Source of the DNA: Aureimonas phyllosphaerae
GTDB lineage: Bacteria; Pseudomonadota; Alphaproteobacteria; Rhizobiales; Rhizobiaceae
Direction: 5' to 3'
DNA: 64,000 nucleotides
Assembly (NCBI RefSeq): GCF_900113065.1
Contig: NZ_FOOA01000009.1
Location: forward strand, 62,001-126,000
Position 1 is the first letter of the stretch. The number at the start of each line of letters is the position of its first letter. This document shows positions 1-64,000 of this stretch, piece after piece. The notes below the pieces were generated by a model. That model searched no databases, was not told the DNA's origin, and worked only from the letters and a program-made list of their open reading frames with translations. The position numbers and the translations under genes were made by a program.

Positions 1-37
1 CGGCGTTTCCAGCCGGCCACACAACCGGCGGTTCGGG

Positions 38-721
38 TCAGGGCATCAGCTTGTAGCCGCCCGACTCCGTCACGATCAGCCGGGCGTTGGAAGGCTCCGG
101 CTCGATCTTCTGGCGAAGGCGATAGACGTGGGTCTCGAGCGTGTGGGTGGTGACGCCCGAATTGTAGCCCCACACCTCTTCCAGAAGGACGTCGCGCGTC
201 ACGACGCGCCGGTCGGCCCGGTAGAGGTAGCGGATGATCGCGGTTTCCTTCTCGGTCAGGCGGATCTTGCCGCCCTTCTCGTCGAGGAGGACCTTCTGGC
301 TCGGCTTGAAGACGTAGGGGCCGACCTGGAAGGTCGCGTCCTCGGACTGCTCGTGCTGGCGCAGCTGGGCGCGGATGCGCGCGAGCAGCACCGCAAAGCG
401 GAAGGGCTTGGCGACATAGTCGTTGGCGCCCGATTCGAGGCCGAGGATCGTGTCGGCGTCGCCGTCCTGCGCCGTCAGGATGATGACGGGCGCCTTGAAG
501 CCGCCCTTGCGCAGCGTCTTCACCGCCTCGCGGCCGTCCATGTCCGGCAGGCCGACATCCATGATCACGAGGTCGATCAGGTTGGCGCGCGCGGTCTGGA
601 TGCCCTTGGTGGCGTTCGCCTCCTGGAGCACCTGGAACTCCTCGTGGAGGGCGAGCTGATCCACCAGTGTCGTGCGAAGGTCGTCGTCGTCATCGACAAT
701 GAGAATGCTACGTACGCTCAT
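38..721 (-). CDS. cenR: OmpR/PhoB-family response regulator, CenR-like
   Basis: This is a two-component response regulator of 227 residues. The receiver domain (about 1-120) has an acidic pocket at D10-D14, the phosphoacceptor Asp at D55 in the motif MDVGLPD, and the conserved Lys at K106 in AKPF. A winged-helix DNA-binding domain (about 130-225) ends in the THTLETHVYRLRQKIE region typical of the OmpR class. The linker, with RIRAQLRQHEQSEDA, and the DNA-binding domain resemble alphaproteobacterial CenR, a cell-envelope regulator. That name comes from remembered similarity and is less certain than the family. No histidine kinase lies beside it in the window. It is divergent from an L,D-transpeptidase, which fits an envelope role by inference. 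Confidence 0.85.
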   Translation of the reverse strand: MSVRSILIVDDDDDLRTTLVDQLALHEEFQVLQEANATKGIQTARANLIDLVIMDVGLPDMDGREAVKTLRKGGFKAPVIILTAQDGDADTILGLESGANDYVAKPFRFAVLLARIRAQLRQHEQSEDATFQVGPYVFKPSQKVLLDEKGGKIRLTEKETAIIRYLYRADRRVVTRDVLLEEVWGYNSGVTTHTLETHVYRLRQKIEPEPSNARLIVTESGGYKLMP

Positions 722-785
722 CCAGGGTCCTTCGTTTCAACGATCCGGTCGGGCGACTGATTCGCGCCCGGCTTTGTAATAATTT

Positions 786-1361
786 GTGAGCGCAATGCGG
801 CTTTTTCCACCCCCTAGGCCGAGGAAACCCCGTTCGGGCCCGCTTTTAACCGTTCGCGCCTCGCCGCTCGACCCGCGCCGCGGCATTCTGGCGGCGGGTC
901 CGCTGCGCATTCCTTGTGCGCTCGGCCGCTCCGGCATCACCAGCGGCAAGCGCGAAGGGGACGGAGCGACGCCGCTCGCCGAAATGGCCGTCGTCGCGGC
1001 CTTCGTGCGGGGCGGGCGGCGCGGGGCCCCGTTCCGGCTGCCCGGCCTTCCGCTCCGCCGCGCACGGGCCGAGGACGGCTGGTCTGACGAGCCTCGCCAC
1101 CCCGCCTACAATCGCCCGGTGCGCCTGCCTTTGACGGCCAGCGCCGAGACGATGCAGCGCGAGGACGCGCTCTACGACGTCGTCGTGGTGCTCGACTGGA
1201 ACCTGCGATCGCGCGCACGCGGGCGCGGCAGCGCGATCTTCTTCCACATCGCGCGGCCGGGCTTCCGCCCGACCGAGGGCTGCGTCGCGGTCACGCGCCG
1301 GGACATGGGACGCTTGGCACCGTTCCTGCGGCCGGGCGCGCGATTGGCGGTGCGGCGATAG
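786..1361 (+). CDS. L,D-transpeptidase (YkuD-type catalytic domain)
   Basis: This is a 191-residue protein with the YkuD-type catalytic signature: a His in IFFHIARP followed by the nucleophile motif TEGCVAV near the C-terminus. Such enzymes cross-link peptidoglycan stem peptides or attach proteins to them, using a catalytic Cys. The central segment with SGKREGDGATP and the YNRPVRLP block match the short alphaproteobacterial L,D-transpeptidase group. The open frame begins at GTG 786; an ATG three codons later (795) is an equally good start. No signal peptide is evident, so either export is atypical or the true N-terminus differs. It is transcribed divergently from the CenR-like regulator with only about 65 bp between them. 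Confidence 0.8.
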   Translation: MSAMRLFPPPRPRKPRSGPLLTVRASPLDPRRGILAAGPLRIPCALGRSGITSGKREGDGATPLAEMAVVAAFVRGGRRGAPFRLPGLPLRRARAEDGWSDEPRHPAYNRPVRLPLTASAETMQREDALYDVVVVLDWNLRSRARGRGSAIFFHIARPGFRPTEGCVAVTRRDMGRLAPFLRPGARLAVRR

Positions 1362-1449
1362 GATCGCGTGGCGGCAGGGAACCCGGGGCGCTTTCGCGCG
1401 TCCCCCTCACTGGACCTTCCATCTTCCGTTCCCGCCGAGGCCTGCCGTC

Positions 1450-3783
1450 ATGAAGCGTAGCGAGATCCAGTCCGAGCCCACGGTCGAACCCTATGACGAG
1501 CCGACGGGCGGCTGGGGCTCGGTGAAGTCGCTCGCCAAGAAGAGCCTTGCCGAGGGGCTGGCGATCTCGACCATCTGGAACACGCTCTACAAGCAGAACA
1601 AGCCGGACGGCTTCGCCTGCGTCTCGTGCTCCTGGGCCAAACCCGCCGACGCCAACACGTTCGAGTTCTGCGAGAACGGCGCCAAGGCGACGATCTGGGA
1701 GCAGACCAAGCGGCGCACCAACCGCGACTTCTTCGCCCGCCACAAGGTGTCCGAGCTTCTCGACTGGCCGGACTACGACCTCGAGAAGAACGGTCGCCTG
1801 ACGACGCCGATGCGCTACGACGCCTCGCTCGACCAGTATGTGCCGGTGTCCTGGGAAAGCGCCTTCGCCGAGATCGGCCGGGAGCTGCAGGCGCTCGATC
1901 CGAAGTCGGTGATCTTCTACGCCTCGGGCCGCGCCTCGCTCGAGACGAGCTACATGTACCAGCTCTTCGCGCGGGTCTACGGGTCGCAGAACCTGCCCGA
2001 CTCGTCCAATATGTGCCACGAATCGACCTCGGTCGGCCTGCCGCTGTCGATCGGCTCGCCCGTCGGCACCATCGTCTACGAAGACTTCGAGCATTCCGAC
2101 ATGATGCTCTTCTTCGGCCACAACACAGGCACCAACGCGCCGCGCCTTCTCCACCCGCTGCAGGAGGCGCGAAAGCGCGGCGTGCCCGTCTTCACCTTCA
2201 ATCCGGTGGAGGAGCGCGGGCAGATGCGCTTCAAGAACCCGCAGTCGCCCGTCGAGATGCTGTCGCCGGGCGCCGGCACCAAGATGTCGAGCGAGTACTT
2301 CCAGCTGAAGTGCGGCGGCGACATCGCCGCGATCACCGGCATCGCCAAGACCGTCTTCCAGCTCGACGACGAGGCGAAGGAGAAGGGCGCCCCCCGTGTC
2401 CTCGACGTCGCCTTCATCGAGGAGCATTGCCACGGCTTCGAAGAGTTCGAGCGCTTCGTGCGCGATGCGACCTGGGAGGAGATCGAGCGCTGCTCGGGGC
2501 TTGCGCGCGCCGAGCTCGAGGAGGTCGGCCGCACCTACGCCCGCTCCAACGCCGTGATGGCGCATTACGGCATGGGCCTCACCCAGCACCGTCACGGCGT
2601 CGCCAACGTGCGCATGGTGGTGAACCTCCTCCTCATGCGCGGCAATATCGGCAAGCGGGGCGCCGGCATCTCGCCGATCCGCGGCCATTCCAACGTGCAG
2701 GGCCAGCGCACGGTCGGCATCACCGAGAAGCCGGAACTCGCCCCGCTCGACAAGTTCAAGGCGTTCTACGACTTCGAGCCGCCGCGCGAGAAGGGCATGG
2801 CGACGGTGGAAGCCTGCCAGGGCATCATCGACGGCTCGGTGAAGGCCTTCATTGGGCTCGGCGGCAACTTCTCGCGCGCGGTGCCCGAGACCGAGGCGAT
2901 CGAGAAGGCGTGGCGGAACCTGCGCCTCCACGTCCAGATCTCGACCAAGCTCAACCGCAACCACCTCCTGCCGGGCGCGGTCACCTATATCCTGCCTTGC
3001 CTCGGCCGCATCGAGCGCGACCGGCAGGCGAGCGGCGACCAGATCGTCTCGGTCGAGGACTCGACCGCCTGCATCCACGGCTCCAAGGGCTGGCGCCCGC
3101 CGGCCTCGCCCGAACTCCTGTCCGAGCCGAAGATCGTCGCCGAGATGGCGAAGGCGACCGTGCCGGGCAAATCCAGCATCCCGTGGGATGCGTGGGTCGG
3201 CAACTACGCGCTGGTGCGCGACGAGATCGAGCGCGCCTATCCGCAATACTTCAAGGACTTCAACAAGCGCTTCCTGCAGCCGGGCGGCTTCCACCGCGAC
3301 CTGCCCGCCTGCCGGCGCGAATGGAAGACCGAGAACGGCAAGGCCAACTTCCACGTGCCCGAGGACGGGTTCGACACCAATCCCGACATCGACACGCGCG
3401 GGCCTGACGTCTTCACGCTGATGACGCTGCGCTCCAACGACCAGTTCAACACCACCGTCTACGGCTACGACGACCGCCTGCGCGGCATCTCGGGCTCGCG
3501 GATGATCCTCCTGATGAACGCCGACGACATGGCGCGCCTCGGGCTCAAGGACCAGGACTTCGTGGATGTGGAAACCCATGCCGACGACGGGGTGGAGCGC
3601 CGCGTCGAGGGCCTGCGGGTGCACGCCTTCAAGCTGCCGAAGGGCGATGTCGGCGGCTACTATCCCGAGCTCAACCGCCTGATCCCGCTCTGGCACCACG
3701 CCAAGGACAGCCATGTGCCGGCGGCGAAATCCGTGCCGATCCGTGTGGCCAAGGCGCGCGTCGCGGCGGTCGCGGCGGAATAG
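1450..3783 (+). CDS. FdhF/YdeP-family molybdopterin oxidoreductase
   Basis: This is a 777-residue enzyme of the molybdopterin-dependent formate dehydrogenase-like (FdhF/YdeP) family. N-terminal cysteines C57 and C60 (CVSC) and C74 (FEFCENG) correspond to the Fe-S-binding region. C189 in NMCHEST aligns with the selenocysteine/cysteine Mo ligand of formate dehydrogenases. The C-terminal half carries the usual molydopterin-dinucleotide-binding segment, with TLRSNDQFNTT and the final HVPAAKSVPI block. Length is normal for YdeP-like proteins. The physiological substrate of this subfamily is poorly defined; E. coli YdeP is linked to acid resistance. No accessory subunit is adjacent, so it is probably cytoplasmic and works alone or with unlinked partners. 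Confidence 0.85.
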   Translation: MKRSEIQSEPTVEPYDEPTGGWGSVKSLAKKSLAEGLAISTIWNTLYKQNKPDGFACVSCSWAKPADANTFEFCENGAKATIWEQTKRRTNRDFFARHKVSELLDWPDYDLEKNGRLTTPMRYDASLDQYVPVSWESAFAEIGRELQALDPKSVIFYASGRASLETSYMYQLFARVYGSQNLPDSSNMCHESTSVGLPLSIGSPVGTIVYEDFEHSDMMLFFGHNTGTNAPRLLHPLQEARKRGVPVFTFNPVEERGQMRFKNPQSPVEMLSPGAGTKMSSEYFQLKCGGDIAAITGIAKTVFQLDDEAKEKGAPRVLDVAFIEEHCHGFEEFERFVRDATWEEIERCSGLARAELEEVGRTYARSNAVMAHYGMGLTQHRHGVANVRMVVNLLLMRGNIGKRGAGISPIRGHSNVQGQRTVGITEKPELAPLDKFKAFYDFEPPREKGMATVEACQGIIDGSVKAFIGLGGNFSRAVPETEAIEKAWRNLRLHVQISTKLNRNHLLPGAVTYILPCLGRIERDRQASGDQIVSVEDSTACIHGSKGWRPPASPELLSEPKIVAEMAKATVPGKSSIPWDAWVGNYALVRDEIERAYPQYFKDFNKRFLQPGGFHRDLPACRREWKTENGKANFHVPEDGFDTNPDIDTRGPDVFTLMTLRSNDQFNTTVYGYDDRLRGISGSRMILLMNADDMARLGLKDQDFVDVETHADDGVERRVEGLRVHAFKLPKGDVGGYYPELNRLIPLWHHAKDSHVPAAKSVPIRVAKARVAAVAAE

Positions 3784-3814
3784 CCGGGTCTGTGGCGCGG
3801 CTCTCCCGCAAGGG

Positions 3815-5524
3815 TCAGTCGCGCCAGGGCAGGGCGCCCGGTGCGCCGCGCCCGAGCCGGTCGGCGAGGAAGGCGAGGGCCGCGACGAGAAGCGTGGCGA
3901 GGACGGAGAGCGCCGCCGCCTCGCCCGAATTGCCCTCGTATTGCAGCGAGAACACCATGACGCCGACGGTCTGCGTCCCCGCGGACCAGAGGAGCGCCGA
4001 GACGGTCAGTTCGTTGAAGGCGGTGAGCGCGGCAAGCAGCATGCCGGCCGCCGTCGCCCGGCCCGCGAGCGGCAGGGCGAGGAACGCCAGGCGTCGCCGG
4101 AGGCCGACGCCCGAGACGCGCGCGGCGTCGTCGAGCGCAGGGTCGAGGCTGGCGAAGGAGCTTGCGACCGGCGCCGTCACCAGCGGCAGGAACCGGGTGA
4201 GATAGGCGAGCGCCAGGATCCAGGGCGTTGCGTAGAGCGACACGCCGATGCCCGGCAGCGGCGGCAGGAACACCAGGATGAAGGCGAGCGCGAGGACGGT
4301 GCCCGGCACTACGAAGGGCGCATCCGCCACGATCCCCGTCATGCGCGCGACGGGGTTTCGCCGCACCGTCGCGAGATAGGCGAGCGGCACGGCCAGGGCG
4401 CCGGCGACCACCGCCATGCCGAGCGAGAGCGCCAGCGAGTTGACGAGGGCACGGCGGATCGCATCGCTCGCGAGCACCGAGCGGAACTGCGCGAGCGTCG
4501 CGGTGTCGGGCGTCAAGGCGACGCCGATGGCGGGCGTCAAGGCGCCGGCGACCAGCGCCAGCATCGGCAGGACGGCGACCACCGCGACGCCGATCCAGAC
4601 CAGCGCCGGCGCCAGGCCGTGCGGGGCCGTTCGGTCGAGGGCGGCGGGCTGGCCACCGACGCGCTCCACCGGCACGGCGAGCGCGCGCAGCGCAAGGCTT
4701 CGCAGCGCCAGCGCCGCCAGTGCCAGCGCCACCAGCACGAGCGCGATCACCGCCACCTGCGGCAGGACCGACGGGCCGAAGCCGTTGAGCCGCTGGTAGG
4801 CGAGGGTGGTGAGCATGGGGAAGCGTCCGGGGATGCCGAGGAGCGCCGGGATGCCGAAATTGCCGACGGAGGCCGCAAACGCCAGCGCCGCGCTGCCGGC
4901 GATCGTGGGGGCGAGCAGCGGCAGGACGATGCGACGGAGGATGCGGCCGCGCGGGACGCCCGCGATGCGCGCGGCATCGGCGAGATCGCCTGGCACCAGC
5001 GCCAGCCCCGCCCGCACGGCCAGAAACACGAGCGGCATCGCCTCGATGCCGAGAAGCAGCGCAACGCCGGGGCCGGAGTAGAGAATCCGGCCCGCCTGTG
5101 GCAGCACGAGGCCCGTGAGCTCGATCCAGGCCAGCGCCATGATCTGCGACGGCACGAGGAGCGGCGACAGGAGAAGGAAGGTCGGGAGCGCCCGGCGTCG
5201 GGCGGGCATGCGCGCCAGGAGAAGCGCGAGGCCCGCGCCGAGCGTGACCGCGATCGCGGTCGCGCCAAGCGAGGCGGCGAGCGTGTTCCAGAAGGCGCGG
5301 TGGATCGCCCGCGAGCCCCAGGCCTCCACGAGATTGCCGAAGGCCGCGCCGTCCTCGCCGGCCGCAAGACCGAGCGACAGAAGGCGCAGGAGCGGCCACG
5401 TGCCGATCAGCGCGACGACGAGGAGGAGGGCGGCCGCCAGCACCGTCTCCGGCCGTAGCGCCGCGCGGGCGAAGGGCCGCCGCTCTGGAGCGGCGGCCTC
5501 GAGGCTTGCGGTGCCGTCAGCCAC
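3815..5524 (-). CDS. ABC transporter permease, double-domain (AfuB/FbpB-type)
   Basis: This is an inner-membrane permease of 569 residues made of two fused halves. Each has about six hydrophobic helices and an EAA-type loop; the motif DLADAARIAGVPRGR in the first half is matched by LDDAARVSGVGLRRR in the second. This architecture belongs to the ferric-iron, hexose-phosphate, phosphonate and thiamine importer class. The start is GTG at 5524, overlapping the end of the solute-binding-protein gene by 8 bp, so the two are translationally linked. It is the last gene of a four-gene minus-strand operon (isomerase, ATPase, binding protein, permease). Confidence 0.85.
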   Translation of the reverse strand: MADGTASLEAAAPERRPFARAALRPETVLAAALLLVVALIGTWPLLRLLSLGLAAGEDGAAFGNLVEAWGSRAIHRAFWNTLAASLGATAIAVTLGAGLALLLARMPARRRALPTFLLLSPLLVPSQIMALAWIELTGLVLPQAGRILYSGPGVALLLGIEAMPLVFLAVRAGLALVPGDLADAARIAGVPRGRILRRIVLPLLAPTIAGSAALAFAASVGNFGIPALLGIPGRFPMLTTLAYQRLNGFGPSVLPQVAVIALVLVALALAALALRSLALRALAVPVERVGGQPAALDRTAPHGLAPALVWIGVAVVAVLPMLALVAGALTPAIGVALTPDTATLAQFRSVLASDAIRRALVNSLALSLGMAVVAGALAVPLAYLATVRRNPVARMTGIVADAPFVVPGTVLALAFILVFLPPLPGIGVSLYATPWILALAYLTRFLPLVTAPVASSFASLDPALDDAARVSGVGLRRRLAFLALPLAGRATAAGMLLAALTAFNELTVSALLWSAGTQTVGVMVFSLQYEGNSGEAAALSVLATLLVAALAFLADRLGRGAPGALPWRD

Positions 5525-6509
5525 CGAAGAGGTCGGAGAAGCGCGCCTTGAGGTCGGCCTCGTCCTGGACGAGCTTGGCGGAATCGGTCGCCAGAACGCG
5601 CAGCGTCTTTGGATCGGGATAGCCGGCGGGCGGCGCCATGCCCTCGATCACCGGGAAGTAGCCCTGCGCCACCGACTGCTCCTGCGCGGCGCGGCCGAGC
5701 TGCCAGTCGACGAAGGCCTTCGCCGCGTCGGGATTGTCGGTCCCCTTCAGGATCGCGACCGGCTGGGTGATCGTCGAGACGCCTTCCGACGGGAAGACGA
5801 AGGCGACCGGCGAGCCCTTGGCCTTGGCATTCATCGCCATGTAGTCGACGATCATGCCGTAGCTCTTCTCACCGCGCGCGACGGCTTCCAGGACCGTGCC
5901 GTTGCCCTGCCCGGCCACGGCGCCGCCGTCGGCGAGCGCCTCGTAGTAGTCCCAGCCGAAGGCCGGCGCCTGCGTCATCGTGCCGACATGGACAACGGCC
6001 GCGCCGGAATAGAGCGGGCTCGGCATGATCAGCTGCGAGGCGGCGTCCTCGGCCTTCAGGTCGTTCCACGAGGTCGGCGCGGTCTTCACCTCGTCGGTGT
6101 TGTAGATGATGCCGGTGGTGAGCAGCTTGGTGCCGAAATAGGTGCGGTCGGGGTCGACGAGATTGGCCGGGATGCCCTCGACCGGCGCCTCAGTGTAGGG
6201 CAGGAGGCGGTCGGCCTCCTTCAGCTGCGTCATCGCCACCGTGTCGGCGATCAGGACGACGTCGGCGGGCGAGCCGCCGGCCGCGAACTCGGCCTGCAGC
6301 TTGGCCATCAGCTCGGTCGTGCCGGCGCGGAAGATCTCGACGGTGACGTCGGGATTGTCCTTGCGGAATGCCTCGACCACGGCGGTCATCTGGTCGTTCG
6401 GCTGCGAGGTGTAGAGCGTGATCGCGCCGGACGCGTCGGCGGCGAGCGCGGAGCCCGACAGGAGGATGCCGGCGAGGGCGGCGAGACTGGCGGAAAGGCG
6501 GCGCGTCAT
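5517..6509 (-). CDS. ABC transporter periplasmic solute-binding protein (AfuA-like)
   Basis: This is a 330-residue extracellular solute-binding protein. Residues 1 to about 23 form a Sec signal peptide (hydrophobic LAALAGILLSGSALA, with cleavage predicted after ALA). The mature part begins with the fold signature ITLYTSQPND and continues with RAGTTELMAKLQAE and ADVVLIADT. The family is often annotated as Fe(III)-binding, but the adjacent Tyr-Tyr pair that binds iron in FbpA/FutA-type proteins is not apparent at the expected site: the region reads SYGMIVDYMAMN. Iron is therefore doubtful. AfuA itself is known to bind sugar phosphates, and the operon includes a sugar-isomerase-like gene. Confidence 0.82.
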   Translation of the reverse strand: MTRRLSASLAALAGILLSGSALAADASGAITLYTSQPNDQMTAVVEAFRKDNPDVTVEIFRAGTTELMAKLQAEFAAGGSPADVVLIADTVAMTQLKEADRLLPYTEAPVEGIPANLVDPDRTYFGTKLLTTGIIYNTDEVKTAPTSWNDLKAEDAASQLIMPSPLYSGAAVVHVGTMTQAPAFGWDYYEALADGGAVAGQGNGTVLEAVARGEKSYGMIVDYMAMNAKAKGSPVAFVFPSEGVSTITQPVAILKGTDNPDAAKAFVDWQLGRAAQEQSVAQGYFPVIEGMAPPAGYPDPKTLRVLATDSAKLVQDEADLKARFSDLFGG

Positions 6510-6592
6510 GGGCTGGATCCTTCGAGAGATGGTCGGGAGATGGCCCCCGCTATCGCCCCAACATGACAGGGGCGTGAAACCTTAAGATCGGC

Positions 6593-7648
6593 TCAGGGCT
6601 GGCGCGGAATGACCCAGCCGTCGGTGACGTGCAGCCGGACCGATGCGCCGGGGGACAGTGAAATCGGCCCATGCACCTCGACCGGCGTGTCGTCCCCGAC
6701 CGCGACGTCGTGAAGATAGGCGCCGCCCTCGAAGCGCGAAGCCCGCACCGTGCCCGCCAGGGCATCGTCCGGCGATTCGGCATCCGTCAGGGCGAGGCCC
6801 TGGCGGCGCACGCAGAGCCAGCCGGGGCCGGCGGGCGCTTCGCCGGGCACGAGGAGGCGCGCCGCACCGAGCGCCACCTTCAATCCCGCGCCGGACGAGC
6901 CGAGCACCTCCACCGGCAGGAGACGCCCGTCGCCGATGAAGCGGGCGACCGCGGGCGAGGCCGGCCGGCGCCACAGTTCCTCGGGCGCGGCGCATTGCTG
7001 AAGCCGGCCGGCTTCCAGCACCGCGATCGTCGTGGCGAGCGCCAGTGCTTCGGCCTGATCGTGGGTGACGAAGACGAAGGTGGTGCGCGTTTCCGCGTGC
7101 AGGCGACGGAACTCGGCGGCCAGCCCCGTGCGCAGCGCCGGGTCGAGATTGGCGAGTGGCTCGTCGAGGAGGAGGAGCTTGGGGCGCAGCGCGAGGCTGC
7201 GGGCGAGCGCGACGCGCTGCCTCTGGCCGCCGGACAGCTGGTGCGGCCGGGCCGCCGCCCGGTCCTCGAGGCCGACCAGCGCCAGCGCCTCGCGCGTGCG
7301 CGCCTCGATCTCGGCCGCTGCGAGGCCCTTGCCGTGGAGCGCGAAGGACACGTTGCCGGCGACGCTCATGTGCGGCCACAGCGCATAGGACTGGAACACC
7401 ATGCCGAGGCCGCGATCCTCGGGTTCGACGAAGGTGCCGGGCCCGACCACCACGCGATCGCCGATCGTGATCGTGCCGCCGTCGGGCCGCTCGAGGCCTG
7501 CCAGAAGCCGCAGCACCGTGGTCTTGCCGCAGCCGGACGGCCCAAGAAGCGCCAGGAACGCGCCGTCCGCGACCTCCAGCCGCAGGCCGTCCACCGCCCG
7601 TGCGCCGCCGAAGCTCTTGGTCAGCCCGTCCAGCCGAAATCCCACCAT
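6593..7648 (-). CDS. ABC transporter ATP-binding protein (MalK/FbpC-type)
   Basis: This is a 351-residue ATPase. It has a Walker A (GPSGCGKTTVLRLLAG), Q-loop (VFQSYALWPH), signature (LSGGQRQRVALAR), Walker B (LLLLDEPLANLDP) and H-loop (VFVTHDQAEA). A C-terminal TOBE-like extension from about residue 240 is typical of importers for iron, polyamines, sugars or phosphonates. The gene starts 28 bp after the hydroxypyruvate-isomerase-like gene and is followed by the binding protein and permease, so it energises that importer. The substrate cannot be read from the ATPase. Confidence 0.88.
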   Translation of the reverse strand: MVGFRLDGLTKSFGGARAVDGLRLEVADGAFLALLGPSGCGKTTVLRLLAGLERPDGGTITIGDRVVVGPGTFVEPEDRGLGMVFQSYALWPHMSVAGNVSFALHGKGLAAAEIEARTREALALVGLEDRAAARPHQLSGGQRQRVALARSLALRPKLLLLDEPLANLDPALRTGLAAEFRRLHAETRTTFVFVTHDQAEALALATTIAVLEAGRLQQCAAPEELWRRPASPAVARFIGDGRLLPVEVLGSSGAGLKVALGAARLLVPGEAPAGPGWLCVRRQGLALTDAESPDDALAGTVRASRFEGGAYLHDVAVGDDTPVEVHGPISLSPGASVRLHVTDGWVIPRQP

Positions 7649-7676
7649 GCCGCGTTCCTCTCGAAAGCCCGGGGCT

Positions 7677-8504
7677 TTAGGCAGGCTCCATGACGGGGGG
7701 ATGACGCGGCTCGAGGGTGAAGGCCGTACGGAAGCGCTGGAGCGCCAGCTCGTCGTCGCCCTCCGGCCACGCCTCGAGGCCGATCACGCCGCGGTAGCCC
7801 ATGGCATCGAGCGCGCGAGCGATCGCGGGATAGTTGATCTCGCCCGTGCCCGGCTCGTGCCGGCCGGGTACGTCGGCCACCTGAATCTCGCCGATCAGCG
7901 GCAGCGCCCGGCGGCAGAGCTCGATCAGGTTCCCCTCGCCGATCTGCGCATGATAGAGATCGAGATTGAGGCGAAGGCCCGGCCGGGCGACCGCCTCGAC
8001 CAGCGCGATCGTGTCCGCCGCCTTGGCGAAGGGCACCTTTGGGTGGTCGACCGCCTCGTTGAGGTTTTCGAGGACGAAGGTGACACCCTCGCGCTCGCCG
8101 AGGTCGGCGATCCGGCGCAGCGTGTCGACGGCCTCGATCCACATCGGCCCGGTCACCGTCTCGGCCGGCAGGACGGCCTGTCCCTTCCCGTCGAGGCCGG
8201 TACCGTGAAGGTTGAGCCGCGGGCAGCCGATTTCCTTTGCGACCGGGATCGACAGGGCGGCGGTGCGCAGGAGTTCGTCGGCGCCCTCGCGGTCGGCGAG
8301 CCGGCCGGTGACGTAGCCCGTCATCGACGAGAAGCGCGCGCCCGAGGCGGCGAGCGCCTTGATGTCGTGCCGGGTCCAGTCCCAGATCTCGACCAGGAAG
8401 CCGGCGGCGGACAGACGCGCGAGGCGTTCCGGCACCGGAAGCGCGGCAAAGACGGTCTCGGCGCAGACGGCCAGCTGAAACGGCGTAGTCGATGTCGAAC
8501 TCAT
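7677..8504 (-). CDS. Hydroxypyruvate isomerase-like TIM-barrel enzyme
   Basis: This 275-residue protein belongs to the AP-endonuclease-2/xylose-isomerase-like TIM-barrel superfamily, closest by eye to hydroxypyruvate isomerase (Hyi). Supporting features are FEIWDW-like FLVEIWDW near the start, a Glu in LENLNEAVDHP, the pair LNLDLYHAQIGEGNL, and the metal-site region QVADVPGRHEPGTGEINY. ATG 8504 is chosen because GGGGAGG lies six bases upstream; an in-frame ATG seven codons earlier lacks such a site. It is the first gene of the operon with the ABC importer, which suggests it processes the imported compound. Exact substrate specificity is not proven by sequence. Confidence 0.75.
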   Translation of the reverse strand: MSSTSTTPFQLAVCAETVFAALPVPERLARLSAAGFLVEIWDWTRHDIKALAASGARFSSMTGYVTGRLADREGADELLRTAALSIPVAKEIGCPRLNLHGTGLDGKGQAVLPAETVTGPMWIEAVDTLRRIADLGEREGVTFVLENLNEAVDHPKVPFAKAADTIALVEAVARPGLRLNLDLYHAQIGEGNLIELCRRALPLIGEIQVADVPGRHEPGTGEINYPAIARALDAMGYRGVIGLEAWPEGDDELALQRFRTAFTLEPRHPPVMEPA

Positions 8505-8560
8505 GGATCCTCCCCAGGAACGCATCGAGCTTTACGGGGGATGGGGCGCCGCGTCGAGCG

Positions 8561-9235
8561 TCAGGCGCCCGCCGTCCAGCGCCAGACCGTGGTGCGCTTG
8601 ACCTCGGCATCCTCGAGCGCGCGCGTCACCGGCACCTCGTAGACGGCCAGCCGCTCGACGCGTGCCGCCGGCAGGTAGGCGCGGCCGGGATCGCCGACCA
8701 GAACCTCGACGCCCCCGGCCGCCAGCCCGTCGAACCAGGGCGCGAGGCGGGCGGCGAAGCCCTGGTCGTAGAAGACGTCGCCGGCAAGAAGCACGTCCGC
8801 CTCGACCTGCCGGCCGATCCGGTCCTCGCTGGCGATCGCGAGCGTGACGCCGTTCAGCGCCGCGTTGAGCTCGGCGGCTTCTCGCGCGAACGGGTCGATG
8901 TCGAGCGCCAGCACGTGGGCCGCGCCCGCCTGTGCCGCCGCGATCGCGACGAGGCCGGAGCCGGAGGCAAGATCCACGACGCGGCGACCGGCGACAGAGG
9001 CGGGATGGTCGAGCACGTAGCGCGCCAGCCCCTGTCCGCCCGCCCAGGCAAAGGCCCAGAACGGCGGCGGCAGGCCGATCGCCTCCAGTTCCTCTTCCGT
9101 CTTCAGCCAGAGCTCGTGCGCCTCGTCGGCGAGATGAAGCACGATCTCCGGCACATGGGGCGGCCGGAGCGGAACGGTGTTGGCGCGGATGAAGTCACGC
9201 CGGCGCGAACGATCGTCCATCACGCGACGGTACAA
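8561..9235 (-). CDS. Class I SAM-dependent methyltransferase, ETFB-lysine methyltransferase-like (METTL20 type)
   Basis: This is a 224-residue methyltransferase. The N-terminal block LWLKTEEELEAIGLPPPFWAFAWAGGQ and the SAM-binding motif VVDLASGSGLVAIAAAQ, followed by an acidic LALDID, match the METTL20/ETFB lysine methyltransferase group, for which bacterial members are known. The post-motif GDVFYDQ corresponds to the family's D-x-F/Y-Y signature. The inferred target is the beta subunit of electron transfer flavoprotein; ribosomal L7/L12 is another described target of bacterial homologues. No ETF gene is in the window. A later start at MDD (9220) is possible. Confidence 0.72.
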   Translation of the reverse strand: MYRRVMDDRSRRRDFIRANTVPLRPPHVPEIVLHLADEAHELWLKTEEELEAIGLPPPFWAFAWAGGQGLARYVLDHPASVAGRRVVDLASGSGLVAIAAAQAGAAHVLALDIDPFAREAAELNAALNGVTLAIASEDRIGRQVEADVLLAGDVFYDQGFAARLAPWFDGLAAGGVEVLVGDPGRAYLPAARVERLAVYEVPVTRALEDAEVKRTTVWRWTAGA

Positions 9236-9298
9236 TCGGTGGAACCGGCTGGCATAACGGAGGGTTGCAATCGTGACAGCAGCACAGGATCACGCGTA

Positions 9299-9382
9299 AT
9301 GCTCAAAGGCGGCCTTCTCTGGCTGATCGGCATTCCGATCCCGATCATCCTTATTCTCTGGTTCCTCGGCTTTCTCAGCTAA
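9299..9382 (+). CDS. 27-residue hydrophobic membrane microprotein
   Basis: This small frame encodes one transmembrane helix and almost nothing else: a short MLKGG N-terminus, then LLWLIGIPIPIILILWFLG. The central IPIP motif is one I recall from tiny uncharacterised proteins annotated across alphaproteobacteria. A strong terminator hairpin follows 24 bp after the stop, consistent with a real transcription unit ending here. No clear Shine-Dalgarno sequence is seen: the 15 bases before the ATG read AGCACAGGATCACGC plus TA. Function is unknown. Confidence 0.6.
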   Translation: MLKGGLLWLIGIPIPIILILWFLGFLS

Positions 9383-9406
9383 ATCCTAGAGAGCCGGAAC
9401 ATCCAA

Positions 9407-9445
9407 CGAAACGGCCGCGCCTTCCGACAAGGCGCGGCCGTTTCG
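9407..9445. terminator. Bidirectional intrinsic terminator
   Basis: A perfect 15-bp inverted repeat (9407-9421 and 9431-9445) surrounds a 9-base loop. The stem is flanked by AAA/TTT at its base, so it can act in both directions. It separates the plus-strand microprotein from the minus-strand DUF3072 gene. Confidence 0.8.
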
Positions 9446-9466
9446 CGAACTTGGCGACGGTCCGGA

Positions 9467-9694
9467 TCAGGCGTCCTTCAGGCGCTTGCTCTTGGCCTGT
9501 AACTCATCGATCAGCTTCGACGCGTCGCCCTTGGTCAGCGTGTCGTCGAACGGGTGGTCCGTCTCCTCGCACAGGGTCTTGAGATAGGACGCTTGCGCGC
9601 CCGTCATCGGCTCGTCGCCGGTGGTCCAGTCGTCCGGGTCCTTCACCGTGTTCGAATTGGCGGCGTCCGCCTTGGGATTGGCTTCGGTCATCAA
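9467..9694 (-). CDS. DUF3072 domain protein
   Basis: This is a small soluble acidic protein of 75 residues. The core DPDDWTTGDEPMTGAQASYLKTL is the diagnostic DUF3072 sequence, and the rest (PFDDTLTKGDASKLIDELQ) fits the same family, which is common in alphaproteobacteria and of unknown function. The N-terminal part is polar and probably disordered. It sits alone between a terminator and the EVE-domain gene, so it may have its own promoter. Confidence 0.85.
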   Translation of the reverse strand: MMTEANPKADAANSNTVKDPDDWTTGDEPMTGAQASYLKTLCEETDHPFDDTLTKGDASKLIDELQAKSKRLKDA

Positions 9695-9736
9695 ACGCTC
9701 CGCGTGTCTGTTGTTCGCGAAACGTTCCGGCTCGCG

Positions 9737-10174
9737 TCAGGTTCCCGTCGCCGTCTTCCAGTCGAGCCCGCCCATCTCGCAGATCGTGCGGAACTCGTCC
9801 TCCGTCACCGGCTGCACCGACAGTCGCGAATTGGTGACGAGGACCATGTCCTTGAGGCGCGGCTCGGCCTTGGCGGCATCGAGCGTCACCGGGTTCGGCA
9901 TGTCGGCGACGGCCCGGACCTCGACGCATTCCCAGCGCGGGTCGTCCGCGGTCGAGTCGGGATGGGCGAGGGCACAGACCTCGACCACGCCGACGACGGC
10001 CTTGCCCTCGTTGGAATGGTAGAAGAAGCCGCGCTCGCCGAGCTGCATGGTGCGCATGAAGTTGCGCGCCTGGTAGTTGCGAACGCCCGTCCACTCGGTG
10101 CCCGCCGCGCCGCAGTCCTTCTGCTGCTGGAAGGACCACTTGAACGGCTCGGACTTGAACAGCCAGAAGGCCAT
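9737..10174 (-). CDS. EVE domain protein
   Basis: This is an EVE-domain (PUA-like fold) protein of 145 residues. It begins at MAFWLFKSEP, followed by the family hallmarks EWTGVRNYQARNF and GERGFFYHSNEGKAVVG. EVE domains bind modified nucleobases. The start at 10174 overlaps the stop of the upstream YciI-like gene in an ATGA arrangement, which decides it over an upstream in-frame ATG. It is the last gene of the tsaD-gpsA-yciI-EVE operon. Confidence 0.88.
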   Translation of the reverse strand: MAFWLFKSEPFKWSFQQQKDCGAAGTEWTGVRNYQARNFMRTMQLGERGFFYHSNEGKAVVGVVEVCALAHPDSTADDPRWECVEVRAVADMPNPVTLDAAKAEPRLKDMVLVTNSRLSVQPVTEDEFRTICEMGGLDWKTATGT

Positions 10175-10464
10175 CAGGCGGTCTCGGGGTTGTTGACCGA
10201 CCAGTTCCAACGCCGCACCGTGACCGACGAGAAGAGGCCTGCCTTCGCGAAGGGGTCCTGTTCGCCGAGCGCCCGTGCGGCCGCTGCGTTGTCCGCCTCG
10301 ACCACGATCAGGCTGCCGGTCGGCTTGCCGTCCTCATCGAGGAAGGGCCCGGCGAACTTCAGCGTCGGACCGAGCGACTTGAGGTGGGCGAGATGCTCCG
10401 GGCGGTTGTCCGCCCGCAGGGTTCCGGCATCCGTGCGGTCTTCGCAGAGAAGGGCATACAGCAT
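10174..10464 (-). CDS. YciI-like protein
   Basis: This is a 96-residue ferredoxin-like-fold protein of the YciI/YCII family. It begins MLYALLCEDR, with RPEHLAHLKSLG (a conserved His region) and the EQDPFAKAGLF block characteristic of the family. Members are small proteins sometimes related to chlorinated-compound metabolism, but most have unknown roles. ATG 10464 is the natural start; sequence upstream in the frame is the low-complexity shadow of gpsA. It is translationally coupled to the EVE gene by ATGA overlap. Confidence 0.85.
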   Translation of the reverse strand: MLYALLCEDRTDAGTLRADNRPEHLAHLKSLGPTLKFAGPFLDEDGKPTGSLIVVEADNAAAARALGEQDPFAKAGLFSSVTVRRWNWSVNNPETA

Positions 10465-10528
10465 TGTCAGTCCCCGATCGGTTGGCTGACCGCCCCGTAG
10501 CAAATCGGGCCGGGCGATCAAGCGGTTT

Positions 10529-11497
10529 TCAGAACTCGCGCTTGAGCGGTCGCGCCAGAAGCGCGGCGACGGCGTCGGCCACCGGCAGCGTCCCGTCGAG
10601 AATGCCGGCGACGGCCTGGATGATCGGCGCCTCGATGCCGCGCTCGGTGGCGAGCCGCGCCGCGACACCCGCCGAGAAGACACCCTCGGCAAGCTTCAGG
10701 GTTGAAAGGTCCTCGCCGCGACCCAGCGCCAGCCCGTAGGCGAAGTTGCGCGACTGCGTGCCCGAACAGGTGAGCACGAGGTCGCCGAGGCCCGACAGGC
10801 CGACCAGCGTGCGGGGATCGGCACCGAGCGCCTCCCCGAGCCGCGTCAGTTCCACGAAGCCGCGCGTGACGAGCGCGGCCTGCGCCGAGGCGCCGAGCCC
10901 AAGACCGGCGCTGGCGCCGGCCGCGATGGCCAGGACGTTCTTCAGCGCCCCGCCCGCCTCGACGCCGAGGACGTCGGTGCCGGCATAAACGCGGAAGGCG
11001 GGCCCCGCGAGGCGTCGTGCGAGCGCGTCGGCAAGCGCCGCGTCGCGCGCGGCGAGCGTCACCGCCGTCGGCAGGCCGGCGGCGACATCGCTCGCAAAGC
11101 TCGGGCCGGACAGGACCGCGACGGGATAGCCGGGCAGTTCGGCCTCGACCACGGCGGAGGCGAAGAGCCCCGTATCGCGCTCGATGCCTTTGGAGCAGAG
11201 GACGAGCGCGGCGCCGGCCGACAGATGCGGCGCCAGCATCCGGCACACGGCGCGCAACGTCTGGGCGGGCGTCACCAGGAGGACGATCCCGGCGCCGCCG
11301 ATCGCCGTCGGCTTCAGCACCGCCTCGATGCCGACGGGCAGCACGATGCCGGGGAGATAGGCCGGGTTCTCCCGCCGCCGGTTGATCGCGTCCGCGATCG
11401 CCGCGTCGCGCAGGAGAAGGCGCACCGGTTCTTCGCGTGCGGCGACCGTCGCGAGCGCCGTTCCCCAGGCGCCGCCGCCCACCACCGCGACGCTCAT
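10529..11497 (-). CDS. gpsA: Glycerol-3-phosphate dehydrogenase [NAD(P)+]
   Basis: This 322-residue cytoplasmic enzyme reduces dihydroxyacetone phosphate to sn-glycerol 3-phosphate for phospholipid synthesis. The N-terminal dinucleotide motif is [14 protein letters not shown]. The catalytic lysine lies in [15 protein letters not shown], and the substrate-binding region reads [23 protein letters not shown]. The start at 11497 overlaps the tsaD stop (ATGA). Length is normal for the family. Confidence 0.96.
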
Positions 11498-12603
11498 GCC
11501 TTGGCTCCGCGCTTGCCGAAGCCGATCAGCGGCGCGGCGGTCGCGTCGAGCGGCCAGCGCGGGCGCACCGGGGCGCTGGAGGCGTCGCGCTCGCCCGCCT
11601 CGAGACGCTCGAGCCCGGCATAGGCGATCATCGCCGCATTGTCGGTGCACAGGGCATGGGGCGGCGAGACGAGCCGCACGCCGGTGCGTTCCGACAGCGC
11701 GGCCAGAGCCCGGCGGATTTCGCCGTTGGCCGCGACGCCCCCCGCCACCGCGAGCGCAGGGTCGGCGAGATCGGGGAACCGGTCGCGGAAGCGCGCCAGC
11801 GCCAGCGCCAGCCGGTCCGCGACGCTCTCGCTCGCCGCGCGCTGGAAGGCGGCGCAGAGGTCGGCGACGTCCTGGGGCTCCAGCGGCGCGTTGGCTTCGG
11901 CCGTCTGCCGCACGGCGGTCTTCAGGCCGGAGAACGAGAAATCGAGCCGCTTCTCGCCGCGCAGCGGGCGGGGCAGGGGAAAGCGGTGCGGGTCGCCGCC
12001 GTCCGCCAGGCGCTCGACGCTCGGGCCGCCGGGATGGGGCAGTTCGAGGAGCTTGGCGGTCTTGTCGAAGGCCTCGCCCAGCGCGTCGTCGATGGTGGTG
12101 CCCCAGCGCTCGTAGGCCCCGAGGCCCTCGACCAGCAGGATCTGGGTGTGCCCGCCCGAGACGAGAAGCAGGAGATAGGGATAGGCGAGCCCGTCGGTGA
12201 GGCGCGGCGTCAGCGCATGGCCTTCCAGGTGATTGACGGCGATGAAGGGCAGGCCGAGCGGCCGCGCGATGGCCTTGGCCGCGGTCGCGCCGACGATCAG
12301 CCCGCCGACGAGGCCGGGCCCGACGGTCGCGGCTACCGCCCCGATCTCGCGGAGCGACACGCCCGCCTCGTCGAGCGCCGCCCGGACGATCCCGCCGATC
12401 GCCTCGGCATGGGCGCGCGCGGCGATCTCGGGCACCACGCCCCCGAAGGCGGCATGCTCGTCGATCTGGCTGAGGACGACGTTGGACAGGATCCGCGCCC
12501 CGCCGTCGGCGTCGCGCCCGACCACGGCAGCCGCGGTCTCGTCGCAGCTCGTCTCGATGCCGAGGACGAGCGGGCCGGTGGGGGAGGGGGCTTCTGGCGT
12601 CAT
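11494..12603 (-). CDS. tsaD: tRNA N6-adenosine threonylcarbamoyltransferase
   Basis: TsaD transfers threonylcarbamoyl to A37 of ANN-decoding tRNAs. The 369-residue protein has the ASKHA signature [15 protein letters not shown] at its start, the metal-binding NHLEGH motif, SGGHTQ, and the C-terminal [16 protein letters not shown] block. The chosen ATG (12603, MTPEAP) lies a little before the conserved core; an ATG four codons upstream (12615) is possible and neither has a strong ribosome site. It is the first gene of the tsaD-gpsA-yciI-EVE operon and is divergent from hemC. Confidence 0.96.
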
Positions 12604-12699
12604 GGAGGAGCACATAGCCGCGCGATGAGGTTTTCGCCACCGTCGGCGCGCGCCGGGGCTTTGGTGTGGAACCCGCCCGCCGGCCTGTTGTAGGGAGGG

Positions 12700-12734
12700 G
12701 CAGCACCGGCGGCGCATCCCACTGCCGGTGCTGC
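12700..12734 (+). promoter_or_regulatory. Leader hairpin or operator upstream of hemC
   Basis: A perfect 11-bp inverted repeat (12700-12710 and 12724-12734) with a 13-base loop lies 19 bases before the hemC start codon, next to the AAGG ribosome-binding site. It has no T tract, so it is not a terminator. It may be a protein-binding palindrome or an RNA structure affecting hemC translation; which of these is inference. Confidence 0.5.
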
Positions 12735-12753
12735 GATCGAAAGGCTGAGCCCC

Positions 12754-13686
12754 ATGACCTCCCGACCCTTCCGCATCGGCACGCGCGGCAGCCGCCTCGC
12801 GCTCGCCCAGGCGCACGAGGTTCGCACCCGCCTGATGGCCGCGCACGGCCTGCCGGAAGAGGCGTTCGAGGTCATGGTGATCTCGACCGCCGGCGACCGG
12901 ATCCAGGACCGCGCCCTGTCGGAGGTCGGCGGCAAGGGGCTTTTCACCAAGGAGATCGAGGAAGCGCTGCTCGGCAACCAGATCGACGTCGCCGTCCATT
13001 CCTCCAAGGACATGGCGACCGCGGTGCCGGCCGGCCTCAGCCTCTCCGCCTTCCTGCCGCGCGAGGACGTGCGCGACGTCTTCATCGGGCGCCGCGTCCG
13101 GGCGATCAATGAGCTTCCACACGGCGCGCGCGTCGGCTCCGCCTCGCTGCGGCGGCAGGCCCTGCTGCGCCGGCTGCGCCCCGATCTCGACCTCGTGATC
13201 TTCCGCGGCAACGTCCAGACGCGCCTCCAGAAGCTGGAGCGCGGCGAGGTCGAGGGCACGCTTCTGGCGCTCGCCGGCCTCAACCGGCTGGACGCTGCCG
13301 GGGTCGCCGGCGAGATCCTCGACGTCGCGGCGTTTCCGCCGGCGCCGGGGCAGGGCGCGATCTGCGTCGAGCAGCGTGCGGCCGACGAGCGGACCGCCGA
13401 GATGATGGCGCCGCTCGACCACCCGGAGACGCACCGCGCGCTTCTGGCCGAGCGTGCGTTCCTCGCCGTCCTCGACGGCTCCTGCCGCACGCCGATCGCC
13501 GCCTATGCCGAGCCGCGCGGCGACGCCTTCCGCTTCCACGGCATGATCCTCACGCCGGACGGCGCTCGCATGCACGAGACGGAGATCCACGTGCCCCAGA
13601 CCGACGCGGTGGGCGCGGCGCGCGATGCGGCCCACGCGCTCGTCGCCGAGGCGGGGCCGGACTTCTTCGTCGGCTGGGCCGGCTGA
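12754..13686 (+). CDS. hemC: Porphobilinogen deaminase (hydroxymethylbilane synthase)
   Basis: This 310-residue enzyme condenses four porphobilinogens to hydroxymethylbilane. It shows the N-terminal [13 protein letters not shown] motif, the catalytic Asp region HSSKDMAT, the arginines of [11 protein letters not shown], and the dipyrromethane-cofactor Cys at C244 in [12 protein letters not shown]. It is the first gene of a heme operon continuing into hemD, a Mic60-like gene and hemY. Confidence 0.97.
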
Positions 13687-13692
13687 GGCGAG

Positions 13693-14379
13693 GTGGCGCG
13701 GGTCCTCGTCCTGCGCGAGCCTGAAGACGGGGCGCGCACGGCCGCGATCCTGCGCGCGCGCGGCCACGAGCCTTTGATGCTGCCCCTCCAGGCGGTGCAC
13801 CCGCTCTGGCCACCGCTGGGGGCAGAGCCGCTGGGCGGGTTCGTCGCGACCAGCGCCCATGCCGCGCCCTGGCTCGCCCGCCATGCGACAGGCACGGGCG
13901 CGCCGGTGCTGGCGGTCGGGGCGCGGACCGCCGAGGCGCTGCGCTCGAAAGGAATTTCAGAGGTGATCGAGGGGCCCGGCCGGGCCGAGGACCTCGTGCC
14001 GCTGGCCGAGGCGCTGCGGAGCCAAGCGCCGCTCGTCTACGCCGCCGGGCGCATCCGCCTGCCCGATCTCGAGGCCGGCCTGCGCGCGCGGGGCGTCGCG
14101 TTCCGCACGCTCGAGGTCTACGACATGGTGGACCGGCTGCCCGCCGATGCCCAGGTCGAGCTGGCCCTGACGGGCGGCGCGCCCGATGCCGTGCTCCTCC
14201 TGTCGCGGCGCCAGGCGGACCTCTTCGAGGCCTTGTCCACCCGCCATCCCGAACTTCGGGCGGGGTCGATTCGCCCGCTTTGCCTCTCGCAGGCGGTGGC
14301 CGCCCGGCTGGCATCCACCCGCCGCCCCGAATGGGGCGCTCGCCCGACGCTCGACGATCTCGTCGCCCGGCTGGGTTGA
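13693..14379 (+). CDS. hemD: Uroporphyrinogen-III synthase
   Basis: This 228-residue protein cyclises hydroxymethylbilane with D-ring inversion. Sequence conservation in this family is weak, but the N-terminal [24 protein letters not shown], the VGARTAEAL block and position directly after hemC identify it. Translation probably starts at GTG 13693, six bases after the hemC stop. The C-terminal [12 protein letters not shown] is typical of alphaproteobacterial HemD. Confidence 0.92.
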
Positions 14380-14575
14380 GCCGTTGGCAGGGCGCTTCTT
14401 CACCGTGCCGGTTCACGAACGCGGTTAGTGCCCACAAACTCCGTTGCAGCTTGGCGCGGACACGCTAAATCAGCATCGGCCTGTCCCGGCTCCACCGGGA
14501 GAGGCGGATCGGCCGTGCGCCGGAACCCAAAGGATGCGGCTTCGTTCGGAGCCGACGCGACTCGAGGAGACCCGG

Positions 14576-16249
14576 ATGGCCAATCGCCCGCGCCGCCCCA
14601 CGACCGGCGGCAGACCGGAAACCATCATCGACGGCAAGGCCGAGCGGATCGGGGCGACCGGCGGGCCGGAGGATCTGGCGCGTCCTGCCGACGCTGAACG
14701 ATCCGCCGTGGAGCCTGGTTTTGGCACGGACACGGTCTCGGGCGCCGACGAGGCGGTGGTGAGCGGCGGCGCTGCGGCCGATCGCACCTCGACGCCGTCC
14801 GACGCGGTGGTCGAGACCGGCGATGCGGGCGAGGCGGCGCGCGTTCACGATGCGGTGGCAAACCCCGCGCCCGAAGGTGTCGACCGCGTCGAGCCGGCGA
14901 CGGGTGCCGCCCTGCCGGCCGGCGACGACCGCCCTGCGGCGGTTGAGACGAGCGAATCGCCGGCGGTCGAGTTTGCGCGCGAGGAAGGCTTCGTGCCTGA
15001 GGATGCGGTGGCGGCCGAGCCCGCGCGCCAGCATCTCGGCGAGTTCGAGGATGACGAGACGGTGCATCCGCAGGCCGAGGCCGCGCGCACGCAGACCACG
15101 GTTCCCGACAACAGCCCTTATCTCGCCGGCCATTCCAGCGAGCCCCGCGGCGGCGCGGGCTTCGGTTCGCTCCTGGGCGCGGGCGCGCTCGGCGCCGTGA
15201 TCGCGCTTCTTCTCGGCGGTACCGCGCTCTACGGCGGTCTCATCCCGCCGCCCGGCCAGCAGCAGCCGGTGCAGACCCAGCAGTTCGCCCAGGCCGGCGA
15301 CGTCCAGCAGCTTCGCAGCGACCTCGATCAGGTGCGCGGCGTGGTCGAGCAGGTCCAGTCCGCGCAGGCCGCCGGCGGCGCGGGCTCGGGCACGGTGTCC
15401 ACCGCCGAGTTCACGCAGCTGACCGACCGCGTGACCGCCAACGAGCGTGCCATCCAGAGCGGCGGCACCTCGACCGGCGATGCGGCGGCAGCCGCCGCCA
15501 CCGCCAACGAGGCGGCGACCGCCGCGCGCGACACCGCGGCGCGGGCCGAGACCGCCGCCAACGCGGCCCGCGACACCGCGAATGCCGCGCAGGGCGCCGC
15601 CGACGAGGCGCGCCAGGGTGTCTCCGCCGCGCAGCAGGCCGCCCAGAACGCCCAGAGCGCCGCCAACGAGGCGCGCTCGGCGATCGACGGTTTCGGCCAG
15701 CGCCTCGGCGCGATCGAGGAAGCCAACAAGCGTGCCGCCGTCGCCCTCTCGGCCGCCGGGCTGAAGTCGGCGATCGATCGCGGCACGCCTTTCATGTCGG
15801 AACTCGAAAGCTTCGCGACCGCCTCCGGCGACACTGGGGCTGTCGCGCCCTTGCGCGATTTCGCCGCCAAGGGCGTCCCCACCACGTCGGCGCTGAACGC
15901 CCGTTGGCAGGAGGCCGAAGCGGCGATCCTTTCGGCCGTGCGCCCTGAAGTCTCAACGGAGGACGTCGGCACGCAGGTCCTGTCGGGGCTGCGCTCGCTG
16001 GTCCAGGTCCGCCCGGCCGGCAGCAGCGTTGCGCCCGATGCGCCGGGGCCGCAGGCGGCCGTCGCGCGCATGGACGCGGCCGTCACCTCTGGCAACTACG
16101 CCACCTGGCTCGCCGAGTGGGACAAGCTGCCGGACGCGGCCAAGACCGCCTCCGAGAGCTTCGCCGCCGACGTTCGCGCGCGCGTCGAGGCCGACCGCCT
16201 CATCCAGGACACGATCAACCGCGCCGTCGGCGCCTCGTCGCAGGGCTGA
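14576..16249 (+). CDS. Alphaproteobacterial Mic60/mitofilin-like inner-membrane protein (COG4223)
   Basis: This 557-residue protein has an acidic, disordered N-terminal cytoplasmic region (about 1-190), a single transmembrane helix (SLLGAGALGAVIALLLGGTA), and then a long Ala/Gln/Glu-rich coiled coil (DTAARAETAANAA-type heptads) ending in a helical mitofilin-like C-terminal domain. Homologues are the bacterial relatives of mitochondrial Mic60, which bend and tether membranes. ATG 14576 is chosen because GAGGAG lies seven bases upstream; an earlier in-frame ATG at 14444 overlaps the hemD downstream region without such a site. Its place between hemD and hemY is the conserved alphaproteobacterial order. 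Confidence 0.85.
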   Translation: MANRPRRPTTGGRPETIIDGKAERIGATGGPEDLARPADAERSAVEPGFGTDTVSGADEAVVSGGAAADRTSTPSDAVVETGDAGEAARVHDAVANPAPEGVDRVEPATGAALPAGDDRPAAVETSESPAVEFAREEGFVPEDAVAAEPARQHLGEFEDDETVHPQAEAARTQTTVPDNSPYLAGHSSEPRGGAGFGSLLGAGALGAVIALLLGGTALYGGLIPPPGQQQPVQTQQFAQAGDVQQLRSDLDQVRGVVEQVQSAQAAGGAGSGTVSTAEFTQLTDRVTANERAIQSGGTSTGDAAAAAATANEAATAARDTAARAETAANAARDTANAAQGAADEARQGVSAAQQAAQNAQSAANEARSAIDGFGQRLGAIEEANKRAAVALSAAGLKSAIDRGTPFMSELESFATASGDTGAVAPLRDFAAKGVPTTSALNARWQEAEAAILSAVRPEVSTEDVGTQVLSGLRSLVQVRPAGSSVAPDAPGPQAAVARMDAAVTSGNYATWLAEWDKLPDAAKTASESFAADVRARVEADRLIQDTINRAVGASSQG

Positions 16250-16250
16250 C

Positions 16251-17666
16251 ATGCTGGCTATTCTCGCCTTCTTCCTCGTCGTCCTGGCCGCCGGTCTCGG
16301 CTTCGCCTGGCTCGCCGACCATCCCGGAACCGTGTCGCTGATCTGGCAGGGCCAGGAGGTCGGAACGAGCTTCACCGTCTTCGTGGTTCTGCAGATTGCG
16401 CTGGTCGTTGCGGCGGTGCTCCTGTTCTGGATCGTGCGCGGCTTCTTCAAGGCGCCCAACCGCGTGTCGCGCTTCTTCTCGACGCGCCGCCGCGACAAGG
16501 GCTACCGCGCGCTGTCGGCCGGCATCATCGCGGTCGGTGCGGGCGATGCCGTCACCGCGCGGCGCATGACCAAGCAGGCGGCCAAGCTCCTGCCGGGTCG
16601 GTCCGAGCCGATGCTGCGCTTCCTTGACGCGCAGACCGCGCTGATCGAGGGCGACAATGCCCGCGCCCGCGCGATCTTCGAGGAACTGGAAGCCCAGCCC
16701 GAGACCCGTCTCGTCGGCCTCAGGGGCCTCTATCTCGAGGCCGAGCGCCTCGGCGACCGTGGGGCGGCCCGCAACTACGCCGAGCGCGCGGTGCGCATCG
16801 CGCCCCATGTCGGCTGGGCCGGCGGCGCCGTGCTTGACCTTAAGGCCGCGCAGGGCGACTTCGACGGCGCGCTGGCGATCCTCGAGGCGCAGCGCGATTC
16901 GCGCCTCATCGACAAGGCCGAGAGCCGCAGGCTCCGCGCCGTGCTGCTCGCCGGCAAGGCGCAGACGCTGGCCGACGCCGACCCGAACGGCGCCCGTGCG
17001 CTCGCCCGCGAGGCGCAGAAGCTCGCGCCCGATCTGGTGCCCGCCGCCGCGATCGCCGGCCGCGCCGCGATCCGCCTCGGCGACGGGCGCGCCGCCACCA
17101 AGGCGCTTGAAGCCTCCTGGAAGCACGAGCCGCATCCCGAGATCGCCGCGCTCTACATCCACGCGCGCTCCGGCGACGGCGTCGAGGAGCGGCTGCGCCG
17201 CGCCCGTGCACTGGCGGCGCTGCATCCCGGCCATGTCGAGTCGCGCCTCGCGGTGGCCCACGCCGCCCTCGACGCCCGCGATTTCGCGACCGCGCGCGCC
17301 GAGGCGACGGCGGCCGCGGACGCTGCGCCGCGCGAATCGACCTACCTGCTCCTGGCCGACATCGAGGATGCCGAGTCCGGCAACGAGGCTCTGGTGCGCC
17401 AGTGGATGGCGCGCGCCGTCCATGCGCCGAAGGATCCCGCCTGGACCGCGGATGGCGTGACGCGCCGCGAGTGGGCGCCGGTGTCGCCGGTGACCGGACG
17501 GCTCGACGCGTTCCGCTGGGTGTCGCCGCCGGCAACGCCGCAGGTCGCGACCCTGTCGGAGCCCGGCTCGATCCGCGCCATCGCCGACAGCTACCCCCGC
17601 AGCGCCGACCAGCCGCGCAGCCCGGACGCTGCGGCCGACACGCCGCACCCCGCCGAACACGCCTGA
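16251..17666 (+). CDS. hemY: HemY-type TPR inner-membrane protein
   Basis: This 471-residue protein is the gene called hemY in Proteobacteria, unrelated to the Bacillus protoporphyrinogen oxidase of that name. Two transmembrane helices occupy the N-terminus (MLAILAFFLVVLAAGLGFAW and VFVVLQIALVVAAVLLFWI), forming the HemY N-terminal domain. Tetratricopeptide-like helical repeats fill residues of about 80-400. It starts one base after the Mic60-like stop codon. It may scaffold heme-synthesis enzymes, but a catalytic role is not supported by any motif. Confidence 0.92.
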   Translation: MLAILAFFLVVLAAGLGFAWLADHPGTVSLIWQGQEVGTSFTVFVVLQIALVVAAVLLFWIVRGFFKAPNRVSRFFSTRRRDKGYRALSAGIIAVGAGDAVTARRMTKQAAKLLPGRSEPMLRFLDAQTALIEGDNARARAIFEELEAQPETRLVGLRGLYLEAERLGDRGAARNYAERAVRIAPHVGWAGGAVLDLKAAQGDFDGALAILEAQRDSRLIDKAESRRLRAVLLAGKAQTLADADPNGARALAREAQKLAPDLVPAAAIAGRAAIRLGDGRAATKALEASWKHEPHPEIAALYIHARSGDGVEERLRRARALAALHPGHVESRLAVAHAALDARDFATARAEATAAADAAPRESTYLLLADIEDAESGNEALVRQWMARAVHAPKDPAWTADGVTRREWAPVSPVTGRLDAFRWVSPPATPQVATLSEPGSIRAIADSYPRSADQPRSPDAAADTPHPAEHA

Positions 17667-17705
17667 CCCTCTCTCGCTTCCACCCCGCCCGGCCCGGACG
17701 ATTCC

Positions 17706-18182
17706 ATGCTTGAAGGATTGAAGGACTTTTTCGCCGCGCTGACCGGGGGCGGGGCCGGTCCGCACGACGCCGACGACCTGCGGGTCGCCGCCGCCGCGCT
17801 TCTTTTCCATGTGGCGGAGGCGGACGGCTCGGCCTCCGCGCTGGAGCTCGAGACGCTGCGGGCGGTGCTGGCGGAGGAATACGGGCTCGATGGCGAGGCC
17901 GCGCGCCGCATCGAGGCGGCGGGCGAGGCTGCCGACGCGGAGGCCGTCGACCTCTATCGGTTCACCAGCGTCCTGATGCGCCATCTCGGCGAGGCCGAGC
18001 GGGTGCATTTCGTCGAGCTCCTGTGGCGCGTCGTCTTCGTCGACGGAGCGGTGCACGAGCTCGAGGACAATGTCGTCTGGCGGATCGCCGAGCTTCTGGG
18101 CGTTTCGACCCGCGATCGCATGCGCGGCAAGCACGACGCGATGCAGGGCGCCGCGGAGCGGACCGGGAGCGTCGAGGCTTGA
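17706..18182 (+). CDS. TerB-family protein
   Basis: This is a 158-residue helical protein of the TerB (tellurite-resistance-like) family. The metal-site-like motifs FHVAEADGSASALELETL and WRVVFVDGAVHELEDNVVWRIA show the two acidic D-G repeats typical of TerB. The family name derives from plasmid tellurite-resistance operons; a standalone chromosomal copy has no proven resistance function. It follows hemY closely and its TGA stop overlaps the probable TTG start of the next gene. Confidence 0.85.
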   Translation: MLEGLKDFFAALTGGGAGPHDADDLRVAAAALLFHVAEADGSASALELETLRAVLAEEYGLDGEAARRIEAAGEAADAEAVDLYRFTSVLMRHLGEAERVHFVELLWRVVFVDGAVHELEDNVVWRIAELLGVSTRDRMRGKHDAMQGAAERTGSVEA

Positions 18183-18931
18183 CGCCCGCAGCGCCGGGCG
18201 AGGCGCCCGCACGCTTTCGCCTCTCCGGCCGCGACGATCCGAGACCCGTCCTCGTCGTCCTCCACCAGGAGACGTCGACGCCGGGCCGCGTCGGACAGGT
18301 GCTGGAGGCGGCGGGCGTGCGCATCGACGTGCGCCGGCCGGTGCTCGGCGAGCGCCTGCCCGCCACCCTCGACGAGCATCGCGGCGCGATCCTCTTCGGC
18401 GGGCCGCCGAGCGCCAACGATCCCGACCCGCACCTTCGCCACGAGATCGACTGGCTCGACGTGCCCTTGCGCGAGAACCGGCCGTTCCTTGGCATCTGCC
18501 TCGGCGCGCAGATGCTATCGAAGCATCTCGGCGGGACGGTCGGACCGCATCCCGAGGGGCTCGTCGAGGTCGGCTACTATCCGCTGGAGGCGACGGCCGA
18601 GGGGCGCGCGCTTCTCGGCGACTGGCCGCCGATGGTCTACCAGTGGCACCGCGAAGGGTTCACGCTGCCGGCCGGCGCGACGCTGCTGGCGACCGGCGAG
18701 CGCTTCCGCAATCAGGCGATGCGCTACGGCGACAACGCCTACGGCGTCCAGTTCCATGCCGAACTGACGCTTGCGATGATGCACCGCTGGACGACGCGGG
18801 GCCACGCCCGGCTTTCGCTGCCGGGCGCGCAGGCGCGGCGCGAGCACTTCACCGGCCGCGCCATCCACGATGCGCCGGTCAAGCGCTGGCTCGGTGATTT
18901 CCTGGCTCTCATCTTCGGCCGGCCCGCCTGA
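18179..18931 (+). CDS. Class I glutamine amidotransferase (GMP synthase-like)
   Basis: This is a 250-residue class I glutamine amidotransferase domain protein. The nucleophile Cys lies in FLGICLGAQML, the oxyanion region is FGGPPSANDPD, and the His of the triad is in GVQFHAEL. These enzymes release ammonia from glutamine or act as gamma-glutamyl hydrolases; the acceptor is not apparent. The start is uncertain: no ATG or GTG precedes the core, and TTG 18179 (TTGA overlap with the TerB stop) is the best candidate. Confidence 0.8.
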   Translation: MTPAAPGEAPARFRLSGRDDPRPVLVVLHQETSTPGRVGQVLEAAGVRIDVRRPVLGERLPATLDEHRGAILFGGPPSANDPDPHLRHEIDWLDVPLRENRPFLGICLGAQMLSKHLGGTVGPHPEGLVEVGYYPLEATAEGRALLGDWPPMVYQWHREGFTLPAGATLLATGERFRNQAMRYGDNAYGVQFHAELTLAMMHRWTTRGHARLSLPGAQARREHFTGRAIHDAPVKRWLGDFLALIFGRPA

Positions 18932-19037
18932 GGCTCGAGGCCCGCCTCGCATAAGCTCCTTTCGCTATGCAGCATCGGGCGGCCATCTCTGTTGAAGGGG
19001 CCGCGTAGGATGCGAAACGGCGCGGACGGGGGCCTCG

Positions 19038-20486
19038 ATGCAGCGCTACGACATGATCGTGATCGGCAGCGGGCCGTCGGGCCGGCGCGCCGCCATCCAG
19101 GCGGCCAAGCTCGGGCGGCAGGTGCTGGTCGTCGAATCGCAGGCCCGCGTCGGCGGCGTATCGGTCCACACCGGCACGATCCCGTCGAAGACCATGCGCG
19201 AGACCGTGCTCAATCTGTCGGGCTGGCGCGAGCGCGGCTTCTATGGGCGCGCCTACCGGGTCAAGCAGGACATCACCAGCGCCGACATCCAGGCGCGCAT
19301 GGTCAAGACGCTGGAGCACGAGGTCGACGTCCTCGACCACCAGTTTGCGCGCAACGGCGTGAGGATCCTCCATGGGCGCGCCGCCTTCCGCTCGAGCCAC
19401 GAGGTCGACGTCGCGCTGCCCTCGGGCGAAGTGCGCACGCTCCACGGCGACACGATCCTGATCGCGGTCGGCACCCGGCCCTTCCGCCCCGACTACGTGC
19501 CCTTCAACGGCACCAACGTCTTCGATTCCGACGAGATCGTCGAGGTGCCGAAGCTGCCGCGCTCGCTGACCGTCATCGGTGCCGGCGTCATCGGCGTCGA
19601 GTACGCGACGATCTTCTCCGCGCTGGAAGTGCAGGTGACGCTGATCGAGCCGCGCCCGACCTTCCTCGACTTCGTCGACAAGGAGCTGATGGAGGAGTTC
19701 GTCCACGATCTGCGGGACCGCAACGTCGCGCTGCGGCTGGGCGCCGAGGTGACGAAGATCGATTTCGACGGTGCCGGGCGCCCGGTCTGCAGCCTCGCTA
19801 CCGGGCGCGACGTCGCGGGCGACGTGCTTCTCTTCGCGGCTGGCCGCATGGGGGCGACCGACGGACTGAATCTCGCCGCCGCCGGCCTGTCGAGCGACCA
19901 TCGCGGCCGCATCGCCGTGGACGGCAAGACGCTCCAGACCGCCGTGCCCCACATCTATGCCGCCGGCGACGTGATCGGCTTTCCGAGCCTTGCCTCCACC
20001 TCGATGGAGCAGGGGCGCATCGCCGCGTGTCATGCCTTCGGCGTCGCGACGCCCCCGGCGCCGGAGTTCTTTCCTTACGGCATCTACTCCGTGCCGGAGA
20101 TCTCGACCGTCGGGATGAGCGAGGAGGACGTGCGCAAGCGCGGCATTCCCTATGAATGCGGCATCGCGCGCTTCCGTGAGACCTCGCGCGGCCACATCAT
20201 GGGCCTCCAGAGCGGCATGATGAAGATGATCTTCTCCAAGAAGACCCGCCGGCTCCTCGGCGTCCACATCGTGGGCGAGGGGGCGACCGAACTGATCCAC
20301 ATCGGGCAGGCCGTGCTCAACCTGAAGGGCACGATCGACTATTTCATGGAGAACACGTTCAACTACCCGACGCTCGCCGAGGCCTACAAGATTGCCTCGC
20401 TCGACGCGTGGAACCGCGCCTTCGCGCCGCTACCGGGCGCCGTGCCCGTGGCGCCGCCGGAAGGGGCGGGCGAGGCGCTGGCCTGA
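19038..20486 (+). CDS. sthA: Si-specific NAD(P)(+) transhydrogenase, soluble
   Basis: This is a 482-residue FAD-dependent pyridine nucleotide-disulfide oxidoreductase-family protein that interconverts NADPH and NADH. The FAD motif is IVIGSGPSGRRAA and the NAD(P) motif VIGAGVIGVEYA. At the site of the redox disulfide the sequence reads VHTGTIPSKTMRE: both cysteines of dihydrolipoamide dehydrogenase are absent, which is the mark of SthA. The C-terminal dimerisation domain ends with the conserved FNYPTLAEAYKIA. Confidence 0.93.
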   Translation: MQRYDMIVIGSGPSGRRAAIQAAKLGRQVLVVESQARVGGVSVHTGTIPSKTMRETVLNLSGWRERGFYGRAYRVKQDITSADIQARMVKTLEHEVDVLDHQFARNGVRILHGRAAFRSSHEVDVALPSGEVRTLHGDTILIAVGTRPFRPDYVPFNGTNVFDSDEIVEVPKLPRSLTVIGAGVIGVEYATIFSALEVQVTLIEPRPTFLDFVDKELMEEFVHDLRDRNVALRLGAEVTKIDFDGAGRPVCSLATGRDVAGDVLLFAAGRMGATDGLNLAAAGLSSDHRGRIAVDGKTLQTAVPHIYAAGDVIGFPSLASTSMEQGRIAACHAFGVATPPAPEFFPYGIYSVPEISTVGMSEEDVRKRGIPYECGIARFRETSRGHIMGLQSGMMKMIFSKKTRRLLGVHIVGEGATELIHIGQAVLNLKGTIDYFMENTFNYPTLAEAYKIASLDAWNRAFAPLPGAVPVAPPEGAGEALA

Positions 20487-20569
20487 CGGCTCGTCGCCCG
20501 AGCGCGCTGATGACGCGGCGTTAAGCGGGACGCCTCTATGCTCCGTCCCGGTTGATCGGGAGATCGGGC

Positions 20570-21022
20570 ATGATCCGCGTCGCGGCCCTGTTGTGCATGT
20601 GTTCCGCGGTGCTGGCCGCCTGCTACGGCGGAGGGTCGCGCGCCACGATCGTTCGCGCGCCGATGCCCGTCGCGGTCTGCCTCGACGGGCGCGACGCCGA
20701 CACGCCGTCCTGGCGGCGCATCTGTCCCGGTCCGACGGCGGCGCGGGTCTCGGTCTCGCACCGCATCGGCGGCACGCATCTGCGCCGTTCGGCGGATCTC
20801 GCGCCTTGGGATCTTCGTCGTTCCGATTCCGGCCGAGAAGCCGCGCGGCAGGCCTATCTCAAGCGCTTCGTCCTGCGCCGCGCCTCATTCGAGCCGCCGC
20901 CCCCGCGGGACGCTGCGGGAGCCATCGACGCCTCGCTTCTCTTAGGTCCCGCTAGCGGCCCGGCGCCGCTCGCCCAGCCCTACGCGCCGCTCGGCCTCGC
21001 GCTGCGCGGCAGCCTCGACTGA
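20570..21022 (+). CDS. Predicted lipoprotein, unknown function
   Basis: This is a 150-residue protein with a lipoprotein signal: hydrophobic VAALLCMCSAVLAAC, with the lipobox LAAC placing the acylated Cys at about residue 17. The mature part has two further Cys (VCLDGR, RICPGP) that could form a disulfide, and a Pro-rich tail. No known domain was recognised. ATG 20570 is preferred over an in-frame TTG at 20552. It converges with the MFS gene. Confidence 0.6.
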   Translation: MIRVAALLCMCSAVLAACYGGGSRATIVRAPMPVAVCLDGRDADTPSWRRICPGPTAARVSVSHRIGGTHLRRSADLAPWDLRRSDSGREAARQAYLKRFVLRRASFEPPPPRDAAGAIDASLLLGPASGPAPLAQPYAPLGLALRGSLD

Positions 21023-21025
21023 GGC

Positions 21026-22294
21026 CTACTCGCGCGCGGCAAGGCTGCGCGCCCGGCGCAGCTGCGGGAAGGCGAAGGCCCAGATGCCGGCGATCGCAAC
21101 CGTACAGGCGCCTCCGATCACGGTGGCGGGCACCGCGCCGACCACCGACGCCATGACCCCCGCGCGGAACTCGCCAAGCTCGTTCGATGCGCCGACGAAG
21201 ATGCCGTTCACCGCATTGACGCGTCCGCGCACGTCGTCCGGCGTCCAGAGCTGGAGCAGGATCTCGCGGATATAGACCGAGATCATGTCGGCCGCGCCCA
21301 TGAGCATCAGCGCCGCGATCGACAGCCAGGGCGAGGTCGACAGGCCGAACAGGACCGTGAAGGCGCCGAACAGCGCGACGAAGGCGAACATCACGAGGCC
21401 GGCATGGTCCTTCACCGGATGGGCGGCGAGCCAGATCGCGGTGAGGATCGCGCCGACGCCGGGCGCCGCGCGCAGGAGCCCCAGCCCGAACTCGTCGACC
21501 TGGAGGATGTCGCGCGCAAAGACCGGCATCAGCGCGACGGCGCCGCCGAGCAATACCGCGAAGAGGTCGAGCGACACCGCGCCGAGGACCACCTTCTCAC
21601 GCCAGATGTAGCGAAAGCCGGCAAGGACGGTGGAGAGGTTCGCGGGCTCGCGGCTGGTGCGCTGGGCGGGGGCCGGTACCGAGAGGATGAGGGCACCGGC
21701 AACGACGAAGAGCGCGAGCGCGACCGTGTAGGACAGGTGCGAGGACAGGCCGTAGAGCAGACCGCCGGCCACCGGCCCGACGATCGAGGCGATCTGCCAG
21801 GACGACGAGTTCCACGCGATCGCGTTGGCGAGCTCGTCCTTGGAGACGAGGTTGACGACGAGCGAGGAGGCGGCCGGGCCGAAGAAGGCGCGCGCGATGC
21901 CGAAGAGGACGAGCACGGCGAAGACCGGCGCCGGCGTGACGAGGTCCCCGTAGGTGAGGGCAAGGAGGACGCCGGCGCCGAGCGCCTGCACACCGATCGC
22001 CAGCGCCATGATGTGGCGGCGCGAATAGCGGTCGGCGACCGTGCCCGTGACGAAGACGAGAAGCAGCGCGGGCAGGAACTGCGACAGGCCAATCAGGCCG
22101 AGATCGAGGGGATCGCGCGTCAGGTCGTAGATCTGCCAGCCGACCGAGACGGCGACGACCTGCACGGCGAAGGCGGCGAGGAACCGGGCGAGCCAGTAGC
22201 GCAGGAAGCGGGTGTTGCGGAAGGCGGCGAAGCGATCCTCGGCCGGCGCGTCGACAGGCGGCTCGGTGTCGGGGGTCCGCAGGTCGTCGGTCAT
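21026..22294 (-). CDS. MFS transporter, EntS/MFS_3-type exporter
   Basis: This is a 422-residue major facilitator with about 12 transmembrane helices. The N-terminal FRNTRFLRYWLARFLAAFAVQVVAVSVGWQIYDLT and the loop VADRYSRRHIM are typical of the MFS_3 group that includes enterobactin exporter EntS. The region GMTG-equivalent FGIARAFFGPAASSLV and LWTPDDVRGRVNAVN also fit. The substrate is not deducible; siderophore or drug efflux are possibilities. ATG 22294 follows GAGGCG and is chosen over upstream ATGs that lack a site. It ends 4 bp from the convergent lipoprotein gene. Confidence 0.85.
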   Translation of the reverse strand: MTDDLRTPDTEPPVDAPAEDRFAAFRNTRFLRYWLARFLAAFAVQVVAVSVGWQIYDLTRDPLDLGLIGLSQFLPALLLVFVTGTVADRYSRRHIMALAIGVQALGAGVLLALTYGDLVTPAPVFAVLVLFGIARAFFGPAASSLVVNLVSKDELANAIAWNSSSWQIASIVGPVAGGLLYGLSSHLSYTVALALFVVAGALILSVPAPAQRTSREPANLSTVLAGFRYIWREKVVLGAVSLDLFAVLLGGAVALMPVFARDILQVDEFGLGLLRAAPGVGAILTAIWLAAHPVKDHAGLVMFAFVALFGAFTVLFGLSTSPWLSIAALMLMGAADMISVYIREILLQLWTPDDVRGRVNAVNGIFVGASNELGEFRAGVMASVVGAVPATVIGGACTVAIAGIWAFAFPQLRRARSLAARE

Positions 22295-22355
22295 GGCTGC
22301 GCCTCGCGGGGCCGGTCGGGCCCGCTTGTCTGCCATGGGTCGCAAGGGGAAGAAA

Positions 22356-22431
<76 letters not shown>

Positions 22432-22448
22432 GTCCACCAGTGGGCGGC

Positions 22449-22477
22449 TTGTAGGATAGCGGCGCGGAGCCTGTCAA
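22449..22477 (-). promoter_or_regulatory. Promoter of tRNA-Ala(CGC)
   Basis: On the minus strand a perfect -35 hexamer TTGACA (22472-22477) is separated by 17 bases from CTACAA (22449-22454), a good match to the alphaproteobacterial -10 consensus. Transcription would start about ten bases before the tRNA. Confidence 0.65.
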
Positions 22478-22619
22478 GCAGGATGTGCCCCCGCGTTCAC
22501 GATCGCGCAAGCGGGCCCGTGGCGCTGGTATTCGTTAGGGAAATACCCATTTCGTCGTGCGAGCCTCGCGCTTTGAAACCGCTGGCCCGAGAGCCGCAAC
22601 CGAAAGGCCGCCGCCCGAC

Positions 22620-22922
22620 ATGCTCGCCGTCATCCAAGTCGTCCTTCTGATCCTCAACATCCTGTGGTGGATCATCATCGCGTCGGCGATCCTGTCCTGG
22701 CTCTTCGCCTTCAACATCGTCAATCCGCGCAACCAGTTCGTCTCCACGATCGGCGACTTCCTGTACCGGATGACCGAACCGCTCTACCGCCCGATCCGCC
22801 GCGTCCTGCCGAACTTCGGCGGGCTCGACCTGTCGCCGCTGGTGGTGCTCCTGATCATCTTCTTCCTGCAGCAGATCATCTACATCTACGTGGTCCCGGC
22901 GGTGTATCGCGCCGGCATCTGA
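22620..22922 (+). CDS. YggT family inner-membrane protein
   Basis: This is a 100-residue membrane protein with two hydrophobic segments (VIQVVLLILNILWWIIIASAILSWL and LSPLVVLLIIFFLQQIIYIY). Between them is the diagnostic YggT loop TEPLYRPIRRVLPNFGGLDLSP. The family is linked to osmotic tolerance and cell division (YlmG in chloroplasts and cyanobacteria), but the mechanism is unknown. ATG 22620 gives the family-typical N-terminus. Confidence 0.92.
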   Translation: MLAVIQVVLLILNILWWIIIASAILSWLFAFNIVNPRNQFVSTIGDFLYRMTEPLYRPIRRVLPNFGGLDLSPLVVLLIIFFLQQIIYIYVVPAVYRAGI

Positions 22923-22925
22923 ACC

Positions 22926-23705
22926 TTAAGGCTTGGCGAAGGTCGAGGCGGCGAGCGAGAGTGGGCCGACCTCGGTCGGAATGCGCACGCGCACCGGCGC
23001 ATAGACGCCGGTGTCGCCGATCGGGGCGAACCACAGCCGGATCACCTTGCCGCGCAGGAACCGCAGTCCGTTGGACGAGGTGCGGTAGCCGCCGACGGGG
23101 CGGACCGTCGTGGTGCAGACCACGGCCTCGCCGTCGAACCCGTCGGTGCGCACCCGCTCCGTTCCGGCGGGGCTGAGGGGCAGGTCGATGCGGCTCCAGC
23201 CGTCATAGACGTTGAGCGTGCGCCGGCAGAGATCGGCCGGCTTTTCCGGCGCGATCATCAGGCCGCTCAAGGGATCGACGACGCTCGTCAGCTGCGCCCG
23301 GCGCACCGGCACGAAATCGGCAGGCGCCGGGTTGCGCGCCGGCGGCGCGACCTTCGACGACACGACGCTTCCCGAGCGCAACGACAGATCGCTCGACCAG
23401 GATTTTCCGTCGCTCGTGTAGGCGAGCGCGTAGCGGTCGGCCAGAAGCCGGCGCCCCGCGATTCGCCCCGACACCGAGCTCGTGCCGCGCGTCGAGGACA
23501 CGAGCTCGGCAAGGCCCGCCGAGGACAGGGTCCCCTCCACCTTGAAGCGCCGCGCGTCGATCGTGGTGCGGAACTCGGCGCGCCCAACCGGTAGCCCGAT
23601 CAGTGAAATCGTGTAGACCGTGCGCAGCGGCGCGGCCTCGGCGCCCACCGGCGCGGCGAGGGCGAGCAGCGCCGATGCGAGAAGGCCGGTCGCGGCGCGA
23701 AGCAT
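22926..23705 (-). CDS. DUF3108 domain periplasmic protein
   Basis: This is a 259-residue exported protein. Residues 1-24 form a Sec signal peptide ([17 protein letters not shown]). The mature domain begins with [23 protein letters not shown] and includes [17 protein letters not shown] and VRLWFAPIG-like [19 protein letters not shown], the DUF3108 pattern. The function is not established. ATG 23705 gives the signal peptide; the longer frame upstream is not supported. It is convergent with yggT. Confidence 0.85.
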
Positions 23706-23797
23706 GTGCGGTTCTCCGGCTGGGCTCGAGATCCCTTCTTTGTGGGCGCGCGTGCGGGCCGGATCAAGCCCCGCGCTGGCCCCGATGCTGCGGCGGC

Positions 23798-23826
23798 TTG
23801 ACGGGGCGCGCACACGCCACTATAGG
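23798..23826 (+). promoter_or_regulatory. Promoter of rpmB
   Basis: TTGACG (23798-23803), a 17-base spacer and TATAGG (23821-23826) form a near-consensus sigma-70 promoter about 100 bases before the rpmB start codon. Confidence 0.7.
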
Positions 23827-23928
23827 CACAGTCGATTTTCCGATCATGCCATGGGGTCGATGATCGCGCTGCCGTTCCGGCGGCGGCGCGCCCCGGAAGG
23901 CCGTATCGAACGTTTGAAAGGTGATCCC

Positions 23929-24228
23929 ATGTCACGCGCTTGCGAACTGACCGGCAAGGCCGTCCAGACCGGCAACAACGTCAGCCACGCCAACAACAAG
24001 ACCCGTCGCCGGTTCCTGCCGAACCTGTGCCAGGTGACGCTGATCTCCGACGCCCTCGGCCAGCGCTTCCGCCTGCGCGTGTCGGCCCATGCGCTGCGCT
24101 CGGTCGAGCACCGCGGCGGCCTCGACGCGTTCCTCGCCAAGGCCGCCGAGCACGACCTGTCGCAGAAGGCCCGTCTCCTGAAGCGCCAGATCGCCAAGAA
24201 GACCGCGACGACGGCCGAAGCCGCCTGA
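23929..24228 (+). CDS. rpmB: 50S ribosomal protein L28
   Basis: This is a 99-residue basic ribosomal protein. It begins [28 protein letters not shown], with the L28 core [34 protein letters not shown]. As in other alphaproteobacteria it lacks a zinc-binding Cys set and has a Lys/Ala-rich tail. AAAGGTGATCCC precedes the ATG and provides the ribosome site. Confidence 0.98.
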
Positions 24229-24236
24229 GCTAGGGT

Positions 24237-24641
24237 TTGTCTCGTTTTTCGAGTCTGATGGGGAGCGCTGTCATCTTGGCAGCGCTCTTTTTCTTGCCGG
24301 CCTGTGCGTCGCTGCCCAGCGAGTTCGTCCGTGCCGACCGACCGGGCGACCTCTGGGAAGCTGACTATGGCGATTGCCGCGGAAAAGTGGAGGAGGGCGT
24401 CTACGTCTCTCCCGTCCTCAATCCGTCGGGAAGCCTCGGCGGGGCTGCGGCTGCAGGGACAGCTCGCGGCGTCGCGCGCTCGATCGAGAAGTATCAGCTG
24501 ACCGCCCAATGCATGCGTGACCGCGGCTACATCGCGACCAACGTGTCGTCCGAGGAGCGCAAGATCCTGCGGGGTCCCGCCGGGCCTGAACGAGACAAAC
24601 TGGTCGTAGAGATCGCCGCGCGCCAGACACAGGCGCGCTGA
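24237..24641 (+). CDS. Small lipoprotein, unknown function
   Basis: This is a protein of up to 134 residues with a lipoprotein signal (AVILAALFFLPAC, lipobox LPAC). The mature part has two more cysteines (YGDCRGK and AQCMRDRGY) and the QCMRDRGY(I/V) pattern seen in many short alphaproteobacterial lipoproteins. An Ala/Gly-rich stretch lies in the middle. The start is uncertain: TTG 24237 gives the longer form, ATG 24258 a form beginning MGSAVIL that still has a complete signal. It follows rpmB by eight bases. Confidence 0.65.
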   Translation: MSRFSSLMGSAVILAALFFLPACASLPSEFVRADRPGDLWEADYGDCRGKVEEGVYVSPVLNPSGSLGGAAAAGTARGVARSIEKYQLTAQCMRDRGYIATNVSSEERKILRGPAGPERDKLVVEIAARQTQAR

Positions 24642-24656
24642 CACCGACAACCCGAC

Positions 24657-24687
24657 GCTGGTGCCATACCCCAGCCTAAAAAAATGG
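24657..24687 (+). ncRNA. Candidate preQ1-I riboswitch
   Basis: The leader folds as an H-type pseudoknot. P1 is GCTGG (24657-24661) with CCAGC (24671-24675). The 9-base loop TGCCATACC carries CCA (24664-24666), which can pair with TGG (24685-24687) after an A-rich linker CTAAAAAAA. This is the size, order and A-rich character of preQ1-I aptamers, including a C just before the 3' P1 strand. It abuts the start of a queuosine-precursor transporter gene, the expected target. It was assigned by eye, without a covariance search. Confidence 0.6.
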
Positions 24688-25389
24688 ATGTCCGCCGTGA
24701 CCCTGTCCCGCCGCACCGTGCTGCCGGTGATCGCCATGACGATCATCGTCCTCGCCTCCAACATCGCCGTCCAGTTTCCCGTCCAGGGAACCCTCGGCCC
24801 CCTGTCGCTGGCCGACCTCCTGACCTGGGGCGCCTTCGTCTATCCCTTCGCCTTCATCGTCACCGACGTGAACAACCGCCTGTTCGGGCCGGCGGTGGCG
24901 CGGCGCGTCGTGTATCTCGGCTTTGCGGCGGCCGTTGCGAGCTCGATCGTGTTCCCGCCGATCCTCCATCGCCTCGGCCTGACGCCCTTCGAGACGGAAG
25001 CCGGTCGCCTGCTGCGCATCGCGCTCGCCAGCGGGTTCGCGTTCCTGTTCGCGCAGCTTCTCGACATCCTCGTCTTCAACCGGCTGCGCCGCCTGTCCTG
25101 GTGGAAGGCGCCGCTCGCGAGCGGCATTCTCGGCACGATCCTCGACACCCTCGTGTTCTTCTCGCTCGCCTTCGCGCCGGCCTTTCTCATCCTCGGGCCG
25201 AACGAGCCCTTCGCGCTGGAATCGGCCCCGCTCTTCGGGCTGCTCGCCGTCGAGGCGCCGCGCTGGGTCTCGTGGGCGCTCGGCGATTTCGGCGTGAAGC
25301 TGATCATCGCCGTGTTCGGCCTCGTGCCCTACCGCGTCGCGGTCAACGCCTTCCTGCCCTATCGCGACGCGCGGGTGGCGGCGGCCTGA
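24688..25389 (+). CDS. Queuosine precursor transporter, YhhQ/VUT family
   Basis: This is a 233-residue inner-membrane protein with about six transmembrane segments, starting near TVLPVIAMTIIVLASNIAVQ and VYPFAFIVTDVNNRLFG. The latter loop (F-x-x-T-D-x-x-N) is the signature of the YhhQ/COG1738 family that imports preQ0, preQ1 or queuine for tRNA queuosine. ATG 24688 directly follows the riboswitch P2 strand; GTG 24697 is an alternative start, for which the GGA in that strand would be the ribosome site and could be hidden by ligand binding. Confidence 0.9.
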   Translation: MSAVTLSRRTVLPVIAMTIIVLASNIAVQFPVQGTLGPLSLADLLTWGAFVYPFAFIVTDVNNRLFGPAVARRVVYLGFAAAVASSIVFPPILHRLGLTPFETEAGRLLRIALASGFAFLFAQLLDILVFNRLRRLSWWKAPLASGILGTILDTLVFFSLAFAPAFLILGPNEPFALESAPLFGLLAVEAPRWVSWALGDFGVKLIIAVFGLVPYRVAVNAFLPYRDARVAAA

Positions 25390-25399
25390 GGGGCGCCGA

Positions 25400-26431
25400 T
25401 CACCGGTCGGACGCCGCCTCGCGGTCGTCCATGAGGCGGAACTCGAGATAGAGGTTGCGTTGGAAGAACGAGCCGTTGTCGTCGGAGACGAGCGACAGGT
25501 GGGTGCGGCCGTCCGCGCCCCGCCAGGCGTCCAGCCCCTCCATGTTGTCGATCTCCTCGCCGAGATCGGCCTCCATCAGCACCGGGCCGTCGACCAGGGC
25601 GCCCGGACGGATCGTGGCGCCGTCGATCCGGCGGATGCGCATGCCGACGCGCCCGAGCCCCTCGTAGCGCCGCTCCAGAAGCAGGAGGTCCCCGTCCGGC
25701 AGGAAGGTGCCGTCGGTCACCGCCCAGGGCAACTCGCGCTTCACCTTGAAGACGCCGCGCCCCATCACGGCGGCAAAGAGGTTGCCGGCATCGTCGACCG
25801 AGGTTTCCGCGACCACCACGACGGCGCCCTTGAGGGGCGAGTCTTCGGGCGAGGCGGCGATCGTCTCCAGCCCGCCGTTGCCGCGCAGTTCCTCGCGCGG
25901 GATCGGGAGGGGGAGGCGCCGCCCCTTCGCCTCGAACGGCGCGGATGCGGGGCGGAAGGCCTCGATCCGGTGGTCGCGCTCGAAGCTGACCAGCGCCTCG
26001 CCCCCGGCGATCGCGAGCCCTTCGGCGTCGGCCTGCCCCTTGTTCGGCATGGCGCGTCCGGCCGGGTTGAGGATCGGCGCGATACGGGCATCCGCGATGC
26101 CGACGGGACGCCCTTCGGCGTCGCGGCGGATCGCGCCGGAAAACCAGAAGCCGGTGTCGGTGACGGCAAGAAAGCCCGCGCCGCGCGGGCGCATGCGGAT
26201 CGAGGACACGCCCGACAGCCGCCCGTCGGACGACGAATAGGCGAAGCCGCCGACATATTCGAGCGCCCCGAAGCGCACCGCGTCGCGCCCGATGCCGAAC
26301 CGCGCGATCGGCTGTGCGCGGACCTCGGTCTCGGCCGATAGCGCGCGCGGGGCGGGGTTCAGCGTCGCGCCGGCAAGGAGGAGGGCGGCCAGGAGAGCAA
26401 GACGCCCCGTCCGCTTCAGGCGCGGCGGCAC
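25400..26431 (-). CDS. Esterase-like activity of phytase family protein
   Basis: This is a 343-residue exported protein of the phytase-like (PF13449-type) beta-propeller family. The signal peptide covers residues 1 to about 33 (LALLAALLLAGATLNPAPRALSA). Core motifs include GGFAYSSSDGRLSGVSSIR, FLAVTDTGFWF, DAEGLAI and the C-terminal NMEGLDAWRGADGRTHLSLVSDDN. It is probably periplasmic. A GTG start at 26431 sits two bases after cobT, suggesting co-transcription, although no functional link to cobalamin is evident. Confidence 0.82.
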   Translation of the reverse strand: MPPRLKRTGRLALLAALLLAGATLNPAPRALSAETEVRAQPIARFGIGRDAVRFGALEYVGGFAYSSSDGRLSGVSSIRMRPRGAGFLAVTDTGFWFSGAIRRDAEGRPVGIADARIAPILNPAGRAMPNKGQADAEGLAIAGGEALVSFERDHRIEAFRPASAPFEAKGRRLPLPIPREELRGNGGLETIAASPEDSPLKGAVVVVAETSVDDAGNLFAAVMGRGVFKVKRELPWAVTDGTFLPDGDLLLLERRYEGLGRVGMRIRRIDGATIRPGALVDGPVLMEADLGEEIDNMEGLDAWRGADGRTHLSLVSDDNGSFFQRNLYLEFRLMDDREAASDR

Positions 26432-26433
26432 CG

Positions 26434-28341
26434 TCAGCGGCGGCCGGCCGAGCGCCGACGGCGGGCCGGCATCTCGCCCTCGTCCTCGAAGAGGGCGGCC
26501 AGCTGCTCGGTCATCGCGCCCGCCAGTTCCTCGGCGTCGGAGATCGTTACGGCGCGGCGATAGTAGCGCGTCACGTCGTGGCCGATGCCGATGGCGAGAA
26601 GCTCGACCGGCGAGCGCGTCTCGATCTCCTCGATCACGGCGCGCAGGTGCCGCTCGAGATAGTTACCGGGGTTCACCGAAAGGGTCGAATCGTCGACCGG
26701 TGCGCCGTCCGAGATCATCATCAGGATGCGGCGCTGCTCGGGCCGGCCGAGCAGGCGGTTGTGCGCCCAGATCAGCGCCTCGCCGTCGATATTCTCCTTG
26801 AGGAGCCCCTCGCGCATCATCAGGCCGAGATTGCGCCGGGCGCGGCGCCACGGCGCGTCGGCGCCCTTGTAGATGATGTGCCGGATGTCGTTGAGGCGGC
26901 CCGGCCGCTGAGGCTTGCCGGCCTTCAGCCACGCCTCGCGCGACTGGCCGCCCTTCCAGGCGCGGGTGGTGAAGCCGAGCACCTCGACCTTGACGCCGCA
27001 GCGCTCCAGCGTGCGGGCGAGGATGTCGGCGCAGGTCGCCGCCACCGTGATCGGCCGGCCGCGCATCGAGCCGGAATTGTCGATCAGGAGCGTGACGATC
27101 GTGTCGCGGAACTGGGTGTCGCGCTCCATCTTGAAGGAGAGCGGCTGCATCGGGTCGGTGACGAGGCGCGTGAGGCGCGCCGTGTCAAGATAGCCTTCCT
27201 CGAGGTCGAAGTCCCAGGCGCGGTTCTGCTGCGCCATCAGGCGGCGCTGCAGGCGGTTGGCGAGCCGCCCAACGGCGCCCTGCAGCGACACGAGCTGCTT
27301 GTCGAGAAAGGCGCGCAGGCGGTCGAGCTCGGCCTCGTCGCAAAGCTCCTCGGCGCCCACCGTCTCGTCGAACGCTTCGGAAAAGACGCGGTAGTCGGTG
27401 TCGCCGAGATCGCGCGGCATTGCCTGGTTGGGGCGGCGCGAATCGCCGGGCGTCTCCGAGTCGGGCTCCTCGTCGTCGGACGGCTCCTCGGCCGTGACCT
27501 CGGAGGTCTCGGCCTCGGACGTGTCCTCCGATTCGGCTTCGCCTTCCGATTCCTCCGGCTCCGCCTCGTCTTGGCCGGCTTCCTTCTCGGCGCCGGACTC
27601 CTCGTTGTCGCGGCTCTGGTTGTCGCCGGCCTCCTCGGGCGATTCCTCGTCCTCGGACTGCTGGTCGTCGGCGAGCTCCTCGGCCATCTCCATGGAGACG
27701 AGCATGTCGCGGATCGCGCGCGCGAAGAGGCGCTGGTCCTCGACGGTCTCGCCGAGACGCTCGAACTTCTGGCCGGCCTTGTCCTCGATCCAGTCGCGCC
27801 AGACCTCGACCACGGCCTGCCCGCTCGGCGGCACGGGGCGGCCGGTGAGCTTCTCGCGCACCATCAGCGCCAGCGCGTCTTCCAGCGGCGCCTCCGCCCG
27901 GTCGGTCACCTCCGAGAGGTTGGAGCGGTGGTACTTGTCCTCCAGCATCGCGGCGAGGTTGTCGGCGACGCCCGGCATGGCGTTGGCGCCGATCGCCTCG
28001 CAGCGCGCCTGCTCCAGCGCGTCGAAGACGGCGCGCGCGCCGCGCCCGTCCGGCGAGAGCGTCGCATGGACGCGTGCGTCGTGGCGCGCCTTGCGCAGCG
28101 CCATGGCGTCCGACAGGCCGCGCACCACCGACACGTCGTTCTCGGCCGCGCGCTTGGGCAGTTCCGGCAGGCGGGCGCGGTTGCCCGTCAGGCCCGGCCG
28201 CTCGTTGCCGTAGGTGATCTCGAGCTCCGCGTCCCCGGCGATGGCGCGCATGCAGCCGGCCACCGCGCGCCGGAACGGCTCGCGGTCGGGCGCCTTGCCG
28301 CGCGGGGCCTTGGTGGAGTTGTCGCCGATGCGCGATGCCAT
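26434..28341 (-). CDS. cobT: Aerobic cobaltochelatase subunit CobT
   Basis: This 635-residue subunit of the aerobic (CobNST) cobaltochelatase inserts cobalt into hydrogenobyrinic acid a,c-diamide. The N-terminal region has the CobT core ([16 protein letters not shown]). A long Glu/Asp/Ser acidic segment lies at about residues 220-310. A von Willebrand A domain at the C-terminus has the MIDAS motif [11 protein letters not shown] and [13 protein letters not shown]. The start MASRIGDNS at 28341 is seven bases after the cobS stop. CobN is not in the window. Confidence 0.95.
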
Positions 28342-28348
28342 GGAAGGG

Positions 28349-29335
28349 TCAGTCGAGGACGAGGTTCGACGCCGCTTCCGGCAGGTCCTCGCCGAAGGCG
28401 CGCTGATAGAACTCGGCGACCAGAGGGCGCTCGAGGTCGTCGCACTTGTTGAGGAAGGTGAGGCGGAAGGCGAAGCCGATGTCGCCGAAGATCTCGGCAT
28501 TCTCGGCCCAGGTGATCACCGTGCGCGGGCTCATCACGGTCGATAGGTCGCCATTGACGAAGGCTGAGCGGGTGAGGTCGGCGACGCGCACCATCTTGGA
28601 GACCTGCGCGCGCCCTTCCTTGGTCTGGAAGTGCTTGGCTTTCGCCTGGACGATGCCGACCTCGTTGTCGTGCGGCAGGTAGTTCAAGGTGGTGACGATC
28701 GACCAGCGGTCCATCTGCGCCTGGTTGATCTGCTGCGTGCCGTGATAGAGGCCCGTCGTGTCGCCGAGACCCACCGTGTTGGCGGTCGCGAAGAGGCGGA
28801 AGGCCGGGTGCGGGCGGATGACACGCGCCTGGTCGAGGAGCGTCAGTCGGCCCGAGGATTCAAGGACGCGCTGGATCACGAACATCACGTCCGGCCGGCC
28901 CGCGTCGTACTCGTCGAAGACGAGCGCGACGTTGTTCTGGTAGGCCCAGGGCAGGACGCCGTCACGGAACTCGGTGACCTGCATGCCCTCGCGCACGGTG
29001 ATCGCGTCCTTGCCGACGAGATCGATGCGGCTGACGTGGCTGTCGAGGTTGATGCGCACGCAGGGCCAGTTGAGGCGCGCGGCGACCTGCTCGATATGGG
29101 TCGACTTGCCGGTGCCGTGGTAGCCCGACACCATGACGCGGCGGTTCTTGGCAAAGCCCGCCAGGATCGCCAGCGTCGTCTGCCGGTCGAACAGGTAGTC
29201 CGGGTCGATCTCGGGAACGTGCGGGTCGGCCTTCGAGAAGGCCGGGACCTTCAGGTCGCTGTCGAAACCGAAGGTTTCGCGGACGGAGACCATGGCGTCG
29301 GGCAGGTTCGCCACTTCCAGTTCCGCTGCACTCAT
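28349..29335 (-). CDS. cobS: Aerobic cobaltochelatase subunit CobS
   Basis: This 328-residue AAA+ ATPase drives the CobNST chelatase. Walker A is [13 protein letters not shown], Walker [10 protein letters not shown], and sensor 1 lies in LFATANTVG. The N-terminal [19 protein letters not shown] is CobS-specific. Two consecutive ATGs occur; the second (29335) is better spaced from GGAGG than the first (29338). It is upstream of cobT in one operon. Confidence 0.96.
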
Positions 29336-29430
29336 CATACCTCCAGGGGCGCTGCCGCCGATCGGCAGGCCTTACATCTCGCGGGTCGCCTCGTGCGGCC
29401 GCGCGTCTCGAACAGGGCTGGAATCAGGGA

Positions 29431-30060
29431 TTAACAGAAGCCCGACGCCTTCAAAAGCTTGTAGGCCTGGATGACCTCGCGAAGACGGTCCTCCGAGCCG
29501 CGGTCGCCGCCGTTGGCGTCCGGGTGATACTGCTTGACGAGCGCCTTGTACTGCACCCGGATCGCCTCGCCGCCGGCGCTCTCGGGCAGGCCGAGCGTGG
29601 TCAGCGCCTTGACCTCGAGCGTGCGCGCCTTGCGGCGCGGCGCCGCGGGAGCCGCTTCGCCCTCGCCGAACAGGTTGAAGCTGTCGCGCGGGCGTCCGCC
29701 GTTGAAGCGGCGCGGGCGCCCGCTCGGCTTGGTCGAGGGCGTCGGCGAGACCTTCGCCCCGCCCGAGTTGTTGGAGCCCATCGTCCAGGTCGGGCGGTGG
29801 CCGGTCAGCGAGTCCTTCAGGTACTTCTGGATGTCGTCGTCGCCGAGCCCGGAGAAGTAGTTGTAGGACTTGTTGTACTGGCGCACGTGGTCGACGCAGA
29901 AATGGAGGTACTGGCCCTCGTGGTCGCGCCCGCGCGGCGCCTTGTGGGAGCCCGGCTCCTCGCAGCCCTCCCACATGCAGACGGGCGCACGTTCGGGTTC
30001 GGGCCCGGACCGGGCCGGGCGGACCCGGATCTTGTCGAAGTATTTGGAGTCGAGCTTCAT
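29431..30060 (-). CDS. J-domain (DnaJ-like) protein
   Basis: This is a 209-residue protein with a C-terminal J domain (about 150-209) containing the essential HPD triad in VKQYHPDANGG. The N-terminal half has a conserved Cys/His cluster (VCMWEGCEEPGSHKAP and LHFCVDHVRQYNKSYNYF) that could bind a metal. This domain order and position next to cobS is a standard alphaproteobacterial arrangement. It would stimulate DnaK ATPase; the client is unknown. Confidence 0.9.
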   Translation of the reverse strand: MKLDSKYFDKIRVRPARSGPEPERAPVCMWEGCEEPGSHKAPRGRDHEGQYLHFCVDHVRQYNKSYNYFSGLGDDDIQKYLKDSLTGHRPTWTMGSNNSGGAKVSPTPSTKPSGRPRRFNGGRPRDSFNLFGEGEAAPAAPRRKARTLEVKALTTLGLPESAGGEAIRVQYKALVKQYHPDANGGDRGSEDRLREVIQAYKLLKASGFC

Positions 30061-30195
30061 CAGACCGCGATTATGGGGACCTGCCCCGGTGCGAACAAGA
30101 ATTGACAGAACGGAAAACCCGCCCAAAACGGAAAGCCGGCGACGCACCCGCGATGTGGCGGGGCAAAGGCGATCACAGACGGACGGGGCGACATC

Positions 30196-30498
30196 ATGAC
30201 CAAGGCGGCCGAGATCGAGGCGAAGCTGACGCGGGGCTTGGCGCCTCAGCGCCTCGAGGTGGTGAACGAGAGCCATCTCCATGCCGGCCACCACCATGCC
30301 GGCAGCGACCACCACGACAGTTTCGACGGCACCGGCGAGACGCATTTCCGGGTCAGGCTGGTGGCGGAGGCGTTTGCGGGCAAGAGCCGGCTGGAGCGCC
30401 ACCGCGCGGTGAACGCGTTTTTGGCCGAGGAGCTGGCGACCGGCGTCCACGCGCTGGCGATCGAGGCCGCGGCGCCCGGCGAGCCGACGCGGTTCTGA
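30196..30498 (+). CDS. bolA: BolA family protein
   Basis: This is a 100-residue BolA-family protein. The core NESHLHAGH, ETHFRVRLVAEAF and KSRLERHRAVNAFL gives the alpha-beta fold; the conserved His in RHRAV and the His-rich loop HAGHHHAGSDHH are potential Fe-S or metal ligands together with a monothiol glutaredoxin. Here bolA is divergent from the J-domain gene. The exact BolA subtype is not resolved. Confidence 0.92.
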   Translation: MTKAAEIEAKLTRGLAPQRLEVVNESHLHAGHHHAGSDHHDSFDGTGETHFRVRLVAEAFAGKSRLERHRAVNAFLAEELATGVHALAIEAAAPGEPTRF

Positions 30499-30503
30499 CA
30501 CCC

Positions 30504-31211
30504 GTGCGCCGCCGCGTCCGCCGCCGCGCGAGGGCGCGGATCGCCGTCGGCCTCCTCTTCGCCTCGCTCCTGTCCTTTGCGGCGGGGCTGACGGACGCCG
30601 TCGGATTTCTCCTCGCCGGCGACTTCGTCTCCTTCATGAGCGGCAATACGACGCGCTTCGGCATTGCGGCCGGCACCGGCGATCTCGCCCGCGCCGGCCA
30701 TCTCCTGGCCCTCCTCGCGGCCTTCGTCGCCGGCAACGCGCTCGGCGTCCTCGTGATGCGCGTCGTGCGCGGCTCCCAGCCGGTGCTGCTCGTGGTCGTC
30801 GCCGCGCTGACGGCGCTCGGTGCGGCGCTGGGTCCCGGCGACCCGGCGATCGTGCTCCTGGTCCTGGCGATGGGCGCAATCAACGTCGCGCTGGAGGAGG
30901 TCGGCGGCCAGTCGCTGGGGCTGACCTATGTCACGGGCGCGCTGTCGCGCCTCGGACGGGGGTTGGCGCGCCGCCTCCTGCGCGAGCCGTCGCCCAGCTG
31001 GTGGGTGCAGGTCGTGCCATGGCTCGGAATGGCAGCGGGTGCCGTGGCGGGCGGCGTGGCCGAGGCCGAGCTCGGCCATGCGGCGATCCTCGCCTCGACG
31101 CTCGCCTGCGCGATGCTGGCCGTTCTCGCGCTCTGCATTCCGAAGCGCTGGCGCCGCACCTATCTGGCGCGGCGGCCGGACAAGACCGTCAGGCCGCGAG
31201 CTCCTGGTTGA
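30504..31211 (+). CDS. DUF1275 (YoaK-like) membrane protein
   Basis: This is a 235-residue inner-membrane protein with about six hydrophobic helices. The signature SFAAGLTDAVGFLLAGDFVSFMSGNTTRFG identifies the DUF1275 family; function is unknown. The N-terminus is Arg-rich. The start is GTG 30504, five bases after the bolA stop. The 3' end overlaps the convergent aroB gene by 23 bp. Confidence 0.88.
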   Translation: MRRRVRRRARARIAVGLLFASLLSFAAGLTDAVGFLLAGDFVSFMSGNTTRFGIAAGTGDLARAGHLLALLAAFVAGNALGVLVMRVVRGSQPVLLVVVAALTALGAALGPGDPAIVLLVLAMGAINVALEEVGGQSLGLTYVTGALSRLGRGLARRLLREPSPSWWVQVVPWLGMAAGAVAGGVAEAELGHAAILASTLACAMLAVLALCIPKRWRRTYLARRPDKTVRPRAPG

Positions 31212-32313
31212 GGAAGTCCCGCACCGCATCCGGCGCGACGTCGCGCGCGACGTAGGCCCGGCCGATGCCGCGCGTCAGGATGAAGGTGAGGGCGCCGCGC
31301 GAGACCTTCTTGTCCTGCGCGATCTTGTCCATCAGCGCATCGACGGTAAAACCGTCGCCCGGGATCTCCTGGATGCGGGTCGGCAGGCCGGCGGCCCTGA
31401 GATGCGCTTCCGCGCGGCCGGCGTCCTGGCCGGAGCAGAGGCCGAGCCGGACCGAGAAGCGGTGCGCCAGCGCCATGCCGATCGCGACGCCCTCGCCATG
31501 GACGAGGCGCGCGGGGTCGTAGCGCACGACCGATTCCAGCGCGTGGCCGAACGTGTGGCCGAGGTTGAGGAGCGCGCGGTCGCCGTCCTCGCGCTCGTCG
31601 CCCGCGACCACCGCTGCCTTGGCGCGGCAGCTTGCCGCGACCGCCTCGACACGCGCCGCACCGCCCGAAAAGATCGCGGCGCGGTTGGCCTCCAGCCATT
31701 CGAAGAAGTCCGGCCGGTCGATCAGGCCGTATTTCACGACCTCGGCGTAGCCGGCGCGGAACTCGCGCTCCGCCAGCGTGTCGAGGACATCGGTGTCGGC
31801 GAGCACCAGCGCCGGCTGGTGGAAGACGCCGACGAGGTTCTTGCCGCGGGCCGAGTTGATGCCGGTCTTGCCGCCGACGGAGCTGTCGACCTGCGCGAGC
31901 AGCGAGGTCGGGACCTGCACGAACTGCATGCCGCGCCGCGCGATGCCGGCGGCAAAGCCCGAGAGGTCGCCGATCACGCCGCCGCCGAGCGCCACCACCG
32001 CGTCGCCGCGCTCCAGTCGCTCGGCGAGGATCCGGTCGACGACGGCGATCAGGTGGTCGAAGGACTTCGTGGTCTCGCCGGGCGGCAGCGTGAGAAGCGC
32101 GGCGCCGATGCCGGCGCTCTCCAGCGCGGCAAGGAGGCGGTCGGCGTGGAGCGCTGCCACCGTCTCGTCGGAGACGACCAGCGCGCGGGCGCGCGGCAGG
32201 GCGGCCGCGATGTGCCGGCCGGCCGACGCTACGAGACCCGGCCCGATCAGGATGTCGTAGCTGCGCGGCCCCAGATCGACGCGCACGCTGACGGGCTCTG
32301 GCGTCTCGGTCAT
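31189..32313 (-). CDS. aroB: 3-dehydroquinate synthase
   Basis: This 374-residue NAD-dependent enzyme converts DAHP to 3-dehydroquinate, the second shikimate-pathway step. Motifs include RALVVSDETV, VALGGGVIGDLSGFAA, VQVPTSLLAQVDSSVGGKTGIN, the metal-binding His of LNLGHTFGHALE, and HGEGVAIGM. It follows aroK with a three-base gap. Confidence 0.97.
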   Translation of the reverse strand: MTETPEPVSVRVDLGPRSYDILIGPGLVASAGRHIAAALPRARALVVSDETVAALHADRLLAALESAGIGAALLTLPPGETTKSFDHLIAVVDRILAERLERGDAVVALGGGVIGDLSGFAAGIARRGMQFVQVPTSLLAQVDSSVGGKTGINSARGKNLVGVFHQPALVLADTDVLDTLAEREFRAGYAEVVKYGLIDRPDFFEWLEANRAAIFSGGAARVEAVAASCRAKAAVVAGDEREDGDRALLNLGHTFGHALESVVRYDPARLVHGEGVAIGMALAHRFSVRLGLCSGQDAGRAEAHLRAAGLPTRIQEIPGDGFTVDALMDKIAQDKKVSRGALTFILTRGIGRAYVARDVAPDAVRDFLNQELAA

Positions 32314-32316
32314 GGA

Positions 32317-32898
32317 TCAGGCCTTGAAATGGGGATGGCGTTCCAGCTGGTCGAGTATCTCGCGCGCCACCGCCTCGCGCTTCACGTTGCGGGTCGGCAC
32401 GTGGAGGTCGGCCAGCGCGTAGACGGGATAGCGCACGTCCATCAGCGCCTTCAGCGTCGCGCGCGGATCGGGCGTCTGGAGGAGCGGGCGCGTCGGCTTC
32501 TTCATCACGCGATCCATCAGGACGTCGAGTTCCGCCTTCAGCCACACGGTGATCGAGCGCTCCGCAAGGAGCCGGCGCGTCCCCTCGTTCATGTAGGCGC
32601 CGCCGCCGGTCGCGACGATGCGTGGGCCGTCGTCGAGGAGGCGGGCGACGACGCGCGCCTCGAGCGCCCGGAACTCGGCCTCGCCATAGGTGGCGAAGAG
32701 TTCCGAGATCGTCATGCGCGAGGCGTCCTCGATCTCCTGGTCGGTGTCGACGAAGGGCAGATCCAGCATCTGCGCGAGCTTGCGCCCGACCGTTGTCTTG
32801 CCCGCCCCCATCAGCCCGACGAGCACCACGGGACGCTGGACGGCGCCCGAGGCTTGGCGGTGCGGGAGGGGCGCGGCGGCCCGGGCGGTCTCGATCAT
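32317..32898 (-). CDS. aroK: Shikimate kinase
   Basis: This 193-residue kinase phosphorylates shikimate. The P-loop is GLMGAGKTTVGRKL, the shikimate-binding DTD motif FVDTDQEIE, and FRALEARV and VATGGGAYM follow. The start MIETARAA at 32898 is chosen because the longer frame upstream crosses low-complexity sequence. The first gene of the aroK-aroB operon. Confidence 0.95.
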   Translation of the reverse strand: MIETARAAAPLPHRQASGAVQRPVVLVGLMGAGKTTVGRKLAQMLDLPFVDTDQEIEDASRMTISELFATYGEAEFRALEARVVARLLDDGPRIVATGGGAYMNEGTRRLLAERSITVWLKAELDVLMDRVMKKPTRPLLQTPDPRATLKALMDVRYPVYALADLHVPTRNVKREAVAREILDQLERHPHFKA

Positions 32899-33096
32899 CG
32901 GTTCAGGCGGCACAGGAAGCGGCGGGATCGGTCCTGCGTGAGACCAGAAAAGCCCTGTGGCGTCAAGCGAGCGGGGCTCGCGCTCCCGCCCCGGACTTGC
33001 CGTCTTCGCCCGCCATGGGAGGCACCTTGGCACTGTCGCTTCGCCCGCGCAGCCTCTAGTGTCCGCCCGCCCACCTCATGAAAGCCATGCCGCCCG

Positions 33097-33279
33097 ATGC
33101 CCACCCTGACGCGCCTCCTGACCATCCTCGCGCTCCTCGTGGGCGCGGTCTATGCGGCGATGGCGGCGCTGGTGGCCTTCGTGGAGCCGCAGCCGGTACC
33201 GGTGACGGTGAAGGTGCCGATCCCGGCGCTGCAGCCGGCGCCCGTCGTGCCCAACACGCAGACGGGGGTGGCGAAATGA
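33097..33279 (+). CDS. Small conserved membrane protein upstream of xerD
   Basis: This is a 60-residue protein with one N-terminal hydrophobic helix (LLTILALLVGAVYAAMAALVAF) followed by a short Pro/Val-rich tail that would face the periplasm. A similar small gene precedes xerD in other rhizobial genomes as I recall them. Its stop overlaps the xerD start (ATGA), so the two are translationally coupled. Function unknown. Confidence 0.7.
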   Translation: MPTLTRLLTILALLVGAVYAAMAALVAFVEPQPVPVTVKVPIPALQPAPVVPNTQTGVAK

Positions 33280-34214
33280 GCCGCGACGCCGCCCATCTCG
33301 ACGCGTTCCTGGAGATGATGGCGGTGGAGCGCGGGGCGTCGCAGAACACGCTCGACGCCTATCGACGCGACCTCGACCATGCCCGCGCGGCGCTGAAGGC
33401 CGAGGGCGTGGCCTTGAGCGAGGCGACGACCGAGGCCGTTCGCGCCTACATGGCCGGGCTCGACGCCGGCGGTTTTGCCGCCTCCTCGCGCCAGCGGCGC
33501 CTGTCCTCGCTGCGCCAGTTCTTCAAGTTCCTCTATGCCGAGGGCCGCCGCGCCGACGACCCGACGTCGCCGATCGAGGGATCGCGCAAGGCGAAGTCGA
33601 TCCCGAAGATCCTGTCGGAGGAGGAGGTCGACCGGCTGATCGGCGAGGCGGAGGCGCAGGCCGGCAATCCGGAGCTTCGCGGCACGGCGCTGGCAAGAGC
33701 CCGCCGGATGCACGCGCTGGTCGAGATCCTCTATGCCACGGGGCTGCGCGTCTCCGAACTCGTGTCGCTGCCGCGCTCGGTGTTGCGCTCGCGCGCCAGC
33801 CTGATCGTGGTGCGCGGCAAGGGCAACAAGGAGCGGCTCGTGCCGATCGGCGAGCGGGCGCGCGACGCGATGGACGCCTTCGCCGCCTCGCTCAAGGATC
33901 TACCCGGCGCGGGCGAGGCGTGGCTGTTTCCGGCGCTCTCGGAGAGCGGGCACATGACGCGCCAGGCCTTCGCGCGCGATCTGAAGGACCTGGCGATCCG
34001 CGCCGGCATCCGGCCGTCCCGCGTCAGCCCGCACGTCCTGCGCCACGCCTTCGCCAGCCACCTCCTGCAGAACGGCGCCGACCTTCGCGTCGTGCAGGAA
34101 CTCCTCGGCCACGCCGATATCGGCACCACGCAGATCTACACCCATGTGATGGAGGAGCGCCTGATGCGCCTCGTCACCGACCACCACCCCCTGTCGGAGC
34201 TCTCGGGGGACTGA
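33276..34214 (+). CDS. xerD: Tyrosine recombinase XerD
   Basis: This 312-residue tyrosine recombinase resolves chromosome dimers at dif with XerC. The N-terminal SAM-like domain has ERGASQNTLDAYRRDL. The catalytic domain has Arg in ATGLRVSELVSL, Lys in RGKGNKERLVPIG, the HVLRHAFASHLL box and nucleophile Tyr in QIYTHVM. ATG 33276 overlaps the upstream small gene. Confidence 0.94.
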   Translation: MSRDAAHLDAFLEMMAVERGASQNTLDAYRRDLDHARAALKAEGVALSEATTEAVRAYMAGLDAGGFAASSRQRRLSSLRQFFKFLYAEGRRADDPTSPIEGSRKAKSIPKILSEEEVDRLIGEAEAQAGNPELRGTALARARRMHALVEILYATGLRVSELVSLPRSVLRSRASLIVVRGKGNKERLVPIGERARDAMDAFAASLKDLPGAGEAWLFPALSESGHMTRQAFARDLKDLAIRAGIRPSRVSPHVLRHAFASHLLQNGADLRVVQELLGHADIGTTQIYTHVMEERLMRLVTDHHPLSELSGD

Positions 34215-34228
34215 AACCGCCCGCTTTC

Positions 34229-34252
34229 TTGACATTCCCATGTCGGATCGCC
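34229..34252 (+). promoter_or_regulatory. Possible accA promoter
   Basis: A perfect -35 hexamer TTGACA (34229-34234) lies about 140 bases before accA. The candidate -10 elements 16-18 bases downstream are weak (CAGTTT and neighbours), so only the -35 part is convincing. Confidence 0.35.
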
Positions 34253-34376
34253 AGTTTGCGCGCCGACGCGAACCCCATGGTTCGGCGCGCGGCCGAGCCA
34301 GCCGGCCGGCCCCTCGGCCGGCAGGCTCCGGAAACCGCCGCCCGAACCCCGACAGGACGGCGCAAGGCCCGGCTGG

Positions 34377-35336
34377 ATGCACAATTATCTCGACTTCGAA
34401 AAGCCCGTCGCCGATCTCGACAGCCAGATCATCGAACTCAAGAAGATCGGCGACACCGAGGGGCGGATCGACGTCTCGGAGGACATCCAGCGCCTCGAGA
34501 CCCGCTCGGCGGAGGCCTTGGCCGATCTCTACCGCAAGCTGACGCCCTGGCAGAAGACGCAGGTCGCCCGCCACCCCGACCGGCCCCACTGCACCGACTA
34601 TCTCGCCCAGCTCGTGACCGAGTTCACGCCGCTGGCCGGCGACCGCTACTTCGCCGAGGACCACGCGATCATCGCCGGCTTCGGGCGCTTCAAGGGTCGG
34701 CCGGTCGCGGTGATCGGGCAGGAGAAGGGCTCCGACACCCAGACCCGCCTCAAGCACAATTTCGGCATGGCCCGGCCCGAGGGCTATCGCAAGGCCGTGC
34801 GCATCATGGAAATGGCCGAGCGCTTCGGCCTTCCGGTCGTCACGCTGGTCGATACCGCCGGCGCCTATCCCGGCATCGGAGCGGAGGAACGGGGTCAGGC
34901 CGAGGCCATCGCCCGCTCAACTCAGGTCTGTCTCGGCCTCTCGGTGCCGCTGGTCTCGCTCATCATCGGCGAGGGCGGATCGGGCGGCGCGATCGCGATC
35001 GCGGCGGCCAACCGCGTTCTGATGATGGAGCACGCGATCTATTCGGTGATCTCGCCGGAGGCCGGCGCCTCGATCCTGTGGCGCGACTCGAGCCGCGCCA
35101 AGGACGTCGCGCAGGCGATGAAGATCACCGCGCAGGACCTCAAGGGCTTCGGCGTCATCGACGAGATCGTCTCGGAGCCGACAGGCGGCGCTCATCGCTC
35201 GCGCGAGCGCGCGATCGAGACGGCCGGCGCGCGCATCGAGGCGGCTCTCGGCGAACTCTCCGCGCTGTCGGGTGACGAGCTGAAGCGCCAGCGCCGCGAG
35301 AAGTTCCTGGCGATCGGCCGCGAACTGAAGGTCTGA
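34377..35336 (+). CDS. accA: Acetyl-CoA carboxylase carboxyltransferase subunit alpha
   Basis: This 319-residue subunit, with AccD, transfers CO2 from biotin to acetyl-CoA to form malonyl-CoA for fatty acid synthesis. Features are the N-terminal YLDFEKPVADLDSQIIELK, GQEKGSDTQTRLKHNFGMARPEGYRKA, the oxyanion GEGGSGGAIAIA and SPEAGASILWRD. Full length. Confidence 0.97.
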   Translation: MHNYLDFEKPVADLDSQIIELKKIGDTEGRIDVSEDIQRLETRSAEALADLYRKLTPWQKTQVARHPDRPHCTDYLAQLVTEFTPLAGDRYFAEDHAIIAGFGRFKGRPVAVIGQEKGSDTQTRLKHNFGMARPEGYRKAVRIMEMAERFGLPVVTLVDTAGAYPGIGAEERGQAEAIARSTQVCLGLSVPLVSLIIGEGGSGGAIAIAAANRVLMMEHAIYSVISPEAGASILWRDSSRAKDVAQAMKITAQDLKGFGVIDEIVSEPTGGAHRSRERAIETAGARIEAALGELSALSGDELKRQRREKFLAIGRELKV

Positions 35337-35470
35337 TCGGGACGCCTCGTCAGCCGTCACGCGATCGTTGCCTTCAAACGGTCTTCGATCGGAGTTAGAA
35401 GGCCCGTCGCGGGGTTCCGGAGGGGCCTTGCATCGAGGGAAAGAATTTTCGGACATTTCCCGCCCGGTCG

Positions 35471-35485
35471 TTAATCTTCCGGTAA
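35471..35485 (+). promoter_or_regulatory. CtrA-box-like site upstream of the YafK-type L,D-transpeptidase
   Basis: TTAA, seven bases and GTAA (35471-35485) match the CtrA-type TTAA-N7-TTAA motif with one mismatch. It lies about 120 bases before the gene. One near-match of this kind can arise by chance. Confidence 0.3.
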
Positions 35486-35604
35486 CCGTCCCGGTCCGAA
35501 AAGAGGGCAGCGTCCCGAGCCGCGCGATGAGCGCGGTCGGGCGGGGATCGGTTCGAGGGCGCGGGGGAAAAGCCACCGCTCGCCCGCATCGTGGGGATCG
35601 GGGA

Positions 35605-36639
35605 ATGACGGCACGACGTCTTGGGACGATGGCGTTTCTGGCGCTCGGTCTCATGGCCCTGTCCGGCTGCCAGCAGGACGATGTGTTCGCTGATCTCGTC
35701 GGGCCCAACGCGCCGCTGCCGCCTGCGCTCGTCAAGGTCATCAAGTCCAAGGAGATGGGCGAGAACTCGCCCATCCTCGTGCGCCTCTACAAGGAGGAGT
35801 CCGAGCTCGAGGTCTGGAAGCAGAAGACCGACGGGACGTTCGCGCTCCTCAAGACCTATCCGATCTGCGCCTGGTCGGGGCAGCTCGGCCCCAAGCGGAA
35901 AGAGGGCGACCGTCAGGCGCCGGAAGGCTTCTACCACCTGACGCCGGGCCTGATGAACCCGACCTCGAAGTATCATCTCGCCTTCGACATGGGCTACCCC
36001 AACGCCTATGACCGCGCCAACGAGGCCTCCGGCACCCACCTGATGATCCATGGCTCGTGCAACTCGTCGGGTTGCTACGCCATGGACAACTGGCAGATGG
36101 AGGAGCTCTACGCGCTCGCCAACCATGCCTTCCAGGGCGGGCAGAAGTCGATCCAGATTCAGGCGCTGCCCTTCCGGATGACGCCGGAGAACATGGCGCG
36201 CCATCAGAATTCGCCGCATGTCGCCTTCTGGAAGATGCTGAAGGAAGGCACGGACCGCTTCGACCTCACCCACAAGCCGGTGGCGGTGGCGGTCTGCGAG
36301 AAGCGCTACGTCTTCGACGAGACCCTGACGGACGGCCGCACGCTCGATGCCAACGGCGAGTGCCCGGTGGTGGAGACCCCGGCCGACCTCCTCGTCAAGC
36401 GCATGGCCGACGAGGAGATGCAGAAGAAGATCGCCGCCACCATGGCGCCCGAGGACTTCGCGATCACCACGGCCTCGACCTACAAGACCGGCACGCCGAT
36501 CTCCGCCGAGGCCTACGCCGCCGAGCAGCATCGCCGGCAGGGCTACGATCGCGACGGCAAGCCGATCCAGACCGCGCGCTCCTCGATGTTCAAGAACCTT
36601 CTGCAGAAGAAGCCGGCGCTGCCGGGCGGGAGCGACTGA
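35605..36639 (+). CDS. YafK-type L,D-transpeptidase lipoprotein
   Basis: This is a 344-residue envelope protein with lipoprotein signal MAFLALGLMALSGC (lipobox LSGC). The catalytic domain has KTYPICAWSGQLGPK, EGFYHLTP, the His of HLMIHGSCNSSGCYAM and the nucleophile Cys in SSGCYAM, the YafK/ErfK-type L,D-transpeptidase pattern. YafK-like enzymes either cross-link murein or release lipoprotein from it. ATG 35605 gives an intact lipobox; the longer upstream frame is not supported. Confidence 0.88.
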   Translation: MTARRLGTMAFLALGLMALSGCQQDDVFADLVGPNAPLPPALVKVIKSKEMGENSPILVRLYKEESELEVWKQKTDGTFALLKTYPICAWSGQLGPKRKEGDRQAPEGFYHLTPGLMNPTSKYHLAFDMGYPNAYDRANEASGTHLMIHGSCNSSGCYAMDNWQMEELYALANHAFQGGQKSIQIQALPFRMTPENMARHQNSPHVAFWKMLKEGTDRFDLTHKPVAVAVCEKRYVFDETLTDGRTLDANGECPVVETPADLLVKRMADEEMQKKIAATMAPEDFAITTASTYKTGTPISAEAYAAEQHRRQGYDRDGKPIQTARSSMFKNLLQKKPALPGGSD

Positions 36640-36988
36640 GCGGGTTCCCGCCCGTCTCCGACGCCGCGCGTTCTCCGCTTCGCCGATCCACAGAGCCCGA
36701 TATCGGGGCGGCGCTTCGCCGCGATGAACGCATCGCTCTTGGCAGCAAGGCCAGCCTGAAGCTCCCTGAGCCCGACGCGGATCGCACGCTTGGTGCGGCG
36801 CTGACGCATCGCCGCTTTCCGTTCGTTCCCCGACCGACATCAGAACGCACCACGTGCGAGCGGCGTCCGCGCGAGCACGCCGACGCGGCAGACGCGCCCG
36901 ACCGGAGCGCCGATCGCAGACCGCTCCCGGCCTTGTGCGGTAAACACTCGCGCGGACGGAGCCTCGGCCGCATCGGGTGTCCGCCACG
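36640..36988. other. Gene-free interval downstream of the L,D-transpeptidase gene
   Basis: No convincing gene is seen in these 349 bases. Open frames on both strands are Arg/Ser/Pro-rich shadows without recognisable domains or ribosome sites. Confidence 0.6.
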
Positions 36989-37018
36989 AAAAAGGCCGGC
37001 TCGAAAGCCGGCCTTTTT
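36989..37018. terminator. Bidirectional intrinsic terminator (secA end)
   Basis: AAAAAGGCCGGC, a six-base loop and GCCGGCCTTTTT form a classic hairpin with A/T tracts on both sides, 13 bases after the secA stop codon on the minus strand. Confidence 0.9.
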
Positions 37019-37030
37019 ACGGAGTTCGCC

Positions 37031-39763
<2,733 letters not shown>

Positions 39764-40073
39764 CCGAAACGTCCTTCCAGGAAACAAGATTGTCGCGGGC
39801 GCGATCCGCCTCGCGGGGTCCGCCGCCGGGGATCGTCGCCGATCCGCAAGCCCGCGCTCCGGGACGCGGCGGCTGGACTTTCAGAACGTGGGAGAGATAA
39901 GAGGGCCCCCGGAGGAAGTCAACGCCGGCCCCAGCGCGGGCGTGCGGCCCTCAAAACACCGCAAAGTCGGCTCTTTGCCAGTCCTCGGGAGCCGCCTTGC
40001 GCACCCGCCCGGCCGGGCGAGGACGCCCGGCGCTCCCCCTTTGTTTCGTCGTCGTCGGGAAGGCTTCCGCTTC
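39764..40073. other. Divergent secA/ppiC intergenic region
   Basis: These 310 bases hold the secA promoter (39895-39922) and presumably that of the parvulin gene. No coding region is evident. Confidence 0.6.
39895..39922 (-). promoter_or_regulatory. secA promoter candidate
   Basis: On the minus strand TTGACT (39917-39922), 16 bases and TTATCT (39895-39900) resemble a sigma-70 promoter, placing a start about 125 bases before the secA ATG. Confidence 0.5.
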
Positions 40074-41066
40074 ATGCTCACCTCGCTCCGCTCGCGGCTC
40101 GCCGCCTCCGGCCTGATCCTGGCCTCGCTCGCCGTCGGCGCCCATGCCCAGGACGCGCCGACGCCCGCGCCAGCAGCGCCCGCCGCTGCGCCCGCGCCCG
40201 CCCCGGTGCCGCCAGAGACGGTGCTGGTGACGGTCGGCAACGCCAAGATCACGCAGGCCGATCTGGAGGCCGCCAGCGCCGACCTCGGCCAACAGTTCGC
40301 CCAGCTTCCGCCCGAGCAGCGTCGTCTCGCCACGCTCGCCGCCCTCGTCGACATCAAGGCGCTGGCCCAGAAGGCCGAGGCCGAGAAGCTCGGCGACGAC
40401 GCCGAGACGGCGCGCCGCATCGCCTTCCTGCGCGAGCGCGCGCTGCACAACGCCTATTTCGAGAAGCACGGCATCTCCGCCATCACCGACGCCGAGGTGC
40501 GCGCGCGCTACGACAAGGAAGTCGCCGCGATCAAGCCGGTCGAGGAGGTGCACGCCAAGCACATCCTCGTCCCCACCAAGGAAGAGGCCGAGGCCGCGAT
40601 CAAGGAACTCGACGGCGGCAAGGACTTCGATGCGCTCGCCGCCGAGAAGTCGACCGGCCCGACCGGCCCGCAAGGCGGCGATCTCGGCTTCTTCGGCCCC
40701 GGCCAGATGGTGCCGGCCTTCGAGACGGCGGCCTACGCGCTCCAGCCCGGCACCTACACCAAGGAGCCGGTGCAGACGCAGTTCGGCTGGCACGTCATCA
40801 AGGTGATCGAGAAGCGCCCGCAGCAGCCGCCGGCCTTCGAGCAGGTCGCCGATCAGGTGCGCCAGGTCGTGATGCGCGAGAAGTATGTCGAGCTCGTCCA
40901 GGCCGCCCGCGCCGACGAGGTCGTGACCTACGAGGACCCGGCCCTGAAGTCGCAGATGGACACGATGGAAAAGGCCATGTCGGGCGCCGCCGAGGACCCG
41001 GAGGCCGCGGCCGACGAAGCCGAGACCGACGCCGCGCCGGCCCCGGCCCCGGCCCCGGCCCAGTAA
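40074..41066 (+). CDS. Parvulin-type peptidyl-prolyl cis-trans isomerase (PpiC/PrsA-like)
   Basis: This is a 330-residue periplasmic foldase. The signal peptide is residues 1-25 ([12 protein letters not shown]) and is followed by an Ala/Pro linker. A SurA-N-like helical region precedes the rotamase domain (about 155-250) with [31 protein letters not shown] and [10 protein letters not shown]. The acidic C-terminal tail ends in an Ala-Pro repeat. Its position between secA and argJ fits export-coupled folding. Confidence 0.93.
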
Positions 41067-41097
41067 TCGGCCGCGCGAAAGTCGAACCGTCGAAACA

Positions 41098-41129
41098 GGG
41101 GCGCCGGAGCCGATCCGGCGCCCCTTTTT
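41098..41129 (+). terminator. Intrinsic terminator after the parvulin gene
   Basis: GGGGCGCCGGA (41098-41108), a five-base loop, TCCGGCGCCCC (41114-41124) and five T residues follow the stop codon by about 30 bases. Confidence 0.9.
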
Positions 41130-41235
41130 CGTGGGCCCGTCCGGCCGCGTCGCCGAAATGTCGCTTGCCGCTCACCCGCGGCTTGGGGCACAGGGAGGCG
41201 GACCGCTCCAGTTCCCCCGGCCCAAGGGTTGCGCC

Positions 41236-42468
41236 ATGTCCCATCCCGTTTCCCCGCTCGCCCCCCGCTCCGTGCCGGACATGCCCGCCGTCGCGGGCGT
41301 GTCGATCGCGACGGGCGCCGCCGGCATCAAGTACAAGGGCCGCACCGACGTCCTCACGATGACCTTCGCGGAAGGCACCGCGGTGGCGGGGGTGCTCACC
41401 ACCTCGCGCTGTCCCTCGGCCCCGGTGGACCATTGCCGCGCGAGCCTGAAGGGCGGGCGAGCCCGCGCGCTCGTCGTCAATTCCGGCAACGCCAACGCCT
41501 TCACCGGCCGCAAGGGCGCCGCCACCACGGATGCCACCGCCAGGGCCGCCGCCGAGGCGGTCGGCTGCTCGCCTTCGGAAGTGTTCCTCGCCTCGACCGG
41601 CGTCATCGGCGAGCCGCTCGACGCCGCCAAGATCACCCCGCTCCTCGCCGGCCTCTTCTCGCAAGGGGAGGGCGCGCGCTGGCGCGAGGCGGCCGACGCG
41701 ATCATGACCACCGACACCTATGCCAAGGTCGCGACGCGCGAGGTCGCGCTCGGCGGCGCGACGGTGCGCCTCAACGGCATCGCCAAGGGCGCCGGGATGA
41801 TCGCGCCCGACATGGCGACGATGCTCTCGTTCCTCGCCACCGACGCGGCGATCGCGCCGGGTGTCCTCCAGGCGCTGCTGGCAGACGCCGTCGGGCCGAC
41901 CTTCAACTCGGTGACGGTCGACAGCGACACCTCGACCTCGGATACGCTGCTCCTCTTTGCGACGGGCGCCGCGGGCAACGCGGAGGTCGCGGACGCCGGC
42001 GACACGCGGCTCGGCCCCTTCCGCGAGGCGCTGGCCGCCGTCCTTCTCGATCTCGCGCGGCAGGTCGCGCGCGACGGCGAGGGCGCGCGTAAGGAGATCA
42101 TCGTGACGGTGGAGGGGGCGGTCGACGACCGCTCCGCCAAGCGCATCGCGCTCTCGATCGCCAATTCGCCGCTGGTGAAGACGGCGGTCGCCGGCGAGGA
42201 CGCCAACTGGGGCCGGGTCGTGATGGCGGTCGGCAAGGCGGGCGAGCCGGCCGAGCGCGATCGCCTCGCGATCTCGTTCGGCGACGTGCGCGTGGCGGTC
42301 GACGGCGAGCGTGACCCGGCCTACTCGGAGGCGGAGGCCTCGGCCGCGATGAAACGGGACGAGATCCGGATCGGCGTCCAGCTCGGCCTTGGGAGCGGGC
42401 GCTGGACCGTCTACACCTGCGACCTCACCAAGGAATACGTCGCGATCAATGGCGACTACCGGAGCTGA
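41236..42468 (+). CDS. argJ: Bifunctional ornithine acetyltransferase/N-acetylglutamate synthase
   Basis: This 410-residue arginine-biosynthesis enzyme recycles acetyl groups from N-acetylornithine to glutamate and is made as a self-cleaving proenzyme. The cleavage site is [16 protein letters not shown], with the Thr nucleophile following MA. Other motifs are [12 protein letters not shown] and [12 protein letters not shown] 41236 gives the standard N-terminus. Confidence 0.96.
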
Positions 42469-42472
42469 TCGC

Positions 42473-43237
42473 GTGCCGCGGCTGACCGTGGTCCGCCGGC
42501 TGGAGGCGGCGGGCTTCCGCGCCTGGCCGGCCAGCTCGACCTTCTACGACGGCACCTGGGCGGTGCGGGTGACGACGAGCTTTCCGGCCAAGCGGCTGAA
42601 CTCGGTGAACCCGCTCGATCCCGCCGACGACGCCGAGATCGAGGCGCGCATCGAGCGGGCCGAGGCGCGCTTCGCTGCGGTCGGCCGGCCGCTGGTATTT
42701 CGCCAGTCGCCGCTCGCCCCGCCGCGCCTCATCCGCCATCTCGACGAGGCCGGCTGGTCGAGCTTCGGCGAATCGATCGTCTACACCGCCGATCTCGCGA
42801 GCCTCGACCTGGCCGAGGCGATCGACCGGATCCCGCTGCAGGACGCGCGGCGCTACCTCGAGGCCTCGCTCGTCGTCCATCGCCGGCCGCCGGCGTTGCG
42901 CGAGGGGCTGGAGGCGGTGCTGGCCTCGATCCGCCCGCCCGCCGCCTATTTCGTGCGCGAGAACGACGAGGGCCGGCCGATCGCCGTGGCGCTCGCGATC
43001 TCCGACAACGACCTTGCCGGCATCCTCGACGTCGCGGTGGACAGCGGCTACCGCCGCCAGGGCATCGGCATCGATCTCGTCGCGACCGCGCTGCGCCACA
43101 CCGCCCACAAGGGCGCGCGCACCGGCTGGCTGCAGGTCGAGGCCGAGAACGCTGCCGGCCGCGCCCTCTATGCCCGCCTCGGCTTCACGGAAGCCTATCG
43201 CTACGTCTACCGCGCCCCGCCGGGCATCATCGTCTGA
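42473..43237 (+). CDS. GNAT family N-acetyltransferase
   Basis: This is a 254-residue two-part acetyltransferase. The N-terminal half (LEAAGFRAWPASSTFYDGTWAVR) is typical of the GNATs next to argJ in rhizobia. The C-terminal GNAT fold has the acetyl-CoA motif DSGYRRQGIGIDLV and YARLGFTEAYRYVYR. GTG 42473 is chosen because GGAG sits eight bases upstream; ATG 42449 would overlap argJ by 20 bases. Substrate unknown. Confidence 0.88.
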   Translation: MPRLTVVRRLEAAGFRAWPASSTFYDGTWAVRVTTSFPAKRLNSVNPLDPADDAEIEARIERAEARFAAVGRPLVFRQSPLAPPRLIRHLDEAGWSSFGESIVYTADLASLDLAEAIDRIPLQDARRYLEASLVVHRRPPALREGLEAVLASIRPPAAYFVRENDEGRPIAVALAISDNDLAGILDVAVDSGYRRQGIGIDLVATALRHTAHKGARTGWLQVEAENAAGRALYARLGFTEAYRYVYRAPPGIIV

Positions 43238-43251
43238 CGGGAGCCCTGTCC

Positions 43252-43659
43252 ATGCCGACGCCTCGTCTCCTCCTCGTCGCGGCCTGCGCGCTGCTCGACG
43301 CCGACAACCGCATCCTTCTCGCCCAGCGGCCGCCCGGCAAGTCGCTCGCCGGCCTGTGGGAGTTTCCCGGCGGCAAGGTGGAGGCTGGCGAGACGCCGGA
43401 GGAAACGCTGATCCGCGAGCTTCGCGAGGAGATCGGCGTCGAGACCAACGCGGACTGCCTCGCCCCGCTCACCTTCGCCAGCCATACCTATGACGGTTTC
43501 CATCTCCTGATGCCGCTCTACGTCTGCCGGCGCTACGAGGGCATTCCACGGTCGATGGAGGGGCAGGCTCTGAAGTGGGTGCGGGCTTCGGCCCTGCGCG
43601 ACCATCCGATGCCCCCGGCCGACCTGCCGCTCATTCCCTTCCTTACCGACCTACTCTGA
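43252..43659 (+). CDS. mutT: 8-oxo-dGTP diphosphatase MutT
   Basis: This 135-residue Nudix hydrolase sanitises oxidised dGTP. The Nudix box GGKVEAGETPEETLIRELREEIGVE is complete, with all metal-binding Glu residues. ILLAQRPPGKSLAGLWEFPGGK and GQALKWVRASAL match MutT rather than a generic Nudix protein. It follows the GNAT gene by 14 bases. Confidence 0.92.
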   Translation: MPTPRLLLVAACALLDADNRILLAQRPPGKSLAGLWEFPGGKVEAGETPEETLIRELREEIGVETNADCLAPLTFASHTYDGFHLLMPLYVCRRYEGIPRSMEGQALKWVRASALRDHPMPPADLPLIPFLTDLL

Positions 43660-43781
43660 ACGCGAAAAGCGAGGGGAAGGGCCGGCGTTAAGCATGTCGC
43701 TTAAACCGGTCTTCACGGTGCGCGGCGATGATCCCATCGGTCTGGCGCAGGGCGCGCCGGACGGGACCGGAGCCGGATCGC

Positions 43782-44054
43782 ATGCGCAAGAAGCCCCACC
43801 GATCGCCACGTCGCCCCGGAGTCGCCGGCGCCCTCCTGCGTGCCGCCCTTCTCGTCGCTCCGCTCGCCGGTGCCATCGCCTTCGGGATCGCGCCGCGCGG
43901 CAGCGACCGACTGGTCGCGGCCAACGGCTCGGAAGGCATCGACACGATGACCACGGGTTCGGTGTCCGCTTCGCGCTTCACCTTCGCGGTCGGAGCCGGC
44001 CCGGTCGGCGGCTGCCTTCGGGTCGGCGACGGGCGGCCGGGGGGCGCATGCTGA
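43782..44054 (+). CDS. Unknown 90-residue membrane-anchored protein
   Basis: This is a small protein with a basic N-terminus (MRKKPHRSPRR), one hydrophobic segment (GALLRAALLVAPLAGAIAFGIA) and a Thr/Ser-rich external part containing IDTMTTGSVS, a motif frequent in short rhizobial secreted proteins. Its 3' end overlaps the Flp pilin start by seven bases, so it may belong with the pilus. No known domain is recognised. Confidence 0.55.
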   Translation: MRKKPHRSPRRPGVAGALLRAALLVAPLAGAIAFGIAPRGSDRLVAANGSEGIDTMTTGSVSASRFTFAVGAGPVGGCLRVGDGRPGGAC

Positions 44055-44242
44055 AGCGCTTTCCCACGTCGTGCCGCTTTCTCGCCGACCATTCGGGCGC
44101 CACCGCCATCGAATACGGCCTGATCATCGCCCTCGTCGGGCTCGCGCTCCTGGTCGGCCTCGGCAATACGAACGACAGCGTCAGCGCGATGTTCAACGAC
44201 CTGATGGAAAAGGTCACCGAAGTCCTCCAGCGCAAGTCCTGA
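44048..44242 (+). CDS. Flp/Fap family type IVb pilin
   Basis: This is a 64-residue pilin precursor. The diagnostic motif is GATAIEYGLIIALVGLALLVGL: the prepilin peptidase site precedes the hydrophobic helix, with Glu at the E5 position. A short polar tail follows. Flp pilins build tight-adherence (Tad) pili; no tad or cpa machinery genes are in the window. Confidence 0.9.
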   Translation: MLKRFPTSCRFLADHSGATAIEYGLIIALVGLALLVGLGNTNDSVSAMFNDLMEKVTEVLQRKS

Positions 44243-44249
44243 CGGATCG

Positions 44250-45122
44250 TCAGCTCTTCGGTCGCAACGCCTCCGCCAGGCTGTGCGTCGCGCTGCCGGG
44301 CTTCATGGGCTTCTGCTGGCTCTCGTGCGGCTTCCAGCCGGAGAGGTAGACGACGTCGAAGGTCGCGCGCAAGCGACCGTCCGGGTCCGCGAAGCGCTCG
44401 GCATAGATGTCCGCTGCCCGGAAGAACAGCTGCCGCCCCACCGGGCGGCGCGCGCGCGCGTGCAGCATGTTGCTCATGCCCATGTCGCGCAGGTCGCGCA
44501 TCAGCTCGAACATCGAGGCGTAGCGCACCGTCAGCCGGTCCTGGTCGATGACCGGCAGCGCGAAGCCGGCGCGCTGGAGGAGGCTGCCCGCCTCGCGCAG
44601 GTCCGCGAACGGCGCGACGCGCGGGCTGGCGCCCCCTGAGATTTCAGCCTCCGCCGTCAAGAGCGAGGCGCGCAGCTCGTTCAGCGTCTCGCCGCCCAGA
44701 AGCGCGGCAAGGAACAACCCGTCCGGGCGAAGCGCTCGCCGGATCTGCACCAGAACGCCCGGCGTGTCGTTGGTCAGGTGCAGCGAGAGCGGCGACAGGA
44801 CGAGATCGACGCTCTCGTCGCGCAGGGGCAACGCCTCCTCGTCCGCGACGACCCCTTCGCCGGGGCCGAGGAAACGCGCGTCGCGCTCGATGCGCAGCAA
44901 GCGCTCGACCTGGCCGCCTTCGCCAAGCCGCGCGGCCAGCGCCCCGGTGTGGCCGGCGAGTTCCACGCCCACCGCGAACTGGCGCTGGACGAGCGACAGG
45001 CGCTCGGCAAGCTCGTCCGCCACCGCGTCGAGCAGGAACGAGGCGCCCGGTGCCGCGCGTGCCGCCGCGCGCACGCGGCGCCGGTCGATCAGCGCACGGT
45101 CGAAGGGGGCGTTGGCGGTCAT
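44250..45122 (-). CDS. SAM-dependent methyltransferase (NDUFAF5/BioC-like)
   Basis: This is a 290-residue methyltransferase. It has [20 protein letters not shown], the acidic switch [26 protein letters not shown] and [28 protein letters not shown]. These are typical of the alphaproteobacterial relatives of the mitochondrial complex I assembly factor NDUFAF5. The glycine-rich SAM motif is degenerate ([11 protein letters not shown]). The target is not known; it is divergent from comF. Confidence 0.82.
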   Translation of the reverse strand: [290 protein letters not shown]

Positions 45123-45233
45123 TGTCGGGCTCCAGGTCTCGAAGCGGGGCAAGGGGCTTGTGGCCGGCTCGCCGGGGAGTATCGTCGGTGGCGGCGCATG
45201 GGAAGCGCCAGAGGAGAAGACGGGGTGGGGGCG

Positions 45234-45989
45234 ATGGGCATGGATCTCGTCTGGCGCGGCCTGTCCCGTGTCGCAGGGCCGATCGGTCGGCTCATCTATC
45301 CGCCGGTCTGTGCCGGTTGCGGCGCCGCGCTCGCACGGGCGCCGGCCGTCTGCTCGCAGTGCTGGCGTTCGCTGCGCTTCATCGAGCGTCCCTATTGCGA
45401 GGTGCTGGGCCTTCCCTTCTCCTACGATCTCGGACGCGGCTTCCTGTCGGCGGAAGCGATCGCCGACCCGCCGGTATTCGCGCGTCTGCGGGCCGCCCTC
45501 GTCTACGAGACGCTCGCCGCGCGCATGGTCGCGTCGTTGAAATACGCCGACCGGGCCGATCTCGTTCCGCTGATGGCGGCCTGGATGCGACGGGCCGGCG
45601 AGGAGGCGATCGCAGCCAGCGACCTCGTTGTGCCGGTGCCGCTCCACGCGCGGCGTCTTATGCGCCGACGCTTCAACCAGTCCGCCGAGCTCGCCCGCGC
45701 GATCGCCCGCGCCGAGCGTCTTGCCTACGCGCCCATGAGCCTCCGGCGGCGACGCGCGACGCGCAGCCAGGTCGGCCTCGGACCGGACGAACGGCGCGAG
45801 AACGTGCGCGGCGCATTCGAGGTGCCCGCCGCCCAGAGCGGCACCGTGCGCGGCCGGCGCGTCCTTCTCGTCGACGACGTCTACACGACCGGCGCGACGG
45901 TCTCGGCGGCGACGCTCGCGCTGAAGCGCGCGGGCGCCGCCGAGGTCAGCGTCCTCGTCTTCGCCAGGGTTGCGGCGGGCGGCGGATGA
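45234..45989 (+). CDS. ComF family phosphoribosyltransferase-like protein
   Basis: This is a 251-residue ComF-family protein. A zinc-ribbon at the N-terminus (YPPVCAGCGAALA... VCSQCWRSLRF) precedes a PRTase-like domain with the PRPP loop RVLLVDDVYTTGATV and LVPVPLHARRLMRRRFNQSAELAR. Bacterial ComF is linked to DNA uptake, but this family occurs in non-competent species. ATG 45234 is used; 45240 is an alternative. Confidence 0.9.
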   Translation: MGMDLVWRGLSRVAGPIGRLIYPPVCAGCGAALARAPAVCSQCWRSLRFIERPYCEVLGLPFSYDLGRGFLSAEAIADPPVFARLRAALVYETLAARMVASLKYADRADLVPLMAAWMRRAGEEAIAASDLVVPVPLHARRLMRRRFNQSAELARAIARAERLAYAPMSLRRRRATRSQVGLGPDERRENVRGAFEVPAAQSGTVRGRRVLLVDDVYTTGATVSAATLALKRAGAAEVSVLVFARVAAGGG

Positions 45990-46027
45990 CCGCATATCAG
46001 CGCGTCGCCTGAAGTTTCGAGGACGCC

Positions 46028-46285
46028 ATGCCCCCCGTCACCATCTATACCCGACAGTTCTGCGGCTACTGCGCGCGCGCCAAGGATCTCCTGACCCGCA
46101 AGGGCGTCGCCTTCGAGGAGAAGGACGCGACCGTCGAGCCGTCCTTTCGGCAGGAGATGATGAGCCGCGCCCCCGGCAGCTCCACCTTCCCGCAGATCTT
46201 CATCGGCGACCGGCACGTCGGCGGCTGCGACGATCTCCACGCGCTGGACCGGGCCGGCAAGCTCGATCCGATGCTGGCCGGCTGA
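46028..46285 (+). CDS. grxC: Glutaredoxin 3
   Basis: This 85-residue dithiol glutaredoxin reduces disulfides with glutathione. The active site CGYC is at residues 12-15 (RQFCGYCARAK). The glutathione-binding STFPQIFIGDRHVGGCDDL segment is intact. It is followed 11 bases later by a nitrilase-like gene. Confidence 0.95.
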   Translation: MPPVTIYTRQFCGYCARAKDLLTRKGVAFEEKDATVEPSFRQEMMSRAPGSSTFPQIFIGDRHVGGCDDLHALDRAGKLDPMLAG

Positions 46286-46296
46286 GGACCCACGCG

Positions 46297-47157
46297 ATGA
46301 CGACGTTCAAGGCCGCCGTGGTGCAGATGCGCTCCGGCGAGGATCCCGCCCGCAACATCGAGGCGATGGAGGCGCTGGTCGCGGACGCTGCGGCACGCGG
46401 CGCGCAGTTCGTGCAGACGCCGGAGATGACCGGCATCCTCTGCCGCGACCGCGAGCGGTTCCGCTCGCACCTGAAGCCCGCGGACAGCGATCCGGTGGTC
46501 GCCGCCGCCAGAGCGCTGGCGCGCCGGCATGCGATCGTCCTCCATCTCGGCTCGACGGCGGTCGACGCCGGCGACGGGATGGCGGCCAACCGCGCCTTCC
46601 TGTTCGGGCCGGACGGCGGGACGATCGAGACCTACGACAAGATCCACATGTTCGACGTCGACCTCGACGGCGGCGAAAGCTGGCGCGAGTCGGCGACCTA
46701 CCTGCCGGGCACCCGCTCGGGGCTCGCCGACGTGCGCTTTGCGGACGGCACGGCGCGGATCGGCTTTGCGGTCTGCTACGACATGCGCTTTCCCGAGCTC
46801 TTCCGGGCCGAGGCGCTGGCCGGTGCCGAGGTACTGACGGCGCCCGCCGCCTTCACGCGCCAGACCGGCGAGGCGCACTGGCACGTCCTCCTGCGTGCCC
46901 GCGCGATCGAGAACAACTGCTTCATGATCGCCGCCGCGCAAGGTGGGCGCCACGAGGACGGGCGCGAGACCTTCGGCCACTCGCTGATCTCGGACCCCTG
47001 GGGCCGGATCATTGCCGAGGTGAAGGGCGACGAGCCGGGCGTGGCGCTGGCGACGGTCGATACCGAACTCGTCGGCAGCGTGCGCGCCAAGATCCCCAAC
47101 CTCAAGAACCGCCGGCCCTTCGAGGCGCCGGCGGTGCGCGCGACCGCAGAGGCATGA
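46297..47157 (+). CDS. Carbon-nitrogen hydrolase (Nit-type)
   Basis: This is a 286-residue nitrilase-superfamily hydrolase with the Glu-Lys-Cys triad in FVQTPEMTG, YDKIHMFD and VCYDMRFPELFR. The sequence is most like Nit1/Nit2-type deaminated-glutathione amidases, which would fit the grxC neighbour. The stop overlaps the next start (ATGA). Confidence 0.9.
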   Translation: MTTFKAAVVQMRSGEDPARNIEAMEALVADAAARGAQFVQTPEMTGILCRDRERFRSHLKPADSDPVVAAARALARRHAIVLHLGSTAVDAGDGMAANRAFLFGPDGGTIETYDKIHMFDVDLDGGESWRESATYLPGTRSGLADVRFADGTARIGFAVCYDMRFPELFRAEALAGAEVLTAPAAFTRQTGEAHWHVLLRARAIENNCFMIAAAQGGRHEDGRETFGHSLISDPWGRIIAEVKGDEPGVALATVDTELVGSVRAKIPNLKNRRPFEAPAVRATAEA

Positions 47158-47609
47158 TCCGCTACGCCCTTCGCTGCCGGGACTGCGGGCACGGGTTCGA
47201 CGGCTGGTTCCGCTCCTCCGCCGATTTCGAGGCGCAGGGCGCGCGCAAGCTGCTCGCCTGCCCGGTCTGCGAAGGGCACGGCGTCGAAAAGGCGCTGATG
47301 AGCCCGGCCGTCGCGGCGGCGCCCGAACCGGGTCGCACACCGGGCCACGCGCCGGGCGGTGCGGTGACGAGCGCGCCCGTCGGCGAGGCGGCCGAACTCT
47401 ACCGCCAGCTGCAGGACATGGCCCGCAAGGTCCGCAATGAGGGACACTATGTCGGCGCCGGCTTCGCCGAGGAGGCCCGGCGCATCCACTACGGCGAGGC
47501 GGAGGGCCGGCAGATCTACGGCGAGGCGAGCGGCCAGGAGGTGCGCGGCCTCCTCGAGGAAGGCATCGCCGCCCTGCCGCTGCCGCCGCTTCCCGAAGAC
47601 AAGAACTGA
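47154..47609 (+). CDS. DUF1178 protein
   Basis: This is a 151-residue alphaproteobacterial protein. The N-terminal zinc-ribbon pattern is ALRCRDCGHGFDGWFRSS, with LACPVCEGHGVEKALMSP. The C-terminal helical segment KVRNEGHYVGAGFAEEARRIHYGE is the DUF1178 signature. Function unknown. It is coupled to the nitrilase gene. Confidence 0.92.
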   Translation: MIRYALRCRDCGHGFDGWFRSSADFEAQGARKLLACPVCEGHGVEKALMSPAVAAAPEPGRTPGHAPGGAVTSAPVGEAAELYRQLQDMARKVRNEGHYVGAGFAEEARRIHYGEAEGRQIYGEASGQEVRGLLEEGIAALPLPPLPEDKN

Positions 47610-47627
47610 ACCGACGGATCGACCGAC

Positions 47628-47921
47628 ATGGCCAAGACCTTTGCCAAGGCGCCGAGCCCCTGCGTCTCCGTCTGCAAGTTCAAGATCGAGGGGCAGTGCA
47701 TCGCCTGCCGGATGACGAAGCCCGAGAAGAAGCGGTTCAAGCGGCTGGAGGGCAAGGGCGAGAAGCGCGCCTTTCTCGCGATGCTGAGCGAGCGGCTGCA
47801 GGCGGCGGGCCGCTACGCCTATTGGTCGCGCATGTATCGCCGCCGCTGCGAGAAGAAGGGACGGCCCTGTCCGCTCGACAAGCTGGAAGCCGACCTCGAC
47901 ACGGGGGCCGAGGCTGCCTAA
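47628..47921 (+). CDS. DUF1289 protein, copy 1
   Basis: This is a 97-residue protein with a DUF1289 motif: SPCVSVCKFKIEGQCIACRMTKPEKKRFK, then YWSRMYRRRCEKKGRPCPLD. The cysteines suggest metal or Fe-S binding, but function is unknown. It has a paralogue 31 bases downstream. Confidence 0.85.
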   Translation: MAKTFAKAPSPCVSVCKFKIEGQCIACRMTKPEKKRFKRLEGKGEKRAFLAMLSERLQAAGRYAYWSRMYRRRCEKKGRPCPLDKLEADLDTGAEAA

Positions 47922-47952
47922 CTCCAGGGTCCTGGACCCCGAGGACCCATCC

Positions 47953-48234
47953 ATGAGCTTATCGCCAGCCTGGGCGGATGCCCCGAGCCCCTGCGTCGAC
48001 GTGTGCAAGTACAAGCGCGCGGGGCGCTGCGTCGGCTGCATGATGACCAAGATGGAGAAGGACTCCTTCCCCCATTCGGGCAGCGCCGAGCGCAAGCGCG
48101 CCTTCTTCCAGGCGCTGCTCGAGCGCCTGCGCGCCGAGCACAAGAACCCCGCCTTCTGGGCGATCGCCTATCGTCGCAAGTGCAGCCAGGAAGGCGTGCC
48201 CTGTCCGCTCGACGAGGAGGACGGCGACCTCTGA
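47953..48234 (+). CDS. DUF1289 protein, copy 2
   Basis: This 93-residue paralogue of the preceding gene has the same SPCVDVCKYK, RCVGCMMTKMEKDSF, AYRRKCSQEGVPCPLD pattern; both keep all cysteines. The pair probably arose by tandem duplication and then diverged. A strong terminator follows the stop. Confidence 0.85.
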   Translation: MSLSPAWADAPSPCVDVCKYKRAGRCVGCMMTKMEKDSFPHSGSAERKRAFFQALLERLRAEHKNPAFWAIAYRRKCSQEGVPCPLDEEDGDL

Positions 48235-48243
48235 CCCCATACG

Positions 48244-48279
48244 AAAAAGACCCGCCGGATCGCTCCGGCGGGTCTTTTT
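48244..48279. terminator. Bidirectional intrinsic terminator
   Basis: A 16-bp inverted repeat (AAAAAGACCCGCCGGA and its complement) with a four-base loop separates the DUF1289 pair from the convergent dps gene. Confidence 0.92.
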
Positions 48280-48296
48280 ATCGAAGAGTCGATCGC

Positions 48297-48779
48297 TCAG
48301 GCGGCGGTCGACTTGAGATGGGCGCGCAGCATCCAGGCGAACTTGTCGTGCTTCTCGATGCGGCCGGTCGCCATGTCGTTGGTCGCCCAGTCGCCGTGCT
48401 CCTCGGCGACCTGCGCCAGCGAGGACAGCGTCGAGGACAGCGTCTCCTGATCCTTCATCAGGACCTCGATCATCGTCTTGGCGTCGGTGCGACCGTCATG
48501 CTCCTCGACGGCGCTGCGCTCGAGATAGACCGAGAAGCGGCCTTCCGCATGGGCGTCGAAGGCCTTGATGCGCTCGGCCAGAAGGTCCTGCGCCTCGAAG
48601 TGATCCTCGTAGATCTCCTGGAACAGCTCGTGCAGCGAGCCGAAGCTCATGCCGGTGACGTTCCAGTGGAAGTTCTGCGCCTTGAGCGTCTCGATGGCAG
48701 TCTCGGCGAGCGCCTGCGTCAGGCCGTTGACGATCTCTTCCTTGGCGCTCGGTTCGATCTTGGCGGCAACCAGACCCAT
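48297..48779 (-). CDS. dps: Dps ferritin-like DNA-protection protein
   Basis: This 160-residue Dps-family protein forms dodecamers that store iron and bind DNA. The ferroxidase His and acidic residues lie in AQNFHWNVTGMSF and YEDHFEAQDLLAERIKAFD. The first helix ALAETAIETL and the C-terminal HDKFAWMLRAHL fit. Two palindromic operators of iron-regulator type precede it. Confidence 0.93.
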   Translation of the reverse strand: MGLVAAKIEPSAKEEIVNGLTQALAETAIETLKAQNFHWNVTGMSFGSLHELFQEIYEDHFEAQDLLAERIKAFDAHAEGRFSVYLERSAVEEHDGRTDAKTMIEVLMKDQETLSSTLSSLAQVAEEHGDWATNDMATGRIEKHDKFAWMLRAHLKSTAA

Positions 48780-48840
48780 GATGCTTCTCCTGAGGTTTGC
48801 GGTTTCAACGCGTGGGCTTGCCCACGGGTTGCGAGGGCGA

Positions 48841-48857
48841 ATTGGAATGGTTCCAAA
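48841..48857 (-). promoter_or_regulatory. ICE/Irr-box-like palindrome over the dps -10 region
   Basis: ATTGGAATGGTTCCAAA is a near-perfect palindrome (TTGGAA-TGG-TTCCAA) resembling the iron-control element bound by Irr. It overlaps the candidate -10 TAGTTT of dps (minus strand), so bound protein would block transcription. Confidence 0.6.
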
Positions 48858-48883
48858 CTAGACGCGATGGCGACCCGTTTCAA
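48855..48883 (-). promoter_or_regulatory. dps promoter candidate
   Basis: On the minus strand TTGAAA (48878-48883), 17 bases and TAGTTT (48855-48860) form a plausible sigma-70 promoter about 75 bases before the dps start codon, flanked by the two palindromes. Confidence 0.5.
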
Positions 48884-48888
48884 GCCTT

Positions 48889-48905
48889 CTTTGAATCATT
48901 CTAAA
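48889..48905 (-). promoter_or_regulatory. Second ICE/Irr-box-like palindrome, upstream of the dps -35
   Basis: CTTTGAATCATTCTAAA agrees at 15 of 17 positions with the remembered Irr-box consensus TTTAGAA-NN-ATTCTAAA. It lies just upstream of the -35 hexamer, 48 bp from the first palindrome. Confidence 0.6.
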
Positions 48906-49060
48906 CTAGCAAGTGGACGACGCGGGTCTGCGTCTCCATGTGGGGCACGCCGGAGCGGATGCGCGATCGGGCGCTGCCGCAGGAGGAAACAGGAAGAGGC
49001 GGGATGAAGCGCATCCCGAAAAGGCCGACCGTATGGACGGGGTCGGCCGGGGCGCATCGG

Positions 49061-49537
49061 TCAGGCGGCGTCCAGCGCGCGGACCATGGCCGCGGACAGG
49101 AAGCGCATCCAGCGCCGCGCCGATGGGGCGACGCGCCACGCGACGAGGGCGCCCGCCGCCGCGTCCTGCCCGTCGCGGCAGGCGGCAACGAGGCGCAGGA
49201 GCCAGGATTCGTCGTCGCTGACCGACACGGCGCCCGGGCGATAGATCACCATCTCCGACGACGCCCGCTCGGACAGGCCGCGGAAGAACACGGTGGCGAG
49301 GCGGTCGAGCGAGGCGGTGGGCTGGCCGGCGAGGATGTAGCAGGCGCGCTCGAGATCGGCGCGCGGGGCGAGCTGCGAGCGCAGCGCCAGCCAGCGCAGG
49401 CGCTCGAGGTCGAGCCGCTGGTCGTCCGTCAGGGTGCGGGCGACATGGATGCGCTCGGCAGTCGGGCAACGCGGAAAGGCGACGACCCGGCGATCCTCGT
49501 CGGAGGGAAGGGCAAGCCGCGCGAGGGATGCTGACAT
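49061..49537 (-). CDS. Unknown 158-residue protein
   Basis: This is a soluble, helical, Arg/Ala/Leu-rich protein with no recognised domain. The frame has clear coding character (DDQRLDLERLRWLALRSQL, DESWLLRLVAACRDGQDAAAGALVAWRV), a regular composition and an ATG, and occupies an otherwise empty interval between dps and ubiG on the minus strand. It could be alphaproteobacterial-specific. Confidence 0.6.
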   Translation of the reverse strand: MSASLARLALPSDEDRRVVAFPRCPTAERIHVARTLTDDQRLDLERLRWLALRSQLAPRADLERACYILAGQPTASLDRLATVFFRGLSERASSEMVIYRPGAVSVSDDESWLLRLVAACRDGQDAAAGALVAWRVAPSARRWMRFLSAAMVRALDAA

Positions 49538-49652
49538 CGAGAATTCCCGGCCTTCGCCGCGCCCGAAGGCCCGGCGACCTTAAACCTGACTTTCAACGGA
49601 AGCATTCCCTACCAGATCGCCGTCGCGACCGGAAGAGGGGGTCGGTTCCGCT

Positions 49653-50405
49653 TCAGGGTCGGCGGTAGAGGACCATATAGTTGACGTCCATGTCGCGCGA
49701 GCGGCGCCAGGCGTCGGCCAGCGGGTGGTAGACGACGCCGGTCTGGTCGATCCGCGTGAAGCCTTCCGCGCCGAGCGGCGCGTCGATCTCGCCGGGGCGG
49801 ACGAGCTTGGCATATTCGTGCGTGCCCTTGGGCAGCCAGCCGAGAACGTATTCCGCACCGACGATGGCGAAGGTCAGCGCCTTCATCGTGCGGTTGATCG
49901 TGGCGACGAAGATGAGGCCGCCCGGCTTCACCATGCGCGCGGCCGAGGTGAGGAAGTAGTTCACGTCCGAGACGTGCTCGACGACCTCGAGCGCCAGCAC
50001 GACGTCGAAGCGCTCGCCGGCCGCTTCCAGCGCTTCCGCGGTCTCGGCGCGGTAGTCCACCGCAACGCCGCTTTCCGCCGCGTGGAGACGCGCCACCTCG
50101 ATGTTGGTGACTGAGGCGTCGGCGCCCACGACCTCGGCGCCGAGGCGCGCGAGCGGCTCGGAGATCAGCCCGCCGCCGCAGCCGATGTCGAGCATCCGCA
50201 GGCCCTCGAAAGGCTTCAGCGAATGGAGGTCCCGTCCGAAGTTGAGGCCGACCTGCTCGCGGATATAGGCAAGGCGCACCGGGTTGAACTTGTGCAGCGG
50301 CTTGAACTTGCCACGCGGGTTCCACCATTCGGCGGCGAGCTTCGAGAAGCGCTCGACCTCGCCGGCGTCGATCGTGGTCTGCCGTGCCTCGCTCATGGTG
50401 CTCAT
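49653..50405 (-). CDS. ubiG: Ubiquinone biosynthesis O-methyltransferase UbiG
   Basis: This 250-residue methyltransferase performs the O-methylations of ubiquinone synthesis. Motifs are [25 protein letters not shown], the SAM loop [35 protein letters not shown] and [12 protein letters not shown], with a characteristic ILGWLP-like [15 protein letters not shown] 50405 is used (50396 alternative). It is divergent from lysC. Confidence 0.96.
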
Positions 50406-50637
50406 CCGTTGCCCAAAAAATCGCGTTGGCCGGGCATGTTCCGCCCGGCCGCGGGAAGTCAAGCGCGACAGGGTGGCCCGCCTCGCCTTGCGCTCCACCA
50501 CCGCTTCGGCTAACCGAGGCCGCTCGCCGTGCCGATCGGGGACCGGCATCGAAGCGGGCACTCGTGTTCCCTCCTAAATGGACGGGCACGCCCGCAGAGC
50601 GAACGGCGGGCGGCCCGCTCGACATCGGTCTGAAGTC

Positions 50638-51891
50638 ATGGCGCGTCTCGTTCTCAAATTCGGCGGCACCTCCGTCGCCGACATCGACCGGATCCGGAAC
50701 GTCGCGCGCCACGTCAAACGCGAGGTGGACGCCGGCCATCAGGTGGCCGTGGTCGTCTCGGCGATGTCGGGCAAGACCAACGAACTCGTCGGCTGGTGCA
50801 CGCAGGCCTCCGCCATGCACGACGCGCGCGAGTACGACGCGGTGGTAGCCTCCGGCGAGCAGGTGACGGCGGGTCTCCTCGCCATCACGCTGCAGCAGAT
50901 GGGCATCAACGCCCGCTCCTGGCAGGGCTGGCAGATCCCGATCCGCACCGACGGCGCCCACGCCTCGGCGCGCATCCAGGAAATCGACGGCTCGGAGATC
51001 GTACGCCGCTTCGGCGAGGGGCAGGTCGCCGTGATCGCCGGCTTCCAGGGGCTGGCGCCCGACAACCGCATCGCGACGCTCGGGCGCGGCGGCTCGGACA
51101 CGTCGGCCGTGGCGGTCGCCGCGGCGCTGAAGGCCGACCGCTGCGACATCTACACCGACGTCGACGGCGTCTACACCACCGACCCCCGCATCGAGCCCAA
51201 GGCCCGGCGCATGGCCCGCGTCTCCTTCGAGGAGATGCTCGAGATGGCCTCGCTCGGCGCCAAGGTGCTGCAGGTGCGCTCGGTCGAGCTCGCCATGGTC
51301 CACAAGGTGCGCACCTTCGTGCGGTCCTCCTTCGAGGACCCCGACGCGCCGGGCATGGGCGACTTCCTAAACCCTCCGGGGACTCTTATTTGCGACGAGG
51401 ATGAAATCGTGGAACAGCAGGTCGTCACCGGCATCGCCTACGCCAAGGACGAGGCGCAGATCTCGCTGCGCCGCGTCGAGGACCAGCCGGGCGTGGCCGC
51501 CGCCATCTTCGGGCCGCTGGCCGATGCCGGCGTCAACGTCGACATGATCGTGCAGAACGTCTCGGAGGACGGCACGCGCACCGACATGACCTTCACCGTG
51601 CCGGCCGGCGACCTCGCCAAGGCGACGCAGGTGATCGAGGGCGCGAAGGCCGAGATGCGCTTCGACGTCGTCCAGTCCGAGCGCGGCCTCACCAAGGTCT
51701 CGGTGATCGGCATCGGCATGCGCTCGCACACCGGCGTCGCCGCCACGGCCTTCAAGGCGCTCGCGGGACGCGGCATCAACATCCGCGCCATCACCACCTC
51801 GGAGATCAAGATCTCGATCCTGATCGACGGCGAGTATACCGAACTGGCGGTGCGCACCTTGCATTCCGTCTACGGTCTCGACAAAGCTTGA
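50638..51891 (+). CDS. lysC: Aspartate kinase
   Basis: This 417-residue enzyme phosphorylates aspartate for Lys, Thr and Met synthesis. The N-terminal KFGGTSVAD, catalytic [16 protein letters not shown] and [12 protein letters not shown] are present. Two C-terminal ACT domains (about 265-417) would give Lys/Thr feedback control. The first gene of lysC-ptsP-prfA-prmC on the plus strand. Confidence 0.97.
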
Positions 51892-51982
51892 GCCGGCGGC
51901 GCCAAAGGGGCGCCCGAATCTCCTCCGGCCCGATCGAACCGTCGGGCCGGGACCGACCGCAGACCGACGGAAGACGTGCCTG

Positions 51983-54250
51983 ATGCGAAGCGACTCCTCG
52001 GGACCGCGCATCCTTCTGCGCCGGATCAGGGAACTCATGGCCGAACCGCTCGAGGCGCAGGCGCGCCTCGACGAGATCGTGCGCCAGATCGCCGCCAACA
52101 TGGTGGCCGAGGTCTGCTCCCTCTATGTGCTGCGCGCCGACGGCATCCTCGAGCTCTATGCGACGCAAGGCCTGAATCCCGGCTCGGTGCACCTGGCCCA
52201 GCTGCGGCTCGGCGAGGGGCTGGTCGGCACGATCGCCGCCACGGCCCGCGCGCTCAATCTCCAGGACGCGCAGAAGCACCCCGCCTTCACCTACCTGCCG
52301 GAGACCGGTGAGGAGATCTTCTACTCCTTCATGGGCGTGCCGATCCTGCGCGCCGGTCGCACGCTCGGCGTCCTCGTCGTCCAGAACAAGGAAAAGCGCA
52401 TCTATCGCGACGAGGAGACCGAGGCGCTCGAGACGGTCGCCATGGTGGTCGCCGAGATGATCGCCGCCGGCAGCCTCGAGGGCCTGTCGCGGCCCGGCGT
52501 CGTCCTCGACCTGTCGCGCCCTGTCCATTTCGAAGGGCTGGCACTCGCCGACGGGATCGGGCTCGGCCACGTCATCCTCCACGAGCCGCGCGTCGTCGTC
52601 ACCAACCTCTTCAACGAGGACGCCGAGGCCGAGGTCGCGCGCCTCGAGAAGGCCGTGTCCTCGCTGCGCATCTCGATCGAGGACATGCTCCAGCGCCGCG
52701 ACATGGCGGCCGAGGGCGAGCACCGCGCGGTGCTCGAAGCCTATCGCATGTTCGCGCACGACCGCGGCTGGGTGCGCCGGCTGGAGGAGGCCGTGCGCAA
52801 CGGCCTGACCGCCGAAGCCTCGGTCGAGAAGGTGCAGAACGACATGCGCGCGCGCATGATGCACGCCTCCGACCCGTTCCTGCGCGAGCGGCTGCACGAT
52901 TTCGACGACCTCGCCAACCGCCTCCTGCGCCAGTTGATGGGCCGCGACGGCGACATGTTCGGCGACGGCGTCGCGGGCGACGTCGTGATCGTCGCGCGCT
53001 CCATGGGCGCGGCCGAGCTTCTCGACTACCGGCGCGAGCAGATCCGCGGCCTCGTGCTCGAAGAGGGCGGGGCGACCAGCCACGTCGTGATCGTGGCCCG
53101 GGCGCTCGGCATCCCGGTCGTCGGCCAGGCCAAGGGCGCCGTCTCGATGGCCGAGAAGGGCGATGCGATCATCGTCGATGGCGAGGAGGGGGCGGTGCAC
53201 CTGCGCCCGCCCGCCGATGTCGAGAAGGTGTTCGTCGAGCGCGTCCAGTTCCGCGCCAAGCGCCAGCAGCGCTACCAGGCGCTGCGCGACGTGCCGGCGC
53301 GCACGCGCGACGGACAGGACGTCGCGCTCCTCATGAACGCCGGCCTCCTCGTCGATCTGCCGCAGGTCGAGGCGGCGGGGGCTGCGGGCATCGGGCTCTT
53401 CCGCACCGAGTTGCAGTTCATGATCGCCTCGACCATGCCCAAGACCAGCGACCAGGAGCGCCTGTATTCGGCGGTGCTGGACGCGGCCGACGGCAAGCCG
53501 GTCACCTTCCGCACGCTCGATGTCGGCGGCGACAAGGTCCTGCCCTACCTCCACCAGTCGCCGGAGGAGAACCCGGCGCTCGGCTACCGCGCGCTGCGCC
53601 TTGCGCTCGACCGGCCCGGCCTGATGCGCACCCAGCTGCGCGCGCTCCTCAAGGCGTCGGCGGGGCGCGAGCTGCGCGTCATGTTCCCGATGGTCACCGA
53701 CCTCGAGGAGTTGCGCCAGGCGCGCGACCTCATCAGCCGCGAGTTCAAGCACCTCACGCGCTTCGCCCACGCCATGCCGCGTCGGCTGAAGCTCGGCGCG
53801 ATGATCGAGGTGCCCTCGCTCCTCTTCCAGCTCGACGAGCTGATGCAACTCGTCGACTTCGTCTCGATCGGCTCCAACGACCTGTTCCAGTTCTTCTGCG
53901 CGGTCGACCGCGGCAATGCGCAGATCTCGGGTCGCTTCGACGATCTCTCCTCGCCCTTCATGCGGGCGCTGCGCGAGATCCTCGACGCCGGGCAGCGCCA
54001 TTCCGTGTCCGTCACGCTCTGCGGCGAGATGGCGGGGCGCCCCTTGTCGGCGATGGCGTTGATCGGATTGGGGTTCCGGTCCATATCCATGACCTCGTCG
54101 GCGATCGGGCCGGTGAAGGCGATGCTGCTCGAGCTCGATGCCGAGGACCTGCACCGCACGATCACCGCCCATCTCGCCGAACGTCACCCGCGCCAGACCT
54201 TCCGGCAGATGCTGGAAGATTACGCGCAGGCACACGCCATTCCCCATTGA
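51983..54250 (+). CDS. ptsP: Phosphoenolpyruvate-protein phosphotransferase PtsP (EI-Ntr)
   Basis: This 755-residue enzyme starts the nitrogen-related phosphotransfer system. A GAF domain spans about 20-165. The EI part has the phosphorylated His at H367 in [12 protein letters not shown], the PEP-binding barrel with [12 protein letters not shown] and the catalytic Cys in TLCGEMAG near the C-terminus. The downstream partners NPr and EIIA-Ntr are not in the window. Confidence 0.96.
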
Positions 54251-54302
54251 GAGGGTCGCTGCCGGGCCGCACGGTCCGGCGCGCCCGGACCGGACGACAC
54301 GC

Positions 54303-55376
54303 ATGGCCATTCTACCCGCCGACACCATGACCGAGATCCTCCGGCGCTCGGATCAGCTGTCATCGGAGATGGCGTCCGGTCCCGACCACGAGACCTATGC
54401 CCGGCTCGCCGCCGAATATGCGGGGCTGGAGGACGTCGTCGCCGGCATCCGCGCCTATCGCGCGGCCGAAGCCGAGCTCGCGGGCCTGCGCGAGATGCTG
54501 GCCGACCCGGCGTCCGACCGCGAGATGCGCGATCTCGCCAGCGCCGAGATCGGCGAGGTGGAGGATCGGCTCGAGACGCTGTCGAAGGAGCTTCTCGTCC
54601 TCCTCCTGCCGAAGGACGCGGCCGACGCCAAGGGCGCGATCCTCGAGATCCGCGCCGGCACCGGCGGCTCGGAGGCCGGCCTCTTCGCGGGCGATCTCTT
54701 CCGCATGTACCAGCGCTATGCCGAAGGGCGCGGCTGGCGCGTCGAAATCATGGAAGCGTCGGAGGGCGAGGCCGGCGGCTACCGCGAGGTGATCGCCTCG
54801 GTGACCGGGCAGGGCGTCTTCTCGCGCCTGAAGTTCGAATCGGGCGTCCACCGTGTGCAGCGCGTGCCCGCCACCGAATCGGCCGGGCGCATCCACACCT
54901 CGGCCGCCACGGTCGCGGTGCTGCCGGAGGCCGAGGAGGTCGACATCGCCATCCGCAACGAGGACATCCGCATCGACACGATGCGCTCGTCGGGCGCCGG
55001 CGGCCAGCACGTCAACACCACCGATTCGGCCGTGCGCATCACGCATCTGCCGACCGGCATCGTCGTCACCTCGTCGGAGAAGTCGCAGCACCAGAACCGC
55101 GCCCGCGCCATGCAGGTGCTGCGCGCCCGGCTCTTCGACATGGAGCGCTCGCGGATCGATGCCGAGCGCTCGGCCGACCGCCGCGCGCAGGTGGGCTCCG
55201 GCGACCGGTCCGAGCGCATCCGCACCTACAACTTCCCGCAAGGGCGCGTGACCGACCACCGCATCAACCTGACGCTCTACAAGCTCGACCGCGTGATCGA
55301 GGGCGACATGGACGAACTCGTCGAGGCGCTGGCGGCCGACGACCAGGCCGCGCGCCTCGCCGCCATGGGCGACTGA
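54303..55376 (+). CDS. prfA: Peptide chain release factor 1
   Basis: This 357-residue factor ends translation at UAA and UAG. The catalytic GGQ is in [17 protein letters not shown], and the anticodon-mimic region is in domain 2 ([24 protein letters not shown]). The GGQ Gln is methylated by the PrmC encoded next. ATG 54303 lies 52 bases after ptsP. Confidence 0.97.
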
Positions 55377-55383
55377 GCCGGCC

Positions 55384-56271
55384 GTGACCGCGCCGACCGT
55401 CGCCAGCCTTCTCGGCGATCTGCGCGCGCGCCTGCGCGCCGCCGGGCTGGAGAGCGCGGACCTCGACGCCCGCCTGCTCGTCGCCGCCGCGCTCGAGCTC
55501 GATGCCGCCGGCCTGATCCTGCGAGCCGGCGACCGCGTGGATGCCGGCGCCGCGGCGCGGCTCGAGACCATGGCGGCGCGGCGGCTCGGCTTCGAGCCGG
55601 TGCACCGCATCCTCGGGTACCGGGCCTTCGGCGAACACGAGTTCGCCCTGTCGCCCGACACGCTGGAGCCCCGGCCCGACACCGAGGCGCTGGTGGATCT
55701 CGCCAGCGAGGTTCTGGCGCGCCGGGGCGACGGGCCGCTCCTCTTTGCCGATGTCGGCACCGGCACCGGGGCGATCGCCGTGTGCCTTCTGTCGCGTCTT
55801 CCGCACTCGCGCGGGATCGCGATCGATCTTGCGGAAGGGGCGCTCGCGATGGCCCGCGCTAATGCCGAGGCTGCGGGCGTCGCCGACCGCTTCTGGCCGC
55901 TGCGGGCCGACTACCTTTCGGCCCTCCGGCCGCCGCTCGACGCGGTCGTGTCCAACCCGCCCTATATCCCGACCGCCGATCTCGACGGGCTCGACCCCGG
56001 CGTCCGGCGGTTCGATCCGGCGCTGGCGCTCGACGGCGGCGCGGACGGGCTCGACGCCTATCGCCGGATCGTCGAGGAGGCGGCGCGGCTTCTGCCGGCC
56101 GGCGGCGACTTGCTGCTCGAGATCGGCCGGGGGCAGGAACACGACGTGGCTCGACTGGCCGAAGCGGCCGGGTTCGTCTCCATGGCGTGGCGGAGCGATC
56201 TCGCCGGTATCGTGCGCGCGCTGTGGTTCCGGCGCGACAGCGATGGGGAAAACGAGGGGCGGATCGCATGA
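55384..56271 (+). CDS. prmC: Peptide chain release factor N5-glutamine methyltransferase
   Basis: This 295-residue enzyme methylates the GGQ glutamine of release factors. It has the SAM motif FADVGTGTGAIAVCLL and the NPPY catalytic motif (VVSNPPYIPTADL). The N-terminal helical domain contains the HRILGYRAFGEHEFALSPDTLEPRPDTEAL block. The start is GTG 55384, seven bases after prfA. Confidence 0.95.
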   Translation: MTAPTVASLLGDLRARLRAAGLESADLDARLLVAAALELDAAGLILRAGDRVDAGAAARLETMAARRLGFEPVHRILGYRAFGEHEFALSPDTLEPRPDTEALVDLASEVLARRGDGPLLFADVGTGTGAIAVCLLSRLPHSRGIAIDLAEGALAMARANAEAAGVADRFWPLRADYLSALRPPLDAVVSNPPYIPTADLDGLDPGVRRFDPALALDGGADGLDAYRRIVEEAARLLPAGGDLLLEIGRGQEHDVARLAEAAGFVSMAWRSDLAGIVRALWFRRDSDGENEGRIA

Positions 56272-56607
56272 TTTCCAAGGTCTCCGGCCCTTTGCCCCTT
56301 GTGAGGGGAGGGGCGAGCCACTAGTGTTTCCCAGCAAAGGCGGATGACGCGAGGGGTTTGTCCCCCGACCTCGGCTTCGGAACGCGCTCCAGGTAGGACG
56401 CTCGAACGCCGCCGCCCCGTTCGGCAAGACGGCCAGGGATGGCGCCGCACCGGACAGAAAGCTTCCATGAAGGGCATTGCCAGCCGGGTCCTCGGAGCCG
56501 GGCGGCCGGGTGCCAGACAGTTCCCCCGCGAGGCGACGCGAAGTCCGCTCGCGACGCAAAGGAAGACCCGGCCCGGGACGCCGGACGATCCAGAAAACAG
56601 GATGAGC
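56272..56607 (+). other. Gene-free leader between prmC and the DUF4167 gene
   Basis: These 336 bases carry no convincing gene. The frame of the DUF4167 gene stays open upstream, but this part lacks the family sequence and a ribosome site, so it is treated as 5' untranslated sequence. Confidence 0.5.
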
Positions 56608-57936
56608 ATGAGGCCAGGACAGCAGCAGCAGAACAAGCAGCGCATGCGCGGACGCGGGCAGCGCAAGGGCCCCAATCCGCTGTCGCGGAGCTTCGAGTCC
56701 AACGGTCCCGACGTCAAGATCCGCGGCACGGCCCAGCACATCGCCGACAAGTACACGACGCTGGCGCGCGACGCGGCCGCGGCCGGCGACCGGGTGATGG
56801 CCGAGAATTACCTCCAGCACGCCGAGCACTACGGCCGCATCGTGGCCGCCGCGCAGGGTCAGTTCCAGCCGAGCCAGCCCGAGCGCGACTATGCCGACTT
56901 CGACGAAGAGGACGGCGACGAGGCGCAGGGCGCCGACATGGGTCTCGGCCAGCCCTACGCCGGCGGTCAGGACCGCCAGCCGAACGGTTACCAGGGCGAT
57001 CGCCAGCCGGGCCAGGGTGACCGCCAGCACGGCGCCGAGCGCCAGGGTGGAGACCGCCCGCAGGGCGACCGCCAGAACTTCCGCGACAACCAGAACGGCC
57101 GCGGCGAACGCCGCGACCACCGCGACAATCGCGGGGACCGGCCGTTCCAGAATCGCGACGGCCAGAACCGTGACCATCAGAACCGCGATGGGCAGAACCG
57201 CGACGGTTTCGCTCGCGAGGGCGGCTTCCGCGACGGCCAGAACCGGGACGGCCAGAACCGCGAGGATCGTCGCGACCGCGATCAGCGTCATCCCGGAACG
57301 GGCCCGCAGCCCTTCCCGCAGGCGTTCGAGACCGAGGGCGAGGGCGCGGCGCCTCGCCAGGACGGCCAGCGCTTCGAGGGCAGTCGGCGCGAGAGCCGCC
57401 GCGAGCGCGCCCGCATGAACGACCGCAGCGGCGAGCGCCGCTTCGAGGAGCGTTTCGGCCGCCAGCGTCATGGCGACGACGAGCCGCGCACCGATGCGCC
57501 GGCCGCCGAACACCGTCCGCAAGCCGAAACGTCCGTGCCGGCGCCGGTCCCCGCCGAGATCGCGCCCGCGCCGGTTGCCGCGGCGGAGCCTTTGGCATCC
57601 CAGCCTTCGGCGCCTGTCGCCGAAGCCGTCTCGACCGATACGACCGCCGGCGAGCCCCGCGGGCGCGGTCGTCGGCGCCGGGATGCGGCGGTGGACGATG
57701 GCGCTGCCATCGCTCCTGCCGCGCCGTCCGAACCCGTCGCTGCGCCGGTCCCGCAACCCGAAGACGCCGCGCCGCCGCGCCGTCGCGCCGCCAAGCCCGC
57801 GGTCCCGGTCGATGCACCGACGGCTGGCGAGGACGAGGCTGCGCCCAAGCGGCGCGCGGCCAAGCCCCGGCGCAAGAAGGACGAGGGTGAGGGCGGTGAC
57901 GAGCGGTCCCCGGCGCTGGTCGGCACCGACAGCTGA
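56608..57936 (+). CDS. DUF4167 protein, RNA-binding-like, low-complexity C-terminus
   Basis: This is a 442-residue protein. The N-terminal DUF4167 domain (residues 1 to about 90) is highly conserved in alphaproteobacteria: NKQRMRGRGQRKGPNPLSRSFESNGP and GTAQHIADKYTTLARDA. The rest is disordered: Gln/Asn/Arg/Asp-rich QNRDG repeats, then Ala/Pro-rich and a basic tail (RRRAAKP and KPRRKKDEG). ATG 56608 follows AGGA by five bases; 56602 is the alternative. Function unknown; the composition suggests RNA binding. Confidence 0.85.
   Translation: MRPGQQQQNKQRMRGRGQRKGPNPLSRSFESNGPDVKIRGTAQHIADKYTTLARDAAAAGDRVMAENYLQHAEHYGRIVAAAQGQFQPSQPERDYADFDEEDGDEAQGADMGLGQPYAGGQDRQPNGYQGDRQPGQGDRQHGAERQGGDRPQGDRQNFRDNQNGRGERRDHRDNRGDRPFQNRDGQNRDHQNRDGQNRDGFAREGGFRDGQNRDGQNREDRRDRDQRHPGTGPQPFPQAFETEGEGAAPRQDGQRFEGSRRESRRERARMNDRSGERRFEERFGRQRHGDDEPRTDAPAAEHRPQAETSVPAPVPAEIAPAPVAAAEPLASQPSAPVAEAVSTDTTAGEPRGRGRRRRDAAVDDGAAIAPAAPSEPVAAPVPQPEDAAPPRRRAAKPAVPVDAPTAGEDEAAPKRRAAKPRRKKDEGEGGDERSPALVGTDS
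57148..57268 (+). repeat. NRDGQ/NRDHQ-coding short tandem repeats
   Basis: Within the DUF4167 gene, repeats of about 15-18 bases encoding QNRDG, QNRDH and related units occur in a row. They make the coding sequence prone to length variation. Confidence 0.7.
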
Positions 57937-57966
57937 GACGCCGGCGCCTTCCAGCCTTATTCTGAG

Positions 57967-57999
57967 CGAAAGGCCCGGCACATTCTGCCGGGCCTTTCG
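57967..57999 (+). terminator. Intrinsic terminator after the DUF4167 gene
   Basis: CGAAAGGCCCGGCA (57967-57980) and its complement (57986-57999) with a five-base loop CATTC form a strong hairpin 30 bases after the stop; the T tract is short. Confidence 0.8.
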
Positions 58000-58123
58000 G
58001 CTTTCCGAGGCCGGCTTTCACGAGACGTGATAGTGATCGCCGGGCGACCGGCCCCATCGGAGTGGCAACCGCGCACCGCTTGTCCGTCCCATGCAACTTA
58101 CCTACGGGAAGCTGTTATGAAAT

Positions 58124-58149
58124 GGTTGCAATCATGCTGTCATGCAACC
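58124..58149. repeat. TTGCA/TGCAACC inverted repeat upstream of a small unknown gene
   Basis: GGTTGCA (58124-58130) and TGCAACC (58143-58149) form a 7-bp inverted repeat with a 12-base spacer, about 65 bases before the 97-residue gene. A further ATGCAAC occurs at 58091. The same core recurs upstream of the RTX gene. Confidence 0.5.
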
Positions 58150-58213
58150 TATTGTTGCTGTCGAGGCGGAGCAGGAGCGACAAGCGGTGATCTGGGTGAG
58201 GCAGGAGGAGAGC

Positions 58214-58507
58214 ATGGCGGGGCGGGGCGAACAACTGTCCGGGTCGATCGGGTCGGTGGGTTTCGAAGGGGCGGCGATGATGATCGGTTACAAGCTCGGC
58301 GCGAACGGTCTGGAGCCCTTGTCGGGTGACGCCACGTTGGCAGGCACGGACCCGACCGGCGAGACACAGTCGTCGCGGCAGGTCGACGAGCGCACCGCCG
58401 TCTATCTCCTGTCGCTCGCCCGCGAACTCCTTCGTCGTGACCACAGCGCGATCGCCGGGATGATCGATTATGCGATCGCCGAGATCGAGAGTGGGCCCGA
58501 GCAGTAG
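58214..58507 (+). CDS. Unknown 97-residue protein
   Basis: This is a small soluble protein starting at ATG 58214, behind a strong AGGAGGAGAGC ribosome site. The C-terminal half VYLLSLARELLRRDHSAIAGMIDYAIAEIE resembles short alphaproteobacterial proteins with an A-Y-L-L-x-L-A-R-E-L helix and a final L-A-x-x-E-A pattern. Function unknown. A longer frame begins at 58142 but lacks a ribosome site. Confidence 0.65.
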   Translation: MAGRGEQLSGSIGSVGFEGAAMMIGYKLGANGLEPLSGDATLAGTDPTGETQSSRQVDERTAVYLLSLARELLRRDHSAIAGMIDYAIAEIESGPEQ

Positions 58508-58554
58508 GCACAAGATCCCCATTGCGCCGATGGCGGCGCGCTAGGATGGAATGC

Positions 58555-58578
58555 AAACGCCGGCTTTCGCGCCGGCGT
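58555..58578. terminator. Hairpin after the small unknown gene
   Basis: AACGCCGGC (58555-58563), a six-base loop and GCCGGCGTT (58570-58578) lie 48 bases after the stop codon of the 97-residue gene. The T tract is only two bases, so termination is likely but not certain. Confidence 0.55.
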
Positions 58579-59669
58579 TCATCGTTGCACCGTCCGAGGC
58601 GGCTTCGGGTCGCCGTATACCTTCACGAGACGCGGCTTTGCGGTGTCGGCTCTTCGCTGGCCGATTGAACCAGTCCGAGGAGCAAGGATCCAATGCGCTC
58701 GGCATCGCCCACTCCCCGCGTTCGGGAATGACTTGACGCTCGATGCGCCGACACGGTCCGGCATCTGCCTCGATCGAACCTGGGTGTCGAAGCATGGTAC
58801 CGCCCCGAACAGGCCCCACTGGCCCGTTGAGCGACCCTTCAGTGCCCGTGGGTTCCAGAGCCCGGATGGCACGGGGCCGGCGCACGATCGGATGTCGGTA
58901 GGCAACTTCAGTGCCAAAACACCCTGTCTGCCGCCTGTGAGGGTAGGGTGATGCTGCCTCAGTAGGCGTATCGGTTTGACATCGCGCTTCCACCGGATCG
59001 TGTCAGAACCCGGATATCAGTCGGGCCTCGGTCCGAACGGCATCTTCCGGCCCATGGCATGCGCAGGCGATCGCTTCGAGCTTTGAGGGCTTCGTGCTGA
59101 CCATCCCGCACCTCTGCGGGTGTCGGCGGGAGGCCTCTCGGCGGGAACCAACCTCATTCAAAAGTGGCTCTGTCGATAGACGGCGACGCGTCGACAGCCT
59201 TGCCGGGTAGATCGGCTTAGTCGTTTCCTCCCTTCCTGGCCGGTTGCTGATGTCATCGCGGATGACAGTGGCTCCGAGCGGTTTGGGCAGGTCGTGATGG
59301 CCGGCACTCAGCGAAGATTCGCTCGCGGTTCGAATGGTCCGCGCGTCGGGCGCGGACGGCTGTCGGTAAAATCGTGTACAGCATTCCCTGACCCCCTTGG
59401 CTTTCGCTCAACCCGGTCAGCCAACGCCGATTCCCTCGGCTCGGCGGCAGGGCGTCGACTGACCCGACTAGCACTCGACGGGGCGGAGGATCACAAGATC
59501 CGGGTCCTCTCCCGCAATGGCTGAACATCAAGTCTCGTGACCCGCAGAGACCATCGCTAAGCCGATCCCGTTGCGTGTCCTCGGTCTGCATGGAGCGCAA
59601 ACGATGACGAGTTCGAAGCCGAGATGCTTGAGCGAAATGTGGGACGGTTGAGCTTCGCGCGAAACGAGT

Positions 59670-59700
59670 GCGCCCGCTCCCTTTGGGCGGGAGCGGGCGC
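59670..59700 (-). terminator. Strong hairpin downstream of the RTX gene
   Basis: A 12-bp perfect inverted repeat (GCGCCCGCTCCC and its complement) with a 7-base loop lies about 100 bases after the RTX stop codon on the minus strand. No T tract follows. Confidence 0.45.
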
Positions 59701-59758
59701 GCAGGGCGACCAGACTTGGAAGTATCGTGGGGATCCTAGGAGGGCACCCTGTCGGAAG

Positions 59759-59783
59759 GGCAGGCCGCGCGGGGCGGCCTGCC
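59759..59783 (-). terminator. RTX gene terminator candidate
   Basis: GGCAGGCCGC (59759-59768) and its complement (59774-59783) with a five-base loop lie 14 bases after the RTX stop on the minus strand, followed by a short CTT. It may act with the larger hairpin further on. Confidence 0.55.
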
Positions 59784-59796
59784 TTGGCGTGTGGCG

Positions 59797-62700
59797 TCAG
59801 ACGATGTCCGAGGCCGCGAGGTTGGTGACGCCGGCCAGCTGCACCACCAGATCGGCGCTGCCGTTCTGGTCGCTGTCGACGAAGAGCCAGCCATCGCTGC
59901 CCACCGTCTGGAAGCTGTAGAGCGTCGGGCCCGAGGCGTTGGCAAAGGCCGCGTTGGCGTTGTTCAGCGCACCGTCGTAGGTGGCCGCCGAACCCGTTCC
60001 GAACGTCGTGGCGGAACCCGCCGCGAGGCCGAAGTCGAGGATATCGTCACCGACGGTGAAGCCCTCGATGCGATCTGCCGCACCGAACGCCGTGCCCGAA
60101 GACCCGGCGCCGAACAGGAACGTGTCGACGCCCGCGCCGGCCACCATCGTGTCGGCACCCGCGCCGCCGACGATGGTGTTGTCACCGCCGCCCGAGACGA
60201 TCCGGTCGTTGCCGCCGTTTCCGTAGACTAGCGAGTCGCCCGATCCGAGGAGGATCGTATCGCTGCCGTCGGCCGCGTCGAGCGAGCTCCGGCCGCCGAA
60301 GACCGTGGCGCTGACCGACGAGTCCGACAGGTCGATGAGATCGGAATCTTCGCCGCCGTAGATCGTCACGCTGTTCGAGGCCGAGCCGCCGAAGACGGAG
60401 ATTGTGTCGTTGCCGACGCCGCCGAAGATGGTCGACTGGCTGGTCACGTCGCCTTCGAGGTTGAATTCGAGCGTGATGTCGTCCGCACCGCCGTTACCGG
60501 TAATGAGGGCGTTGCCCGAGCCCTCCGCGACGACATAGATGTCGTCGGCATCGTCGGTCGGGTCGACGCCGGTCTGACCACCGAACACGGTGACGTTGCC
60601 GTCGCCGAACTCGACGTAGATGTCGTCCGAACCCTGGTCGCCCGAAACTTGCGAGTTGTCGCCGATCGCGTCCGCAACATAGGCATCGATCGTGTCGTTG
60701 CCGACACCGCCGTAGACGGAGGCTGCCGCGGCGATGACCTCGATATAGTCGTCTCCGCCGTTGCCGAAGACCAAGGCGTTGCCGAAGGTTTCGACGTAGA
60801 TGTCGTCCGCGTCGTCCGTCGGATCCACGCTGCCGGTGCCGCCGTAGACGGTCACGTCGTCGTAGGCGTCGATATCGATCACGTCGGAGCCCGCGCCGCC
60901 GTAGACGAGGGACTTGCCGGTGAGAGTTCCACCCTCACCGAAGACGAGGCCGCCGTAGAGGGTGTCATCGCCGTCACCGCCATACACGGTGGCCTCGCTC
61001 GACTCCCATTCGACGTAATCGTCGCCGCCATTGCCGAAGATCAGCGCGCTGCCAGATACACCGACCGAAATCTCGTCGTCGCCATCGTTCGGATCGACAT
61101 CCGCACCACCGCCATAGACGGTGGCGTTGCCGCCGCCGGTCACGGTGATCTCGTCCTCGCCGGCACCGCCGACCACGAGTGCCTCGGTATTAAAGGACAC
61201 ATCGAGCAGATCGTCGCCCGTGCCGCCGTAGACCGTGACGCGGTTGCCGGTGACGAGGACGTCATCATCGCCTTCGCCGCCATAGACCTCGTTGTCACCC
61301 GTTCCCTGAACGACGATCAGGTCGTCGCCGCCGTTCCCGGTGACGAGGTTGTCGCCGTTGCCGAGAACCACGATGACGTCGGCGCCGTCATCGGCGTCCA
61401 CCGCGCTGTCGCCACCATAGACCGTGTTGTCGCCGTTCGAGCGCACGAGAATCGCATCGACGCCGCCCGTTGGATCGGCGCGCTCGAGGGCGTCCAGGAT
61501 GTCACCGAAGTCACTGTTGAGACCGTCGGGCAGGAGGCTGGTGTAGCTCGAGGCGTCGTTGTCGCCGCCGACCACGAGATTGCTGCCGTTGCCGGGCTCA
61601 TCACCGAACACGTTGATGCCGATGACATCTCCGCCCAGGCCACCATAGATCGTGTTGTCGCCGGTTCCCTCGACGAGGACGAGATCGCTGCCGCCGTTGC
61701 CGTAGAGGAGGTTGTTTCCGTTGCCGATGACGCCGATGATGTCGCTACCGTCGGCTGCGTCTTCCGCACCCGTTCCGCCGTACACCGTGTTGTCGCCGTT
61801 GCTTTCGACGAGGATGGCATCCACGCCGGTGACTTCGCTGGCAGCCGCGAGAGACGCGGGATTGAAGCCGGACAGGAAGGCGACAGCCAGACCCGGATTG
61901 AGCACCGAGCTCGTGTTCCCGCCGCCGTAGATCAGGTTGTTGCCGTTGGAGCCTTCCGCACCGACGACGATCACGTCGTTGCCGTCGCCGCCATAGACAC
62001 TGTTGTTGCCGATGCCGTTGATCTGGATGAAATCGTCACCGCCGTTGCCGTAGACGAGGTTGTCCCCGTTGCCGTTGACGGTGATCTCATCGCCGCCGTC
62101 CGTCGGATCGCTTGCGCCGGTGCCGCCGTAGATCGTGTTGTCGCCGTTGCCGGTAACCGTGATCTCGTCACTGCCTTCGCCGCCGTAGATCAGGTTGTCA
62201 CCGCCACCTGCCACGATCGTGTCGTCGCCCTGGCCGCCGTAAACCGTGTTGTCACCCGCGCCGGCATCGATCGAATCGTTCCCCTCGTTGCCGAAGATCA
62301 GATCGTCGCCGTCGCCGCCGGAGATGGTGTCGTTGCCGGTGCCACCGATGATGGTGTCGTTGCCGGCACCGCCGATCAGGGAATCGTTGCCCGTGCCGCC
62401 GTCGATCGAGTCGTCGCCGGCTCCCCCGTCGATGGTGTCGTTACCGGAGCCGCCCAGAAGCGTGTCGTTGCCGGTCCCGCCGTTGATCGAGTCGTCGCCG
62501 GCACCGCCGTCGATCGAATCGTTGCCGCCACCGCCGATGATGGTGTCATTACCGGACCCGCCGATCAGCGTGTTGTCGCCACCGTCACCGATGATAACCT
62601 CGCCGCCGTCGCCTACGACGCCGCCATCACCCGGGAAGATCACCAGCTCGCCGTTGATCTCCAGAAGACCGTTCAGAATGCTGATGTCGACGCCAACCAG

Positions 62701-63201
62701 CAGAAGCTGGGCGCCGTTGCTCAGCGTCAGCTGAACGTTCCCGTCGACCTCCAGGATATCGGTGACGCTCAGGTCCCCGAGGTTGAGATCGAGGATGCCG
62801 GTGAGATCATCGAGGTTGTTGATCGTCAGAATGTCGCCGGGTAGAATCTCGGTGAGGTTGAGAATGCCACCGTCGACCGGAATATCGATGACGTCATCGA
62901 TCGGCAGCAGCAGAAGCTCGCCATTGATCTCGATCAGTCCGTTCAAGGCTCCGAGATCGATATCGGCGAAGATGATCTGGGCGCCGTTGCTCAGGGTCAC
63001 CCGAACATCGCCTTCAACTTCGATCAGGTCTGCAATCTGCAGATCGCCGAGCTCGAGGTTGAGGACATCACCCTCTTCGAAGCCGCCGATGGTGACGACG
63101 TTGCCGGCCACCGCATCGACCAAGTCCAACGTGCCATCCACGATCTCGGTAGGGTCGCCACCGATGACACCCCCAATAACGTCAATAACATTAAGCGGCA
63201 T
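59797..63201 (-). CDS. RTX-type calcium-binding repeat protein, putative type I-secreted surface protein
   Basis: This is a 1134-residue acidic, Gly/Asp/Asn-rich protein with no cysteine seen. Residues 1-200 hold a 50-residue segment repeated at exactly 90 residues' spacing (51-100 and 141-190). Residues about 205-340 are canonical RTX nonapeptides (GGxGxDxUx), known to bind calcium. Residues about 355-1000 are a longer-period repeat (VYGG, D-P/A-x-D-x-x-D, GNGG). The C-terminus, with [36 protein letters not shown] and a hydrophobic end, fits an uncleaved type I secretion signal. There is no N-terminal signal peptide. No ABC exporter is nearby. ATG 63201 is preferred to the upstream start. 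Its lower G+C and biased codons suit its composition. Confidence 0.9.
60202..62139 (-). repeat. Seven-fold higher-order repeat region of the RTX protein
   Basis: Codons for residues of about 355-1000 contain seven D-[PA]-x-D-x-x-D-x-I inserts (at residues 365, 481, 602, 703, 793, 880 and 975), each followed by a GN-x-L-x-x-GNGG block and preceded by VYGG. Spacing is 87-121 residues. Confidence 0.75.
62182..62589 (-). repeat. Canonical RTX nonapeptide block
   Basis: Tandem GGxGNDTIx/GGAGDDSIx units, nine residues each, occupy residues of about 205-340. The matching DNA repeats are nearly regular, with a 27-base period. Confidence 0.85.
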
Positions 63202-63269
63202 GACGCCCCCACGATGCGCGGCTCTCCACACGCAGGGAGAGCGCCGTTGCGATTGATGAACCTACTTAA

Positions 63270-63363
63270 GGTTGCAACCGCAGATAAGGACGACTCGCAA
63301 GGGCAATGCAACCGAAAATTGCATGGAGAAATTCGGATTGCAACTTGGTGGCAATCCTGCAAC
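63270..63363. promoter_or_regulatory. Cluster of TTGCAA/TGCAAC inverted repeats upstream of the RTX gene
   Basis: Three inverted repeats share a TTGCA core: GGTTGCAACC (63270-63279, perfect), ATGCAA/TTGCAT (63306-63324) and GGATTGC/GCAATCC (63335-63357); a further TGCAAC starts at 63358. They lie 70-160 bases before the RTX start codon and before the divergent DUF2188 gene. This looks like a regulator-binding array. Confidence 0.5.
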
Positions 63364-63474
63364 GCCCGGCTGTGGCGACCCGGCCGGGGAGGAGGCGGAA
63401 ATCCGGGCCTTTCCCGGAACGTGCCGTCGGGGCCGGCGTTCTGCGTGTCAGTCGACACTGCATGGAGGAGACCG

Positions 63475-63732
63475 ATGTCCGACATCCACTACAAGATCGT
63501 CGAGCACGACGGCGGATGGGCCTACAAGGTCGGGGACGTGTTTTCCGAGACCTTCCCGACGCACGACCGGGCGCTGGCCGCCGCGCGCGATGCCTCGTCG
63601 CGGCAGGAATTGGCCGGCGAGACCGCCGGCATCCAGTATCAGGACGGCAGCGGCGTCTGGCACGAGGAGGTCGCGCGCGGGGACGACCGGCCCCATGCCG
63701 ACGTGGTGGACGGCGAGGCGTCGCGCGCCTAA
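63475..63732 (+). CDS. DUF2188 protein
   Basis: This is an 85-residue protein of the DUF2188 family: HYKIVEHDGGWAYKVGDVFSETFPTHDRALAAARDAS, then GIQYQDGSGVWHEEVA. The family is small, soluble and functionally uncharacterised. ATG 63475 follows GGAGGAG. It is divergent from the RTX gene. Confidence 0.88.
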   Translation: MSDIHYKIVEHDGGWAYKVGDVFSETFPTHDRALAAARDASSRQELAGETAGIQYQDGSGVWHEEVARGDDRPHADVVDGEASRA

Positions 63733-63762
63733 GACCGGTCGCTTCGGCGCTAACCTAGCGGT

Positions 63763-64000
63763 TCAGGACCCCGAGGCCGGTTCGCGGTGCGGGGTCTTTT
63801 CCCACATGTGCGGGGAGTGGAAGAGCTGGCCGATGGCACGCAGCCCTGCAAGACTGACGATCAGCCAGTAGAACCATAGGGACCAGAGGCGGGGCAGGAG
63901 CGGGCGCTCGGCCTCGTTGGCGACGAGCCGGGCGGTCAGGATGAACACCGCGTAGGCCAGGGCGATGTTGAGGGCGTCGACCGCGGCAAGGACCCCGGCC
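63763..64000 (-). CDS. C-terminal fragment of a family 2 glycosyltransferase (XagB-like), partial
   Basis: The minus-strand frame is open from the window edge to the stop at 63763, about 78 residues. Two hydrophobic segments are visible: ALNIALAYAVFILTARLV and SLWFYWLIVSLAGLRAI. The ending FHSPHMWEKTPH matches the PxxWEKTxHG-like C-terminal signature of membrane glycosyltransferases of the XagB/cellulose-synthase-like type. The start is outside the window, so an apparent GTG start at 63948 is not the real one. Confidence 0.7.
   Translation of the reverse strand, partial: AGVLAAVDALNIALAYAVFILTARLVANEAERPLLPRLWSLWFYWLIVSLAGLRAIGQLFHSPHMWEKTPHREPASGS

Follow-up and report, generated by a model that had tools for sequence, protein, structure and literature searches.

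A preQ1-I-like pseudoknot at the start of the queuosine-precursor transporter gene yhhQ in Aureimonas phyllosphaerae and its relatives

The leader of the queuosine-precursor transporter gene yhhQ in A. phyllosphaerae bears a well-supported preQ1-I-like pseudoknot, located at positions 24657-24687 (+ strand) of the 64,000-nt stretch of DNA analysed here (the window). We consider it very probable that this element is a cis-acting translational OFF riboswitch with a preQ1-I fold, kin of the type III riboswitch of Escherichia coli yhhQ, with a rewritten expression platform.

The element and its gene

As RNA the leader reads GCUGG-UGCCAUACC-CCAGC-CU-AAAAAAA-UGG, which in DNA letters corresponds to GCTGG, the loop TGCCATACC, CCAGC, CT, a run of seven A (24678-24684) and TGG (24685-24687). 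The 5' strand of P1 (24657..24661, + strand), read from the sequence and by the architecture descriptor given below, and its 3' strand (24671..24675, +) form a helix of 5 bp, and enclose a loop of positions 6-14 (24662..24670, +) with U6 at 24662, G7 at 24663 and C14 at 24670. L3 (24676..24683, +) starts with the linker CU and continues through the A run as far as A27 at 24683. The 5' strand of P2, C8 C9 A10 U11, lies inside the loop (24664-24667, +), and its 3' strand, A28 U29 G30 G31, is found at 24684..24687 (+), as supported by the relation between bases 8 and 31 described below. All the parts that the earlier note had listed are present, namely a P1 of 5 bp, a 9-nt loop whose last base is C, an A-rich run and a pseudoknot strand, and the pairing of CCA with TGG that it had claimed extends to CCAU (24664-24667) with AUGG (24684-24687).

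A descriptor composed after the motif was known, with a P1 of at least 4 bp topped by G-C, a loop U...C of 8-11 nt, an AAAA tail and three P2 pairs, matched only once on the two strands of the 64-kb window taken together, at the element itself, and gave three matches in 40 first-order Markov windows of equal length. The minimum free energy of the element is unremarkable (z -0.19).

The gene that adjoins the element (24697..25389, + strand, with a probable GTG start at 24697) is indeed of the YhhQ family, as the earlier note had said: this queuosine precursor transporter (COG1738) scores 97.8 bits with TIGR00697 (cut-off 50.95) and 96.2 bits with PF02592 (cut-off 27.2). The upstream neighbour is rpmB, encoding ribosomal protein L28 (23926..24228, +; PF00830, 91.2 bits), and between rpmB and the element lies a small ORF (24237..24641, +) that is lipoprotein-like when its sequence is inspected by eye, matches nothing in Pfam or NCBIfam at E<=0.001, and stops 15 nt 5' of P1. 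A sigma-70-like promoter was sought in 24100-24720 and none was seen, which counts against the riboswitch explanation. In many relatives (L197-L256, by eye) a GC-rich hairpin with a T run is seen between rpmB and yhhQ, and in some of them it lies only about 25-30 nt 5' of P1, leaving scant space for a promoter of yhhQ's own.

Conservation and base pairing in relatives

To follow the element in relatives we used a covariance model, R1, built from 21 leaders (20 alphaproteobacterial ones and that of E. coli); R1, and the model R2 discussed below, were built from members of the same families that were later searched. In the GTDB family of the window's genome (here f1, which we take to be Rhizobiaceae), R1 matched 187 of 199 genomes at E<=1 and 178 at E<1e-3, and YhhQ is present in 188 of the 199. 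When 199 genomes sampled across the order were searched, the R1 matches of f1 scored 33.3-53.2 bits, all six matches above 33 bits belonging to this family, and the best match outside it reached 25.5 bits; the second-best match in the window's own genome is 20.2 bits. YhhQ begins at the motif in 35 of 35 strong loci retrieved with R1 (L167-L196 and L257-L261, 30 from the family search and 5 from the order-wide sample; tblastn), and in 0 of 15 weak ones (L262-L276).

Starting from the gene, the element is found at the gene start in 100 of 101 yhhQ loci (L009-L109, some genomes being represented twice), the exception being L051. No motif was recognisable by eye in eight f1 YhhQ leaders (L051/L224, L198, L219, L222, L223, L297, L298 and L300), two others are decayed (L299, L301), and in G280 (contig C12; L303, L305) there is no motif near YhhQ, although R1 matches that genome at 2.3e-5. 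Genomes of 1.1-1.6 Mb in f1 have kept YhhQ, with the element either decayed (L299, L301) or unrecognisable (L297, L298); L299 retains CUGGUUCCAUUAC, after which P1 and the A run are broken, and L301 retains fragments.

The 166 distinct leaders compared in the following derive from 215 regex-matching loci among 276, which were chosen via YhhQ or R1 and in which Mesorhizobium and Aureimonas are over-represented. The Rhizobial regex imposes CTGG/CCAG and a run of A6-9 followed by TG, and leaves the loop, base 31, the linker and the frame free, so that the presence of CUGG/CCAG in 166/166 leaders is fixed by the pattern. The same holds for a minimum of six A, within which the run is 7 long in 161 leaders, 8 in 3 and 6 in 2. 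The loops, whose sequence was not imposed, fall into only 14 types, all of which start with U, contain CAU and end in C, and the loop CAU faces AUG in all 166 leaders (the loop side being free in the regex). The conservation of the element in related leaders that the earlier note had expected is borne out in the 100 of 101 yhhQ loci. The outer P1 position forms G-C in the 24 leaders that have C after CCAG, and among the other 142 there are one C-G and six U-G. P1 does not vary inside f1, and its support therefore rests on the comparison between clades.

Three subtypes, UC, GG and GC, were named by loop bases 7-8, the window being GC, and they differ in base 31, the base that follows AUG. Base 31 is C in 45/45 GG leaders and G in 27/27 GC leaders, and in the 94 UC leaders it is A in 68, C in 18, U in 8 and G in none. 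In the 30 distinct rows with G7, 240 of 240 cells are paired, and the covariation score was matched by 0 of 500 shuffles (alignment A4). Pair 8-31 is unpaired in 44/44 distinct UC rows, as it is in the E. coli type III aptamer, whose C8 is engaged in a triple. Base 31 thus tracks base 8 in the G7 subtypes, on few independent changes: a quick tree of 61 YhhQ proteins, with 26 of its 58 inner branches unsupported, requires 6 changes of subtype. Counting supported branches only, there are 2 independent pairs of leaders that differ in base 8, and a comparison of GC with all other leaders over the full tree gives 4; base 31 agrees in both pairs that were tested, while GG and C31 change in the same direction in 1.2 of 2 pairs on average; no p-value is given for this tree test because the independent pairs are too few. 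Base 13 is A in 92/92 leaders with U7 and a 9-nt loop, and A, C or U with G7, a freedom that would fit a different pocket ceiling in the G7 subtypes. The absence of G31 from the 94 UC leaders might hint that C8-G31 is disfavoured alongside U7.

Beyond f1, 34 of 51 non-alphaproteobacterial leaders (that of E. coli and 50 others, probably gammaproteobacterial) match a type III descriptor, with a UUCCCU-type loop and with AAGG in 32 and AACG in 2, and several of the 17 unmatched ones show the motif by eye. A third group of leaders comes from another alphaproteobacterial family, f40, which is presumably Rhodobacteraceae, and reads CCAAG-UCUCCGCAAC-CUUG-UC-AAAACGGA..AUG (by eye). These leaders (L112, L114 and L359-L377) are type III-like, with P1 CAAG/CUUG (also CAUG/CAUG and CGAG/CUUG), P2 CCG/CGG and an AUG a few nt downstream. 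The f40 descriptor matched 19 of 21 f40 leaders, 0 of 27 other alphaproteobacterial leaders and 1 of 2400 shuffles. The model R2 scored 31.9-44.7 bits in four f40 genomes and at most 26.5 bits in other families (385 genomes), and this search speaks for specificity only, as the four strong matches all come from the training set.

Between the clades, P2 differs by whole pairs, being CCU/AGG in gamma, CAU/AUG in f1 and CCG/CGG in f40, and in the P1 of f40 100% of cells are paired, with two pairs showing changes on both sides. In 50 distinct cores from the three clades (218 rows: 32 of 51 gamma leaders, 20 of 21 from f40 and the 166 of f1) each inner pair of P1 and P2 is present in 48-50, part of this pairing being imposed by the patterns, and for variable columns the shuffles gave at most 34-42. 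The gamma regexes fix how the loop starts and require P1 to have 4 bp or more, and the f40 regex imposes CCG, CGG and the top G-C, leaving the rest of P1 free.

Relation to known preQ1 riboswitches

The Rfam preQ1-I model RF00522 matched nothing in the window, and a scan of the element and its surroundings with a limit of E<=10 likewise returned nothing, short of the gathering threshold. The earlier note had proposed this check and would have taken a missing hit as refutation; the hit is missing, yet this is evidence neither way, since RF00522 equally fails to match the E. coli yhhQ leader, a proven type III preQ1-I riboswitch. There was likewise no match on eight other loci scanned, of gamma, Rhizobial and f40 kinds (including L309 and L320), four of them from f40. 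Across 41 relatives RF00522 matched 14 at E<=10, none above the cut-off, and in the controls of this survey it matched 10 of 14 genomes, one of them above the cut-off.

Features of sequence and gene context that characterise preQ1-I riboswitches of the class I fold are found here: a short P1, of 5 bp in the window, that is topped by G-C, a C before the P1 3' strand (166/166 leaders), an H-type pseudoknot, an A-rich L3 directly 5' of the P2 strand, and a queuosine uptake gene downstream (TIGR00697; 35/35 strong loci). The closest known RNA is the E. coli yhhQ type III aptamer, AUUGGG-UUCCCUCAC-CCCAAU-GGUUAAUC-AAAAAGG, which has been crystallised and tested in vivo (PMC10622847; the structure is PDB 8fza, cited in PMC11625349). 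In its crystal numbering P2 consists of U11-A28, C10-G29 and C9-G30, U6, C14 and A27 are at preQ1, and C14 is the specificity base for preQ1 (PMC10622847); the roles that we give to U6, C14 and A27 are taken from there. The f1 leaders share with it the yhhQ gene, the H-type pseudoknot, the 9-nt loop frame, the G-C atop P1, U6, C14 and A27, the A-rich L3, and P2 at 9-11/28-30. The loop frame is the same in the Mesorhizobium leader, CUGG-UUCCAUYAC-CCAG-GAU-AAAAAAAUG, which in loop and P2 differs from E. coli by the change of C10-G29 to A10-U29 and by a free position 12; outside these parts its linker is shorter, its A run is longer and its P1 is a different one. With this one exchanged pair the buried AAGG becomes AAUG, a start codon.

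Other differences separate f1 from E. coli type III. Its P2 strand is AAUG(N) instead of AAGG, so that in most leaders the start codon and not the Shine-Dalgarno sequence lies in P2, the G7 subtypes have a fourth pair, 8-31, P1 is 4-5 bp, and the linker is 3 nt in most leaders compared with 8. Three sites of the window are at odds with the type III consensus: G stands for U7, C for A13 and AAUG for AAGG. In the E. coli structure, U7 and A13 are both engaged in contacts (PMC10622847). Put in terms of the consensus in PMC11625349, the UU beside the 5' strand of P1 is UG in the window and is found in 94 of 166 leaders (the UC subtype); AC before the P1 3' strand is CC in the window and is found in 92/92 UC leaders with 9-nt loops; and the AAGG Shine-Dalgarno in P2 is replaced by AAUG in the window and in 166/166 leaders (AUG being imposed). 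On these grounds the window element is classed as a variant and not as a member of type III. PMC10622847 places type III almost exclusively in gamma-proteobacteria, and PMC11625349 places it in Pseudomonadota.

The close resemblance to the Thermoanaerobacter tengcongensis aptamer that the earlier note had perceived did not hold up. That type II RNA shares the fold, the A-rich tail and the C before the P1 3' strand, whereas its P2 and ceiling are based on G8, A10 and G11 and its loop is of intermediate size (PMC10622847), and a type II identity was rejected since the loop bases do not correspond. The type I riboswitch of Carnobacterium antarcticus shares the fold and the alpha-site pocket, and differs by binding two stacked preQ1 molecules, by a longer loop and by UC before the P1 3' strand (PMC11625349, PMC10622847). 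With regard to the platform, SAM-II and other direct-occlusion pseudoknots also combine aptamer and ribosome-binding site in a single pseudoknot, with another ligand and fold and with the ribosome-binding site described as lying in the pseudoknot (PMC10907184). In the Vibrio vulnificus add adenine riboswitch both the ribosome-binding site and the AUG are occluded in the OFF state, but by a separate sequester hairpin instead of the aptamer's own pseudoknot, and the ligand turns expression ON (PMC10907184).

Occlusion of a start codon by a riboswitch is thus already known from add (PMC10907184). In the open-licence PMC literature we found no description of the element, nor of any preQ1-I riboswitch whose P2 contains the start codon, an earlier alphaproteobacterial mention in McCown 2014 being possible; passages of PMC13273304, PMC11570991 and PMC3766115 describe neither, and the words 'start codon' do not occur in PMC10622847 or PMC11625349.

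Translation initiation and proposed control

The AUG in P2 is in frame as the yhhQ start in 142 of the 166 distinct leaders, and these are the leaders with G after CCAG (142/142, 135 by script and 7 by eye). In them AGG stands 8 nt before the AUG, overlapping the end of P1 at the P1/L3 border, and judging by its position it may act as the Shine-Dalgarno sequence in most f1 leaders. The 24 leaders with C after CCAG, which comprise 21 from Aureimonas and L052, L057 and L146, gain a G-C pair in P1, and only 6 of them have an AUG that is in frame with no stop. The remaining 18 keep both the AUG and base 31 even though this AUG cannot start YhhQ, which indicates that the AUG is kept as RNA.

In Aureimonas AGG is lost and AUGGA is present in 21/21 loci (L009-L029), its AUG being mostly out of frame or stopped, and a GTG or ATG follows 7-12 nt after GGA in all 21 (by eye). 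The probable Shine-Dalgarno core of the window is this GGA (24686..24688, + strand), 8 nt before GTG. Although the window also has an in-frame ATG at 24688, within GGATG and with the GTG 9 nt downstream of it, we rejected this ATG as the yhhQ start, as relatives align by eye on an [A/G]TG start that is not there; the same comparison makes GTG 24697-24699 the probable start, for which AUGGA would most likely be the Shine-Dalgarno sequence. The earlier note had the P2 strand touching the start codon, at the ATG of GGATG, which is probably wrong. Its further suggestion that the start codon is hidden fits most of the leaders collected (142/166), and probably not the window, where AUGGA is the likely Shine-Dalgarno sequence.

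For the ligand, its affinity, the Shine-Dalgarno roles and the direction of control we infer the following course. PreQ1 would stack on the top G-C of P1, be read by C14, U6 and A27, and fix P2, in which loop bases 8-11 pair with bases 28-31; the closed P2 would bury the initiation region, and synthesis of the importer would stop. In most f1 leaders the buried strand would be the start codon AUG itself, with the Shine-Dalgarno AGG overlapping the 3' end of P1 and the A-rich L3 serving as spacer, so that aptamer and ribosome-binding site would be one object. In Aureimonas, where AGG is gone and a fifth P1 pair gained, the AUGGA in P2 would act as the Shine-Dalgarno sequence of a start located 7-12 nt later. 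On balance, and with moderate confidence, we favour the fuller reading that in f1 the entire initiation region is the aptamer (Shine-Dalgarno in the P1 3' end, L3 as spacer, start codon as P2 strand and, with G7, codon 2 contributing its first base as the final partner in P2), that the G7 pocket ceiling is unlike those of known preQ1-I types and in effect makes a fourth type, and that Aureimonas reverted to Shine-Dalgarno trapping by a moved start codon.

The riboswitch reading draws on the gene, the order of the parts and the 9-nt loop frame, which are the same as in the proven E. coli type III leader. What the ligand would be is bound up with the physiology of the host. A QueF match of 110.9 bits lies elsewhere in the window's genome (G000 contig C35:144538-144774), and QueC has no match there, so that the organism probably salvages imported preQ0 or preQ1. 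The switch would then provide feedback control on precursor uptake; that yhhQ is controlled by various preQ1 riboswitch classes in different bacteria is as such known (PMC5372724). The need to import preQ0 or a later intermediate, the import of both preQ0 and preQ1 by E. coli YhhQ (PMC10622847), and the replacement of U7 by G7 and of A13 by C or U raise an alternative that overlaps with our preferred explanation and whose likelihood is not exclusive of it, namely a real aptamer that best binds preQ0 or another 7-deazaguanine. We hold this to be rather unlikely, because C14, U6 and the A run are kept, positions 6-9, 11, 13 and 14 of the UC subtype are those of E. coli type III (position 12 being free), and the latter binds preQ0 about 138-fold less tightly than preQ1 (PMC10622847).

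Recognition by a protein or an sRNA instead of a metabolite, with the pseudoknot read by a translational repressor, would suit the very high primary-sequence conservation in f1 and the invariant P1. Retention of U6, C14 and the A run, which are the readers of preQ1 in E. coli type III, and the precedent of E. coli, where the same leader architecture at yhhQ has been proven to be a preQ1 aptamer (PMC10622847), make such a site improbable. The arms of P1 also form a dyad in DNA, CTGG-N9-CCAG, on which a transcription factor could act, but they change pairwise between clades, and the rule relating bases 8 and 31, the A run at fixed distance and the kept AUG all lie outside the dyad and fit RNA pairing, so that an operator is most improbable. 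An A-rich translation enhancer beside an incidental hairpin is hardly credible either: A7 before AUG could, on general knowledge, serve binding of ribosomal protein S1, but the loop hardly varies, with 14 types among 166 leaders, and AUG and base 31 are conserved in the 18 leaders whose AUG cannot start YhhQ.

If the riboswitch reading is true, the type III-like subtype extends to a large alphaproteobacterial family that Rfam's preQ1-I model does not see, and across f1 the imported precursor would shut off its own importer through a start signal folded into the sensor. The leaders would also offer a natural series, from the Shine-Dalgarno sequence in P2 to the start codon in P2 and to the Shine-Dalgarno sequence in P2 again, in which the expression platform is rewritten through paired changes with the pocket mostly unchanged. 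This bears on a challenge raised in PMC11625349, that of translational riboswitches with a platform other than the usual Shine-Dalgarno sequence.

A link between preQ1 synthesis and the presence of the element was considered and is unsupported, QueC being strong in 5 of 18 genomes chosen with the element (among them G280, whose yhhQ later showed no element) and in 2 of 10 chosen without it. QueC is above cut-off in 12 of these 28 genomes, in 7 of them strongly (104-226 bits) and in 5 at 25-27 bits over short stretches. Elsewhere in the window, a tRNA gene lies on the minus strand at 22359-22431 (RF00005, 62.9 bits).
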